From positions 1 through 51,049 of the IMG/VR virus record IMGVR_UViG_3300034102_000212: a DNA stretch of 51,049 bases, one strand, 5' to 3'. A program made the position numbers and the translations under genes. The first letter of the stretch is position 1, and every line of letters starts with the position of its first letter. Shown piece by piece: positions 1 through 51,049 of this stretch. The DNA comes from a virus. The notes beneath the pieces were generated by a model. It saw only the letters and a program-made list of their open reading frames with translations. It did no database searches and had not been told where the DNA came from.

Positions 1-1
1 A

Positions 2-976
2 GAAACAAGAACGGAAAGATTTATTGGCATATCTCTCAGGGGTATCATGCCCGTACCATTGCGATATTACGCAGCACATACGGGGCGATGGGGTGGTGAC
101 GATAAACTTAACCTTCAAAACTTACCCCGCAAAAGTTTATTAAAGAAAGCCATTGTTGCGCCCAAGGGCTACGTGCTAGTCGATGCCGACTCATCACAGA
201 TTGAAGCCCGAACGGTTGCATGGCTATCAGGACAGAACGACCTCGTGAAAGCCTTCGATGACAAACAAGACGTATACAAAATCATGGCATCTTCTATCTA
301 CGTTAAGGATGAAGAAGAAATTACGGCGGACGAAAGGTTCGTGGGTAAGACCACGATTCTTGGCGCAGGGTACGGAATGGGAGCCGCTAAGTTTAAGCTA
401 CAACTTCAAACTTTTGGGGTGGAAATCGAAGATGCGGAAGCGTCTAGGATTATTAACGTCTACCGTGAACGATACGGGCGCATACCCAAACTATGGAAGG
501 AAGCTAATAGCGCCTTGGACGCTCTACGGAAAGGCAAGACTGCTCAAGTCGGGTGTCAAGCTCAGGCACTTAGCCTTACGCCATCAGGTTTTCTATTACC
601 AAGTGGGCTCTACCTCAACTACCCCGACCTGAAGAAGGATAACGACGAGCAGTGGAGTTATGCAAGCCGACGTGGTCGCATCAAGATTTACGGTGGGAAG
701 ATTGTCGAGAACCTATGCCAAGCACTAGCACGTTGCGTTATTGGTGAGCAGATGCTTCGTATATCAAAGAGATACAAGGTTGCACTAACCGTACACGATG
801 CGGTGATGGCGGTTGTTAAGGAAGAAGAACGTGATGACGCTATACGTTATGTAGCCGAGTGCATGAGTTGGAGACCTAAGTGGGCGCAAACACTACCGCT
901 TGCTTGTGAGATTGGTGCGGGTACAAATTACTCGGATTGTAGTGACAAGAAGTCAATTGAGAAGTGGGGGTTGTAA
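2..976 (+). CDS. Family A DNA polymerase, C-terminal part (5' end outside window)
   Basis: This is the palm/fingers half of a phage replicative DNA polymerase of the PolA/T7 family, which copies the phage genome. The frame is open from base 2, so the gene starts upstream of the window; the first ATG at 47 is internal. Motif A (DADSSQIEAR) lies near nt 182. Motif B (K then YG in GKTTILGAGYGMG) lies near nt 347-376. Motif C is VHDAV at about nt 791-805. The conserved LNLQNLPR segment precedes motif A. The usual motif C is HDE; here the Glu is Ala, while the metal-binding Asp is kept. No 3'-5' exonuclease domain is visible because the N-terminus is missing. The stop overlaps the next start (TAATG). 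Family assignment is secure. Confidence 0.95.
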   Translation, partial: ETRTERFIGISLRGIMPVPLRYYAAHTGRWGGDDKLNLQNLPRKSLLKKAIVAPKGYVLVDADSSQIEARTVAWLSGQNDLVKAFDDKQDVYKIMASSIYVKDEEEITADERFVGKTTILGAGYGMGAAKFKLQLQTFGVEIEDAEASRIINVYRERYGRIPKLWKEANSALDALRKGKTAQVGCQAQALSLTPSGFLLPSGLYLNYPDLKKDNDEQWSYASRRGRIKIYGGKIVENLCQALARCVIGEQMLRISKRYKVALTVHDAVMAVVKEEERDDAIRYVAECMSWRPKWAQTLPLACEIGAGTNYSDCSDKKSIEKWGL

Positions 977-1248
977 TGGCTATTTTATTTATGGGTACTG
1001 AATCCGACAAAGAACTATTTAATAAAACTTTAGAGCTTTCAGGTAGTGGGCATATTATGGAAGTAAACCTAGTGCCTACTACACCATATGGCTCAGAAGG
1101 CATGATGCCTGTAAAGGGTTATTGTATGGAGTACCCTGAAGGCGATATATCTTGCGTTGGTAGTAGCGGTTCCAATATGTGCGGTGGGTTCATGGGGTGC
1201 GAAAATGGCATTGTGTACTGCAGTTTTATTGGGGGTACTAAAAAATGA
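976..1248 (+). CDS. Small Gly/Cys-rich hypothetical protein
   Basis: About 90 residues of unknown function. I place the start at the ATG that overlaps the polymerase stop (TAATG), not at the upstream in-frame GTG at 964; a G-rich stretch (GTGGGGG) just upstream could act as ribosome-binding site. The second half is rich in Gly, Ser and Cys (SSGSNMCGGFMGCENG) and holds several Met and Cys residues that could bind metal, but no known motif is complete. It ends in an ATGA overlap with the next gene, so it sits in the same operon. I do not recognise the family. Confidence 0.6.
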   Translation: MAILFMGTESDKELFNKTLELSGSGHIMEVNLVPTTPYGSEGMMPVKGYCMEYPEGDISCVGSSGSNMCGGFMGCENGIVYCSFIGGTKK

Positions 1249-2378
1249 CAGCTATTCTTGAATGGGTTGGTAGCGGGTTGATGAAGATTCTTGATATGTT
1301 CAAGAACCCTGAGTTGATTAAACCTGAACCACAAATAATTGAAATAAAAGAAGAGCTTGATGAACCGCTAACAATCGACGGTGTAGAAAAAGACGAGTTC
1401 CCAAAGACACTTAGTCAGTTGCTTGACAACTTGGATGCTACGTTTGAAGCGTATAAAACCCCTAGTTTTAATAGTTGGATTACTGCCGACGAACGGATTG
1501 GGTTAAAGAAGTTAGGTGCACACGTACCAAACCCTTGGTTGTTTCAGTCGTACAAGCACGGTAATTTAAAAGTATCAACAACTAAAAAGATGCCTAGTCT
1601 TATGATGATTTCTTTAGACTCTAGAGATACGCACGGCACTAAAAGTATTTCACCTAGCTTCATGTATGCAGTTAAACAAAAGGCGCCCCCTTGGTTTGTG
1701 CAGAAGAAGAAAGGCACCGTGTATAAAGTTGGCGCAGCTTACTTCCTAAACAAGTTATATTGGGCATGTGCTTGGTTGGTTGTTAAAGAAGACGGCACAG
1801 TTGAGCTATGCAAGGAACACAGAGCCGACCCAATCATTATTAAGAAAGGTAAACACAAAGGCTACGCATATAACAAAAAGGTTTACGACATGCCCGAGAT
1901 ATGCCACGACTGGGATGACGGCGAACATGTTTTAAAAGAAATATTTTTAAACTTATTTGAGTGGTGGATTAAACGTGGTGAGCGTTGGAACGTAACAGTT
2001 AAAAAGAATGGCGACAGAGTTACTTTCTGTGTAAACAAAGAGCTTACTAAGAAATATTTTGCCGACAGAGATAAGTCAGTAAAGACAAGCACAGGTCAAA
2101 CTAAACGCATCATTCACTTTGTGAAAGAGCATGAAAGAAAGTACGGAGACAAGATACGCACGGTTAAGGAACACATCAGAGGGGTAAACAAATTCACATG
2201 GAAAGGTTATCAGTGCATTGTGTCAGCACCTGAGTTCGGAATGCGTATATCATCTGCGGTGTTTGATTTAACCCCTGATATAGAACTTAATGATGGCGAA
2301 GAAAGAGAAGGCTATGTATCAATGAGTAAAGTTGGCTTGATACTTGCCCAAGATGAAGAACGAAGAGCAGAAAGATGA
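1245..2378 (+). CDS. Hypothetical phage protein, 377 aa
   Basis: Unrecognised soluble protein. The N-terminal 60 residues are acidic and possibly helical; the middle is basic and aromatic-rich (for example YFLNKLYWACAWLVV around residues 167-181 and NLFEWWIKRGERW around 232-244). The C-terminal third is charged, ending in a helical, Arg/Glu-rich tail. It lies between the DNA polymerase and a RecB-like nuclease and is coupled by ATGA overlaps on both sides, so a role in replication or DNA processing is a reasonable guess from position only. No catalytic signature was seen. Confidence 0.75.
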   Translation: MTAILEWVGSGLMKILDMFKNPELIKPEPQIIEIKEELDEPLTIDGVEKDEFPKTLSQLLDNLDATFEAYKTPSFNSWITADERIGLKKLGAHVPNPWLFQSYKHGNLKVSTTKKMPSLMMISLDSRDTHGTKSISPSFMYAVKQKAPPWFVQKKKGTVYKVGAAYFLNKLYWACAWLVVKEDGTVELCKEHRADPIIIKKGKHKGYAYNKKVYDMPEICHDWDDGEHVLKEIFLNLFEWWIKRGERWNVTVKKNGDRVTFCVNKELTKKYFADRDKSVKTSTGQTKRIIHFVKEHERKYGDKIRTVKEHIRGVNKFTWKGYQCIVSAPEFGMRISSAVFDLTPDIELNDGEEREGYVSMSKVGLILAQDEERRAER

Positions 2379-2560
2379 CAATGAAAAAAGTAGACTACAG
2401 CCCTGCCTACCTAGAGGCGAAGAAATGTTTAGAGCTAGCGCATGATGCGTTAGTAGCAGGTAAGTTTCAGATTGCGTACGACCACTGCTTGAACGCACAG
2501 GTTGAGATGCGGTTGATGACCACTGCGGTTAAGACTTGGCTACCTAGGAAAGAAGACTAA
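2375..2560 (+). CDS. Small hypothetical protein, 61 aa
   Basis: Short helical protein of unknown function. Two Met codons (2375 and 2381) can serve as the start; the first is coupled to the preceding stop by ATGA. The pattern AYLEAKKCLELAHDAL followed by GKFQIAYDHCLNAQVEM looks like a helix-turn-helix pair reminiscent of a single tetratricopeptide-like hairpin, but it is too short to assign. Its stop overlaps the nuclease start (TAATG). Confidence 0.65.
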   Translation: MTMKKVDYSPAYLEAKKCLELAHDALVAGKFQIAYDHCLNAQVEMRLMTTAVKTWLPRKED

Positions 2561-3234
2561 TGAGCGACTTAAAATGGTCTTACTCGTCCTTGGGTTTATT
2601 CCAACAGTGCCCACGTAAGTATTATCACTTGCGGGTACTCAAGGATATTAAAGAACCTGAGACCGAAGCCATCCTATATGGCAAGCGTGTACACGAGGCG
2701 GCTGAGTTTTATATCGGCAAGGGCACACCGTTGCCACCGCCGTTTGAGCAGTTCAAAGAAGTGTTAGATATGTTGAAAGCAATCCCGGGGGAGAAGCTAT
2801 GCGAATACAAGATGGGGTTAACAAAAGATATACAAGCGTGTGGTTTTTTCGACGAGAACGTATGGTTCAGAGGAGTCGCCGACTTAGTCATCATAAACGG
2901 GGATACAGCACGGGTAATCGACTACAAGACTGGTAAGTCATCTGAGTTTGCGGACGTCAAGCAGTTGGAGTTGATGGCGCTGGCTATCTTTAAACACTTC
3001 CCAAAGGTGCGTAAGGTCAAGACTGGCTTGGTGTTTTTGGTATGCAACGACTTCGTTAAAGCCGACTTCCAAAAGAAAGACGCACCGCTCACATGGCTCA
3101 AGTGGATACAAGAGACCGACCGCTTAGAGAAAGCGCATGAGACAGGTGTATGGAATGCGAAGCCTAATTTTACTTGCCGTAAGTATTGCTTAGTTAAGGA
3201 GTGTGAACACAATGGAAGAGGACATTACAGATGA
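2560..3234 (+). CDS. PD-(D/E)XK exonuclease, RecB/Cas4-like with probable Fe-S cluster
   Basis: DNA exonuclease of the PDDEXK_1/RecB-Cas4 group, probably resecting DNA ends in phage recombination or replication. Visible active-site residues are His45 (GKRVHEAAEF), Asp108 in GVADLV, Asp121 and Lys123 in IDYKTGK, and Gln135 in the QLELMAL helix. A lone Cys17 near the N-terminus (QQCPRKYY) and Cys206, Cys210 and Cys215 at the C-terminus (FTCRKYCLVKEC) match the split four-cysteine pattern that holds a 4Fe-4S cluster in Cas4 and AddB. Length 224 aa is normal for a stand-alone member. The gene is translationally coupled to both neighbours. Confidence 0.92.
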   Translation: MSDLKWSYSSLGLFQQCPRKYYHLRVLKDIKEPETEAILYGKRVHEAAEFYIGKGTPLPPPFEQFKEVLDMLKAIPGEKLCEYKMGLTKDIQACGFFDENVWFRGVADLVIINGDTARVIDYKTGKSSEFADVKQLELMALAIFKHFPKVRKVKTGLVFLVCNDFVKADFQKKDAPLTWLKWIQETDRLEKAHETGVWNAKPNFTCRKYCLVKECEHNGRGHYR

Positions 3235-3413
3235 ATGAAGAAGACTTGAGAGATTGTTTTGCTATGTTTGCTATGTTAGGCATATTAATCCGTGGCGATG
3301 AAGTGCCTATAAAAACGGCGTATAACATAGCCGACCAAATGCTTGAACTAAAAAAGTATAAAGAAACCGAAGTTGGCATTGCCTCAGTTAAACGAGCAAG
3401 GAAAACAAAATGA
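3231..3413 (+). CDS. Small hypothetical protein, 60 aa
   Basis: Short protein with a hydrophobic N-terminal helix (CFAMFAMLGILIR) and a basic C-terminus ending VKRARKTK. It starts in an ATGA overlap with the nuclease stop and ends in an ATGA overlap with the next gene, which supports expression. The pattern resembles small phage proteins found near replication genes, but I cannot assign a function. Confidence 0.65.
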   Translation: MNEEDLRDCFAMFAMLGILIRGDEVPIKTAYNIADQMLELKKYKETEVGIASVKRARKTK

Positions 3414-3592
3414 ACGAAGAAAATAAAGTGTGGCTTACCAAACTAAGAAACTTTTTAATCGTATTGCTTGTTGGTTTTGCCGTCGGCAGTATGGTGTCTA
3501 ATGCTACGTTTACTTATCACTTGCAACAAGACTGCGACACAATGAAGCAGTTTCGTATTGGTAAGTTAGCCTACACGTGTATGGTGAAGTAA
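3410..3592 (+). CDS. Small single-span membrane protein, 60 aa
   Basis: One clear transmembrane helix at about residues 13-30 (LRNFLIVLLVGFAVGSMV), preceded by basic residues and followed by a polar segment with two Cys. The positive residues before the helix and the few after it suggest N-in/C-out insertion in the inner membrane. It overlaps the genes on both sides (ATGA, TAATG). It could be an accessory lysis or exclusion protein, but nothing in the sequence decides this. Confidence 0.65.
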   Translation: MNEENKVWLTKLRNFLIVLLVGFAVGSMVSNATFTYHLQQDCDTMKQFRIGKLAYTCMVK

Positions 3593-3669
3593 TGGACTGG
3601 GCGTTATTGATATGCCTCATCGTGATTGTGTATCGCCTTGAGTGCATCTTAAAGGAATTGAAGAAATGA
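3592..3669 (+). CDS. 25-residue membrane micropeptide
   Basis: A very short open frame that begins in the TAATG overlap with the preceding stop and ends in the ATGA overlap with the phosphoribosyltransferase start. The peptide is MDWALLICLIVIVYRLE followed by CILKELKK: one hydrophobic helix and a basic amphipathic end. Tight coupling on both sides in a row of membrane or small genes argues that it is translated. Function unknown; a regulator of a neighbouring membrane protein or simply a coupling leader are both possible. Confidence 0.45.
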   Translation: MDWALLICLIVIVYRLECILKELKK

Positions 3670-4289
3670 CGTTACATGTTAGCGACGCCCAATACGCAGA
3701 GTTAGCCGCTTGGGTTCATCACTACATAGATACAAAATGTATTGTGAGAGATACAAAGATGCCTGGAAAAATGAAAGGCTCTCAATACACTTGGATGTTT
3801 TACCTGCGTAGGGGTTTGTTTAACCAAGAGTTTTTAATTAATGTTGGGCGGATGTTTATGTACCACATGGAACGAATTGACCCTAAGCTTAACTTTCAAA
3901 TTACAGGTTTAGAAACAGCCGCTACTCCAATGCTTGCGTCTATACCTATAGTGGCTAAGGCTATGGGCGTGGATATAAATGCGTTTGTTGTACGTAAAAC
4001 CCGTAAAGAGTATGGGCTATTAAATATAATTGAGGGCTTGCCTAACGATAAGCTAGCAATTATGGTAGATGATTTATGTAACAGTAGCAGGTCAATGGCT
4101 CAATGCCTAAAGGTATTGCATGCAGAGAATATACCTGTTGCGAATGTTGCGTTCACCATAGTTAACAAAAGCAATAAAAAAGTACACGACGAAGCTAGAT
4201 TAAGAAGCGATATGTACTTACCAAAAGAAGTAACAGTAGTTAGCCTTTTTGATTTAGATGACTTTGACCTTAGCAATCCATCACACTAG
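3666..4289 (+). CDS. Orotate phosphoribosyltransferase-like protein
   Basis: Type I phosphoribosyltransferase fold, most like orotate phosphoribosyltransferase (PyrE), which joins orotate and PRPP in pyrimidine synthesis. The PRPP-binding loop is LAIMVDDLCNSSRSM (residues about 130-144, with Asp135-Asp136). Upstream segments fit the OPRTase pattern: ITGLETAATPMLASI (79-93) and VRKTRKEYGLLNIIEG (109-124). I choose the ATG at 3666, giving 207 aa, because it has AAAGGA upstream and an ATGA overlap with the micropeptide; the in-frame GTG at 3642 is less likely. The PRPP loop has Asn/Ser where TTG is usual, so substrate specificity is uncertain. Phage use would be pyrimidine supply for DNA replication. 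Confidence 0.85.
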   Translation: MTLHVSDAQYAELAAWVHHYIDTKCIVRDTKMPGKMKGSQYTWMFYLRRGLFNQEFLINVGRMFMYHMERIDPKLNFQITGLETAATPMLASIPIVAKAMGVDINAFVVRKTRKEYGLLNIIEGLPNDKLAIMVDDLCNSSRSMAQCLKVLHAENIPVANVAFTIVNKSNKKVHDEARLRSDMYLPKEVTVVSLFDLDDFDLSNPSH

Positions 4290-4299
4290 CGAGTAGCAG

Positions 4300-4419
4300 A
4301 TGAACGAGAACCAAAAGAAAACAACTGAAGAATACCGTAGCAACTACGACAACATATTTAAGAAGAAACAGGATGACAAACCTAAAGAGCAAGAAACCAA
4401 ACCAAGTCCAGGGAATTGA
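4300..4419 (+). CDS. Possible charged small ORF, 39 aa
   Basis: ATG-initiated frame encoding a hydrophilic peptide (MNENQKKTTEEYRSNYDNIF, then a Lys-rich tail ending KPSPGN). It begins just after the phosphoribosyltransferase and overlaps the start of the HTH gene at 4373 in another frame. There is no good ribosome-binding site immediately upstream, so it may be only a spacer. I include it because the region would otherwise be unexplained. Confidence 0.3.
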   Translation: MNENQKKTTEEYRSNYDNIFKKKQDDKPKEQETKPSPGN

Positions 4420-4561
4420 TTATGACGGCATGAATCAACAAGAAGTTGCAGATGCTTTAGGTATTAGCCGAACAGCAGTGCAGAACATTGAGAGACGTGC
4501 CTACAAGAAGTTTAAACGTGCACTAGCAAAACGATTGAAACACATTACAGATTTATTATGA
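4373..4561 (+). CDS. Sigma-70 region 4-like HTH protein
   Basis: A 62-residue DNA-binding protein consisting almost entirely of a helix-turn-helix of the sigma factor region 4 type: GMNQQEVADALGISRTAVQN (about residues 20-39) followed by IERRAYKKFKRALAKR. In sigma factors this module reads the -35 element and touches the RNA polymerase flap. A stand-alone copy could act as an anti-sigma-like appropriator, a co-activator for later promoters, or a plain DNA-binding regulator. Region 2 is absent, so it is not a full sigma factor. An AGAAG sequence lies about 12 nt upstream of the ATG. Confidence 0.8.
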   Translation: MTNLKSKKPNQVQGIDYDGMNQQEVADALGISRTAVQNIERRAYKKFKRALAKRLKHITDLL

Positions 4562-4629
4562 CCCCGCAAGAACAACAGAAAGAAGAACGTGAACAACGAG
4601 AACGAAAAGACAGAGAACGAAACGATTAG
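4558..4629 (+). CDS. Possible leader micro-ORF, 23 aa
   Basis: Starts in an ATGA overlap with the HTH gene stop and encodes a very hydrophilic Gln/Glu/Arg-rich peptide, ending inside the 5' part of the GTG-started gene at 4589. It may serve to carry ribosomes to that gene. No function is visible and it may not matter as a protein. Confidence 0.25.
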   Translation: MTPQEQQKEEREQRERKDRERND

Positions 4630-4756
4630 CCGAGAGCAGATTGTTTTATGGGCATACGAGGCTGGGTTCCCCACGAACTACGCACGTAATGAAATAGCAA
4701 GATTTGAAACATTCGCACGTTTGGTGCATAGATACTTAGAAAGGGACTACAAATGA
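4589..4756 (+). CDS. Small conserved phage protein, 55 aa (GTG start)
   Basis: A GTG-started gene too short and too odd in its start to be found easily. The protein contains SREQIVLWAYEAGFP and, near the end, IARFETFARLVHRYLERDYK. This matches the layout of very common short phage proteins of the type EDIIRMAREAG ... LERFAALV (family recalled, not searched), whose function is unknown. A purine-rich AGAAGAA precedes the GTG. The stop overlaps the glycosyltransferase start (ATGA), which supports the frame. Confidence 0.7.
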   Translation: MNNENEKTENETISREQIVLWAYEAGFPTNYARNEIARFETFARLVHRYLERDYK

Positions 4757-5535
4757 GCATTGAAACAGTAAACATCGACAAGAAGCGCCCATCATTAATG
4801 ATTGCTACACCCATGTACGGTGGTATGTGTACAGGTAACTTCATGGTTGGTGTACTACAGACTATTAACAAGATGCAGTCTATTGGTGTGCAGTGTTATT
4901 TTGTACAGATGGGTAACGAATCGTTGATTACTCGTGCACGTAATGAACTGACACGCATCTTTTTGGAGAAAGACTTTGACTACCTAATGTTCATTGACGC
5001 CGACATCGGTTTTGATGGTAACGCAGTTGCTCAGTTGATGGCTGCCGATAAAGACATTGCTTGTGGCATCTACCCTAAGAAAGAAGTTGATTGGGTTGCA
5101 GTTGAGAAGGCGGTTGCTCAGGGTAAGACTACTGGGTTAAAGGATTACTCAGGAGCTTTTGTACTGAACTTTGCACATGAGCTAGGTCAAGAGCTACATA
5201 CGGATGAATCAGGTTGTATTGAAGTACGTCATGGCGGTACAGGCTTCATGCTAATTAAAAAAGATGTGTTCCATAAGTTAGCCGACAAGGTTCCTACTTA
5301 CAGACCAAGTACAGTTAAAGATGCTAACGGTAACTATCTCAAACCTGAGACCAAAGAGTTCTTTGCTACTAGCATTGACGAAGGTGGTTGCTTGCTATCT
5401 GAAGACTATCACTTCTGTGAGTTGCACCGTAAGAACGGCGGTAAGATTCACGCTAACCCATTCATTAAGTTAGACCACGTTGGCACATACGTATATGGTG
5501 GCGACATTATTAAAGCGGGCGGTAACCTTAAATGA
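4753..5535 (+). CDS. GT-A fold glycosyltransferase
   Basis: Nucleotide-sugar glycosyltransferase of the family 2-like GT-A fold, 260 aa. The N-terminal beta strand and loop (SLMIATPMYGGMCTGNF) begin the Rossmann half. The metal-binding DXD motif is IDADIGF (residues 81-87), and LLSEDYHFCELHRKNGG near residue 222 fits the catalytic acidic region. A C-terminal LDHVGTYVYGG carries a conserved His. Such phage enzymes modify host surface glycans, phage DNA bases or virion proteins; the sequence does not say which. It overlaps the FkbM methyltransferase by ATGA, so the two probably act on one product. Confidence 0.88.
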   Translation: MSIETVNIDKKRPSLMIATPMYGGMCTGNFMVGVLQTINKMQSIGVQCYFVQMGNESLITRARNELTRIFLEKDFDYLMFIDADIGFDGNAVAQLMAADKDIACGIYPKKEVDWVAVEKAVAQGKTTGLKDYSGAFVLNFAHELGQELHTDESGCIEVRHGGTGFMLIKKDVFHKLADKVPTYRPSTVKDANGNYLKPETKEFFATSIDEGGCLLSEDYHFCELHRKNGGKIHANPFIKLDHVGTYVYGGDIIKAGGNLK

Positions 5536-6245
5536 GCCTACCTGAAATTCACCTAGCCACAGACGGAGACCTGAACTATGCTCTTTTTAAGCACTCTGAT
5601 GTTGTTAGCAATCATGTACGAGCTGGTGGTTACGAGACAGAGTTACAGACTATCTCCAATGAGCTATTGGCTGGGTATACTGATGGCATTGTTTTGGATG
5701 TCGGTGCTAATTTGGGAAGCTATGTTGTACCGCTCGCCAAGAGAAATTCTCATTTACAGTTTGAATGCTTTGAGCCACAACGTATAGTCTACTATCAGCT
5801 ATGCGCTAACACTTTCTTAAACCGACTAAGTAATGTATATACACACAATGTTGGCGTGAGTAACGAACAGCGCATCACTAGCTACGTATTGCCAAACTAT
5901 GCTGAAGAAACCAATATCGGCGCATTCAGTATTGACTTTGACACTCGCCTCAAAGACTACGAAGTTACGTCTGAAGGTGTTACCGAGCGCATGATAATCA
6001 TTCCGCTTGACTCTATGCAGTATGAGAAGGTTCGCCTAATCAAGATTGACGTAGAGGGGCATGAGCTACAGGTGCTTCAGGGCGCAGAACATACGTTGCG
6101 TGAAAACAACTATCCGCCGATTATCTTTGAAGCTTGGACTTGGAAGTTCCCTGAAAAGCGTCAGGCGGTCTTTGCTCACTTGGAAAGCCTAGGATATGAG
6201 ATTACGCAGATTGGGCAAAACAACCTAGCGCAGAGGAAGAAATAA
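5532..6245 (+). CDS. FkbM-family SAM-dependent methyltransferase
   Basis: 237-residue class I methyltransferase. The SAM-binding motif I is IVLDVGANLGSY (53-64), followed by FECFEPQ (77-83) as the acidic loop. The diagnostic FkbM segment is LIKIDVEGHELQVLQGA at about residues 169-185. FkbM enzymes usually O-methylate sugars or polyketides. Directly coupled to the upstream glycosyltransferase, it probably methylates a sugar that enzyme transfers. The gene ends about 30 nt before a hairpin and a strong ribosome-binding site. Confidence 0.92.
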   Translation: MSLPEIHLATDGDLNYALFKHSDVVSNHVRAGGYETELQTISNELLAGYTDGIVLDVGANLGSYVVPLAKRNSHLQFECFEPQRIVYYQLCANTFLNRLSNVYTHNVGVSNEQRITSYVLPNYAEETNIGAFSIDFDTRLKDYEVTSEGVTERMIIIPLDSMQYEKVRLIKIDVEGHELQVLQGAEHTLRENNYPPIIFEAWTWKFPEKRQAVFAHLESLGYEITQIGQNNLAQRKK

Positions 6246-6251
6246 GGATAA

Positions 6252-6275
6252 TATAGGCTTTTCGCCTATAGGAGG
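6252..6275 (+). promoter_or_regulatory. Hairpin plus strong Shine-Dalgarno upstream of HNH gene
   Basis: A perfect 7-bp inverted repeat, TATAGGC (6252-6258) and GCCTATA (6264-6270), around a TTTTC loop, is followed at once by GGAGG (6271-6275) and, 4 nt later, the ATG of the HNH gene at 6280. There is no T-run, so it is not a simple terminator. It could be an RNA processing or stability site, or could hold the ribosome-binding site at the base of a stem. Confidence 0.55.
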
Positions 6276-6279
6276 GCTT

Positions 6280-6576
6280 ATGCCATACGTTAATAAACCA
6301 AGACCATACAAGCACGAATACGAGACTTATGACGGCACAGAAGCTGTTAAAAAGAAACGTGCCCAGCGCAACAAAGCCCGTCGCATGATGGAAGCTGCTG
6401 GCAAAGTGCACAAAGGCGATGGCAAAGACGTAGACCATAAGACACCTCTATCCAAAGGTGGCAAGACAACGATGAGCAATCTATCTGTTAAATCAGCTAG
6501 CGCCAACCGTTCGTTTAGCCGTAACTCGGACAGTAGTGTGAAGAAGAACAAACCAAAAAATGGAAATAGTCGATAA
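6280..6576 (+). CDS. HNH endonuclease
   Basis: 98-residue basic protein with a clear HNH core: DVDHKTPLSKGGKTTMSNLS (about residues 50-69) followed by SANRSFSRNSD. The His of the VDH motif, the Asn of SNL and the later Asn/Arg residues fit the beta-beta-alpha metal finger. The N-terminal half is a Lys/Arg-rich helix that may bind DNA. It might be a homing-type nuclease, a packaging-associated nicking enzyme or a recombination nuclease. Its end overlaps the SNF2 helicase start by 17 nt, which links it with that gene in one transcript. Confidence 0.88.
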   Translation: MPYVNKPRPYKHEYETYDGTEAVKKKRAQRNKARRMMEAAGKVHKGDGKDVDHKTPLSKGGKTTMSNLSVKSASANRSFSRNSDSSVKKNKPKNGNSR

Positions 6577-8125
6577 CAAAGCACTAGTAATAACGACGAG
6601 ACGCCCTCAATTAGTAACCGAGTGCATCACTAAAAGCAAGATTATCGAATCCAATGGCGACTTACATAAGGTCGCCGTTCACTGGGGTTTGGACGAAGCT
6701 CAAGCCTTGGCTAAACTTAAGGTCAAGAAGGTGCCATCCCCAATCATGCGTGACTATGACTGGCCTGGTGTGTTCCCTCCGATGGCGCACCAAAAGGATA
6801 CGGCTTCATTCTTAACGCTCAACAAACGTAGCTTCTGCTTTAACGAGCAGGGTACAGGTAAGACCGCATCATCAATATGGGCGGCTGATTACCTAATGAA
6901 GCAAGGTAAGATAAAACGCGTGTTAATTATCTGCCCACTATCTATCATGCAGTCGGCATGGCAAGCAGACTTGTTTAAGTTTGCAGTGCACCGCAAGGTT
7001 GGATTAGCATACGGGGACCGCTATAAACGCAAGGCAGTTATCAATAGCGATGCCGATTTCGTCATTATTAACTACGACGGTATTGAGATTGTTGCTGAGG
7101 ACATTATCTTCGCGGGGTTTGACTTAATTATTATTGACGAAGCAAACGCATACAAGACCCCTACGACGAAGCGCTGGAAGACACTTAACGCTATTCTAAA
7201 GAGCCACGAAGATATGTGGCTGTGGATGATGACGGGTACCCCTGCGGCACAAAGCCCTACAGACGCCTACGGCTTGGCTAAGATGTGTGTGCCTGACAAT
7301 GTGCCTAGATTCTTTGGAGCATTCCGTGACCAGACCATGACCAACTTAAGTAAGTTCCGTTGGATACCTAAACCAAACGCAAATCAAGTTGTTTTTGATG
7401 CGTTGCAACCTGCAATAAGATATACTAAAGAACAGTGCATTGACCTACCAGAGCTAACTCATGTTTTTCGGGACGCCCCCCTTACTCCGCAACAGACGAA
7501 ATACTACAAAATCCTCAAGCAACAAATGCTTATGGTCGCCGACGGAGAAGAAATCTCCACAGTCAATGCAGCAACAAACCTCAACAAGCTGCTACAGATT
7601 TCTGGCGGTGCTGTTTATTCTGACAATGGTTCTGTTATTGAGTTTGATGTATCTAACCGCCTACGAGTTGTTCAGGAAGTAATCGAAGAAGCAAGCCACA
7701 AGGTACTTGTCTTTGTTCCGTTCACGCATACAATAGAACTACTGAGAGAGCATCTGAGAGGGGCAGGTATTAACTGTGAGGTTATTAACGGTGCCGTACC
7801 AGTCAACCGACGCACTGAAATATTTAAACAATTCCAAGAGTCTGAGTCGCCACGGGTGCTTATCATACAGCCACAAGCTGCGGCTCACGGAGTAACACTC
7901 ACTGCCGCTAACGTAATCATTTGGTATTCACCTGTCACTTCTATTGAGACTTATCTACAGGCTAACGCACGTATTCACCGTAAGGGGCAGAAGAACCCTA
8001 TGACTATCGTGCACATTAAGGGTTCACCCGTAGAGACAAGACTGTACGGTATGTTGCAAAATAAACTGGATATTCACTCAAAAATCATAGACTTATATCA
8101 GAGTGAAATTTCTCAAGAAAAATAA
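6560..8125 (+). CDS. SNF2-family DEAD/DEAH-like helicase/ATPase
   Basis: 521-residue superfamily 2 ATPase. Motif I is FNEQGTGKTAS (GTGKT at about 98-102), motif Ia VLIICPLSIM (121-130), motif II IIIDEANAYK (DEAN at 193-196) and motif III MMTGTPAAQS. The C-terminal RecA domain holds VLVFVPFTHTIELL, VINGAVPVNRR and the arginine-finger motif VI QANARIHRKGQ (467-477). This is a minimal SNF2 core without accessory domains, common in phages, and probably remodels protein-DNA complexes or drives branch migration during replication or recombination. DEAN instead of DEAH is tolerated in the family. Confidence 0.95.
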   Translation: MEIVDNKALVITTRRPQLVTECITKSKIIESNGDLHKVAVHWGLDEAQALAKLKVKKVPSPIMRDYDWPGVFPPMAHQKDTASFLTLNKRSFCFNEQGTGKTASSIWAADYLMKQGKIKRVLIICPLSIMQSAWQADLFKFAVHRKVGLAYGDRYKRKAVINSDADFVIINYDGIEIVAEDIIFAGFDLIIIDEANAYKTPTTKRWKTLNAILKSHEDMWLWMMTGTPAAQSPTDAYGLAKMCVPDNVPRFFGAFRDQTMTNLSKFRWIPKPNANQVVFDALQPAIRYTKEQCIDLPELTHVFRDAPLTPQQTKYYKILKQQMLMVADGEEISTVNAATNLNKLLQISGGAVYSDNGSVIEFDVSNRLRVVQEVIEEASHKVLVFVPFTHTIELLREHLRGAGINCEVINGAVPVNRRTEIFKQFQESESPRVLIIQPQAAAHGVTLTAANVIIWYSPVTSIETYLQANARIHRKGQKNPMTIVHIKGSPVETRLYGMLQNKLDIHSKIIDLYQSEISQEK

Positions 8126-8134
8126 ATAAAAATA

Positions 8135-8187
8135 CTTGACAGGGTCAAGTTTATACGCTAATATTATTTAACAGGCGTTAGACCTGT
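8135..8187 (+). promoter_or_regulatory. Sigma70-type promoter with overlapping operator-like palindrome
   Basis: A consensus -35 TTGACA (8136-8141) is separated by exactly 17 nt from a -10 TAATAT (8159-8164). The -35 lies inside a perfect inverted repeat, CTTGAC-AGG-GTCAAG (8135-8149). Near the expected start of transcription is a second inverted repeat, ACAGG (8171-8175) and CCTGT (8183-8187). A purine-rich AAAAGG (8195-8200) precedes the ATG at 8209. This promoter should drive the second left-arm operon, using host RNA polymerase, and the palindrome over the -35 suggests repression by a dimeric regulator. Confidence 0.85.
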
Positions 8188-8208
8188 AAACAACAAAAGG
8201 AAAAACTT

Positions 8209-8610
8209 ATGGACGATAAACCATCAGTCGAACAACTCGTCTCCGTCTACACCAAGATATACACCAAGCGTGAGGAAGAAGAGCGTGTTTGGAAGGCTAG
8301 AGAAGCAGAGCTGACAGAACAACTTGACCTAATCAAACGTGAACTGTTAGATATATGCAAAGAAAACGGCGTCAAAAGCTTGAGAACAAAAGCCGGCACA
8401 CTAATTCGTACAGTTACCACTCGGTATTGGACTAATGATTGGGAACACTTTCATAAGTTTATGCTTGATAACCAAGCACCTGACTTGTTAGAGAAGCGCA
8501 TTCATCAAAGCAACATGAAACAGTTTTTAGAAGAGAACCCCGAATTGCTGCCTGCCGGGTTAAATATGGACAGCGAATACACAATCACAGTAAGGAGAAG
8601 TAAATCATGA
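8209..8610 (+). CDS. Coiled-coil phage protein, possibly Gp157-like
   Basis: 133-residue first gene of the second operon. Residues about 10-50 form a charged heptad-like helix (KREEEERVWKAREAELTEQL), followed by ICKENGVKSLRTKAGTLIRT and a C-terminal half containing LLEKRIHQSNMKQFLEENP and a final beta strand, YTITVRRSKS. The plan (coiled coil, small beta segment that begins with VKSLRT, then an alpha region) recalls phage proteins of the Gp157 type, linked with recombination or resistance in streptococcal phages; I hold this only loosely. It ends in an ATGA overlap with the DUF3310 gene. Confidence 0.75.
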   Translation: MDDKPSVEQLVSVYTKIYTKREEEERVWKAREAELTEQLDLIKRELLDICKENGVKSLRTKAGTLIRTVTTRYWTNDWEHFHKFMLDNQAPDLLEKRIHQSNMKQFLEENPELLPAGLNMDSEYTITVRRSKS

Positions 8611-8951
8611 ACGGATGGGAACCAGTAGAAGAGGCGCCATTGAGGTTAGAGGAGTCTGAAAAGAACAATCTAGAAGCAATGATGTCGGCAACTGCAAAAC
8701 CAAAACGCATTAAAGCAAAACTGCTTGATGACCCAGTCAACAGCCCAGCGCACTACACAGTTGGTGGCATTGAGACTATTGACTACATCAAAGCAAAACT
8801 AACGCCCGAAGAATTTATTGGGTACTTAAAGGGTAATGTGATTAAATACACATCCCGTGCAGGAAAGAAGCAAGACACGATACAAGATTTAGAGAAAGCA
8901 CAGTGGTACATGAATCGTCAAATCAAGGAACTTAAAGGAGAAGCAAAATGA
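8607..8951 (+). CDS. DUF3310 (SaV-like) protein
   Basis: 114-residue protein. The C-terminal 65 residues are a textbook DUF3310 domain: DPVNSPAHYTVGGIETIDYI, then EEFIGYLKGNVIKYTSRAGKK, then LEKAQWYMNRQI. This domain is widespread in phages, is often annotated as nucleotide kinase-like, and its biochemical role is unproven. The N-terminal 45 residues are acidic and then basic and look disordered. It overlaps the next gene by ATGA. Confidence 0.92.
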   Translation: MNGWEPVEEAPLRLEESEKNNLEAMMSATAKPKRIKAKLLDDPVNSPAHYTVGGIETIDYIKAKLTPEEFIGYLKGNVIKYTSRAGKKQDTIQDLEKAQWYMNRQIKELKGEAK

Positions 8952-9826
8952 GTGAACTAGCATTGTTTAATAATAATTTACCTGACTACCTAAAAGAGGT
9001 AGAACTAGATGACGTTACCAAAGCCCTTGCAGGTGGCGGTGGTAGCAAGCGTATTTCTTTGCGTGGCGGCAAGTTCCGCATGGTTGTAAACGGCGAAGAA
9101 GTAATGACAAGTAAGAACGATGAGTTAGAAGTTGTTATCGTTAATGCGGCTAAAGAAGTATCTCGCCAATACTATGGCTCTGCATATAACCCGAAGGCGG
9201 ATGCTACTCCTCCTGACTGCTGGTCTAACGATGGTATTGCTCCAGATAAAGGTGTTAAAGAAGCTCAGCACCACAACTGCGCCGAGTGCCCACAGAACAT
9301 TAAAGGTTCAGGCCAAGGCGAGTCACGTGCATGCCGCCACTTCCGTCGCTTAGCCGTTGCTATGGCGCACGATGTTACTGGTGATGTTTATCAGTTGCAG
9401 TTGGCATCTAAGTCTATCTTCGGTAAAGGTGATTTAGAGCACATGCCGTTTGAGCAGTACGCTAAGTATGTCGGTGCACAGGGCTATAACCTAAACACAT
9501 TGGTTACTCAGATGCGCTTTGACGAGACTAGCGATACTGCTAAGTTATTCTTCAAACCATTGAAGTTCTTATCCCGTGAAGATTGGGAAGCAGCAAAACG
9601 CCAAGGTGATACACCCGCCGCTAAGAACGCTATCCAAATGACGGTAGCGCAGACTGACGGCGTTAAGCCAAAGCTAGAAGCACCTAAAGCTGCTGCACCT
9701 AAAGTAGAGAAAGTTGTAGCTGAGGAAGTAGATGAGCCTAAGAAACGTGAAGACAAGAAGCCTGAGCCGACTGCCAAGCGTGACCTTAAGTCTGTAATGA
9801 GTGGCTGGTCTACTGACGACGAATGA
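8948..9826 (+). CDS. Probable ssDNA-binding protein with zinc-ribbon and acidic tail
   Basis: 292 residues. The N-terminal region begins with an unstructured segment and GGGGSKRISLRGGKFRMVV. The core carries cysteines in CWSNDG (about residue 97), CAECPQN (about 117-123) and CRHFRRLAVAM (about 136), which can form a zinc site near basic and aromatic residues. The C-terminal 65 residues are a low-complexity Ala/Lys/Glu/Pro linker ending in MSGWSTDDE, the acidic tip expected of an SSB that recruits partners. Together with its place beside the primase-helicase this suggests a single-stranded DNA-binding protein, but no OB fold can be proven by eye. Confidence 0.7.
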   Translation: MSELALFNNNLPDYLKEVELDDVTKALAGGGGSKRISLRGGKFRMVVNGEEVMTSKNDELEVVIVNAAKEVSRQYYGSAYNPKADATPPDCWSNDGIAPDKGVKEAQHHNCAECPQNIKGSGQGESRACRHFRRLAVAMAHDVTGDVYQLQLASKSIFGKGDLEHMPFEQYAKYVGAQGYNLNTLVTQMRFDETSDTAKLFFKPLKFLSREDWEAAKRQGDTPAAKNAIQMTVAQTDGVKPKLEAPKAAAPKVEKVVAEEVDEPKKREDKKPEPTAKRDLKSVMSGWSTDDE

Positions 9827-10065
9827 GTTTAAGAGGCTATAGCTTTCGACTGGTGCAAGCTAACCAAGCTGCCGACTCCAAGAAGATTGGGGTTGTGCTT
9901 GGTCGGTACTGCATCGCTAAGGATATATCTGTCGCTGAGATTGCAGAGAAGTTTGATGTGTCTCGGATGACAATATATTCTTGGTTTACAGGTGTTGCGG
10001 AACCACATCGCTCGAAAGCCGAACAGATTGCAGCGATGCTAAAGAGAGCTAGGTTTAGCGTTTAG
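9823..10065 (+). CDS. Small HTH (Cro/cI-like) DNA-binding protein
   Basis: 80-residue protein. A helix-turn-helix spans about residues 36-58: SVAEIAEKFDVSRMTIYSWF, followed by TGVAEPHRSKAEQIAAML as the supporting helix. The N-terminal 30 residues include an additional helix with a basic patch. It starts in an ATGA overlap with the SSB-like gene. A candidate target is the palindrome over the -35 of the promoter at 8135, which would make the operon self-regulated; this is inference. Confidence 0.82.
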   Translation: MSLRGYSFRLVQANQAADSKKIGVVLGRYCIAKDISVAEIAEKFDVSRMTIYSWFTGVAEPHRSKAEQIAAMLKRARFSV

Positions 10066-10071
10066 TTTACA

Positions 10072-10126
10072 GGGGTAGCTAGTTTGACGGAACGAACAGG
10101 GGATTCGCCGCACCCCGTGCTACCCC
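10072..10126 (+). promoter_or_regulatory. Nested inverted repeat upstream of primase-helicase
   Basis: The 86-nt gap before the primase-helicase gene contains a perfect 8-bp inverted repeat, GGGGTAGC (10072-10079) and GCTACCCC (10119-10126). Inside it, GGGG (10099-10102) and CCCC (10113-10116) can form a second stem around ATTCGCCGCA. The outer stem resembles a tRNA acceptor and the inner one a T-arm, but the whole is about 55 nt and lacks an anticodon arm. It may be a structured leader RNA, an operator or part of a replication origin. Confidence 0.55.
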
Positions 10127-10151
10127 ACCTTTATTGCGGACAGAGGCGACA

Positions 10152-12986
10152 ATGGCGACAACAGATTTACTGACAGCAGTACTACCCCCGGAAGGGTGGT
10201 ATTGCATCGTCGGCTTAAAACAAGAGGGACACCCAAGACAAGTCTTCATGCAAACGTTGCAAGAGGCTCAAGATGCTATTGATGATTTGTTGGCAAAGCA
10301 GTATGACGTTTACTTTGCATGTGCTAAGTACGAGAATGACACTGACGGAAGAACACAAAAGAACAGCACATACTTTAAATCGTTTTGGATTGACGTAGAT
10401 TGCGGAGTTGGCAAACCATACGAAGACCAAGCTGAAGGCTTAGAAGCGCTAAAAACATTCTGTGAAACTATTCACTGGCCTTTGCCGACTATTGTAAATA
10501 GTGGTCGTGGTATCCATGCTTACTGGAGATTGAATAGTACGATTAATCGTGCTGAATGGAAGGCGGTTGCCGACAGACTAAAAGCACTATGCGTTGACCA
10601 CGAGTTTCATGCAGACCCTAGCCGTACGGCAGAGAGCGCGTCTATCCTACGAGTACCTGAAACATGGAACTTTAAGAACGACCCACCTTTCCCAGTAGAG
10701 CTACTGAAGATTGAGTCTGAATCAGAGTATGACCACCTACGCCAGTTGCTTGGTGTATTGGTTGCACCTGATTACATTCCTAGGGGTTTAAGCGAAGTTA
10801 CTAAAGCATTGATGGGTAACCGTCAAAGCCGATTTAAAACCATCATGATGAAGACAATTGATGGTAAAGGGTGCGCACAGCTAGAGCACATTGCGCTTAA
10901 TCAAGACACAATTGAAGAACCACTTTGGAGAGCAGGCCTGTCAATAGCATGGCACTGCGTAGATAGAGATGAAGCCATCCATAAAATTTCTAGTGCACAT
11001 CCATCGTATTCACCTGACGAAACGGAGAGAAAGGCGAATCAGACCAAAGGCCCGTATACCTGTGAGACCTTCGCCAAACTTAACCCGGATGGTTGTAGTG
11101 CTTGCCCAAATAAGGGGAAGGTATCGTCGCCGATATTACTTGGCAATGAGATTGTCGCTGCGGAACCGGATGCTCCGATTGTTGAAGAAACGCCCGAGGG
11201 TAAGCAGGAGAAATACATTGTTCCTGAACTCCCGTTCCCTTATTTCAGGGGGAAGACTGGGGGTATCTATGCGTCGCTTAAAGTCAAGGGTGATGACGAT
11301 GAAGATGAAGAAAAAGTAGTAAACATTTATGAGCATGACTTGTATGTGGTCAAGCGTTTAAAAGACCCAATCAAAGGCGATGCTGTATGGATTCGGTTGC
11401 ATCTACCGAAGGACGGAGTACGTGAGTTCTCTATGCCACAAACAGATGCACTTACATTCGACAAGCTAAGAGACAAGCTTGCATGGCATGGTGTTGTCGC
11501 TGCCAAAAAGCAGATGGATGCCATCATGAATTACTTAATTGCTTTCGTAAAAGAGCTACAACATAAATCACAGGTGGAAATTATGAGAACACAATTTGGA
11601 TGGACGGAACAGAACGATGAATTTATCTTGGGTGAAAAAGAGATTGGTGCAGCTGGAACTACCTATAGCCCACCTTCTAGTACCACTGGCAGTTTGGCTG
11701 GGTTTTTGGCTCCTTGTGGTGACTATGACGAATGGAAATCGATAGTTAAAACTTATGACCAGCCACAGTTTGAGCCGCATGCGTTCGGTTTCTTTACTGC
11801 ATTTGGCGCACCACTACTAAAGCACTTGAACCTCAAAGGTGCCATTATCAACTTGATTAACAATACATCAGGTACAGGTAAGTCTACTATTCTTAAACTA
11901 TGCAATAGCGTATGGGGTCATCCTGAAGAGTTAATGTTGCAGTGGAAAGATACGCAGAACTCTATGATTCACCGACTCGGCGTGATGAATAACCTACCTG
12001 TTACGATTGACGAGATTACTAAGATGTCAGGTGACCACTTCTCTGACTTGGTTTACAGCATCTCTCAGGGTCGTGGTAAGAACCGTATGATGCAGCACTC
12101 AAACGAAGAGCGTCACAATGCTACCAAGTGGGCGACGATTGCTCTATGCTCATCTAACGCTTCTTTCTACGACAAGCTAGCTTCTCTTAAGTCTACTCCT
12201 GATGGCGAGTTTATGCGCTTGATTGAGTACCGCATTGAGGTTACAGACATCCTTTCTAAGGAAGAAGCTGACGCTATATTTAACCCAGTCTACTCTCACT
12301 ACGGGCATGCAGGTGTGCAATACGCCGAGTACCTCGTAGGAAACCTAGAAGATGCAGTTAGCTTGGTTATGCAGGTGCAGCAGAAGATTGACAAGGCGGT
12401 TGGGTTTACTAGCCGTGAGCGATTCTGGTCTGGCACAGTAGCTTGCAACATTGCTGGTGCTTTGATTGCTAAGGACTTGGGCATCATTGACTTTGACGTT
12501 AAGCGTGTGTACGACTGGATTATTCAGGAACTAAAAGTTATGAGAACTGAGATTAAAGCCCCAGCTCAAAACCAAACCAGTGTGATTGGTGAGTTCATGA
12601 ACGAACATCGTCGGTCTACCTTGGTTATTAATGGCGAAGCAGATAAGCGTACAGGCATGGAGCAAGTAGCCATCCTTGAGCCTAAGTTTGGTGACCTATT
12701 AATCCGCATCGAACCTGATACTAAGAAGCTGTTTATCAATGCTAAGCACCTACGCACATACTGCACCAAGCAGCAGATTACGTTGAAAGAGACCCTCAAG
12801 GGTTTGGAAGCCGACGGTATCTACAAAGGACAGGTCAAGAAGCGTCTATCCAAAGGCACTGATATTCAGTCACCTGCGGTTGATGTGTATGTATTTGACA
12901 TGGATAACCCTGACTTTATTAACGCCGAAAATTACATACAAGCCGCTAAGCAAGATGCAGATTCATCGGCTGAACTTCAGAGTTAA
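10152..12986 (+). CDS. Primase-helicase fusion (AEP-like primase + DUF927-type helicase)
   Basis: A 944-residue replication protein. I use the ATG at 10152 with GAGG upstream, not the in-frame TTG at 10134. The N-terminal third looks like an archaeo-eukaryotic-type primase: the DxD metal motif is FWIDVDCG (Asp81, Asp83) and NSGRGIHAYWRL (116-127) carries the conserved His. A linker follows with a Cys-containing segment (CETFAKLNPDGCSACPNKGK). The C-terminal half resembles DUF927 helicases: Walker A NTSGTGKST (SGTGKS 573-578), Walker B VTIDEITK (Asp620-Glu621), and SISQGRGKNRM. It should unwind and prime the phage genome for the polymerase encoded at the left edge. Confidence 0.9.
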   Translation: MATTDLLTAVLPPEGWYCIVGLKQEGHPRQVFMQTLQEAQDAIDDLLAKQYDVYFACAKYENDTDGRTQKNSTYFKSFWIDVDCGVGKPYEDQAEGLEALKTFCETIHWPLPTIVNSGRGIHAYWRLNSTINRAEWKAVADRLKALCVDHEFHADPSRTAESASILRVPETWNFKNDPPFPVELLKIESESEYDHLRQLLGVLVAPDYIPRGLSEVTKALMGNRQSRFKTIMMKTIDGKGCAQLEHIALNQDTIEEPLWRAGLSIAWHCVDRDEAIHKISSAHPSYSPDETERKANQTKGPYTCETFAKLNPDGCSACPNKGKVSSPILLGNEIVAAEPDAPIVEETPEGKQEKYIVPELPFPYFRGKTGGIYASLKVKGDDDEDEEKVVNIYEHDLYVVKRLKDPIKGDAVWIRLHLPKDGVREFSMPQTDALTFDKLRDKLAWHGVVAAKKQMDAIMNYLIAFVKELQHKSQVEIMRTQFGWTEQNDEFILGEKEIGAAGTTYSPPSSTTGSLAGFLAPCGDYDEWKSIVKTYDQPQFEPHAFGFFTAFGAPLLKHLNLKGAIINLINNTSGTGKSTILKLCNSVWGHPEELMLQWKDTQNSMIHRLGVMNNLPVTIDEITKMSGDHFSDLVYSISQGRGKNRMMQHSNEERHNATKWATIALCSSNASFYDKLASLKSTPDGEFMRLIEYRIEVTDILSKEEADAIFNPVYSHYGHAGVQYAEYLVGNLEDAVSLVMQVQQKIDKAVGFTSRERFWSGTVACNIAGALIAKDLGIIDFDVKRVYDWIIQELKVMRTEIKAPAQNQTSVIGEFMNEHRRSTLVINGEADKRTGMEQVAILEPKFGDLLIRIEPDTKKLFINAKHLRTYCTKQQITLKETLKGLEADGIYKGQVKKRLSKGTDIQSPAVDVYVFDMDNPDFINAENYIQAAKQDADSSAELQS

Positions 12987-13152
12987 TTGGAAGAACTTTG
13001 TGGTTGGGGCATCGTTTTTTATCCCGTGTTTGGATACCGACGATGCCTTAATTCAAGTTAAACGGACCACGAACAGGCTACGCTATAAGATAGTATCCCG
13101 TGTTGTAATAGAAAAAGGCATCATGGGGTTGCGGGTTTGGCGTATAAAGTAG
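12955..13152 (+). CDS. Small conserved phage protein, 65 aa
   Basis: The longest frame starts further inside the primase-helicase gene, but the ATG at 12955 gives a 65-residue protein that overlaps the upstream stop by 32 nt. The sequence ASFFIPCLDTDDALIQVKR followed by VVIEKGIMGLRVWRIK fits a short, recurrent phage protein (SFF(V/I)PCLD ... GxRVWR) seen in many phages and of unknown function; the family is recalled, not searched. It is the last gene of the left arm. Confidence 0.75.
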   Translation: MQIHRLNFRVNWKNFVVGASFFIPCLDTDDALIQVKRTTNRLRYKIVSRVVIEKGIMGLRVWRIK

Positions 13153-13164
13153 TATTATTCGCTC

Positions 13165-13207
13165 AGGTACCCTCCGTACCTCTTCAGGTTTGTTCATTGA
13201 AGTTTTT
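13165..13207 (+). terminator. Weak hairpin pair downstream of left arm
   Basis: A perfect 6-bp hairpin AGGTAC-CCTCC-GTACCT (13165-13181) is directly followed by CTTCA (13182-13186) and TGAAG (13198-13202) around an 11-nt loop, then TTTTT (13203-13207). The second hairpin with its T-run could be a weak terminator; the first could be an RNA-stability element. Confidence 0.45.
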
Positions 13208-13226
13208 CCTTAGTGAGAGTGTTTGA

Positions 13227-13255
13227 ACCCCGGCGTAAAAACCGGGGTCTTTTTT
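13227..13255. terminator. Intrinsic terminator between converging arms
   Basis: ACCCCGG (13227-13233) and CCGGGGT (13242-13248) form a 7-bp GC-rich stem with the loop CGTAAAAA, followed by a run of T (13250-13255). It is a strong factor-independent terminator for + strand transcription from the left arm. On the - strand it lies just past the stop of the 2163-residue gene (stop at 13257-13259); there the hairpin is preceded by an A-run and lacks a long U-run after it, so it should stop that transcript less efficiently. Confidence 0.88.
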
Positions 13256-13256
13256 A

Positions 13257-16200
13257 CTAGTCAGGGTTGCCGTACTCGGCCATGCCACCTAAGTCACTCA
13301 TAAGTTTCTTGTTGATATTCATGCCGCCAGTCAATTGGGCAATCATACGCTGCCTATATTTGTCACGTATAGACCTAGACAAGTTAGAACCCTTGATACC
13401 TACAGCAGGATTAGACCTGTTAAACCGTGAGATTTTATCGGATACCCGCTCCAACATATCTGAGTCTTGGTTATCAAAAGCCATAAAGTAAGCATTCAAT
13501 AGAGACTGACGTTTTTGAAGAATCTCTTGCTCAGCGGTCTTCATCTCTATGTTAGCTTTTTGACGTTGTGCAACACGCTCAGGCGCAAAGCCGATTGCTT
13601 GAGATGCAACTTCACCAATACCTAGGTCGTCTACAAGCACGTTACCCCTGATAGTTGTTGCCTTACCGTCGCCAAATGTGTCAGATAGGCGGATACCCTT
13701 AAGTGCATTCTTAATAATCGCAGGGGATGCAGTCTCTGCACCACGCCATAGATGTCCGTCTTTTACCTGCTTTAACGCTTCCATTGCGTTCACACCTAGA
13801 CCCACAGATGGGCCCATTAGGTTAACCAAGAATGCTTGGAACGCAGTAACTTCATCAGGGCTGTTACGTGCATCACGGAACCATAAGTCATTCAAGCCCA
13901 TACGGTCTGCTAAGTTAACACCTAGGGTTTGAGTAACCACGCCACGAGAGATAGAGTCACCTACGTAGCCACCGAATGTTTCAGCAGCCCAGTTCTTAAA
14001 CCAGTTGTTGAAGTCAAATGGCTTGTCGGCTTCGTCTTCGTCACCAAACACAGCATTCAAAGCTTCCATTGTCTTACCGAGTGCCCACCATCCAGGCAAT
14101 CCTGTAGCACCAGCAAACAAGAAAGTCATACCTAGGGTGCCCATCAAACGCTTCTTACCTTCTACACGTAGGTCGGTAATGTACTTATCAATTTGCTTCT
14201 GTAAAGCGTCACCTGAATACTCAGGCTCATTATTAATACGTTGAGTAGCATTAATCTCTTTACCGATGTCGGTGCGCTCATTGGCATCAAACTCTTTGTA
14301 GAAACCTTCGTATGCACTGCGTGCCAACATATAGGTCATCTGCTGAGAAAACTGCTTAAACTGCAACACAACTTTAGCCGTAGCCGATTGGAAGTAGCGT
14401 GGTTTATTCAACGTTGAGTAGTCAAACATAGACCTATAGGTTAGCTCTTTAGCTACTTCAATAGCTTTACCAACTAATTTGTCGCCTTTGTACCCACCAT
14501 TCTGTGGCTTGGCATAGTACTCCATTGCCAAATCAAACGAAGACATAGCTACAACTTCACGGTTAAACTTCTCAGCACCGTGGAATGCACCGGACAATAT
14601 CTTCATCATGCGTTGTCCACGACCTGTGTATAAGTTAGAAGGTGCTTCTGCTTGTCCTACTAGGTCATGAGATAAAGTAATGTCAATCAAACCGTCAGCT
14701 ACAAATTGGTCGTAAGCTTTCTGTTGCAATGGGCTTAAAAGACCAGCTTTGTTAGACAATGACGGGAATGCCAAGTCACCTTGCTTATCTCTAAAGCCAG
14801 CTTTACTAAACTTCTTAGTAAACTCAAACACTTTCTTAGCAGCATTAGCGTTACCAAATCTAGCGCCGATGACTGGGATACCAACTGCTGGCACACCTAG
14901 CATGTTTACCAATGCTGAAGCAGGCGCTGTCATGTACCAGATAAATGACGCATTAGATAACGTAGAAGGGATTGTGCCTGTGTCAGGCGGGTCCATAATA
15001 AAGTCTAAGCGTTTTTCTAACTCATTAATATAGTCACGCAATACCTTTTTGTCTTTAGGTTCTTGCCCGTCCATATAACCACGAGCTGCATCAACTAAGC
15101 TGTATAGCTTAGCGCTGTGCTTAAACCGAGAATGCTGGTAAGCCATGTGGAACGCAGATGAAGTAAACGCACGCAACATGTCTGAGTTCATACCCTGAAT
15201 ACCTTGACGGTTCAAGAACATCTTACGTACGCTACGGTCTGGCAATGTCATCAAGTACAGCTGCTCAAGACTTTCTTCTAAGTTCTGCTGGTACTTATCT
15301 TTAGTAGTACCCTCGGTAGCACGAATCATTTTCTTTAAGTCTTTTAAGAACTCAAAGTCTTGGATGTTGGACTCAACCATCTTTCTGACGTTGTTGCCCA
15401 TGTCCATTTCTTTTGTGCCTTTTAACTCTTCTTTACGCTTAGAGGCAAACATATTGCGGTCAATAGCAGACTCAAACTGGTAGAACTCTTTGTCTTTACC
15501 CTTACCAAACTGCAACCAATATCTACCAAAACGACGTAATGGGAAGTATGGCTTAAGCACGTGCTGACTAAAGTGGTCTTTAATCTTTACGTATTCTGGA
15601 TGGTTAGGGATATTGGCATCGCTTACGCCTTCAAGTCTTAAAGATTCGGCTTTGCGTTGTAAGATAACCTCGATGTATTCCTTCAAACGTTTCTCGTAGA
15701 AGCTCTTAACCTCGTTGTAAATCTGCTGCCCTTCTGGACCAATCTTATTCCAAGCAGCGTCAATCGGCCCATTGCCTGACTTGCCATTAGTTAAGCTTGG
15801 GTCAATGCCGTCAACAGTAGCATCAATCATGAGCAAATTTAGCTTCTCGGCTAACTTAGGGAAGTTGCTTTGGAACTTCTGCCACTTTGTGGTTATCTCA
15901 CTAGTCGTGTTAAGGATGGCGCTTCTATCCTCAAGCATCTTTTCTGTCTGGTTAATGAAGCCCTTAAACTGTGGTAGCTTGTGCCCAATCATGTCTTGCA
16001 ACTGGCGAAGAGTAAACGCACCTAAGAAATGCTGGCGTGTTGCATCCTTCAAACTATCTAGCCAGAACGGCATAGATTCTTTCATAAAGTCCCAGCTTGG
16101 ACGGTTGCTGAAGGTGTTAGACACCATTCGAGCTATACCTGCACCAGAATCCCCAACTTTACGAGAGCCGGTTAAAGAGCTAAGCATAGACTTATTTGCA

Positions 16201-19200
16201 CTCAGAGCAGCTGCGTTAGGTGTTAGAGAAGGAGGAGCTTGCAAGATTAAGTGAGTGTTAGCTAGGGTATGCCCAAGCACGTTATCAAACCCGACTAGCT
16301 TAGAGATTAAGCGGATAAACTTATCCCAGAAAGAAACTGCACCGTCGTACTTAATCTGCGATAGTTGTTCTTGGAACTGACGGTTAGACATAGCCTCGGC
16401 TACAAACTCATCTAGGTTCTTAATACCATAGGCATACATAGAGTTAAGGCGTGCTTTACCTTCTTTAGAAAGAACAACTTCTACAATCTTTTCTTTGCCG
16501 TCTATTATCTTTGTTTCGTAGCGAGTCGGCGTATAGTCACGTGCTTTCTCCCACAACTTATTGAGTTCACCTACAGCTCTTTGTTGCGCTGGGGTTAGCT
16601 TAGTAAAGTTGTCTGGGTTTAGCGCCCAAGAAGTAGCGGCATGAGTAACCTCATGGATGAACGTATAGTTAGACGCACCACCTAGGTTTGTGTTTAAGTT
16701 AATGGCATCTAAATGCGGGAAGTAAGTTCCCGGTGTATCTAGGAGGTATACACCCTCTTCGTATGCTTCTAACAACACATCTATCTGACCGATAATCGGC
16801 TCAATATCTACGCCTTTAAACTTGCCAGACTTCAACATCTGCAGTGCTAGGTATGTATCACGGATACCTTTGCCCTTAAACGCTGTGTTGTATAGCTCAG
16901 GGTACACCGCCTCAAGTAGCTTATCTAGCTGTGTGCGTGTATCGCCGAACTCGGCGTTGATGTAGTTGCTAACTAGTTGTTCTTGCCCATTAAACTGCAC
17001 AGATGTCGCTAGTGGTAACTCAGCCAAGCGTGCCGCAGCTCTACCTAAGTAAGTAGACTTATCTCCAGCTAAAGCTTTTAACGCACCTTGGATGTCGTTG
17101 CGGTCAATAAACTCTTGTACGGCTGGGTGCATTGGGGCAAAAGAAATAAAACCTGGGCGGGTAAACTGACCCATACCAGGCTGAACAGTTGCAGTTCTAT
17201 CAAATCCTTCTTCTTTACCAGACGGCGCACGAGAGATACTTGCTACATACGTAGAAGCTACCTCTGGTTTTCTTCTAGGCTTTGTGTCTCTAGTCTTATC
17301 AGCAAATCTTTCTCCACGGCGAGTCATGCGCTGGAACTCTTTTACCGTTGCCATAAAGCGTCTGTATTGTTGCTGAGGTAGGTTTTCTTCTACCCACGTT
17401 TTAAACAATTCGGCGTTTTCTTTGGTCTCACCTTTACGGATTGCACCTTTAAACTTGTCGTCTATTTCTACGCCTAGGTCGTACGCTGCAGAGCGCATAG
17501 ACATGTTGTACGGGTCAGCGCCAACTACTTTTCTAGTGAAGTAGATATAAGCAGCTTTCTCTTCTGGGGTACGCTGGCTGCTAGGTGTTTTCTCTAAAGT
17601 AGTCAACGCCTGCATAATACGTGGCGTCATTTCCTGGATACTCTTGTCCGTAAACGGAACTGCTCCAGTTTCTTCGCCGAGCGCATATTGTTCGTAGCTA
17701 GTAAGTACGTCGTCTAGCTGTGCACGGAAGTCTTTAATACCTCTAACGGTATTTAACTTAGGGAAGTTTACTAACTGAGACAACGCCATCTTCTGCTGCT
17801 CAGCATTCATTTGAGGTAACTTAGCCAATACCTCTGGTATAGAAGCGCTAGCACTTTCTGGGGTAACACTGGCTTTATTAAAGAAGTCGTCTATTAAAGC
17901 AGACTTTAATTGCAATTCTCTATCTGATAACTCAGCGGATACGTCTGGTACTTTAACACCAGGAGCTCTGCCTTGAACCATCTTTGCAGGTTGGCCGAAG
18001 AACTCACGCAAGTCCTCAAGCATACCTTTAACTTCAGAGTTGTAGTTTGTAACCTGCTGCGGCGTAGCTGTGTCTGGCTTTAATGCACTTAAGAAGTTTG
18101 TAACTGCATCTAATGGGCGGTTAGTATCAGCAGCAAAGTTAAGCTTAGCTCTAGGGATATTATCTGCAATAGAGCGTTCCGTAGTTTCATCTGCTTGACC
18201 AAAGTCAAACCCACCTTGAGAAGGTGCAGGTAGTGGTTTAGCTACAGCAGGGGACGCCTCTAATTGCTTAAGTTCAGCGTTTAATCGTTCAATGTATTCG
18301 ATAGCACCAGGAATGCGGTCGTCATCTGGGTTAATCTGAGACTCTTCAATAACAAACGCCTGAGCTTCTTTAATCTTAGCCACTAACTCTTGACGTGTTG
18401 CTATCTGCTCTTCAGTTAATTTAGGTGGCGCTGGAGGCGGAACTGGCGGTGCTGTTTCAGAAACAGGTGGTGTTGTCACTGCCGCAGGAGTTTCCTCACT
18501 AATAGCTGGTGCACTACCTTGTTGGTCAAAGTCTAATGTAAACTGCTCTGTAGCTTTTCCTGTTCCAACATCGCTAGGAGGTATCTCAGTTCCTGCCACG
18601 TCTCCTTCGGCAACTGGAGTAGTTCCTGGGGCGGCTCCGCCTGATTCGTCAAAACCAGGAAGGCTAAGCTGACGAGCTCCGGTGTCAAGTCCAATTCCTG
18701 CATCTGTGCCTCCGGCTTGTTGAAGTGCGGTAGTGCCAGGAGCAGCAGCTTCTCTAGCTGCAGGTAGTTCTGCTCTGTATCCACCATATGTTTGTGCTGC
18801 ACGAGACCCGCCACCCAAGCCACCACCAACTGCGGCTCCGCCGAATAGCGCTTCTATGTATTCACTCTTAGCTTCTTCGTCGTCTAAGGCTAATCCTGCC
18901 TGCCAACGCTCAGCAACTTGTTCTAAAAACTCAGTCGGCGCTTCTGCAATCACACCAACCGTAGCACCTTTAAGCGCACCTTTACCAACTTCTTTAGCAA
19001 CGGTGCCAGCACCAACCTCGCCAAGTACTCTACGTTTAGCTAGTTCTGCAGTGGCTTCTTTACCTGCGTTTTTACCGATGCTACTTATACCAGCAGCAAA
19101 TCTATCTGCAAAGTAGCCGAAAGGCGCAGTAGTTCCAGCAGTTATAGCAGCTTTAGCAAGTTCAAGTTCTTCTGGGTCTTTTCTATTTTCAGCTTGGCGT

Positions 19201-19748
19201 ACTAAGAAGTTACCAAACTGTTGTACACCGTAAGTAGCAATACCAGCAATAGTACCGCCGACAGGTGTAAGGAACGGAGAAGTAGCTGCACCGACCGCAA
19301 GAGGGCCAGCCATCTGAGGAGCGGACTGTAATAACTGCTCACCGATGTAAGAAGGAACTTTGCCAGCAGCAGATAGTAAACCTTCTTTTTCGTAGATTCT
19401 ACCGATGTCAGCAGCAGATAAAGTTTTGCTACCTTCACGTTCTTCTAAACGTTTTTGTTCTTGTATACCCTGCATACGAGCACGGGCTGCTTCAGTATCA
19501 CCAGTTAGTGTTTCTTTGGCTAAACCTAGACCACCAAGCATCTCTCCAAACGACTCAATGCCTCGTTTACCTGCAGCAGCTAAACGCTCACCAGCGCCTA
19601 GTTCTTCGGGGTTAACCCTAGGCTGAGGAGGAGCTGCGCCAATATTTGGATAGGCAGATAGAATCTTTTGCTTAGCCGCAGACGGGTCAACGTCGTCAGG
19701 GATATTCTCTACCAGCGTCCCATCAGGTAGGCGGATACTATAGGCCAT
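13257..19748 (-). CDS. Giant internal virion protein with metallopeptidase-like motif, 2163 aa
   Basis: The last and largest gene of the right arm, probably a protein packaged in the virion and ejected with the DNA. The N-terminus (MAYSIRLPDGTLVENIPDDV) is a short module seen at the start of large phage virion proteins. Residues about 40-330 contain Gly/Ala-rich hydrophobic stretches that could contact membranes; about 340-530 is a Pro/Ala/Glu-rich linker. A zinc-peptidase-like motif, FIHEVTHAATSW, lies at His1032-His1036, preceded by LNTNLGGASNYT. The C-terminal half is a long alpha-helical region with further hydrophobic segments (about 1630-1660 and 1880-1920). Size and position recall T7 gp16-like ejection proteins and large polyvalent proteins, but the catalytic activity is inferred from one motif. 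Confidence 0.85.
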   Translation of the reverse strand: MAYSIRLPDGTLVENIPDDVDPSAAKQKILSAYPNIGAAPPQPRVNPEELGAGERLAAAGKRGIESFGEMLGGLGLAKETLTGDTEAARARMQGIQEQKRLEEREGSKTLSAADIGRIYEKEGLLSAAGKVPSYIGEQLLQSAPQMAGPLAVGAATSPFLTPVGGTIAGIATYGVQQFGNFLVRQAENRKDPEELELAKAAITAGTTAPFGYFADRFAAGISSIGKNAGKEATAELAKRRVLGEVGAGTVAKEVGKGALKGATVGVIAEAPTEFLEQVAERWQAGLALDDEEAKSEYIEALFGGAAVGGGLGGGSRAAQTYGGYRAELPAAREAAAPGTTALQQAGGTDAGIGLDTGARQLSLPGFDESGGAAPGTTPVAEGDVAGTEIPPSDVGTGKATEQFTLDFDQQGSAPAISEETPAAVTTPPVSETAPPVPPPAPPKLTEEQIATRQELVAKIKEAQAFVIEESQINPDDDRIPGAIEYIERLNAELKQLEASPAVAKPLPAPSQGGFDFGQADETTERSIADNIPRAKLNFAADTNRPLDAVTNFLSALKPDTATPQQVTNYNSEVKGMLEDLREFFGQPAKMVQGRAPGVKVPDVSAELSDRELQLKSALIDDFFNKASVTPESASASIPEVLAKLPQMNAEQQKMALSQLVNFPKLNTVRGIKDFRAQLDDVLTSYEQYALGEETGAVPFTDKSIQEMTPRIMQALTTLEKTPSSQRTPEEKAAYIYFTRKVVGADPYNMSMRSAAYDLGVEIDDKFKGAIRKGETKENAELFKTWVEENLPQQQYRRFMATVKEFQRMTRRGERFADKTRDTKPRRKPEVASTYVASISRAPSGKEEGFDRTATVQPGMGQFTRPGFISFAPMHPAVQEFIDRNDIQGALKALAGDKSTYLGRAAARLAELPLATSVQFNGQEQLVSNYINAEFGDTRTQLDKLLEAVYPELYNTAFKGKGIRDTYLALQMLKSGKFKGVDIEPIIGQIDVLLEAYEEGVYLLDTPGTYFPHLDAINLNTNLGGASNYTFIHEVTHAATSWALNPDNFTKLTPAQQRAVGELNKLWEKARDYTPTRYETKIIDGKEKIVEVVLSKEGKARLNSMYAYGIKNLDEFVAEAMSNRQFQEQLSQIKYDGAVSFWDKFIRLISKLVGFDNVLGHTLANTHLILQAPPSLTPNAAALSANKSMLSSLTGSRKVGDSGAGIARMVSNTFSNRPSWDFMKESMPFWLDSLKDATRQHFLGAFTLRQLQDMIGHKLPQFKGFINQTEKMLEDRSAILNTTSEITTKWQKFQSNFPKLAEKLNLLMIDATVDGIDPSLTNGKSGNGPIDAAWNKIGPEGQQIYNEVKSFYEKRLKEYIEVILQRKAESLRLEGVSDANIPNHPEYVKIKDHFSQHVLKPYFPLRRFGRYWLQFGKGKDKEFYQFESAIDRNMFASKRKEELKGTKEMDMGNNVRKMVESNIQDFEFLKDLKKMIRATEGTTKDKYQQNLEESLEQLYLMTLPDRSVRKMFLNRQGIQGMNSDMLRAFTSSAFHMAYQHSRFKHSAKLYSLVDAARGYMDGQEPKDKKVLRDYINELEKRLDFIMDPPDTGTIPSTLSNASFIWYMTAPASALVNMLGVPAVGIPVIGARFGNANAAKKVFEFTKKFSKAGFRDKQGDLAFPSLSNKAGLLSPLQQKAYDQFVADGLIDITLSHDLVGQAEAPSNLYTGRGQRMMKILSGAFHGAEKFNREVVAMSSFDLAMEYYAKPQNGGYKGDKLVGKAIEVAKELTYRSMFDYSTLNKPRYFQSATAKVVLQFKQFSQQMTYMLARSAYEGFYKEFDANERTDIGKEINATQRINNEPEYSGDALQKQIDKYITDLRVEGKKRLMGTLGMTFLFAGATGLPGWWALGKTMEALNAVFGDEDEADKPFDFNNWFKNWAAETFGGYVGDSISRGVVTQTLGVNLADRMGLNDLWFRDARNSPDEVTAFQAFLVNLMGPSVGLGVNAMEALKQVKDGHLWRGAETASPAIIKNALKGIRLSDTFGDGKATTIRGNVLVDDLGIGEVASQAIGFAPERVAQRQKANIEMKTAEQEILQKRQSLLNAYFMAFDNQDSDMLERVSDKISRFNRSNPAVGIKGSNLSRSIRDKYRQRMIAQLTGGMNINKKLMSDLGGMAEYGNPD

Positions 19749-19757
19749 GAGGCTCCC

Positions 19758-22433
19758 TTATTTAATTGCGTTAAAGTCTATTACTTTACCAGGTGCTGCA
19801 GCTTGTGAGCCAATTACTCCGCCCGTTGTTGGGTCAACGTTATATCGTTGATAAACAGCTGCAAGCATTTGAGCAGCTTTTTGCCTATCTTCAGGCTTCT
19901 TACTAGCTGCTAGCTGCATATACCCACCAGGAGTCGTATCTTCTTTAAGCATCTTGATAGCAGCGTCGGCTTTAGTTAAACGCACTAAGTCTTCATCAGC
20001 GCCTGAGTAGGCCTTGCGGAATGCCTCAAACGTTGGTTTACGACCTGCAGCTACTTCACCTTCAGCAAACTTAGCGTACATCTTCTCAAACTCACCAGGT
20101 CGGCTAGCAACTTGAAGTCTGTTCTTACGGTCTTCAGCACTTGTATAAAGTTTCTCAGCAGCTTCAAGGTCGCCACGAGCCTCAGCGCGTCTAGCTTTCT
20201 CAAGGTCGGCTTGTACCTTCATACCTTCTACTCGCATTCTATCTTGCTCTTTACGAGCTGCGCCTTCACCTTTAGCAAATCCGCCTAGAGCTTCTGACGC
20301 TGCTCCTAGCATTGGGCCTGCAGTAGAACCAAACTTAGCAAAAGCTTCAGCCATGCGCAAGTAGCGGTCGGCTTCGCTTTGTTTACCTAAGCCAGCTTGG
20401 CGTTCTTCCAAAGCTTTCATAAGCGCTTCGTTCTTCTCACCAGGACCATCAATGCCTAGACGTTTTCTACGAGCTGCTAATGCTGCATCAATACCTGTTT
20501 CGTCTTGGTTAGCCGCTAGTGCCCCTCCTGCTGGTGCAGCTGCTGAAGGTGGTAGGTTTGATTTTGGTTGGTTAGCTCTTAGTGCTGCACCTAAACCAGC
20601 CTCTTCTCTATCAATAGCGTCTGGGTCAAATTTAAACCCAGCTTGCTGTTTAGCTTTAGCCGCTTCGGTTTCTTTACGTACAGCAGCTTCAGCCTTTGCT
20701 GCAGCTATGTCTCGGTCATCTTTTTTCTGCTCTTCTTTTGACGTCGTAAACATGCCACGCTTGGCATCACGCGCATCTGAAGCTTTTCTAAAACCAACTG
20801 CTTGCTCTTCTGGAGACTTATTAACAGCTTCAGTGATTGGGTCATACACAAATTTCTTGTATGCTCTAGCGCCGCTTTGAATTGGGTCAAAGTTTCTTAG
20901 TGTAAACAAATCACTAAATCCCTGTTTAATAGCTTCATTGTTAGCACGGATTTTATCTAATTCAGACATTTCTTGGACTTGACTACCATCTTCTCCGTTA
21001 AACGCAATGATGCCGCCACCAGCCATGTTAGTCATTAGGCCGCCAGTATTTGCTCTAGCGATACCTTCTTCACGCATGCGCTCCATAATCATTTCTTTAG
21101 CTTGCGGGCTTTTAGTTTGGGCTAATAACGCTTGTAGACCTTTAGCGCCACCTGCATCACCAATGTTATCAATTTTATTTTCTAAGCTAGCTCTAACTCC
21201 ACCACCAGATGCGTACTCTTTAATAGCGCCACCTTCACGCTTCATAGCACCGTATAGTGATGCGCCAGTACCTAATAAGCCAATGCCTTGTTGCAATGCG
21301 CTCGGCTGAGCTTGATACTGCTGAGTAGACATACCCTGCATAGGTAAGCCACGAAGCAAGTTGGACATAGTCGACAACTGCATGTATGGGTACTGTTGAG
21401 CAGTAGCGTAGTCTTGAATAGCCTGATTGATAATACCTTGTTGGTATTGCTGCTGTTGCTGACCAGTTTGTTGTTGGAAGCCCATACGAGCTAAATCGGC
21501 TTGCTGTTGTGTGCTACCTAAATTACCTAATGTAGACGCGGCTTGGCCTGCTCCAGCGTAACCAGCTTGTTGTGCACCAACACCTTGGAGGCCTTGGCCG
21601 ATACCCTGCATTCCAGTCTGAACACCTTGCAAGCCTGTTTGAATACCTTGCAAACCTAAATTAGCACCAAACTGCTGGGCTTGCATAGCCTTATCAAAAG
21701 CTGACTGAGACCCTTGAGCCTGAATGTTAGATAGATTAGATAGTAAATTCTTTTCACGTTCTGCTTGAGCCAAAGCTTGGCGAGCACCACCATAAGTACC
21801 TTGACGAGCTGCACCTAGATTAGTTGCTTGTTGAGCTAATTGAGCTTCGCGTACTGCCGCGTTCTTAGCAACATCTGTAACAGCTTGTTGATAAGGGGAC
21901 ATATAAGACTGCATTGCACGTGGGTCAGTTACTTGTTGAGCGTACTGTTGCCCCGCGCTAAACGCTGGAGCTGCGGCTGATGCACCTGCCAAACCTAAAC
22001 CAGCCCCTTGCTGCCCGTACATACCCGCTTGTTGCGTAGTGCCTAATTGCCCCATACCAGACATAGCAGCTAAGCCAGTAGCTGGAGCAAACTGCCCAGG
22101 AGTCTGCATCTGCCCGGCTTGGTTATATACACTTTGCTGTAGTCCTGTAGGTCCGGCAAAATAATCTTGTGGGTTAGATGAATACGGTTGATATGGCTTA
22201 AAGCCTGTAATTTGGTCACCACTAGTTGTGAACAACTGATTCTGAGCAGCGCCCAGCATGTTCATTACATATGGTTTAGCGTATTCAGGTAGATTAGTCT
22301 GATAAGCTGTTGTTTGTGTTGGACCACCACCGCCACCACCTTTGCCACCTTCTAATGTAGCCGGAGCACGGCCAAATCCACGCTTCTCAAAAGCGCGTTC
22401 AGGTAACATATCAAAGTGTGCATTAAGCCGCAT
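19758..22433 (-). CDS. Large Gln/Ala-rich internal virion protein, 891 aa
   Basis: N-terminal 380 residues are rich in Gln, Ala, Gly and Tyr with repeating segments such as LQGIQTGLQGVQTGMQGIGQ, typical of a flexible helical virion component. The middle holds four copies of a short double-glycine motif (KREGGAIKEY, YASGGGVRAS, ANTGGLMTNM, MAGGGIIAF at about residues 398-475). The C-terminal half is charged coiled coil (QADLEKARRAEARGDLEAAE) ending in a globular piece. It overlaps the acetyltransferase-like gene by 11 nt. The role is probably an internal or ejection protein acting with the 2163-residue product. Confidence 0.8.
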   Translation of the reverse strand: MRLNAHFDMLPERAFEKRGFGRAPATLEGGKGGGGGGPTQTTAYQTNLPEYAKPYVMNMLGAAQNQLFTTSGDQITGFKPYQPYSSNPQDYFAGPTGLQQSVYNQAGQMQTPGQFAPATGLAAMSGMGQLGTTQQAGMYGQQGAGLGLAGASAAAPAFSAGQQYAQQVTDPRAMQSYMSPYQQAVTDVAKNAAVREAQLAQQATNLGAARQGTYGGARQALAQAEREKNLLSNLSNIQAQGSQSAFDKAMQAQQFGANLGLQGIQTGLQGVQTGMQGIGQGLQGVGAQQAGYAGAGQAASTLGNLGSTQQQADLARMGFQQQTGQQQQQYQQGIINQAIQDYATAQQYPYMQLSTMSNLLRGLPMQGMSTQQYQAQPSALQQGIGLLGTGASLYGAMKREGGAIKEYASGGGVRASLENKIDNIGDAGGAKGLQALLAQTKSPQAKEMIMERMREEGIARANTGGLMTNMAGGGIIAFNGEDGSQVQEMSELDKIRANNEAIKQGFSDLFTLRNFDPIQSGARAYKKFVYDPITEAVNKSPEEQAVGFRKASDARDAKRGMFTTSKEEQKKDDRDIAAAKAEAAVRKETEAAKAKQQAGFKFDPDAIDREEAGLGAALRANQPKSNLPPSAAAPAGGALAANQDETGIDAALAARRKRLGIDGPGEKNEALMKALEERQAGLGKQSEADRYLRMAEAFAKFGSTAGPMLGAASEALGGFAKGEGAARKEQDRMRVEGMKVQADLEKARRAEARGDLEAAEKLYTSAEDRKNRLQVASRPGEFEKMYAKFAEGEVAAGRKPTFEAFRKAYSGADEDLVRLTKADAAIKMLKEDTTPGGYMQLAASKKPEDRQKAAQMLAAVYQRYNVDPTTGGVIGSQAAAPGKVIDFNAIK

Positions 22434-22860
22434 GTTTTAACTCCCTAATCCATTTACAATCGGCTTTGTTCATCGTTAATATCACAATGTCGCCGCCGTT
22501 ATCGTGAAGACCATCAAATCTGATTTCTTCTTTAAATCCTAGTTTTACATCAAAGTTCATAGCTTTTTCGTTTTTACTGTTTACTAAAGCAAATGTTTTT
22601 TCAACACCACAATAGTTAAACGGATAATCAAACGCAGCTTGTACTAAACCTCTGTTAATTGGTTTACCGCATAAATTTACAACGTGCATTTGGCATGTTT
22701 TGCCTATAAACGCAGTATACCCAACTACCCACTCAATTTCATTACTTTCATTAACCCAAAATATTGCTTTTAAATCCCCACAAGGTTCGACGCCAACTTC
22801 TTTTAGCAGTATGTTTGCTGCTATTTGTAGCGCTTGTGGGTCTAAAGCCATCTTTATCAT
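22423..22860 (-). CDS. GNAT-like N-acetyltransferase
   Basis: 145-residue protein with the layout of short phage GNAT proteins: KAIFWVNESNEIEWVVGYTAF, then MHVVNLCGKPINRGLVQAAF, then FALVNSKNEKAMNFDVKLGF, where the Asn and the KLGF end of the acetyl-CoA-binding helix are typical. It starts in an ATGA overlap with the Gly-rich gene; an internal ATG at 22851 is an alternative. It sits between virion genes, so it may modify a virion or host protein; substrate unknown. Confidence 0.75.
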   Translation of the reverse strand: MIKMALDPQALQIAANILLKEVGVEPCGDLKAIFWVNESNEIEWVVGYTAFIGKTCQMHVVNLCGKPINRGLVQAAFDYPFNYCGVEKTFALVNSKNEKAMNFDVKLGFKEEIRFDGLHDNGGDIVILTMNKADCKWIRELKHAA

Positions 22861-23648
22861 TCTTTAAGAATCCTGCAAAGTTCTTTAAAAGTAATTTCAC
22901 CGCGTTTATAAGATTGCGCTGCTTTGCGTTGTTTATCAATTAGACCACCAGCACGCTCACCGCCGCCATCTCCACCGCCGCCACCGCCGCCGCCATCTCC
23001 ACCGCCGCCATCACCACTACCGCCACCACCATCACCACTACCGCCACCACCATCTCCACTACCGCCACCACCATCTCCACTACCGCCACCACCGTCACCA
23101 CCACCGTCGCCACCACCGTCGCCACCACCACTATCTGGTAAACCACTGAATACATCACTAACTTTTGGCTCACCATACATCTTAACCGGCGTAAAAGTTG
23201 TTGGGACGTTTGGCCTATTAGCTGCAGCTGCTTGTAATGCTGCTTGTAAACCAGAGTCCAAGTTATTATTCGGCACTGTTTGTGTCCCAGCAGCTTGCTG
23301 AACTGGCGCTTGTCTTCCAGCGATATAGTTACCTAGTGCTGTTATGCTGGCTAAATCATTGCCCATAGAAGGTAAAAGCTGACCCATTTGTGGCATGTTT
23401 TGCCCAAACTGCTGCAAGTACGCTTCGGCGTAAGGGTTAGTCCCCGCCGCGCTAGGTTGGTTCTGTGGGGCTGGGTTAGCGTAATTAGGTGTTTGAGCTG
23501 GTAGCCTATATACTTCACTTGTTCTAACAGGTGCTTCTCCAACAGGAGTTCCACCTTGGGCTCTAACTTTGTTTGCGTCATTACGCGCAGCGGTATCCCA
23601 ACCACCAGCCTCCATTGCGCGAAATAAATCTCTAAATGACCCACCCAT
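22857..23648 (-). CDS. Virion-associated protein with Gly/Asp tandem repeats
   Basis: 263 residues. The first 165 residues are Gln/Ala/Pro-rich (AEAYLQQFGQNMPQMGQLLP; NYIAGRQAPVQQAAGTQTVP). Residues about 168-232 are almost pure Gly and Asp with a 7-residue unit GDGGGGS repeated in tandem, encoded by 21-nt repeats. The C-terminal 35 residues form a basic helical end (DKQRKAAQSYKRGEITFKEL). A short C-terminal motif of this kind (RGEITxxE) could bind a partner. Probably an internal or tail-associated structural protein. Confidence 0.7.
   Translation of the reverse strand: MGGSFRDLFRAMEAGGWDTAARNDANKVRAQGGTPVGEAPVRTSEVYRLPAQTPNYANPAPQNQPSAAGTNPYAEAYLQQFGQNMPQMGQLLPSMGNDLASITALGNYIAGRQAPVQQAAGTQTVPNNNLDSGLQAALQAAAANRPNVPTTFTPVKMYGEPKVSDVFSGLPDSGGGDGGGDGGGDGGGGSGDGGGGSGDGGGGSGDGGGGSGDGGGGDGGGGGGGGDGGGERAGGLIDKQRKAAQSYKRGEITFKELCRILKE
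22975..23135 (-). repeat. Tandem coding repeat (GGX / 21-nt units)
   Basis: On the + strand the region is a run of CCACCACCATCACCACTACC-like units, about 21 nt each, inside the Gly/Asp-rich protein. Repeats of this size stay in frame when their number changes, so copy number may vary between isolates or drift during assembly. Confidence 0.85.
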
Positions 23649-23658
23649 AATTTACTCC

Positions 23659-25086
23659 TTAAGCCGGCATGTATTTATCTGCTTTAACCGCTGGCGCTTG
23701 TTTCTTTTTGCCTGTACGCGCAGTACGTATCTTATCCATCATGCTATATAACTTCTTAGCGCCAGCATCAGTAGAGCCATTACCAAGATGCGACACAACA
23801 TCAGCAGGGACAACAAACTCACCGTCGGCTAATCTAGCTGGCTGCTTACGGCCAATAGTGGCAGGGATGCTATCAGACATACCATCGCCAGGACCTTTAA
23901 GCATTCTTCCACCATCTGAGTAGCCCCCTAAAGAACCACCTTGTGCCATAGCTAGTTCACCTAAACCACGCACTTGCGGCATCTTAGCTTCGTAATTTTT
24001 AGGCATGTTAGCTGCTTTGTTAATCTTAGCCATACGTTTTTTAGCCGCGTCATAGGCGCCTAAGCTGGCTGTGTCATCGTCAGTATCTTTATAAATACCA
24101 TCACCAAGACTCATAGTCTTCATCTTTAGGTCACCACCAGCTGCATAAGCTGCAATACCACCAGAAGCCATACCTACATCACCCATAGGTTCATCGTCGT
24201 AAGTGCCGCCAGAAGACATCATAACGTCACCACCAGCTGCATAACCTAAGCCAGTTGGTCTGTAATATGGTTGTGGTTGGCGCGGCACATATCCACTAAA
24301 GTTAGGTGATAAGCTATAACGATATGGTGCGCCTTTGTAACGCTCTTCTTCTTCAGGTGCGCCTGGAATTGGCGGTACTTCAGGGGTCATTGCATTAGCT
24401 ACAGTTGCGCCGAGAGCTGGTACAGAGCCAGTTGGCATTGCGTTGTACATTTCTTTACCGGCAGTCATTGGGTTTGCCGCTACGTTTTGAGCACCCGCTT
24501 GCATATTAGCGAAAGAAGGGGCTGCGCCTTGCTGATAAGCGGTAGAGAAGTTTTGTACTTTGGTCGGGTCTAGAGGGGTTTGCCCTATGTTTGCGGCATC
24601 AAACGAGTTAATACCTATTGAGCTACCTACACCGGTATCAGCTGTCAATGCTCGTGTCATTCCTTCTGTTGTACCCATAGTAGCAGCATCTGAACCAACT
24701 GCACTGGCACCAGATTCTAAACCAGCTGCAGTACCACCAACGCTAGACAAACCTTGAGCCAACCCAGCGCCACCATAAGCGCCTAGACCAGCCATTAAAC
24801 CTTTACCAATATCGCCCGTGCGTATTGTCTCAAATCCACCCGTTGCTAGCGCAGCGCCCATAGGGCCTATGAATGGAGTTAAAGCAGCACCAGCTATCAT
24901 AGGCAGTATCTTCTTTAAAAAACTAGCCTCGGCTAAACCTGTATCAGGGTTAATACTTAGTGAGCCGCCGTGTGCCATTGCAATAGCTTGCAGGCCTTTT
25001 ACTTCGCCTGGAGACATGTGGACAAGCATTGAATCGCCATCGCGACCTTTAGATGCTAGGTGTTTTGCTGCATGATGTAGGCTCAT
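23659..25086 (-). CDS. Virion protein with repeated double-glycine motifs, 475 aa
   Basis: The N-terminus (MSLHHAAKHLASKGRDGDSM) precedes a hydrophobic segment (about 57-90, FLKKILPMIAGAALTPFIGP) able to interact with membranes. The C-terminal half carries seven copies of a short motif of the form (M/Y)xxGG: MAHGGSL, YAAGGDV, MSSGGTY, MASGGIA, YAAGGDL, MAQGGSL and YSDGGRM. It ends with a module that recurs in environmental phage proteins, LADGEFVVPADVVSHLGNGS and KLYSMMDKIRTARTGKKKQ. Probably an internal or tail protein co-ejected with DNA; no enzyme motif seen. Confidence 0.75.
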   Translation of the reverse strand: MSLHHAAKHLASKGRDGDSMLVHMSPGEVKGLQAIAMAHGGSLSINPDTGLAEASFLKKILPMIAGAALTPFIGPMGAALATGGFETIRTGDIGKGLMAGLGAYGGAGLAQGLSSVGGTAAGLESGASAVGSDAATMGTTEGMTRALTADTGVGSSIGINSFDAANIGQTPLDPTKVQNFSTAYQQGAAPSFANMQAGAQNVAANPMTAGKEMYNAMPTGSVPALGATVANAMTPEVPPIPGAPEEEERYKGAPYRYSLSPNFSGYVPRQPQPYYRPTGLGYAAGGDVMMSSGGTYDDEPMGDVGMASGGIAAYAAGGDLKMKTMSLGDGIYKDTDDDTASLGAYDAAKKRMAKINKAANMPKNYEAKMPQVRGLGELAMAQGGSLGGYSDGGRMLKGPGDGMSDSIPATIGRKQPARLADGEFVVPADVVSHLGNGSTDAGAKKLYSMMDKIRTARTGKKKQAPAVKADKYMPA

Positions 25087-25125
25087 TTATGCCCCGCTGG
25101 GTTAATTATGTTGAATATTATCATG

Positions 25126-25398
25126 TTAGACAGTTGTTCCGCTAGCGTTTTTCCACACTGTTCCGTTATACCAAATAGGAATACCTAGCGTAGTGTCATA
25201 GTAAAACTGACCAACCTGCAAACTCTGAGTCGGTCGGTCTGCAGTTATACCGGATTGTGGCGTAGATATAGCAGTTAAAAAAGCATCTAAATTGTTAAAA
25301 TAAATACGTAAATTTTGGTTAAGTTGGTCGTCCCTACGCTGGTCGTACTCAGCTGGGGCAGTTGGCAATGCCGGGGCAACAAACTTTTTAACCGTCAT
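25126..25398 (-). CDS. Small virion-associated protein, 90 aa
   Basis: The first half is helical (QNLRIYFNNLDAFLTAI); the second half ends in TADRPTQSLQVGQFYYDTTL then IPIWYNGTVWKNASGTTV, a pattern often found at the ends of phage fibre and tail proteins (a small beta structure around Gly-x-x-Tyr-Tyr-Asp). It overlaps the gp10-like gene by ATGA, so the two are likely co-assembled. Function not proven. Confidence 0.65.
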   Translation of the reverse strand: MTVKKFVAPALPTAPAEYDQRRDDQLNQNLRIYFNNLDAFLTAISTPQSGITADRPTQSLQVGQFYYDTTLGIPIWYNGTVWKNASGTTV

Positions 25399-27287
25399 CT
25401 CTTACCGTCCGGTCTAAGGTCTAAACGTGGGCTACCTAATTGCCATTGCGTATCTAAGCCAGTAGATTCTATTTTTAAAGCAACTTGACGAGCACGAGCT
25501 CTCATAAATACTTGGTCAGTAAACTGGTTAACCGTTGTTTGTATAACGCGCTGCGTATTACTTGCGTTGCTTTGATATGTGCTACCAGGGAAGTTGCGTG
25601 GGCGTATAACAAAATTAGCCTCTGGGTTATTAGCCGTAGACCCATTAAAATTAATGTCTGGTATTACACGACGTGTAAGCATCAACTGGTCGCCCTCAGA
25701 AATATCAAAATCTGAAGATTGAATGTACGCAGTTAACGGAGCAGCATCATCATTAGTGCCGTCTTCATGGTTAAATAAGTAGCTACGCACTAACGTATTG
25801 TCAGTGTAAGAAGCTTGTGGGAAATCGCGCAGTGGGCTGTCTAACCAAGCATTACGCTCAATAGTGCCGTAGTACCAAATTCTTTCTAAATGGTTAAAGA
25901 TAACGTATGCGTTGTTATAGCTTGAGTTGGCTGTTGGGTACATCCACCAGACTTCGTTCCAACCTTCGTTAGTGCCAGATATAATCTGGTCAGCTTGGTC
26001 ATAGTTTATGTTATTAAACACATGGTTACGTAACGTACAAGGTAAAGTTTCTACACGTCCTGTATACACATAGAACTTATCATGCCCCATCCAGAAGGTC
26101 ATATTGTTAACAACAGTTACTGCGCGGGGTCCAATAATAGATAAGTTATCACCAATCTCTTGTAGGGCAAACACGTCGGTTGTACCGGTAAACTGTAGAG
26201 AACTTAGTGTAGCTTCTGTAAACACAAGAATCTCTTGCTTAGTCGGTATAGCACGAACAATTAAAGAGCCACGAGAAACACGAATAAAACCCGCTGAATT
26301 AGTTACTAAAGGCGTCCACATACCTGGGTCATCTTGCGAAGCCCAGCGAATCAATAACGGGTCAAAATCGGTAGACAAACCTGCGTATGGCTGACAACCA
26401 AAAGCTAGCAAATGCTTATCGTTTTGAGATACTAATGTCTGCATCGCTTTATTTGGTACGTCAGCTGCTCCAGCAATGTCTTCTAGTAATATAGCCCTAG
26501 TTGCTAAAGCTGTTGAGGGGTCTTGGTTTGTACCCCGTTCCCAATAGTAGATAGCACCATTACGAATGTTCATAACTAAGTTATTATCAAACTGGTCAAA
26601 CCACCAATCTCGTTGAATCAAAAACACGGGGACTGGGCTACCTAAACCCCAACCAAAATTATCGTTCCATGTACTTGTTCCCCAGCCATAACCTTGGGTA
26701 GTACCCCCATTCCCAGTATCTATCTCAAAGCTTAAGTTAATACCTGTGCCACCGCCAGTAGCGGTAGATGTAGCATTTGTGCCAACAACAAAAGTAAACG
26801 CATTGACGTTTATAACAGTATCGACTTTATGAGTCGCGTTAAGTGTTGCCGCAGAAATACCGCCTACAGCAGTTGCGCCGGCTATGTCAATGTAGTTATC
26901 CTCAACAGCATTTGAGCCAACCGCAATAATAGTAACCGTACCAGAGCCATTAGTTGTCGTTATGCAGTTATCAGTAACAGGTGTGGTTAAAACTGGGTCT
27001 GTAGGGCGTAACGGAGTAATGTCATAGAAGTACCCACCTACTTCAATATATGCTTTTTCACTAGTCCCACAGGCTAAAAAGTTGTCGTTGTAAGACGTAA
27101 TCCACCCGAACATCTGGCGGCAAAATCCAAGCATGTATTCTGAAGTAGCCTTAGCCCAACCACCAATTTTTTCTGGAAAACCCGAACGAAAGCGAATCTT
27201 ATCGCACTCGTACCAACCACCCTCGTTAGAGTAGTTAGTCTGGTCTCTATTGATTCCGGGCTTAAATTGTAGTTTCTGGAATGGCAT
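25395..27287 (-). CDS. P22 gp10-like DNA stabilisation/tail hub protein
   Basis: 630-residue beta-rich virion protein beginning MPFQKLQFKPGINRDQTNYS, the typical opening of this family of environmental phage proteins, which are annotated as packaged-DNA stabilisation proteins like gp10 of P22 (family recalled, not searched). The remainder shows repeated aromatic-rich strands (NLVMNIRNGAIYYWERG; MTFWMGHDKFYVYTG) that would suit a propeller. In P22 gp10 closes the neck and holds the tail needle. An inserted Thr/Gly/Ala-rich domain is visible at about residues 100-190. Confidence in virion role is high, in the exact homology moderate. Confidence 0.72.
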   Translation of the reverse strand: MPFQKLQFKPGINRDQTNYSNEGGWYECDKIRFRSGFPEKIGGWAKATSEYMLGFCRQMFGWITSYNDNFLACGTSEKAYIEVGGYFYDITPLRPTDPVLTTPVTDNCITTTNGSGTVTIIAVGSNAVEDNYIDIAGATAVGGISAATLNATHKVDTVINVNAFTFVVGTNATSTATGGGTGINLSFEIDTGNGGTTQGYGWGTSTWNDNFGWGLGSPVPVFLIQRDWWFDQFDNNLVMNIRNGAIYYWERGTNQDPSTALATRAILLEDIAGAADVPNKAMQTLVSQNDKHLLAFGCQPYAGLSTDFDPLLIRWASQDDPGMWTPLVTNSAGFIRVSRGSLIVRAIPTKQEILVFTEATLSSLQFTGTTDVFALQEIGDNLSIIGPRAVTVVNNMTFWMGHDKFYVYTGRVETLPCTLRNHVFNNINYDQADQIISGTNEGWNEVWWMYPTANSSYNNAYVIFNHLERIWYYGTIERNAWLDSPLRDFPQASYTDNTLVRSYLFNHEDGTNDDAAPLTAYIQSSDFDISEGDQLMLTRRVIPDINFNGSTANNPEANFVIRPRNFPGSTYQSNASNTQRVIQTTVNQFTDQVFMRARARQVALKIESTGLDTQWQLGSPRLDLRPDGKR

Positions 27288-27295
27288 AATTTACC

Positions 27296-27733
27296 TCAGA
27301 CGAATGGACGGGTGCCTGCACGGTCTATGATAAGCGTTTGGCCTCTCGGTGTCGAGCCCTCTTCGTTAGGAATACTAATATGGGTCCAAGAATCAAACTC
27401 ACGGATTAGCTGGTCGTATTGTAAGTCTGAGGCAATAATTGCTTTGCATATCTGGTCTGGGGTCATACCAGGCACTTTAATGTCAGCAGCACAACCAACC
27501 ATATGCTGGCTATTCTTAGACCCGCCCACGTGGGCATTGACTTCTGGACCTCGATAAGCTGAGTTAATCATAATCGGCTTACCACCAAGCACCTTTTTTA
27601 CTTCTTCTAGGAAGTTGGCTAGGCGTACCAAATTCTGGTAAGCAATAGGGCCTGGGGTATTATCCAAGCCGTTACGGGCAGCTGTCTCGCTGGCGGTTAG
27701 TTCTTCAAGGGTGAAGTGTGGGGTTAGGTTCAT
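27296..27733 (-). CDS. Endolysin, M15-family peptidase
   Basis: 145-residue D-Ala-D-Ala-type or L-Ala-D-Glu peptidase (Peptidase_M15_3 type) that cuts peptidoglycan cross-links at lysis. SAYRGPEVN (58-66) is followed by the zinc motif SQHMVGCAADI (His77, Asp84) and SWTHIS (His118). No signal peptide or cell-wall-binding domain, so it needs a holin. It is coupled to the upstream holin by an ATGA overlap. Confidence 0.93.
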   Translation of the reverse strand: MNLTPHFTLEELTASETAARNGLDNTPGPIAYQNLVRLANFLEEVKKVLGGKPIMINSAYRGPEVNAHVGGSKNSQHMVGCAADIKVPGMTPDQICKAIIASDLQYDQLIREFDSWTHISIPNEEGSTPRGQTLIIDRAGTRPFV

Positions 27734-28197
27734 TTTAATCCTTTAACCATGTCTTTTTGTTGGCTGCTATTGCTTGAGCCTAACCAGAAGTTATAAACAG
27801 AAGCAGTCTCTCTCGCTAATACGCCAAGTAATAGCATCATTACGTCAGAGCCTGTCAATGATAAATAACCAGTAGCTGCACCAAGCAACAAGCTAAAGAA
27901 CCCGATAATCGTAACAACGGACAAAACCGCAGGCATTCTAGACCTATTTGTCATCTGCATTTTGCGTGCTGAATCGCGGTCAGCAGCGTCAACCTTAGCA
28001 AACTCAAGGTCTAGCTCTTTAAGTTTTTGAATACTCTCAGGATTTGTAGTCAGCGCTTGCGTCACCGCGTCAACTGTTTTATCCGATAAGCCAAGTTTGT
28101 CAGCAATCATAGTAACCGCCGCACCGCCTAAAGGACCAGCAACAGCCGTAGCTAAAGCAGGGGCTGCTGATTTAAGTATTGATATAAGTGCTTCCAT
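27730..28197 (-). CDS. Holin, GTA 3TM type
   Basis: 155-residue membrane protein. The N-terminal hydrophobic stretch (ALATAVAGPLGGAAVTMIA), an amphipathic middle (KLKELDLEFAKVDAADRDSA), then two hydrophobic segments (VLSVVTIIGFFSLLLGAATGY, and SDVMMLLLGVLARETASVYN) fit the Holin_3TM family first noted with gene transfer agents. It should form the inner-membrane hole that releases the M15 endolysin. Sits directly upstream of the endolysin with TAATG coupling to its own upstream neighbour. Confidence 0.87.
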   Translation of the reverse strand: MEALISILKSAAPALATAVAGPLGGAAVTMIADKLGLSDKTVDAVTQALTTNPESIQKLKELDLEFAKVDAADRDSARKMQMTNRSRMPAVLSVVTIIGFFSLLLGAATGYLSLTGSDVMMLLLGVLARETASVYNFWLGSSNSSQQKDMVKGLK

Positions 28198-28778
28198 TAT
28201 TTCCTCATAAGCATTGATGATGCAATTATTAACATGGCTTCAGGGTCAGCGGGTTTTTCTTTCCAACCAACCGTGATTTGCCCAATAAATTGATTGTTGC
28301 TAGGTGGTACTGCAATACGGCACGTGTAATTAATACCTATAGCTTTATACCAGAGCCCTATTTCTGACTGTGCTTTAGGGTATTCTGAACAAGGTATCTC
28401 ATCTGCCATTAGCTTAATAATGTCATTATTGTTAGCTAAGTTTTTACTAAACAAACCAACATCGTGGTCATCAAATTCTTTGTATCTTGCTTCTGGCGTA
28501 TAAGCCCGTTCAACAACCCGTTTACCTAAAACAGTATTTACTGAAAATATAACAACTAAATCAGCGTTTGTTCCTTTAAATAGTAATCTTGACGCGTCAT
28601 CATATCGGTCAGAATTCATTGTAGGCAGCTCTTTGGACTTCTTATAAGCCCCCAACATGACCTCTTGATTCTGCCAAATAAAGTAACCAGCAAACGTTAA
28701 TACCGCCATAATGACCAACGCAAATAACCTAAAAGGGCTACTTACATAAGCTAGTATTTGTGGCAGTAAATCTTTCAA
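28197..28778 (-). CDS. Membrane-anchored protein with soluble domain, 193 aa
   Basis: An N-terminal transmembrane helix (RLFALVIMAVLTFAGYFIWQ, about residues 17-36) is followed by a soluble domain with patterns like a GAF/sensor fold (DLVVIFSVNTVLGKRVVERA; YTCRIAVPPSNNQFIGQITV; PEAMLIIASSMLM). It is next to the holin with TAATG coupling. It could be an antiholin/lysis timing factor or a superinfection protein. Family not recognised. Confidence 0.72.
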   Translation of the reverse strand: MKDLLPQILAYVSSPFRLFALVIMAVLTFAGYFIWQNQEVMLGAYKKSKELPTMNSDRYDDASRLLFKGTNADLVVIFSVNTVLGKRVVERAYTPEARYKEFDDHDVGLFSKNLANNNDIIKLMADEIPCSEYPKAQSEIGLWYKAIGINYTCRIAVPPSNNQFIGQITVGWKEKPADPEAMLIIASSMLMRK

Positions 28779-28997
28779 TTATTGACCCCAGATTTTTGTG
28801 CCAATTGGTTTAGATGTTACTACGATACCTACTGACTGCTTAGGTGTAGATAGGTCAGCACCACAATCATTACACTTCTGTGCGGCAAGCTCGGCTTCAT
28901 CCACGTCACGGCTACAGCTTGGGCAGTAGATTTCAATCTTGTGCGCTGGAGCTAAGGTGCCGTCTTCTAACTTAGTTGCTTCGTTTTGGATAATCAT
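28779..28997 (-). CDS. Small zinc-ribbon protein, 72 aa
   Basis: Contains two CxxC pairs, IYCPSCSRD and QKCNDCGAD, about 16 residues apart, a classical zinc ribbon. A basic C-terminus (VTSKPIGTKIWGQ) follows. Lies in the cassette between the outer-membrane protein and the membrane-anchored protein. Function unknown; could bind nucleic acid or protein. Confidence 0.72.
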   Translation of the reverse strand: MIIQNEATKLEDGTLAPAHKIEIYCPSCSRDVDEAELAAQKCNDCGADLSTPKQSVGIVVTSKPIGTKIWGQ

Positions 28998-28998
28998 A

Positions 28999-29547
28999 TT
29001 AAAACCTAAATAAAGTGGTTAACGAATAAGCGTCACTTTTAAAGTTTCCGCTAGATTTACCATAGCTTGCCATAACACCAAACTGTTTGCTGAAGTTATG
29101 ACCTAAACCTGCTTGCAAACGCTCTGTTCTCCAGGCGTTATCAATCGAATCTCTGTATCTGTACTGCGTGTCAATGAACCATTTTTCATTAATAAAAACC
29201 AAGGAACCAGCTGTTACTGAGGTATAGGCAACGTTCTTATCCCCGCTTGATTTAGTTTTATTACCAAAAGCACCAAGAACATAAGGCATAAACATACCCA
29301 CTTTACTTGAGTATCCAGTAATTAACTCTGACCTTGTTTCAATAGTACCGTTGTTTTCAGGGTACCCTTTTTGCTGTCCAGCCCCCAAGATAACTCCACT
29401 GTCAAACCTGTAATTACCACGAACTTCAACAAGCGTGACGTCTAATTTATCGTTAATGCGCTCGGTACCGACTCCCGCGCCAATTGTCCAGCTACCAGCA
29501 AAAGCAGGGCTTGCTAAAAACAATAAGGTTAATAATGATTTTTTCAT
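28999..29547 (-). CDS. Outer-membrane beta-barrel protein (Lom/porin-like)
   Basis: 182-residue exported protein. The signal peptide is MKKSLLTLLFLASPAFA with cleavage at AFA-GS. The mature part alternates hydrophobic and polar residues in about eight strands (RGNYRFDSGVILGAG; SLVFINEKWFIDTQYRYRD; AGLGHNFSKQFGVMASYG) and ends SLTTLFRF with the terminal Phe that the BAM complex recognises. I choose the ATG at 29547 (ATGA overlap with the DUF2061 gene) over the in-frame ATG at 29559. A phage that brings its own barrel may change host surface properties, for example receptor masking or superinfection exclusion, as the Lom protein of lambda does. Confidence 0.82.
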   Translation of the reverse strand: MKKSLLTLLFLASPAFAGSWTIGAGVGTERINDKLDVTLVEVRGNYRFDSGVILGAGQQKGYPENNGTIETRSELITGYSSKVGMFMPYVLGAFGNKTKSSGDKNVAYTSVTAGSLVFINEKWFIDTQYRYRDSIDNAWRTERLQAGLGHNFSKQFGVMASYGKSSGNFKSDAYSLTTLFRF

Positions 29548-29948
29548 GCTTGCTTCCAATCACTTAAGTTCCATATTCTTTCATGAACATAATGGACAAC
29601 TACAAATAGGATGTTGGTAACAACAGTCCAAACTAAAGCATCGTTTGATTTTAAACCTAGCAACATACCAATAGCAAACAATATGACAAAAGAGAATATT
29701 CTCCATGTAACTGTCTTAGCTATAGAGCGAATCTTTTTATCTTTTAAACCAGTCTTACCCCACTTAAACATATTCCAAACACGCTCTTGTACGTAAAAAG
29801 ATGCAAAACCTACCGTGTACGACAGCACAACAAACGTCATACCAAAGCCGGCGGAATATCCTAAAGCCAATGACGCCAAGAAGATAGAAATGGCAACTGC
29901 TGTTCTATATGAAATTGCTTTAACTAATGTACGTATTTTGGTATCCAT
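29544..29948 (-). CDS. Tandem DUF2061 membrane protein
   Basis: 134-residue integral membrane protein made of two DUF2061 copies. The first is KIRTLVKAISYRTAVAI ... ASFYVQERVWNMF (about 4-61) and the second KIRSIAKTVTWRIFSF ... VVHYVHERIWNLSDW (about 72-131). Each has two transmembrane helices, so four in all, with a repeated (Q/H)ER(V/I)WN signature. DUF2061 occurs in bacteria near sulfur- or nucleotide-activating genes, but its biochemical role is unproven. It follows the adenylating enzyme (TAATG overlap) and precedes the outer-membrane protein gene (ATGA overlap). The upstream ATG at 29975 is not preferred. Confidence 0.88.
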   Translation of the reverse strand: MDTKIRTLVKAISYRTAVAISIFLASLALGYSAGFGMTFVVLSYTVGFASFYVQERVWNMFKWGKTGLKDKKIRSIAKTVTWRIFSFVILFAIGMLLGLKSNDALVWTVVTNILFVVVHYVHERIWNLSDWKQA

Positions 29949-30883
29949 TAACACCCCAAAGAGTATTTGCTGCAACTAAGTGCCTTTTGAGCGCCTAGAC
30001 GTTTTTCAAACTTAACCGCGTCACCGTGTGTAGTGAAGAAATCACCAGTCGGTAAGTACCCATCTATAGAACCAAGCTCTTCGTGGTTATCACATACAGA
30101 GTCGCCAGACACTAGCAATTCATTTGCACTTGATAACTTTAATCTACCAGAATCAAATTTATAGGCATTTGTAACTTCATCAAATACTTTGTGTTCTGTG
30201 TACAAAACAGGAACTCCGCACTCTGTAGAGCCGTACAAATTTCTTACCCACGGGACTCCCCATGAGTACAAAGCGTCTATGTGCTTTTGTTCTACCTTTG
30301 ATGCACCGCATATAACTAGATTAAATTTACTTAAGTCTGGCGTAACGTTGTTTGCTAGGAACGCTTGTATAACTGATGGCGGGAAAACCGCGCAGTTGCT
30401 TGGGTATTTATTAATATCGCCCAGTGTCTTTTGGGTTATAAAAGATATTTCACCATCATTTTTAAAGATAGGCGCCATGGCAACAAACCAAAACCCTATT
30501 GATGCAGCAGGTAACAGATTAAGAAAATGTATTTTATCGGCATCATTGACTGTTAGATGCTTGCTACTAGCTGAATATTCGTTTTGCTTTTTACCATGCA
30601 CGACAAGCTTTGGGAATCCAGTAGTTCCTGTTGTATGAAAAAATATTTTATTTTTTAGGTGCAATGCCTTTTTGTTTGCATTGCTAAGTAATTCTATCTT
30701 TGTGTTTTGGTCTAACGCATGATTTAGCACCATTACATTACCGCCAACCTCTAACCATGCTTGATAAGCGGCTACGTGTTCTATGTGTTCTGGTGAATCA
30801 ACCACAACCATTGGAAACTCCTTTAGCTTTGCTTTGTAACCATCTACAAGGCAAATAGGCGCTAAAGTTCTTATCTTACTCAT
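29948..30883 (-). CDS. ANL-superfamily adenylating enzyme lacking the C-terminal lid
   Basis: 311-residue homologue of AMP-forming acyl/aryl synthetases. Motif A3, the phosphate loop, is FHTTGTTGFPKLVVHG (82-97). A5 is NLYGSTECG (215-223), and A7 is GYLPTGDFF (275-283). The A8 hinge region is recognisable as DAVKFEKRLGAQKAL but the protein stops there, so the C-terminal domain with the catalytic Lys (A10) is missing. The N-terminal half is also shorter than the usual ~400-residue core. It may adenylate without a full cycle, or bind an acyl substrate as a non-catalytic protein. Coupled to DUF2061 and to an unknown upstream gene, it is an unusual phage gene. Confidence 0.88.
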   Translation of the reverse strand: MSKIRTLAPICLVDGYKAKLKEFPMVVVDSPEHIEHVAAYQAWLEVGGNVMVLNHALDQNTKIELLSNANKKALHLKNKIFFHTTGTTGFPKLVVHGKKQNEYSASSKHLTVNDADKIHFLNLLPAASIGFWFVAMAPIFKNDGEISFITQKTLGDINKYPSNCAVFPPSVIQAFLANNVTPDLSKFNLVICGASKVEQKHIDALYSWGVPWVRNLYGSTECGVPVLYTEHKVFDEVTNAYKFDSGRLKLSSANELLVSGDSVCDNHEELGSIDGYLPTGDFFTTHGDAVKFEKRLGAQKALSCSKYSLGC

Positions 30884-31452
30884 TGGTTATAAATAATCCA
30901 AACTTCGTCTTGCGTGTCGTTGTCTATTATTTTTTGGTAAACAGGCACCACAAACAAATTCTTTACAGACTGCTTTACTGTATTAGATATAGCTTTTGCG
31001 TTATCTAAGCCAGTGGTTTTTGTATATAAGCCTGTTAGTGGATTAAAAACAGCAAAGAAACCATCTTCTGTATGTGTATCTAAATCCAATACAGTCCAAG
31101 TCTCATCACCATTATCGTTTAGTCTAATCAGACTGGCGGAAAGATTGTAACCACAGGAATTAAACAAACTTAGCGACTCTTCTTTTGATTTATTTATAGC
31201 GTCATTCAGTATTGTATATTCAATACCAACAACTTTAAAAGTATTTGTAAGCGTGTAGTTGTTATTCTCTAAAACTTGTGCCTTTATTGCGTCTGGCAAA
31301 ATACTTTTTGCTTGTTCAAAAAATAAAGGATTATTAATTTCTAAAGCATTTAACAATTCATCAGTTGTTTTACCCCAAAAATTATGCTCATTTATCCAGG
31401 GTTCAGCATCTGTACAGCCCAATTTTTTTACAAATTCTTTCGTTAATATCAT
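30880..31452 (-). CDS. Hypothetical protein of the adenylating-enzyme cassette, 190 aa
   Basis: Unrecognised acidic soluble protein. It begins helical (MILTKEFVKKLGCTD; TTDELLNALEINNPLF) and its second half is beta-rich (DETWTVLDLDTHTEDGFFAV; NLFVVPVYQKIIDNDTQDEV, WIIYNQ). It overlaps the downstream adenylating gene by ATGA and the upstream Gly-rich adhesin by 4 nt. Codon choice here looks AT-rich compared with the flanks. Its partner status with the adenylating enzyme is inferred from coupling only. Confidence 0.7.
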   Translation of the reverse strand: MILTKEFVKKLGCTDAEPWINEHNFWGKTTDELLNALEINNPLFFEQAKSILPDAIKAQVLENNNYTLTNTFKVVGIEYTILNDAINKSKEESLSLFNSCGYNLSASLIRLNDNGDETWTVLDLDTHTEDGFFAVFNPLTGLYTKTTGLDNAKAISNTVKQSVKNLFVVPVYQKIIDNDTQDEVWIIYNQ

Positions 31453-32501
31453 GATACTGCTCCATAAACTCTAGTCGTATCGCCTGAAGTCCAAGTTACA
31501 GAATTTCCGTTCAAATTAACTGCTTTACCACCAGCAGAACCAGCTTGCGTTGAGCCACCAGAACCGCCTACGCCGACAGCAGTGCCGCCGACACCATTTG
31601 AACTTCCACCAGCACCGCTTGTTATATTGATTGGTGAAGAACCTCCTCTGCCTACACCACCACCACCACTAGCTCCCCATCCACCACCGCCACCACCACC
31701 AGCGGCTGAATATGTAGCTTTAAAAACAGATTGAGAAACAGAACCGCCACCACCAGCGCCACCACCATTTCCAGATGTTGAGCCAGTACCTGTTCTATCT
31801 ACAGAAGCGCCACCAGAACCTGGGAATATTCTACCACCACCTCCACCTGATGAGTTTCCAGTACTACCACTTGCGCCGATTGAACCGCCAGCACCACCAG
31901 CATTGTTACTATTACCACCTTGACCACCACCAGCACCGCCGCCAGCCGATTGCGAGCCATTTAATGAAGCCACACCACCACCACCGCCACCTCCACCACC
32001 AATGTACGCTGAACCATTTGTGTTGTTAATAGTTACACTTCTTTGTAAATTGATAGCTGGACCGCCAGCAGTACCCGTTGCTGATGGTGTTAACCCGCCA
32101 CCTTGTCCGCCTTTACCCATAATGAATCCATTATTGGTAATCGTTATAGTTCCAGTACCTGAAATTGCGCCCGTATCAAATGCAGCCGTGGCTGTTGTAT
32201 CTGTCCAAATATAAACACCAGAGCCAATTGTCAAGTTAACTGTGAAAGCACTTCCATTTGTAAAACCGTTAGCTTGCATATCCGCTAGTAAGTTGTAATT
32301 TTGAGTGCTGCTAGATATGGTTTTTGTTAAATTAAATGTGCTAGATTTACCATAAAAGTTACTTAATGAAATAGTGCCACTTGGTACGCCCGCAAGGTTT
32401 CTATAAGAAGCCTGGTTAATATTTGCTGTGGTTGTACCTGCTACGCCTAGTTCAACGTTGATAGCATTAAAAGATATGGGACCTGAGACTGGTAAAGTCA
32501 T
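31449..32501 (-). CDS. Tail-fibre adhesin, polyglycine type (gp38-like)
   Basis: 350 residues. The opening, MTLPVSGPISFNAINVELGV ... ISLSNFYGKS, is a recurrent module at the start of phage receptor proteins. Residues from about 130 on are dominated by Gly stretches (IGGGGGGGGGVAS; AGGGAGGGQGG; AAGGGGGGGWGASGGGGVGR), which is the hallmark of polyglycine-II adhesins such as gp38 of Salmonella phage S16, where Gly-rich helices pack together and variable loops contact the receptor. A non-Gly cap ends the protein (NLNGNSVTWTSGDTTRVYGA). It is likely the receptor-contacting tip. Confidence 0.82.
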   Translation of the reverse strand: MTLPVSGPISFNAINVELGVAGTTTANINQASYRNLAGVPSGTISLSNFYGKSSTFNLTKTISSSTQNYNLLADMQANGFTNGSAFTVNLTIGSGVYIWTDTTATAAFDTGAISGTGTITITNNGFIMGKGGQGGGLTPSATGTAGGPAINLQRSVTINNTNGSAYIGGGGGGGGGVASLNGSQSAGGGAGGGQGGNSNNAGGAGGSIGASGSTGNSSGGGGGRIFPGSGGASVDRTGTGSTSGNGGGAGGGGSVSQSVFKATYSAAGGGGGGGWGASGGGGVGRGGSSPINITSGAGGSSNGVGGTAVGVGGSGGSTQAGSAGGKAVNLNGNSVTWTSGDTTRVYGAVS

Positions 32502-32511
32502 TTAATACTCC

Positions 32512-33294
32512 TTAAACAGAACCGTATGCAGTTACGTTACCAATAACAGTTAAATCACCAGCTGATGTTAACGAAGCAACGTTAGTACCGTTATAACTAA
32601 AATATAAAGTTGTACCACTTGGCGTAATATTCCATCCACCTGCGTTAGTTATCCGTGTAGCGTTTGTAGCATTAACCGCTAAACCTGTTAAATTAGCTGT
32701 AATTGTATTAGCTGTAAAGTTACCTGTGGCATCGCGAGCTACTATGGTCGAAGCACCGTTAGTTGCCGCTGCGGTTGTGTTTGCGTTTGGTAACACACCA
32801 GATACATTAGATTGTAAGTTGCAGAATGTAGTTAAATTTGTACCAGTACCGCCTTGGGCTGTAGCTAGTGGGGTGCCTAAAGTTAAAGAAGTTAAATGAT
32901 TAACCGCGTCAACTACGTTTGCACCAGTGTTATACACCCACATTGTCTTACCAGCTGGAACTGCGATACCTGTGCCGGTGGAGTTTTTAACTGTAATAGC
33001 AAAGGTTAAACCGTTGTTAATTAAGTAGACTTTTTCAATTGCGGGAACTATCAAGTTCTGTGCCGCAGCAACTGTACCAGTTAAATTAAGTCGTAGATTA
33101 CGCGCTGCTTGCGTGCTGTTTGTGTCTGTAAGCGTAAGGGTTACATCAGCGCTGGAAAAGGTGACATCAGCAGAACCAACAATAGCTTCTTCGAGGGCCG
33201 TACCTAAGTTAATGTTAGTAACGTTACCCCATGTACCTGAGTTTTCACCCGTGGCCATTAGCTGAATTTTAAGACTTGAATATGTACTTGCCAT
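32512..33294 (-). CDS. Tail fibre-like protein, no visible S74 chaperone
   Basis: 260 residues. The N-terminus MASTYSSLKIQLMATGENSG TWGNVTNINL is a common head of environmental phage fibre proteins. The middle has [20 protein letters not shown], a segment shared with the 750-residue fibre. It ends SAGDLTVIGNVTAYGSV, which resembles the start of an S74 chaperone domain ([13 protein letters not shown] in the large fibre) but stops there. It therefore looks like a fibre module without its chaperone, or with it lost. Structural role probable. Confidence 0.78.
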   Translation of the reverse strand: MASTYSSLKIQLMATGENSGTWGNVTNINLGTALEEAIVGSADVTFSSADVTLTLTDTNSTQAARNLRLNLTGTVAAAQNLIVPAIEKVYLINNGLTFAITVKNSTGTGIAVPAGKTMWVYNTGANVVDAVNHLTSLTLGTPLATAQGGTGTNLTTFCNLQSNVSGVLPNANTTAAATNGASTIVARDATGNFTANTITANLTGLAVNATNATRITNAGGWNITPSGTTLYFSYNGTNVASLTSAGDLTVIGNVTAYGSV

Positions 33295-33303
33295 TTTTAA
33301 TCC

Positions 33304-34272
33304 TTAAGTAGGTATTTCAACCCAAACTACTGCACTGCCTACATTAATTGTTGTCCAATTAGCGTTTTGCCCCGTAGACAACGTTGTCCAATTAGCGTTC
33401 TGATTAGTTGGTATCTTACCCCAAACTAACGCATTCCCCAATACCCCACGCGCAGAAACTCCACTTACTTGTACATTAGCATCGCCGCTTGTACCAGCTA
33501 CCCCTAAAAATACTGTGCCTGCAACACCGGTTACAAATACATTCGCCCCAGCGGAAACTTCTTCTACGCCTAAAAATATTGTACCCGCAACACCGGTTAC
33601 GTTAACAACAGCCTTACCAGCAACACTAGCAGTACCAGTTTGACCAGTACCTACAATCCCTGTTGGGAACACATTTGCTTTAGCGTCAACTTCTGTAGTA
33701 CCTAGGAACCCTTGAGCTTCTAAACCAGTTACAAATACTTTATTTACCGTTTTTTGAGTTACTGTACCTAGCTCTGTAAACCCTTCTATACCAGCTAAGA
33801 ATACATTTGCTTTGGCGTCAACTTCTGTAGTGCCTAAGAACCCTCGAGCTTCTACACCCGTTACAAATACATTTGCCTTAGCATCAGTTTCTACAGTACC
33901 TAAGAACCCAGTAGCTTCTACGCCTGTTACAAATACATTTGCCTTAGCATCAGTTTCTACAGTTCCTAAGAACCCTTGAGCTTCTACACCAGTTGGGAAT
34001 ACGTTAGCTTTAGCCGAGGTTTGGGCATTACCAACTTGCCCAGTACCAAAAACTCCTGTTGGGAATACATTTGCTTTGGCGTCAATCTCTACAGTACCAA
34101 CTTCACCAATGCCAGTAACCCCAGTTGGGGATATGTTGGCAGTGCCTATAAACTCAGTCGGCGCAGATACTTGACCTTGTGCTTCTACGCCAGTAACCGC
34201 AACAGCTACGCTAATACCACTATCCCCTAGCGAGGCAAACGGGGCGCCAGCTAAGGGAAAATCTGCAAACAT
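33304..34272 (-). CDS. Repeat protein with 22-residue units (fibre or baseplate accessory)
   Basis: 322 residues. About nine tandem copies of a 22-residue unit, best seen as ANVFVTGVEATGFLGTVE and then TDAK, fill most of the protein and are encoded by 66-nt repeats. Each unit has alternating strands and turns (VFxTGV, GFLGTxE), suggesting a beta-structured rod. The end carries NQNANWTTLSTGQNANWTTI, a doubled WTT motif. It starts next to the S74 fibre (1-nt overlap of codons), so it is likely part of the same appendage. Confidence 0.78.
   Translation of the reverse strand: MFADFPLAGAPFASLGDSGISVAVAVTGVEAQGQVSAPTEFIGTANISPTGVTGIGEVGTVEIDAKANVFPTGVFGTGQVGNAQTSAKANVFPTGVEAQGFLGTVETDAKANVFVTGVEATGFLGTVETDAKANVFVTGVEARGFLGTTEVDAKANVFLAGIEGFTELGTVTQKTVNKVFVTGLEAQGFLGTTEVDAKANVFPTGIVGTGQTGTASVAGKAVVNVTGVAGTIFLGVEEVSAGANVFVTGVAGTVFLGVAGTSGDANVQVSGVSARGVLGNALVWGKIPTNQNANWTTLSTGQNANWTTINVGSAVVWVEIPT
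33470..34110 (-). repeat. 66-nt tandem coding repeats
   Basis: Imperfect 66-nt units (for example two almost identical copies at about 33862-33993) encode the 22-residue repeats. Copies differ by a few substitutions, some close neighbours being nearly identical, which is the sign of recent duplication or gene conversion within the array. Confidence 0.85.
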
Positions 34273-36524
34273 TATTTAGCCTTTAAAAGTTCAATTTCTT
34301 TTTTAAGCTCTACAACCTGTTTTGCTAGTTCAATTGCAGCTACCAAGGCGGCGTTACCGTACGCGAGGGATAAGGTTTCATCGCCCATTACAGATTCTGG
34401 CAATATTGCTTTCATGCCCTGAGCTGAAGCACCAACCTGACGTTCACCTGTATCAATCCGTGTATATGTACCGTATTTAACCTTAGCCAAGTCTTCTAGG
34501 AAGGTAGTCGGTAAGTTAGCCCAGTCTTTCTTAAGACGTTCATCAGAGTAGGCTGTTACGTTACTTTGGGCAGTAAAATTACCTGAAGTATCAGATTGGA
34601 TACGGTATGTGTTTGTGCCATTTGACCAGCCGCCGAGCCTAAATACGTTATCTGTATCTAAACCCATATTAATAGCGTAAGCACCAGTTCTGTGGAACGA
34701 CATAATACAACCCCCAGAACCCGCATTAGCCAATTCCCATTGGTCACTACCGCCACTAGTACCAACAGTAACAGTAGTGGTTTTAGAAATAGTCTGTTTA
34801 CCGTTTACAGTAATCCCAGATACTGTATAGCTATTCCCTGTATTTAAAGCGTTTGCTGTAGTAGCTGTAGTAGCTGTAGTAGCTGTAGTAGCTGTAGTAG
34901 CTGATGTCGCACTTGTCGCTGTACTTGCGTTACCGTTTAAGGACGCTGTAATAGTATTAGCTGAGAAGTTACCTGAAGCATCACGTGCTACGATAGTTGA
35001 GCCGCCGTTTGCACTGGTTGCGTTTGAAGCAACTGTAAATGTGCTATTACCCGCTTGGTCGGCAGTAAATGACGCTGAGCCAGTAAGACCTGTACCAGAT
35101 ACGTTCATCGTTAACGTGCCGTTGTTAGGCGCAGATAATGCAGCCCAAGTAGAGTCACCACGTAGGTATGTAGTGTTATTAGCTGTACCAGAAGCTAAAC
35201 GAGCTGTAGGCACTGTGCCGCTAGCAATAGATGAGGCATTTAAACTTGTTACCGCTGAGCCATCACCAGACACAGAAACAAACGCGCCTAAGTTAGCTGC
35301 AAAGCTACCATTAATATCACGGGCTACTATTGTGCTTGCGCCGTTTGATGCTGTAGCAGTTGTTCTAGCATTATCCAGAGTACCAGAAGTAATGTTGCTG
35401 GCGTTAGTTGTGTCTGTTGTAGCTGAAGCCGCCAAGCCTGAAACGTTAGCCGCAGCGATAGCAATAGCTACGTTATTAACTGCGGTAGCTTGGCCTTGAG
35501 CGTTAAATGTAATCTGTGCAACTTCACTAACTGAACCATAAGTATTAGCAGTTAAACCAGTGTTAGCAATACTAAATGTAGTGCCAGAAAGGTTTAAGCC
35601 TGTGCCAGCAGAATAAATTTGAGCAGAGCTAATCTGAGCAAATGTGATATTTGTTGTGCCAAAGACAATAGTGCCCGTGGTGTTACATGTATACGTCTCA
35701 CCAGCGCCTGTAGCGCCTTGCTGAACAAACACAGTAGAACCTTGACTTAAGCCATTAGGGCTCGCGGTTTCAAATGTATCCGCGTCAGTTGCGCGAGTTA
35801 GCACCCAATTTGTAGACACGGAACCTACGTCAGTAACTGTGTAAATACCGTTTTGAGTCTGGGTCGTTTGTGTATAAACAAGCACTCGGTCGTTAACACT
35901 AACTGTAATACCATCAATCACAAGCGCAGCTTGAGTGCCTGCATTAGTAAGCGTTGCACCTACACCGTCTCCTGCACCACCTGGCTGATTGTAAGTAGCA
36001 TTTAAGTTTGTTGTGGACTCAACTCTTACTGGTTGGTGAAAATGTATCGCCGCTTCGGACATAGTGTCCACGTAGGTCTTGTTGGCAATGTCAGTGCCGC
36101 TAGCCGGGGTGGTTGATATTGTTCCTGAAGTAAGCGTAGCCACGTTAATAGTAGCCGTGCCTGTGACGTTCATACTAGTAAATTGATTCTGCACCACGTT
36201 ACCAGAAGCGTCTTCAAATACAGCTTTCTCAGATGGATATACAACGTACACATCTTTAACACCGGCAGGGAAACTCACTGCCGCACCAGCGGCTGAAGAT
36301 GACAAAATAGTGTCTCGGCTTAGTGTTGTACCACTAGCCGTGTAAGTACCTATACCTACTTCCCACTCGGCCTGACCTCCAGACGAAATAGCGTAATAAC
36401 ACGTATTACCATCACCAATAGCGGAAAACGCTTGATAGCCAGTATCAGCACCCAATAAAGTTAAGGTGCCTGTACCAGTAGTGGTGGTAGTTTCTTTTAC
36501 GCGGTCTTTTAAGACTAACGCCAT
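34272..36524 (-). CDS. Tail fibre with C-terminal S74 intramolecular chaperone
   Basis: 750 residues. The N-terminus ([20 protein letters not shown]) is an attachment module recurrent in phage fibres. The long beta-rich shaft contains Ser/Thr/Ala/Asn-rich segments, with the [15 protein letters not shown] element twice and a (ATT)n-like short repeat. The end is a typical Peptidase_S74 chaperone: [36 protein letters not shown], and a terminal coiled coil [17 protein letters not shown]. The chaperone trimerises the fibre and often cuts itself off. This should be the main receptor-binding or depolymerase fibre. Confidence 0.9.
34855..34905 (-). repeat. 9-nt tandem repeat inside fibre gene
   Basis: The + strand reads AGCTGTAGT repeated about five times (34861-34901), coding for alternating Ala-Thr-Thr. 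Unit length is a multiple of three, so copy-number change would lengthen or shorten the shaft without a frameshift. Confidence 0.8.
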
Positions 36525-36537
36525 TTTAAGCCTCTAT

Positions 36538-37014
36538 TTAAGCAATACGGATAATCGCGCTTGATGCATCAAATGTTGGGAAAATAATAGTAAAGTCGCC
36601 CGCAGTTGAAGTTTTATCTCCACCAAAATCCAATACGCAAACAGCCGCATTAGTTAACGCAACGTTAGCATTGTCATTAGTAGAAGGTGTTGTGTTGTAA
36701 ATTAATGCGCCACGAGCCGTTGTAGTTACGTTTGTGAATGTTAAATCCGCAAAGTCTGTAAAACCTGTACCAGCAGTAGCGTTAATATTTGTTGTACCAA
36801 CACCGATGTTAGTTAGCGCCAAACCACCAGCTGTAACACCAGTAGCTTCGTCTGAACCTGTATAAGTAGTTGTATTAGCATCTAGTGAAGCTGAAGATGT
36901 ATACAAAGCTAGCTTAAATGTGTCGGCACCAGCTTGAGCTGAAGGACGGAAATCGTGAACTCCGAGTAGTAATTGTGCCTTGAATGAAGTGCACATTGCT
37001 TGAGAAATAGCCAT
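36538..37014 (-). CDS. Virion structural protein, 158 aa
   Basis: Begins MAISQAMCTSFKAQLLLGVH DF, followed by DTFKLALYTSSASLDANTTTY and ends DFTIIFPTFDASSAIIRIA. This fits a widespread tail-associated phage protein of environmental phages (recalled), probably beta-sandwich. It lies between the fibre and a small connector gene. Exact position in the virion unknown. Confidence 0.75.
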   Translation of the reverse strand: MAISQAMCTSFKAQLLLGVHDFRPSAQAGADTFKLALYTSSASLDANTTTYTGSDEATGVTAGGLALTNIGVGTTNINATAGTGFTDFADLTFTNVTTTARGALIYNTTPSTNDNANVALTNAAVCVLDFGGDKTSTAGDFTIIFPTFDASSAIIRIA

Positions 37015-37025
37015 TTAAGGACTCC

Positions 37026-37316
37026 TTAATCTTTTAATAAAATAGTTAACTCAGGGTGACCAGCTTCTCTTAGACGATTAGCTATGGTCGTACGGTCTGA
37101 GCGCACCGCTTGTTGCAAATACTGAATTAGAACAATACGTAAGTTGCTCTTAAATGCTTCTGCTTGTTCACGAATCACTGGGTGAGACTTAGAACCTACA
37201 TAAACAATCTTGTCTAAGGCTTGTTCAGCTAATTCTTCTGGAGTAAATCCACGCCCAGATGTTGAAAGCACTGAAACATTGCCGCCTATGAATCCGTCTA
37301 CTGTATCTAAGTTCAT
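37026..37316 (-). CDS. Small conserved phage protein, 96 aa
   Basis: Helical protein, FTPEELAEQALDKIVYV then SHPVIREQAEAFKSNLRIVL then AVRSDRTTIANRLREAGHPE. This pattern recurs in environmental phages near head-to-tail genes and is of unknown function. Its start overlaps the neck protein by 4 nt, supporting co-expression. Confidence 0.7.
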   Translation of the reverse strand: MNLDTVDGFIGGNVSVLSTSGRGFTPEELAEQALDKIVYVGSKSHPVIREQAEAFKSNLRIVLIQYLQQAVRSDRTTIANRLREAGHPELTILLKD

Positions 37317-37996
37317 TGTACTGGCACCCTTGCTTGCATTGTTCTATAAGTATCTTGACGGTCTTTACCTTCACCCAACTGCTTCAACTGCATTAGAGCT
37401 TCATTGTAACGGCCTAGATAGCCCTGAATTACGTCGGCTTCACCCTTCATGTAGGTGTACGCTTCTAATAAAGAGCCATAAAGTAATACTGAATCAAAGT
37501 TATTGCCCAACCAGCTAGTACCTGCGGTCACAATAGAATCTGGGTATCCAAAGTAATGCAGCTCCATGTTGTAGCCAGCATCGGGTGTTGGGCCCAAAAT
37601 AAACGTTGTGTTGTCAAAAATAGCGTAATACTGCGGTGTACCTAAAGTATCTGGCGGTGGATAACTTTCTCTGATGAACTCTACGTCCTTATTCAACAAA
37701 TAAGTTTGTGCCTGAGTAGTTGGGTGGATAACCGCTAAAGAGAAAGTAGACAACCAATCTGTCGGTACATTAAGGTATTTGTTACCTGTTGTTAGCAAGC
37801 CAGTTACGTTCTTTCTAAGTACAGGTAGCTGCACTGAGTTATAGATGCGCTGCTCAGCCTGCTGGATGAACGTATTAATCTGCTCGGTACCAGTAAACGT
37901 AACGGTGCCAGAACCAGTTGAACTAGTCCAACCTTGGTCTGGAAAGTCATTTTCTACATAACTTTTTATGGTTTCAAACAGAGTAGCGTAGTTCAT
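37313..37996 (-). CDS. Head-to-tail adaptor / neck protein
   Basis: 227 residues. NYATLFETIKSYVENDFPDQ at the start, INTFIQQAEQRIYNSVQLPV and PTDWLSTFSLAV in the middle and FDSVLLYGSLLEAYTYMKGE with YNEALMQLKQLGEGK near the end match the layout of phage adaptor proteins (tail-tube A/gp6-type neck proteins), which ring the portal and join the tail. Assignment by pattern; role in neck assembly is probable. Confidence 0.72.
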   Translation of the reverse strand: MNYATLFETIKSYVENDFPDQGWTSSTGSGTVTFTGTEQINTFIQQAEQRIYNSVQLPVLRKNVTGLLTTGNKYLNVPTDWLSTFSLAVIHPTTQAQTYLLNKDVEFIRESYPPPDTLGTPQYYAIFDNTTFILGPTPDAGYNMELHYFGYPDSIVTAGTSWLGNNFDSVLLYGSLLEAYTYMKGEADVIQGYLGRYNEALMQLKQLGEGKDRQDTYRTMQARVPVQ

Positions 37997-38009
37997 TAGG
38001 GTTTACCCT

Positions 38010-38270
38010 TTAGGCCATTGGTCCACGTGCTTTAGTGCCTTTAGTAGCTGCACCTGTACCACGAATCTTTGTTTCGCCGTTCTTGTTGATAGGGTCAAAA
38101 CAACCCTTGGTATAACCGCCAACAGACATATTTACCTTGTCAACGCCGTTGCCAGGTTTAGTTACTGCGTCTTTAGCATTTTTCATCTTTTTACCATCCA
38201 TAGTATGTGGCTCAGCATATACAGAAGCTGGGCCTACTTCTTTCCCGCCTTTTTTCATGCTGTAAGCCAT
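38010..38270 (-). CDS. Small basic GGK/KIRG-type protein, 86 aa
   Basis: Lys/Gly-rich: MAYSMKKGGKEVGPASVYAE, DAVTKPGNGVDKVNMSV, and the end GETKIRGTGAATKGTKARGP MA. The last 20 residues are a variant of the repeated tag of the neighbouring family (KIRG-KGxKARG in place of KGKTRGK). No catalytic residues seen. Probably a virion or packaging-associated protein whose exact role is unknown. Confidence 0.7.
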   Translation of the reverse strand: MAYSMKKGGKEVGPASVYAEPHTMDGKKMKNAKDAVTKPGNGVDKVNMSVGGYTKGCFDPINKNGETKIRGTGAATKGTKARGPMA

Positions 38271-38272
38271 AA

Positions 38273-38467
38273 TTAACCTCGCTTTTGAGCAGCAACTTTA
38301 GCTAAGCCACGACCCATAGTTTTCATATCAATGTTGCGTTTACCGCCACCTGATGTCTTTGTGCCTTTGCCTTTTAGCGCCGCTACTGTTGGACCTGAAT
38401 CACCAAGGTTTTTACCCTTAGTTTTGCCTTGTTTGGTGATACCATCTGCGCCTGATTTATAACCCAT
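38273..38467 (-). CDS. Small basic protein with N-terminal ADG-GKTKGK tag, 64 aa
   Basis: Contains SGADGITKQGKTKGKNLGDS at the N-terminus, close to the C-terminal tag of the genes at 40.4-42 kb (ADGCAIKGKTRGK), then a Gly/Lys-rich core and MGRGLAKVAAQKRG. The tag at the N-terminal end instead of the C-terminal end suggests a mobile short domain. Unknown function. Confidence 0.68.
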   Translation of the reverse strand: MGYKSGADGITKQGKTKGKNLGDSGPTVAALKGKGTKTSGGGKRNIDMKTMGRGLAKVAAQKRG

Positions 38468-38476
38468 GATTTACTC

Positions 38477-38899
38477 CTAAGAAGTTGTTATTGTGACTAT
38501 ACCTACTTGTCCGTTGGCAAGCAAGGTATTTGGTGTTAATCCATAGTCGTTACCCAACCCAACAGGGTTCCAGCCCCATTGAATTACTCTACTACCCCCA
38601 GCAGGGAACCCGATACCTTGAATACTTGTGCTATCTGTTAACAGGTCTTGCAAACCAGTTGTACCAGAAACCAAATAGCTTAAGTCAGGACGTGGTTCAC
38701 GTATTGCCTGTGGGTCGTTCACAGGGTACATACCTAACTGTAACTGTGGATGGTCAGGGTCCCAGCAAGACTTACATACCTTAATTTTAAAAGGCTTGGT
38801 CTTGACTGTCTGGGTACGCAACTCCCTTAGTTTGTAACGCTGGTCACAGCGGTCACATTGGGAAATTGCATTTTTACCTGACGCAAACTTAGTAGGCAT
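38477..38899 (-). CDS. Virion protein with N-terminal zinc ribbon, 140 aa
   Basis: N-terminal CxxC pair, SQCDRCDQRY (Cys15, Cys18), pairs with VCKSCWDPDH (about 42-45), a zinc ribbon. The rest is hydrophobic and Gly-rich (GIGFPAGGSRVIQWGWNPVG, NGQVGIVTITTS), typical of a virion component. Situated between the neck gene and the tagged proteins. Exact role unknown. Confidence 0.72.
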   Translation of the reverse strand: MPTKFASGKNAISQCDRCDQRYKLRELRTQTVKTKPFKIKVCKSCWDPDHPQLQLGMYPVNDPQAIREPRPDLSYLVSGTTGLQDLLTDSTSIQGIGFPAGGSRVIQWGWNPVGLGNDYGLTPNTLLANGQVGIVTITTS

Positions 38900-38901
38900 G
38901 C

Positions 38902-39834
38902 TTACCTGTAATAGAACATGTTACGTGGAACAAACCGCACTGACGCTTTATCTCTATCTTCGTCAGCGGCTAACTGAAATTGTTGCTCGTAATCTTGTTT
39001 AAGCATCATGATACGGTCTGGGGACACTTCAGACTTTTTCATAGACATGTAATAAGCTAAACCAGCTACTAATGCTGGAAGTAGTCGGTATGGAATATCT
39101 TGCTCAAAGCTACCGCCAACACCGGCATCTTGCATGCGACGTAGTCTGTAATACACGAATGTGTACTGATTGCCTGGTGGGTTAGGCGTAGGCCATAGAT
39201 TTACGCACGGTAGGTTCTGAACCGTAATAGATGCACCAGTTGTATGTGCTGCAGCCGTCGTATTGTTCTGCCCACGGTAGCAGTTTACTAGCTGATTGCC
39301 ACTGATGTTTGAGTAGCTGATAGTCTCGTTGTCAATCTTAATAAAGCCCACAGAGGCTATATTAGCTGTAGAGCTAAGCGTAATCGTTGTATCAGTAGAA
39401 GAAATATTACCGACTAAGGTAACGGATGTTGCATTTTCCATACCTGATTGACGGTTGACATACATCTGGATTGGGCGTCCAGTTGTTAGTTTGTTTGGGA
39501 TTGACATATAAGTCGGCTCAGCAATACGGCTGATATTGATGTCAATCTGGTTTGATGTGCTGCCGTTGTTTGTACGGATAACCGCATCAAGAATGTCTAC
39601 TGTGTCGACAGGCAACGGATAGATTGGCTGCCCAGTAACCATAGCAATTGATTGTTGCTCAACTGTCCAAAGATTAATGCCGCGATTTGACCACTCCATG
39701 CACAACAAGTTCATAGAACGTCTAGCGGTCTTTAGGTCGTAGCCAGTACGTAGCTCTAAGCCACAACGCTCGAAGGCTTCCTCGACGATGTTGTTTAGGT
39801 CTAGATTAAAGGACGTTGTACCTGATGTGCTCAT
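38902..39834 (-). CDS. P22 gp4-like tail accessory / neck protein
   Basis: 310 residues. The core is NLDLNNIVEEAFERCGLELR, LKTARRSMNLLCMEWSNRGI and YPLPVDTVDILDAV, which agree with the tail accessory factor (gp4 of P22) family that forms the first ring below the portal. A beta-rich insertion (SVTLVGNISSTDTTITLSST ... GQNNTTAAAHTTGASITV) at about 139-206 is typical for environmental relatives. The C-terminus (FEQDIPYRLLPALVAGLAYY) returns to the helical fold. Confidence 0.8.
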   Translation of the reverse strand: MSTSGTTSFNLDLNNIVEEAFERCGLELRTGYDLKTARRSMNLLCMEWSNRGINLWTVEQQSIAMVTGQPIYPLPVDTVDILDAVIRTNNGSTSNQIDINISRIAEPTYMSIPNKLTTGRPIQMYVNRQSGMENATSVTLVGNISSTDTTITLSSTANIASVGFIKIDNETISYSNISGNQLVNCYRGQNNTTAAAHTTGASITVQNLPCVNLWPTPNPPGNQYTFVYYRLRRMQDAGVGGSFEQDIPYRLLPALVAGLAYYMSMKKSEVSPDRIMMLKQDYEQQFQLAADEDRDKASVRFVPRNMFYYR

Positions 39835-40085
39835 TATTTAACCTTTCGGTACGGCTTTACTTTTTGTTTAACACTCTTAGGCTGGGCTACAAACTGTTTT
39901 CCAGCTGCTTTTCCTGCTCGTTTTGCTTTGGTTGTTGCTGCATACTCAGCAGGTGACAACGCTTTAATTGCTTTTTCTGGCAAGTATCGTTCTCCAGTGT
40001 CACTTGAACGCTTCCCAGACTTAGTTGTCCACTTTTGAGCGGTCCAAGACTTAAGAGAGCGCTGACTTTTTGCAAGGCCACTCAC
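39834..40085 (-). CDS. Small basic protein (DUF5872-like), GTG start
   Basis: 83 residues, strongly basic: SLKSWTAQKWTTKSGKRSSD, ERYLPEKAIKALSPAEYAAT TKAKRAG, and the end QFVAQPKSVKQKVKPYRKVK. This fits a small domain widespread in aquatic viruses (I recall DUF5872), of unknown role. The start codon is GTG just past the stop of the upstream gene. It likely binds nucleic acid given charge. Confidence 0.72.
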   Translation of the reverse strand: MSGLAKSQRSLKSWTAQKWTTKSGKRSSDTGERYLPEKAIKALSPAEYAATTKAKRAGKAAGKQFVAQPKSVKQKVKPYRKVK

Positions 40086-40373
40086 TTACTTATACCCGCC
40101 ACCAGACGCTTTATAGCGCTTGGCTAATAGTTGAGCCTTACGAGCACTCCACTGACCTGCAGCGGTGCCCTGAACGGCTGAATTTTTAATCTGGTTAAAT
40201 ATGGCTTTACGCTTGCCTGGTTGGGTATAGTTGCCTGCAGCATTTACCTTAGACTTAACTTTGCCACCTTCGGCATAAAGGTCTACATCATTAGGATTAT
40301 CCTTGCGCTTGATTACCTTTTTACCAGGCATCTTGCTTGGATTGATTGCGCCCATACCACGACTAGGTCTCAT
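40086..40373 (-). CDS. Small basic protein with GG motifs, 95 aa
   Basis: Preferred start is the ATG at 40373, one base after the upstream stop (TAATATG); an in-frame ATG at 40415 would overlap it by 41 nt. Contains YAEGGKVKSKVNAAGNYTQP, AVQGTAAGQWSARKAQLLAK and ends YKASGGGYK. Two double-glycine motifs and a Lys/Arg-rich helix mark it as part of the same gene group. No known enzyme motif. Confidence 0.72.
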   Translation of the reverse strand: MRPSRGMGAINPSKMPGKKVIKRKDNPNDVDLYAEGGKVKSKVNAAGNYTQPGKRKAIFNQIKNSAVQGTAAGQWSARKAQLLAKRYKASGGGYK

Positions 40374-40374
40374 A

Positions 40375-40947
40375 TTAAGCTCTTGTCTTTCCGCGAATGC
40401 AGCAGCCATCCGCACGTTTAGATGCTGAAGAAACTTTACCGCCTGATTTGTAATTCATCTTCTTCATCTTATCCATCTTATCTGATGGTACACCACCGCC
40501 ACCACCTTTTGGTTTAGCTAAAATTTCTTTCATCTTAGCTAGTTCAGAAGAAACTGTTAAAGGACTAGCTTTAACTCGCTTATCGGCGTATTCAGCATTT
40601 TCAGCTTTACGAGCCATAGCTTTATCTTTAGCTTCTTTATCTCTATCAGCTTTTTCTTGAGCGCGACGGTCCATTTCAGCTTCAAGCGCTGGATTGCCAA
40701 AGTTCATGCGTGTCTGTTCGCTAGATTGTTGTTTAACCGCTGCAGCACGCTTAGCGTCTTTTGCTTTCTCCGCATCAGCCGCTTCTTTGTAAGCCGCTTC
40801 TTTAGCGGCTTTTGCTTTCTCTTTGTCTGTAAGTTCTGGCACACCACTTAGTTTCTTTTGTCCAGAAACAGGTTTACCTTCGCCTACGTCTTTCATTGGC
40901 TTTTCTTGCTTTGGCTCTTCAGAGAATAGGTCAAACTGTTCGGCCAT
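40375..40947 (-). CDS. Tagged coiled-coil protein, 190 aa
   Basis: Residues about 30-140 form a long Ala/Lys/Glu/Arg coiled coil (KEAAYKEAADAEKAKDAKRA; MDRRAQEKADRDKEAKDKAM). The C-terminus is YKSGGKVSSASKRADGCCIR then GKTRA, a full copy of the repeated tag, here with a second Cys. It begins with QFDLFSEEPKQE, a short QFDLF element that resembles a sliding-clamp-binding motif (QxxLF). The tag may be an assembly or packaging signal. Confidence 0.75.
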   Translation of the reverse strand: MAEQFDLFSEEPKQEKPMKDVGEGKPVSGQKKLSGVPELTDKEKAKAAKEAAYKEAADAEKAKDAKRAAAVKQQSSEQTRMNFGNPALEAEMDRRAQEKADRDKEAKDKAMARKAENAEYADKRVKASPLTVSSELAKMKEILAKPKGGGGGVPSDKMDKMKKMNYKSGGKVSSASKRADGCCIRGKTRA

Positions 40948-40949
40948 GA

Positions 40950-41234
40950 TTACACCATCTTTCCACGAGTTTTACCTTTGATAGCGCATCCATCAGCACG
41001 TTTAGAGGCTGAAGATACTTTACCGCCTTTTTTCATAGGCATTGGAGCTTGACCGCCTTGACCTGGAACCATACCTGCCTGAGCTTCACGACGTTTCTTT
41101 TCTTCACGGTCGTCTAGTTTATTAGCGGCAATATTACCTACCAAACCTAAACCACGAAGCATATCTGGGTTTTTAGCAATTAGCGCTGTACCTAAACCCA
41201 AAGCACCTGATTTTGCAATGTCTTTGAACGCCAT
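40950..41234 (-). CDS. Tagged small protein, 94 aa
   Basis: Opening MAFKDIAKSGALGLGTALIA with a hydrophobic helix, then a basic middle, and the C-terminal tag GGKVSSASKRADGCAIKGKT RGKMV in full. It overlaps the next tagged gene by 1 nt. DNA of the tag is clearly diverged from that of neighbours although the peptide is almost identical, so selection acts on the peptide. Confidence 0.75.
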   Translation of the reverse strand: MAFKDIAKSGALGLGTALIAKNPDMLRGLGLVGNIAANKLDDREEKKRREAQAGMVPGQGGQAPMPMKKGGKVSSASKRADGCAIKGKTRGKMV

Positions 41235-41626
41235 TAAACTATCCTGCCTCTCGTTTTACCTTTAACAGCACAGCCGTCAGCACGCTTAGACGCAGATGAA
41301 ACTGTACCACCGGACTTCATAGCTTTACCAACTTTAGACTTCTTACCCATATTAGGAGCGCGTACACCCATCCCGGTATCGACTGGAGAACGTACTGGGT
41401 TTGTATCATACATTTCTTCGTCGCCAGTAGTAGCAATATTACGTGGACGAAATCCTGTTTCCTTTTCGCCAGTATCTGGGTTTTTACCAGTCGCAGCACG
41501 ATACATTTTTTGTGCTCCTTCAGCAATGGCACGAGCTGGAGCCGCAACTATTTCACGGTCTTCTTTGTTCTTCTCACGAGCTAGTTGGTCAACTAAGTCC
41601 TGTGGCAATTCGTCTTTTTTAGCCAT
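41234..41626 (-). CDS. Tagged small protein, 130 aa
   Basis: Mixed-charge N-terminus (LVDQLAREKNKEDREIVAAP, ARAIAEGAQKMYRAAT), middle TGDEEMYDTNPVRSPVDTGM, and the end KSGGTVSSASKRADGCAVKG KTRGRIV. The tag differs from its neighbours at only a few residues. Adjoins both neighbours tightly. Function unknown. Confidence 0.75.
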   Translation of the reverse strand: MAKKDELPQDLVDQLAREKNKEDREIVAAPARAIAEGAQKMYRAATGKNPDTGEKETGFRPRNIATTGDEEMYDTNPVRSPVDTGMGVRAPNMGKKSKVGKAMKSGGTVSSASKRADGCAVKGKTRGRIV

Positions 41627-41628
41627 GA

Positions 41629-42024
41629 TTACACCATTTTTCCGCGGGTTTTACCCTTGATTGCGCATCCATCAGCGCGGGATGAGGCGGAAGATATTTT
41701 GCCGCCTTTAGCTTTTTTAACTGGCTCTTTGTCTTCTTTATCTTTTACCGGACCATACGCCAAACGATTTTTAGCAGCGTGCATTGCGGCTTTTGGTAAA
41801 GATGATACGTACATTTTAGCAGTCGTACCTAGACCCTTTACTGCGTCTATAGCTGCGTCTTTATACTTACCTTCTTTAGCATTTTTAATCATGGAGTCGC
41901 CACTAGCTTTCTGTGCAGCTTCATCTTCCTCAACAGTTTCATACGCGTTGGGGCTGTATTTTTTAAGTGTTGACGCTATGCTGTTATCAACATCACCACC
42001 TTTAGCAAATTTACGTTTTTTCAT
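41629..42024 (-). CDS. Tagged small protein, 131 aa
   Basis: N-terminus MKKRKFAKGGDVDNSIASTL, then an acidic/helical centre (EEDEAAQKASGDSMIKNAKE), a segment KMYVSSLPKAAMHAAKNRL, and the end AKGGKISSASSRADGCAIKG KTRGKMV. It contains a double-glycine motif near the start as well as in the tag. Overlaps the neighbouring gene by 1 nt. Confidence 0.75.
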   Translation of the reverse strand: MKKRKFAKGGDVDNSIASTLKKYSPNAYETVEEDEAAQKASGDSMIKNAKEGKYKDAAIDAVKGLGTTAKMYVSSLPKAAMHAAKNRLAYGPVKDKEDKEPVKKAKGGKISSASSRADGCAIKGKTRGKMV

Positions 42025-42482
42025 TAGCAGCTCCCGCCACGCTTCATCTTAACCATAGTACCTTTGGTTTTACCTTTCATCTCGATGCCACCGCCGCGAG
42101 CCATTTTCTTAGGAGCGCAAGCCATACCACCAGACTTTAGTTTGCTCATGTCAGACTTCTTGCCACCATGCAACTGCTTCTCGTGCATGCCAACGGCTTT
42201 CTTGACAACCTTCTTGTCCATCTTAACGTCTGAATGTTTCACGTCGCCGCCTTTTTTCATGTAGCCCATTTTGTTCCTCACTTCAGTTGGTAGTTTAGCC
42301 AAGCCTGGATTGCTCTCAGCATCAGTTTGTTTTAGGGCACCGCCCTCTTTAAATTTACGACCTTTATCTGCCTTCATAAACTCTGCTCCTACGGATTTAG
42401 ACACGCCAACTTTCTTGGCAAATTTAGGGTTGTTAGCCACAGCAGCCATAAACCCGTGTTGTTTTTTACTTGTGCTCGGCAT
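42024..42482 (-). CDS. Small basic GG-motif protein, DUF3008-like opening, 152 aa
   Basis: Starts MPSTSKKQHGFMAAVANNPK, FAKKVGVSKSVGAEFMKADK, an opening common in aquatic phages. It has six double-glycine elements (EGGALK, KKGGDVK, HGGKKS, KSGGMAC, RGGGIEMK, RGGSC). The C-terminal stretch GGGIEMKGKTKGTMV is a variant of the tag. Four Lys clusters make it strongly basic. Possibly DNA- or capsid-associated. Confidence 0.75.
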   Translation of the reverse strand: MPSTSKKQHGFMAAVANNPKFAKKVGVSKSVGAEFMKADKGRKFKEGGALKQTDAESNPGLAKLPTEVRNKMGYMKKGGDVKHSDVKMDKKVVKKAVGMHEKQLHGGKKSDMSKLKSGGMACAPKKMARGGGIEMKGKTKGTMVKMKRGGSC

Positions 42483-42669
42483 CTTTTTTCTTCCCTAAAA
42501 GACCTTGAATAGTATCGGTTTCGTAAATGCGGATTGCTGTCCAGCATATAGTAAATAATGCAGCAATAGAAGGTAGCATTTCCACAAGAGTTCCTAATAC
42601 AGTAGCGATAGACGCGGCATCAATAAGATGTTTTGTACCATCATTTAAGTCTTTAAAGATGTCTTTCAT
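42466..42669 (-). CDS. Small membrane protein, putative holin-like, 67 aa
   Basis: One or two hydrophobic helices, DAASIATVLGTLVEMLPSIA and ALFTICWTAIRIYE, between charged ends (MKDIFKDLNDGTKHL; KKKDAEHK). Similar short proteins in aquatic phages occur next to the tagged proteins. It may be a second holin, an antiholin or a virion membrane protein. It overlaps the following gene by 17 nt. Confidence 0.68.
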   Translation of the reverse strand: MKDIFKDLNDGTKHLIDAASIATVLGTLVEMLPSIAALFTICWTAIRIYETDTIQGLLGKKKDAEHK

Positions 42670-42986
42670 ACCATTTTGCCTTTAGTCTTGCCACGAATCT
42701 CGCAGCCACCACCACGAACAGAACCGCCTTCTTTGCAGTTCCACGCACGTAATGACTTGTTAATGCGTGAATCTGGGTCATTCGCTGTTTTAGCTGAAGT
42801 TAACTTCTTCTTCATACCCTTCATGCGAGCACAGAAAGAATCACGGCGTGAGCCACCCTCTGGTTGAGGACGCTTAAGCCCAGGTTTCCCTGGGTTAGCT
42901 GCATTATAAGAAGCCCGACCTTTGGCATTTAAGCCTCCGGATTCAGACTTACCTTCTTTGCGAGTCCAAGCGGGCGACTTAGCCAT
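42666..42986 (-). CDS. Small basic tagged protein, 106 aa
   Basis: Opens MAKSPAWTRKEGKSESGGLN AKGRASYNAAN, a recurrent phage motif, then SRRDSFCARMKGMKKKLTS and INKSLRAWNCKEGGSVRGGG CEIRGKTKGKMV. The end matches the repeated tag (GCEIRGKTKGKMV). Two Cys and many Lys/Arg. It overlaps the upstream gene by 8 nt. Probably part of the same set as the 40-42 kb genes. Confidence 0.75.
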   Translation of the reverse strand: MAKSPAWTRKEGKSESGGLNAKGRASYNAANPGKPGLKRPQPEGGSRRDSFCARMKGMKKKLTSAKTANDPDSRINKSLRAWNCKEGGSVRGGGCEIRGKTKGKMV

Positions 42987-43500
42987 AATAAATCTGTGCT
43001 GCGCCTAGGTTAGTCATCAACGCGTAGATTCCGTTATTTACTAAGACGCCTTCGCCTGGAATAATTGGTGCGTTACTAAACGTGTCAGTAGCATCATTTT
43101 CATACGTCATTAACCACCTACCACCACCACTAACATAAGCTGCTGTCGCCGTATTAGCTACAGTCCCGCTATTAATGTCGGTTAACGTAAATGTATTTGC
43201 AGTAAGTCTAGTAATGGGATAATTACCGTCCGTTGCTGCTACACCACTAGCCGAATTAAAATGAATACCAACAACATCGCCAGTATTTAATCCGTGAGCA
43301 GTTTTAGTTACTGTTACTAAAGTTCCTGCTCGTTCATAAGTAACACTTGATGTAACGGGGGCAGTTGTAGTATCAAATAGCACTAAAGTACCATCTGTAC
43401 CAGAGCCATACCAAGAAACACCTTTAACACGGTTGCGCCCAAGAACAAAGAAACCACTTTGGTTTAAATGGCCTTGTTTTACGTCATATTGCATACCCAT
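42979..43500 (-). CDS. Virion structural protein, 173 aa
   Basis: Opens MGMQYDVKQGHLNQSGFFVL GRNRVKGV, then beta-rich sandwich-like sequence (AGTLVTVTKTAHGLNTGDVV, RLTANTFTLTDINSGTVANT), ending NNGIYALMTNLGAAQIYYG. Typical of a head decoration or spike. It is the second gene after the leader at 44.0 kb. AGGAG precedes its ATG. Confidence 0.75.
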   Translation of the reverse strand: MGMQYDVKQGHLNQSGFFVLGRNRVKGVSWYGSGTDGTLVLFDTTTAPVTSSVTYERAGTLVTVTKTAHGLNTGDVVGIHFNSASGVAATDGNYPITRLTANTFTLTDINSGTVANTATAAYVSGGGRWLMTYENDATDTFSNAPIIPGEGVLVNNGIYALMTNLGAAQIYYG

Positions 43501-43524
43501 AATTAATCTCCTAAATTGTTAAGC

Positions 43525-43538
43525 GGGGCCGAAGCCCC
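43525..43538 (-). promoter_or_regulatory. UUCG-loop hairpin between genes
   Basis: On the - strand GGGGC-TTCG-GCCCC forms a stable 5-bp hairpin, 25 nt upstream of the next ATG and followed by AGGAG. There is no U-run, so it is more likely an RNA processing/stability element than a terminator. Confidence 0.6.
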
Positions 43539-43546
43539 TAGATTAA

Positions 43547-44002
43547 TTAAGCAGTTAAGTTGTTGTTCTGGATGTAAAGAACAGTCACTGTAGCCGCGCC
43601 AGTAGTGCCATCGCCGTCAGTAGCAGTAAATGTAGCAATAACTTGAACATCTGTTGAACCAACATCAGTGGCTTCTGTGTCCAAAGTACCACGAGTAGTA
43701 GCTAGAGACTTAACAGAAGTTGATGGGATAAAAGCGTTTGTATCGCCTGAAACACCAACAACAACCGCAGCTGCGTTTGTGTCATTGCTTACTGTAGTCA
43801 CGTTAAGGATAACGTCAACGATTTGTGAATTAGCTGGAACTGTAGCCACTGTTGTAACTGCTGATGCGCCAATGATGTCGATAACAGCTGATTGAGCCAT
43901 TAATACATAACCAACGTTAGCTACGTCTGTACCTACTGTTGTACCTGTTGTGTTAGGAATATTACCAGCCTTGACTGGACCTGAAAAAGTAGTTGTACCC
44001 AT
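43547..44002 (-). CDS. Virion structural protein, 151 aa
   Basis: Opens MGTTTFSGPVKAGNIPNTTG, then alternating hydrophobic/polar strands (AVTTVATVPANSQIVDVILN, AAVVVGVSGDTNAFIPSTSV, TVLYIQNNNLTA), a beta-sandwich like head decoration proteins. First gene after the promoter and structured leader downstream of the capsid gene, so a high copy number product is likely. Confidence 0.76.
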   Translation of the reverse strand: MGTTTFSGPVKAGNIPNTTGTTVGTDVANVGYVLMAQSAVIDIIGASAVTTVATVPANSQIVDVILNVTTVSNDTNAAAVVVGVSGDTNAFIPSTSVKSLATTRGTLDTEATDVGSTDVQVIATFTATDGDGTTGAATVTVLYIQNNNLTA

Positions 44003-44022
44003 TTTGAATCTCCATACAGTTA

Positions 44023-44067
44023 GGCTTATCAGTCGATATGGCGTCTGCCGGGGCAGTCTAATAAGCC
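44023..44067 (-). promoter_or_regulatory. Structured leader RNA
   Basis: GGCTTAT (44023-44029) and ATAAGCC (44061-44067) form a perfect 7-bp inverted repeat. Within it CTGCC (44045-44049) and GGCAG (44052-44056) form a second hairpin. The element lies in the leader of the gene ending at 44002, downstream of the candidate promoter, and could control translation or protect the 5' end. Confidence 0.6.
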
Positions 44068-44087
44068 GGTTAATCCCGGTTTTCTTA

Positions 44088-44115
44088 ATATTACTCTATT
44101 TTAAATAAGTTGCAA
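44088..44115 (-). promoter_or_regulatory. Sigma70-type promoter, - strand, after capsid gene
   Basis: Read on the - strand: -35 TTGCAA (44115-44110), 16-nt spacer, -10 TAATAT (44093-44088). The -35 sits within the palindrome AGTTGCAACT (44108-44117). It lies just behind the MCP terminator and in front of the structured leader, so it should start the second right-arm transcript. Confidence 0.7.
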
Positions 44116-44123
44116 CTATTTTT

Positions 44124-44151
44124 AAAACAAAAAAGGGACCCGAAGGCCCCT
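44124..44151 (-). terminator. Intrinsic terminator after major capsid gene
   Basis: On the - strand AGGGGCC-TTCG-GGTCCCT (44151-44134) forms a 7-bp stem with one G-T pair and a very stable UUCG loop, followed by TTTTTTGTTTT. It ends the packaging/capsid transcript 18 nt after the major capsid stop. Confidence 0.9.
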
Positions 44152-44169
44152 CTTTCTACACTTGGCGTA

Positions 44170-45078
44170 TTAAGCGCCTTGTGAACCGAACATACCCAAT
44201 GGGTCTGAGAAACCGAATGAATAACGCTCACGAGCCTTGTAACGTACGTTACCAGTATCAAAGTCGCCGTCCATGCCAGTTGCCATAGGTGTACGAACAA
44301 AGTGCTTCATACCGTTAGGTACATCAGTAGTCAAGAACCATGCGTTGTTGTCTGTCAAGTAGTTGTTTACTGTGTAGCCTTCAGGGATAGAACCGTTGTT
44401 CTTGATAGCGTTGATGTCGTTATCAGCTGTACCAACACGCAATTCAGTCTCAAGCAAACGAGTTGCAACGAACTGTAATGATGGTGGAACAACCAATTTA
44501 CGAGGTTTAGCAGCAATCAAAAGACCACGCTCGTCTGTCCAAGCAGCGATTTGAATAACAGCATTTTCCAATGATGTTTCGTTCAAGTCAGCTTGAGTAG
44601 CCGGAGTGTTGCTGTTAACGCCACCAGAAACTAGTGGGTGTGCTGTAGAGAACAATGCAACGCCATCACCACCAGCAAAGGCAGAGTTGAAGCCGTTGTT
44701 CAATACGTTAGCAGCTTTAACTTGCTTTGTGTACGCCATAGCGCGAGCCAATGCTTTAGTGTAGCGACCAGACAATGAGTCATACAAGTTGTCTTCGATA
44801 GCCTCTTCAGTCAAGCTGAAGCCTAAAGCGATAGTCTCGTGTGTATAGCGAGCTGTAAACGCTTCCTGTGCGTTGTCGTAAGCCATTGCAGAACCTTCGT
44901 TCTTTACTGGCGCGGCACTGAAGCCTGACAACTTAGTTTCTTCTTCGAACGAACGCTCAGAAGTCTCTGTTTCGTAGATTTCTTTGTGTTGCTCACCGTA
45001 TGTTGCATACTCAAGTCCGAACAATGCGTTCAATCCTGGTAATAGCTCTTTTAAGAGTTGTGCGCGTGAAATAGCCAT
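44170..45078 (-). CDS. Major capsid protein (HK97-fold)
   Basis: 302 residues, the expected length. Opens MAISRAQLLKELLPGLNALF GLEY, then an N-arm, and FTARYTHETIALGFSLTEEA IEDN as spine/E-loop start, RALARAMAYTKQVKAANVLN NGFN as the long helix, and the P-domain/A-domain strands RKLVVPPSLQFVATRLLETE and AWFLTTDVPNGMKHFVRTPM. The end VRYKARERYSFGFSDPLGMF is the typical C-terminal strand. It is followed by a terminator, preceded by a decoration-like gene. Confidence 0.92.
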   Translation of the reverse strand: MAISRAQLLKELLPGLNALFGLEYATYGEQHKEIYETETSERSFEEETKLSGFSAAPVKNEGSAMAYDNAQEAFTARYTHETIALGFSLTEEAIEDNLYDSLSGRYTKALARAMAYTKQVKAANVLNNGFNSAFAGGDGVALFSTAHPLVSGGVNSNTPATQADLNETSLENAVIQIAAWTDERGLLIAAKPRKLVVPPSLQFVATRLLETELRVGTADNDINAIKNNGSIPEGYTVNNYLTDNNAWFLTTDVPNGMKHFVRTPMATGMDGDFDTGNVRYKARERYSFGFSDPLGMFGSQGA

Positions 45079-45094
45079 TTTTAATTAGCTCCTA

Positions 45095-45703
45095 TTAAGA
45101 TGCGTTGTTACCAAGTGTAACTTCTAATTGTGGCTGATTTAGCTTAACGATAACTTCACGGAAGTTAGTTGCGTTAACTGCTGTTTCAGGAACAACGTCG
45201 ATTACACGAACTGGAAGAATTGCTGTGTTAGCAGCAGAACCTGATACTACTGACAAACCTGAGTTACCAGTCACGTTAGAACCCGCGCCAGTAGCAATTT
45301 CCATGTTTGTACCAACAACCGCACGTGTTACAGAAGTAACAACGCTTGTATTGCCAGAAGTAGTAACTGCAGCTTTAAAGGCAGCTTGTGGGTCCAATAC
45401 TACATACGCAATAGCGCTTGTAACGCCAGTTGGGTAGTACTGAGCTTGCACAGTTTGACTTGAGCTGTTTACGTATTGGCAACCTACAAACACGCCCAAA
45501 GTTGGTTGTGCAGTAACGTTTGCGCCAATTGCTGATTTTTCTACTGTTCCACCGGTTACTAGTTTAACCACGTCACCGTTGTAGATTGCTGTACCGTAAG
45601 AAGCCGTAATAGGAATCTGACGAATAGCGCCGGCATAAGGCATGCCGTCTACGCGGTTGATTGGAGCTAGACCGTATGGAGCTGAAACGGTTGGATAAGC
45701 CAT
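45095..45703 (-). CDS. Head decoration-like protein, 202 aa
   Basis: Opens MAYPTVSAPYGLAPINRVDG MPYAGAIRQIPI, a module found directly upstream of capsid genes in many environmental phages, and continues as beta strands (IYNGDVVKLVTGGTVEKSAI, LGVFVGCQYVNSSSQTVQAQ YYPT). It may be a capsid decoration or second capsid component. Separated from the capsid gene by 16 nt. Confidence 0.78.
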   Translation of the reverse strand: MAYPTVSAPYGLAPINRVDGMPYAGAIRQIPITASYGTAIYNGDVVKLVTGGTVEKSAIGANVTAQPTLGVFVGCQYVNSSSQTVQAQYYPTGVTSAIAYVVLDPQAAFKAAVTTSGNTSVVTSVTRAVVGTNMEIATGAGSNVTGNSGLSVVSGSAANTAILPVRVIDVVPETAVNATNFREVIVKLNQPQLEVTLGNNAS

Positions 45704-45730
45704 TTTTAAAACTCCTTAAAATTAATTAAA

Positions 45731-46180
45731 TTATTTACCTTTACCAAACGACGTCGTAGATTTTTTCTCACTGAAGAGAGGCATCCGCGGGTCGTTGTCT
45801 TTCATAAAACTATTGTCTACAGCTCTCGTTTGGGATTCGGTAACGTTTGCATAATGGTCATTACGCTGTTGCACGAACTCCGCCGGAGTTTTGCATAACA
45901 ATAATCCGCCAATCTCAATGTTGTCTTTATAACGACTTGAGGGGTCAGCTAGCAGTTTAAATTTAGGTTGTTCTTCAATTCGAACTGGCTCCCAGCCTTC
46001 TCTCATTTTTGCTGAGAGGTTACGTGGGTCTGCGTTGTTCAAAGTTGAAACACGAATCCAGCGATAAGCGAACCCAGCCTGTTTGTCTGGCTCAGGGAGA
46101 AGGTCGGCGGGCATCCACTGCTTTGGACGCTCTACTACTTCACGGGTTTCTAACTCACGGTCTAATCTTTTTTCAGCCAT
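45731..46180 (-). CDS. Hypothetical head-assembly protein, 149 aa
   Basis: Contains WMPADLLPEPDKQAGFAYRW IRVS, MREGWEPVRIEEQPKFKLL and IEIGGLLLCKTPAEFVQQRN DHYA. This protein is regularly found between scaffold and capsid genes in environmental phages (recalled) and its function is unknown. It overlaps the scaffold-like gene by 8 nt. Confidence 0.76.
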   Translation of the reverse strand: MAEKRLDRELETREVVERPKQWMPADLLPEPDKQAGFAYRWIRVSTLNNADPRNLSAKMREGWEPVRIEEQPKFKLLADPSSRYKDNIEIGGLLLCKTPAEFVQQRNDHYANVTESQTRAVDNSFMKDNDPRMPLFSEKKSTTSFGKGK

Positions 46181-47168
46181 TTCGGGCCTCCATTTTTAAA
46201 AGTTCACGGGCATATTGCTCTGGGGATAGTCCAAGCTTTCGGGCTAGTGCTATCTGGCTTGGCTTCAAACGAATTTGTTTAGAACTCGTACTCCGCGTTG
46301 CCGGCGCTACAACCGTGCTCGGTTTAGATTTCTGAGAAGGTTTGGATTCCTCTTCAACTTCAACCTTTGTTTGTGGTTCCGAGGCATCGAAATACCCTGA
46401 AAACACTTTACGCATTTCTTTGTCAATGCGTTGAAAATATTGGTCAGTACCTGCATAGTTGGTGCCGTACTCATCAATTAACTCTTCATGCAGCCCTAAA
46501 GCATAAGCAGTCATGGATTTTTTAGCTCCAAACCACTGATTCTTTTCTGTCCACTCCTGTGTTTTGGCATCAGGAGTTACTGCTTTTTGCTGCAATTGTG
46601 GTATTTGTACTTCATTTTCTTCCTCTTGTAAAGCACTTGGTCGAAAATCTTTTACTTTATCTGACTTTATAGCAGCAGTGTTCAACTTAGCCTGTGCTTC
46701 TACGATTCGGTCGGAATCGCCAGTCTCTAGTGCTTCTTTGTAGGAACGTTTGGCTACTTCTAACTCTAACTCAGCGGCGCCTTGTACGGTTTCAATGTAC
46801 GTTTTCTCGCCTGTAGAGTAAGCCTGCTTTAGCTTTTTGTTCTCATCAAAGAGCCTCTGAGCCACACGCACGGCCTCTTGCTGTTCACGCAAGGCTGCTT
46901 CTTTCTCACGGCGCTCGTCATGCCATACCTTCTTTAGCTGGGCTAGCTTTTCTTTAGCTTCAGCACTGTACTTATCTAGCTCATCTTCCTCTAGCTTCTG
47001 TACGATTTCTTTCGGCATTGGCTTAACACCGCGGTCTTCTGGAGGTGTGTCGTCCTCAATTTCAATCTCAATTCTGTCTTCTTCGGCAGAAACTGATACG
47101 TTCTTTTCTTCGTCAAGCTCATGCGGGAACTTAAATTCCTGCATTCCAAATTCGTTATTTTCGGCCAT
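46173..47168 (-). CDS. Scaffolding-like protein, 331 aa
   Basis: Acidic N-terminus, a long coiled coil at about residues 62-170 (EAKEKLAQLKKVWHDERREK; ALREQQEAVRVAQRLFDENK), and a C-terminal Lys/Arg-containing helix RLKPSQIALARKLGLSPEQY. This is the usual composition and position (before capsid, after portal) of an internal scaffold. No prohead protease gene is seen in the window. Confidence 0.8.
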   Translation of the reverse strand: MAENNEFGMQEFKFPHELDEEKNVSVSAEEDRIEIEIEDDTPPEDRGVKPMPKEIVQKLEEDELDKYSAEAKEKLAQLKKVWHDERREKEAALREQQEAVRVAQRLFDENKKLKQAYSTGEKTYIETVQGAAELELEVAKRSYKEALETGDSDRIVEAQAKLNTAAIKSDKVKDFRPSALQEEENEVQIPQLQQKAVTPDAKTQEWTEKNQWFGAKKSMTAYALGLHEELIDEYGTNYAGTDQYFQRIDKEMRKVFSGYFDASEPQTKVEVEEESKPSQKSKPSTVVAPATRSTSSKQIRLKPSQIALARKLGLSPEQYARELLKMEARNG

Positions 47169-47179
47169 TTTGGGGCTCC

Positions 47180-47575
47180 TTATTTACGTTTGATACCACG
47201 AGGGTCGTCTACCGTACCTTCAACGCTGTCGTCGTTGATGATGCGGAACTCTTTGCCGTGAATAACTAATCTTGTGCCGGCGTTTGGACGGACAAGGATA
47301 AAGTCACCTTCTTGGCACCAGTCACCTGTAGGGAAGCGGGCCGTATCTTTGTAACAATCCGGACCTTTCTTAACTACAAATAAAACTGTTGTGAGAACTT
47401 CTTCGTGATGCAGGGTTTGGTCTGCTTTTAATAAACCACTTTCGTATTCTTTCTCTACTTCTGGGATTGCGCAGAGAATGCGATAACCGGATGGTCGTGG
47501 TAGTTGTGATGCTTTGTCGTCGGCTGTTTGGGGCACGACAGTATCGCCGTTTGAAGCGATAATTAGGTCACTCAT
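47180..47575 (-). CDS. GroES-like co-chaperonin
   Basis: 131 residues. LPRPSGYRILCAIPEVEKEY ESGLL is the beta-strand start of Cpn10, LTTVLFVVKKGPDCYKDTAR F gives the next strands with a GP turn, and CQEGDFILVRPNAGTRLVIH G then EFRIINDDSVEGTVDDP fits the conserved GD-x-V ... AGTxhxxxGxE(Y/F)xIhxxxDhxGhh core. Phages that bring a co-chaperonin (such as T4 gp31) use it with host GroEL to fold the capsid protein. The mobile-loop region is the acidic EVEKEYESGLLKADQTLHHE. Position beside portal and capsid genes agrees. Confidence 0.85.
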   Translation of the reverse strand: MSDLIIASNGDTVVPQTADDKASQLPRPSGYRILCAIPEVEKEYESGLLKADQTLHHEEVLTTVLFVVKKGPDCYKDTARFPTGDWCQEGDFILVRPNAGTRLVIHGKEFRIINDDSVEGTVDDPRGIKRK

Positions 47576-47762
47576 CTGAGTTCTCCATGGTTGATTTGAG
47601 GTCTGTAACTACTAGACATGCGGCCTCAAGACCTCGTAATTGCCCGCATGAATACTTATACTCGTCAAAGGTCCCGCAACCACCCCTAGCAATAGCGTCT
47701 TGCAGTAGGTTGATGCGTTCTTGGTACTTATCGAGTAATAAATCTAGGATTTGTGAGTCCAT
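47568..47762 (-). CDS. Small conserved phage protein, 64 aa
   Basis: Helical protein, ILDLLLDKYQERINLLQDAI then GTFDEYKYSCGQLRGLEAAC. The GTFDEYKYSCGQLRGLE element recurs in small proteins next to portal genes of aquatic phages (recalled). Starts in a TAATG overlap with the portal stop and overlaps the GroES-like gene by 8 nt. Confidence 0.75.
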   Translation of the reverse strand: MDSQILDLLLDKYQERINLLQDAIARGGCGTFDEYKYSCGQLRGLEAACLVVTDLKSTMENSDE

Positions 47763-50248
47763 TAATCACCTTTTTTGGTAGGTTTCTGCTGTTTTTGGAC
47801 AGCCATTTGGGCTTGATTTCTTGCGATTTCAGAGCCAATTCTTAACCCTTCTAGCTGGTCTTTGGACGCTAGTTGGGCTTTATCACTAGCTACCTTAGCT
47901 CCAACCTGCATGCCAGCAATGCGCTCTTGGGCAGCAATGCGTTCACGCTCAATGTCTTGTTGGTCGGCTTTAGCAGCGGCATCCACTTGCAACTTAGTCT
48001 TCTTAATCTCAACTTCTTGAGCTTTAAGTTGTAACTCTTGCTGTTGCAACTGAATAAGTGGGTCTTGCGCCTGTTGTTGAGCTTGTTGTTGCTGAACTTC
48101 GGCTTGACTTTTCTGTAATAACTGTTGACCTGCTTGAGCAGCCATCTGAGAGATGCGCATCTCTAGCTCACGTGGGATGCCTTCATCCTCTTCACCTTCT
48201 TCAGTGCGAGGAATCTCCATACCCATCATTTGTTCCATCTGCTTCTTATATTCGAAGCCTAAGTGTTCCGCGATGTGTGCCTGCATAGCAGCGCCAATCT
48301 GTTGCGCCATCGGTGACTGGCCAACCAACTGCATAATCTTAGGGTCTTGCATAGCAGCCATGTGCACTTGAATATGCGCTTGATGGTCTTGGTAGTAGAA
48401 GGCCTTGATTGGTTTCATCATAAGAGCGTTTTGGTTCTCAGTTACTGGGTCTTCAGGCTTCTTGTCACCTTCTAACTTAATTAGTTTCTGAGCATTCTTA
48501 ATACCCAACACATCTAGCATTTGACGATGTAGCTGAGCTAGGTCGTATAACTGTGGTGCTGACTGGGCTAACTGTAGGGCAGCTTGATACTGAACAACTT
48601 TCTGTGACATTGTTGCAGCATTAGGGTCGCTAACAGGGATGACGTCCACCATGTCGTAATCAGACTGCTTGGCACGGCGAGAGCCAACTTCTGGCTCGTA
48701 TGGGTAGTCGGCTGGTGTGTAGTCACGAATAATTTCCTTAAGTAACTTAAGCTCTTGCTTCATTGAATAGTGCACGCGAGCCTGAACAGCTGACATCACC
48801 TTCAATGTTCTTTCCAAGATAGCCAATGTAGTGCCAACAGGAGAGTTAGCGCTCATGTCGCTAACCTTCATATCAGCAGCAGACGCAAAGCGACGGCCTT
48901 CTTCTACAATTGTGCCTAAGAGGGAGTAGAGGACTTGTGATGGCTCTTTATAAGGAAGAGGTAATACGTTGTCTCGCATTGTTCCGCTTGGGACGTCGAC
49001 GTCTCTCCATTCTCCTGGGCTAATCGGCGTGTCATCGCCTTTAATTCTAAGTCCACGAGTTTTGAATCCACCAGGTAGATTAGATAAAGTACCAGCATCA
49101 ACAAGCTGACGAATGATAGAAGTACCAGACTTAGCGAAGGCGCCAACGAGATGGATAAGACCAAAACAATAGAAGCCAAAGCCAGGTACATAGCCATAGT
49201 GAACAAAGTGGTTACGCTTTTGCTTTGTCTCATCTTCAGGGCGCCAATTGCGTCGTATTGATAAGATTGTGCTTGAACCTTTCTCAATTGTGACGATGTA
49301 CGGGAGCGCGATACCCGTTGGGTTGCCTTCGTCATCTGTGTCCTCATATCCTGGCAAGTCTAAGTTAACTTGCATCTCTAACAACTTGTAGCGGTTGTCA
49401 GTAGTAGCACGGAAGCCTAGCTTCTCAGCAATTTTCTTCTCTACTTCATCTAGTGTGTTGTCTGGCTCACCTAGGTCAACGTCACGATAGAAGCCAGCGT
49501 ACTGCAAGCGCTTTAGCTCATTCTCAGTCTTACGCATGACGTGTGTCACGCGGTCAGCTGTTTCTAGGTTTGATGCGCCATAAGGCACAACTACGTCTTC
49601 AGCTGGTACAAAAATAGAAGTCTCTCGGTTTAAACCTGGGTCAAAGTAGACCTTCTTAAACGCGTTACCTGATAGGCCAAGACCCCAACACATGCGTTCA
49701 TGCTCGTTGCGATACTCAACCATCACGTCGGTAATTCTGTAGTTCATGTCATCCTGAACACGCTCAGCAGCGTCTTTCTTCTCAGGAGTCTCACGTCCAA
49801 CAATCTGTGTCTTTACTGGGCCGGCTGCTGGCAATGTGCTCATCACAGTCTCAGCTTGGAACTTAACCAGAGCTTCACTTAATAGTGGATGGTACACGCC
49901 ACAGGCGCCTTCCCAAGGCTCAGCACGTTCTTCAATCTGCATACCTAATAGCTCTAAGCCATCAACGTATGTCTGCATCCAATCTTTGCGTGACCCAACG
50001 TCATCGTCGTAGTCACCAATCAAATCACCAGCTAATTGGGCCAGTGCGCCATCATCTAGTTCTTCGGCAATATTCTCGTCAAAGTCATCTTCTTCCTCAT
50101 CCTCTTCAATACGAAGGATGGGCATACCGTCAATGCCAATCTCTACAGACTCTGGGTCTTCAATTGTTATCTCAATATCAGGCTCTTCGTTATTTAGAAC
50201 TTGCTCAAGTCCTACAGGAGCTGCGTATAAACTTTTTTCAATCGACAT
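47762..50248 (-). CDS. Portal protein
   Basis: 828 residues. Acidic N-terminus, then RKDWMQTYVDGLELLGMQIE ERAEPWEGACGVYHPLLSEA, and RYEFT-like beta segment EHERMCWGLGLSGNAFKKVY FDPG, LPYIVTIEKGSSTILSIRRN, and VAFAKSGTSIIRQLVDAGTL plus RFASAADMKVSDMSANSPVG TTLAIL (the portal stem/wing). The C-terminal 110 residues are Gln-rich coiled coil (QSQAEVQQQQAQQQAQDPLI) which forms the barrel. Large portals of this layout occur in short-tailed environmental phages. It is preceded by AAGGA. Confidence 0.9.
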   Translation of the reverse strand: MSIEKSLYAAPVGLEQVLNNEEPDIEITIEDPESVEIGIDGMPILRIEEDEEEDDFDENIAEELDDGALAQLAGDLIGDYDDDVGSRKDWMQTYVDGLELLGMQIEERAEPWEGACGVYHPLLSEALVKFQAETVMSTLPAAGPVKTQIVGRETPEKKDAAERVQDDMNYRITDVMVEYRNEHERMCWGLGLSGNAFKKVYFDPGLNRETSIFVPAEDVVVPYGASNLETADRVTHVMRKTENELKRLQYAGFYRDVDLGEPDNTLDEVEKKIAEKLGFRATTDNRYKLLEMQVNLDLPGYEDTDDEGNPTGIALPYIVTIEKGSSTILSIRRNWRPEDETKQKRNHFVHYGYVPGFGFYCFGLIHLVGAFAKSGTSIIRQLVDAGTLSNLPGGFKTRGLRIKGDDTPISPGEWRDVDVPSGTMRDNVLPLPYKEPSQVLYSLLGTIVEEGRRFASAADMKVSDMSANSPVGTTLAILERTLKVMSAVQARVHYSMKQELKLLKEIIRDYTPADYPYEPEVGSRRAKQSDYDMVDVIPVSDPNAATMSQKVVQYQAALQLAQSAPQLYDLAQLHRQMLDVLGIKNAQKLIKLEGDKKPEDPVTENQNALMMKPIKAFYYQDHQAHIQVHMAAMQDPKIMQLVGQSPMAQQIGAAMQAHIAEHLGFEYKKQMEQMMGMEIPRTEEGEEDEGIPRELEMRISQMAAQAGQQLLQKSQAEVQQQQAQQQAQDPLIQLQQQELQLKAQEVEIKKTKLQVDAAAKADQQDIERERIAAQERIAGMQVGAKVASDKAQLASKDQLEGLRIGSEIARNQAQMAVQKQQKPTKKGD

Positions 50249-50257
50249 AATTAATCC

Positions 50258-50689
50258 TTAACTTTTTGCGTATGAGTCGCGTTTGTCTTCGTCTACCCAA
50301 TCGTTACCAACAAACGTTGGTGGTACTTCGTTTAGCCAATGCTGTACCGATAAAAAGCAACCACCTCGTTCACCAAACAACCCACCATGCCAGGAATCTG
50401 GTTTAACTCTTGTGATGCTTTCGCCTAATTTTTGTTCATAACTCCATTCACCGTTGCACATAAAGTGAATGTCACCACTTAAAAATACTTCAAACGAATC
50501 TACGTTAGGGTGCACGTGCGGGACTATCTCAGAATTAGGTTTAACGTTAAATAACTCCACTTGGAACTGCCCTTGCCTGTATAAAACCACCCCATGTGTA
50601 TCTTTGACATATGTTAAAGAGTTGTCTAGCGGTGGGCATATAACTCTATTTTGTAGCCACCAATGCAAGAATTGTTCTAAAACATCCAT
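50258..50689 (-). CDS. Cupin-fold protein
   Basis: 143 residues with a single cupin barrel. The first cupin motif is PHVHPNVDSFEVFLSG (His58, His60, Glu67) and the second is KPDSWHGGLF (His101). An extra strand is FLSVQHWLNEVPP. Metal-binding residues are all present, so it may be a metal-dependent enzyme or sugar-binding protein. Unusual between the terminase and portal genes. Its start overlaps the terminase stop (TAATG). Confidence 0.82.
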   Translation of the reverse strand: MDVLEQFLHWWLQNRVICPPLDNSLTYVKDTHGVVLYRQGQFQVELFNVKPNSEIVPHVHPNVDSFEVFLSGDIHFMCNGEWSYEQKLGESITRVKPDSWHGGLFGERGGCFLSVQHWLNEVPPTFVGNDWVDEDKRDSYAKS

Positions 50690-51048
50690 TAATAATACGC
50701 TTTCTTACGTCGTTTCCATTCCGGAGCTTCGTCTTGCTCATCGGAGTCTAATGTGATAAAGCCGCCTCTGCGGAATCTTAACAGGGCTTGTGTCATGCTG
50801 TCCACTAAGTCGTCATGTTCTCCTGATGGGAACGACGCTACTTCTTCAACAAGCTCTTCAGCCCAACTAGTAGCTGGTACCCAGACCCGTCCAGAAGCGA
50901 ACATATCTGCCACGGAGTTAAGTCGGGCAATTTTATCGCTGCCTTTTGATGGCGTGTACTCTTGCACTGGTATGCCACGAGCCCTGAGCTCAAATACAAG
51001 GGGGGCTCCAGAAGCCTTTGCTTCCACAATAAGGGCGTCAGGCTCCCA
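50689..51048 (-). CDS. Terminase large subunit, C-terminal part (5' end outside window)
   Basis: The frame is open to the window edge: PDALIVEAKASGAPLVFELR is the nuclease-domain strand with a metal-binding Asp region, followed by RGIPVQEYTPSKGSDKIARL NSVA and PSGEHDDLVDSMTQALLRF, whose second Asp is the other metal ligand. This is the RNase H-like nuclease half of the packaging motor. The ATPase domain lies outside. The GTG at 51027 is internal. Confidence 0.93.
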   Translation of the reverse strand, partial: WEPDALIVEAKASGAPLVFELRARGIPVQEYTPSKGSDKIARLNSVADMFASGRVWVPATSWAEELVEEVASFPSGEHDDLVDSMTQALLRFRRGGFITLDSDEQDEAPEWKRRKKAYY

Positions 51049-51049
51049 T

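What the first reader, a model, noticed from the sequence alone, without database searches (positions are those of the whole stretch)
38010..42986. A family of adjacent small basic proteins sharing a repeated Cys-containing tag
Four neighbouring genes (40375-42024) end in the peptide SSASKRADGCAIKGKTRG or a near copy, and variants occur at the ends of the genes at 42024-42482 and 42666-42986, at the end of 38010-38270, and at the N-terminus of 38273-38467. The rest of each protein differs. Aligned by eye, the DNA of the tag in the genes at 40950 and 41234 differs at about 9 of 36 positions, mostly synonymous, so the peptide is held by selection and the duplication is not recent. A tag that moves between otherwise unrelated virion-region proteins could be an assembly address, a capsid or DNA anchor, or a protease/ligation signal. 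I know of no described function.
Basis: partly seen in the sequence, partly recalled or inferred. Interest (0 to 1): 0.85.

Follow-up and report, generated by a model that had tools for sequence, protein, structure and literature searches.

The report
Shared tag on hypervariable phage proteins
A large group of uncultured aquatic phages carries, beside its head genes, a rapidly swapped set of small basic proteins that share almost nothing except one short end-tag, which looks like an address label for loading changeable cargo into the virus particle.

Summary
The tag is real. Four adjacent genes (40375-42024, minus strand) end in SxASxRADG[CIV]Ax[KR]GKT[RK]G(K/R)(M/F/I)V. Weaker copies occur at the ends of 42024-42482 and 42666-42986 and at the start of 38273-38467; 38010-38270 does not pass the profile. 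The DNA of the copies differs almost to saturation at synonymous sites (pS 0.57-1.0, pN 0.06-0.15), so the peptide is under selection.

All 155 contigs of 5 kb or more found with it carry the same virion gene cassette. The tagged genes sit between the major capsid protein and the first adaptor. In phages whose adaptors are at least 90% identical, tagged bodies have a homologue in 24% of comparisons, flanking genes in 84-100%. The same DUF6321 domain occurs with and without the tag. Bodies are basic (pI about 10), small and hydrophobic-poor. The Cys is not essential.

Best explanation: an assembly address that loads an exchangeable set of small basic proteins into the phage head, working like the T4 capsid-targeting sequence. 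Loading, injection and any anti-defence role are inferred. No description was found in the papers searched.

The parts
40375..40947 (-). Tagged protein, 190 aa, variable body; C-terminal tag SSASKRADGCCIRGKTRA at about 40378-40437
   Evidence: body has relatives in only 3 other contigs
40950..41234 (-). Tagged protein, 94 aa, orphan body; tag at 40953-41021
41234..41626 (-). Tagged protein, 130 aa, variable body; tag at 41237-41305
   Evidence: its start is shared with a chimeric gene in L034
41629..42024 (-). Tagged protein, 131 aa, orphan body; tag at 41632-41700
42024..42482 (-). KQHxFMAAVANNPxFAKKVG-domain protein with degenerate tag (42051-42098) followed by a KMKRGGSC end; the domain occurs without the tag in phiKZ-like and other jumbo phages
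42666..42986 (-). DUF6321 protein with the tag appended after the domain's last Cys (tag 42669-42728)
38273..38467 (-). 64-aa protein with an N-terminal form of the tag (GADGITKQGKTKGKNLG, 38411-38470)
   Evidence: 31 of 94 relatives pass the tag profile
38010..38270 (-). Conserved small basic protein of the same cassette; its end only vaguely resembles the tag and does not pass the profile
40086..40415 (-). Conserved small basic protein closing the variable slot (phrog_17747)
39834..40085 (-). Conserved small basic protein (phrog_14910)
38902..39834 (-). Head-tail adaptor 1 (SU10_adaptor), downstream border of the cassette
37313..37996 (-). Second SU10_adaptor-family protein
42979..43500 (-). 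Small protein at the upstream border of the cassette
44170..45078 (-). Major capsid protein (Phage_capsid_4 / Mu gpT-like)
47762..50248 (-). Portal protein

Best explanation
The tag is a short, disordered, basic address peptide, usually at the C-terminus, that docks small, mostly disordered, basic proteins onto the assembling head, most likely on the inner face or core of the prohead. Any body joined to the tag is carried into the virion. The bodies can therefore be swapped freely by recombination while the tag stays fixed, giving each phage its own set of tagged proteins. Shown here: the conserved modular tag, its exclusive linkage to one virion cassette, the fixed slot and the very fast turnover of bodies. 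Inferred: packaging into the head, delivery into the next host, and a host-takeover or counter-defence role for the cargo (a protein made from the late head operon can act on a new host only if it is packaged).
For: The tag sits on unrelated bodies (109 representatives, chosen to be non-redundant, align only over KKGGxVxSASxRADGCAxRGKTKGxMV). Window copies have saturated synonymous but few amino-acid changes. The same DUF6321 domain ends at WNC or continues with the tag, 14 of 49 in one tree, at least 2 and probably 7 gains or losses, with no tag remnant after the stop of untagged copies. All 155 contigs of 5 kb or more found by the tag carry markers of the same virion cassette, and the order portal, MCP, DUF6321/KQH, tagged ORFs, 40086, 39834, adaptor is kept with small variations in the long genomes. 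Variable tagged bodies have a homologue in 38/156 comparisons at adaptor identity of at least 90%, against 84-100% for neighbouring genes in complete slots. The nearest relative L034 has 87-89% identical flanks but 2 tagged ORFs instead of 4, one a chimera. Tagged proteins are small (13.5 kDa), basic (median pI 10.1; bodies alone 9.9) and poor in hydrophobic residues. T4 internal proteins have the same signature: about 8-20 kDa, basic, poorly conserved between related phages, carried by a short conserved targeting peptide, some injected and one anti-restriction (PMC9026906).
Against: No proteome places any tagged protein in a virion. No prohead protease or cleavage motif at the tag was found, so release would differ from T4. 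Related phages with the same capsid (HTVC027P, DSL-LC04, CRP-902, QDWS535) lack the tag, so the capsid does not need it. No body matched an enzyme or known effector family. The tag is basic, so plain nucleic-acid binding is not excluded.
Confidence: 0.48

Rival explanations
1. The tag is a nucleic-acid-binding peptide: alternating basic residues (K/R-G-K-T-R/K-G-K/R) tether variable proteins to phage DNA or RNA, either in the infected cell or with the packaged genome.
For: Basic alternation in the tag; high pI of tag and bodies; tag predicted disordered alone.
Against: Plain charge would not conserve the ADG[CIV]A half, the exact glycines and the Thr; other strongly basic neighbours (39834, 40086) have no tag; exclusive linkage to one virion cassette.
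Confidence: 0.22
2. The tag anchors variable proteins on the outside of the particle (decoration or adhesion), as an interchangeable surface coat.
For: Fast-changing bodies are also typical of exposed adhesins; position next to head decoration genes.
Against: Bodies are disordered, very basic and lack Ig-like, lectin or other adhesion domains.
Confidence: 0.13
3. The tag is a processing signal: a C-terminal degron, protease site or Cys-based ligation or modification signal.
For: Usually C-terminal, ends in basic then hydrophobic residues.
Against: The Cys is replaced by Ile or Val in most copies; many copies are followed by 8-20 more residues and one family has it at the N-terminus, so a free C-terminus is not needed.
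Confidence: 0.08
4. The tag is a remnant P-loop (GxxxxGKT) nucleotide-binding motif.
For: DGCAIKGKT fits the Walker A string.
Against: Lys is replaced (GHT, GLT, GRT) in relatives; no fold around it, predicted disordered.
Confidence: 0.02
5. The tag is mainly a DNA-level recombination hook that helps gene swapping, with little protein function.
For: A chimeric gene in L034 joins the start of one tagged gene to the end of another.
Against: Synonymous sites are saturated while the peptide is kept; selection acts on the peptide.
Confidence: 0.04

Closest known systems
Phage T4 internal proteins IPI-IPIII with capsid-targeting sequence (CTS)
   Same: Short conserved peptide joined to small, basic proteins that diverge strongly between related phages; CTS alone carries foreign proteins into the head (PMC9026906).
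   Different: T4 CTS is N-terminal, 10-19 residues and cut off by gp21; this tag is mostly C-terminal, about 20 residues, with no known cleavage site; packaging not yet shown and no sequence comparison with the CTS was run.
Encapsulin cargo-loading peptides (from general knowledge)
   Same: C-terminal peptide on cargo proteins that binds an HK97-fold shell.
   Different: Sequence relation not tested; here many hypervariable cargoes in a phage rather than one enzyme in a compartment.
Long N-terminal propeptides of giant-phage head proteins (SPN3US)
   Same: Proposed to target diverse proteins into the head (PMC5694885).
   Different: Those are long, N-terminal and proteolysed.
Pfam DUF6321 proteins of cyanophages and pelagiphages
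   Same: Body of 42666-42986 is DUF6321.
   Different: DUF6321 is normally untagged; the tag is an added module.

Membership tests
T4 internal proteins / CTS | Short targeting-like peptide conserved across otherwise different small basic proteins | tested here: met
T4 internal proteins / CTS | Sequence relation to the T4 CTS | not tested
   No alignment to T4 CTS was run; position and length differ by description
T4 internal proteins / CTS | N-terminal position of the targeting peptide | tested here: not met
   344 of 369 tagged ORFs do not carry it at the N-terminus, most have it at or near the C-terminus
T4 internal proteins / CTS | Removal by the prohead protease | not testable with these tools
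   No protease was recognised among the neighbouring head genes; cleavage needs proteomics
T4 internal proteins / CTS | Presence inside the head and injection | not testable with these tools
   Needs virion proteomics
P-loop NTPase | Invariant Walker A lysine within a nucleotide-binding fold | tested here: not met
   GHT/GLT/GRT variants; tag disordered in models
DUF6321 (PF19846), for 42666-42986 only | Match above Pfam gathering score | tested here: met
   66.0 bits against cut-off 28.5

The most novel reading that the evidence does not exclude
A previously undescribed, transferable virion-loading tag marks a hypervariable arsenal of injected proteins in an abundant aquatic phage lineage, so that searching for the tag alone would list many unknown phage effectors, and fusing it to a protein would load that protein into the particles.
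Probability: 0.33. Interest if true: 0.88.

Novelty: new variant of a known kind. Interest (0 to 1): 0.72.

Why it matters
T4 is the textbook case of a phage packing a changeable set of proteins with a short address peptide. An independent solution in a widespread uncultured lineage would suggest that this strategy evolved more than once. It would also give a simple sequence handle for finding fast-evolving phage proteins that standard annotation misses: of 109 representative tagged proteins only three hit any Pfam family, DUF6496.

Tried and rejected
Tag alone against the PDB and cultured phages: no match, although a profile search of selected records finds one degenerate copy in MinM2. Capsid protein against PDB sequences: none. 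Pfam and PHROGs on the bodies: mainly the KQH domain and DUF6496. Fold search of the DUF6321 model: nothing significant. AlphaFold gave no structure for the tag. Readthrough or recent loss of the tag in untagged DUF6321 genes: no remnant downstream. Bacterial genomes: 5 pattern hits, of which 2 are the same phage cassette in MAG bins, 2 have no tag by profile, and 1 is near a contig end. Promoter and terminator scans were at chance level. Literature searches for the peptide and for shared tags found nothing relevant.

Full report
What was checked. The window is a 51,049-base virus record. The finding lies in its virion gene region on the minus strand: portal 47762-50248, a GroES-like gene 47180-47575, capsid protein 44170-45078, two SU10-type adaptors 38902-39834 and 37313-37996. 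The copy claimed at the end of 38010-38270 does not pass.

The peptide is selected. Between the three full copies in the window, synonymous sites differ at 0.57-1.0 and non-synonymous sites at 0.06-0.15. Over 144 strict copies from many contigs there are 114 peptide and 142 DNA versions; non-synonymous change is about 0.3 of synonymous, a figure lowered somewhat because copies were chosen by a peptide pattern.

It is common and confined to one virion type. All 93 and 62 contigs of at least 5 kb from the two scans hold at least one other gene of the window's virion cassette. Sixteen records of 40 kb or more, the window included, hold 1-7 tagged genes, clustered in the same place. Cultured relatives sharing portal, capsid and adaptors mostly lack the tag. 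Synechococcus phage MinM2 (65,014 bases, same length and same match statistics as Pag-Yong1 and Pra-JY27) has one degenerate copy, GRDGCAKRGRTKGRFI, at a protein end between capsid and adaptor.

It is a module. DUF6321 is a complete small domain in many phages; in this lineage it ends at its usual last Cys or continues for about 22 residues with the tag. On a tree of 49 domains (few columns, weak support) the tag needs 7 changes, at least 2 forced by supported branches. Most untagged DUF6321 genes found are on contigs that carry tags on other genes (78 of 81). The KQH domain of 42024-42482 likewise exists in phiKZ-like phages, where the match ends before any tag.

The bodies turn over very fast. 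In 117 contigs with a complete slot between capsid or DUF6321 and adaptor there are 0-6 variable tagged genes, usually 1-3. Among phages with adaptors at least 90% identical, 38 of 156 variable bodies have any homologue in the partner, against 84/84, 60/63, 90/90 and 58/69 for DUF6321, KQH, 40086 and 39834. BLAST can miss low-complexity proteins, but at such close kinship point mutation alone should leave detectable similarity. The nearest relative, L034, has flanks 87-89% identical in DNA, yet two tagged genes in place of four; one begins like 41234-41626 and ends like 40950-41234. So bodies are exchanged by recombination and the tag is kept.

Nature of the proteins. Tagged proteins have a median mass of 13.5 kDa and pI 10.1; bodies alone have pI 9.9; hydrophobic residues make up about 15% against 28% in the window's other proteins. 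That is the composition of disordered proteins. The models of two tagged proteins give helical N-terminal domains and a disordered tag. The Cys position is Ile 183, Val 69, Cys 67 once the scanned copy of each contig is dropped (the two sets overlap partly), so Cys chemistry is not the function. A [FYMLW]xxGG module precedes the tag in 260 of 344 proteins; a [FYM]xxGG string is present in 5% of other ORFs of similar length.

Interpretation. A conserved address on unlike, basic, fast-exchanged small proteins placed among head genes matches the logic of T4 internal proteins and their capsid-targeting sequence (PMC9026906). I therefore favour a virion-loading tag (0.48). Packaging, receptor and injection are not shown; late expression is inferred from gene position. 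Nucleic-acid tethering is the strongest rival. It works like a CTS system but cannot be filed as a member: the position differs, and protease removal and packaging are untested.

Novelty. Searches of open papers for the peptide found nothing relevant, and the tag itself hit no model in Pfam or PHROGs. I rate it a new variant of a known kind, of high interest because the test is simple and the lineage abundant.

Noticed in passing
window 42024-42482, N-terminal 56 aa: KQHxFMAAVANNPxFAKKVG domain is shared with jumbo phages (phiKZ 165.1, 201phi2-1, PhiPA3 gp316, 121Q structural proteins); an unexplained small helical domain crossing very different phages.
   Followed up: partly
window 38010-42986 and relatives: A short [FYM]xxGGx(V/A/S) module is repeated inside tagged and some untagged small proteins, also in untagged relatives such as DSL-LC04 and HTVC027P; it may be a second docking motif.
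   Followed up: partly
L189 (Patulibacter MAG contig), 165-2003: A tag at the end of a long open frame near a contig edge in a bacterial bin, without other cassette genes; possibly a chimeric assembly.
   Followed up: no
window 47180-47575: GroES-like co-chaperonin gene next to the head genes, also present in cultured relatives.
   Followed up: no
L128 (OQ594354.1) and records OL906435.1, PP438419.1: Three phages reported from different hosts have the same genome length (65,014) and identical match statistics, suggesting one phage under three names.
   Followed up: no
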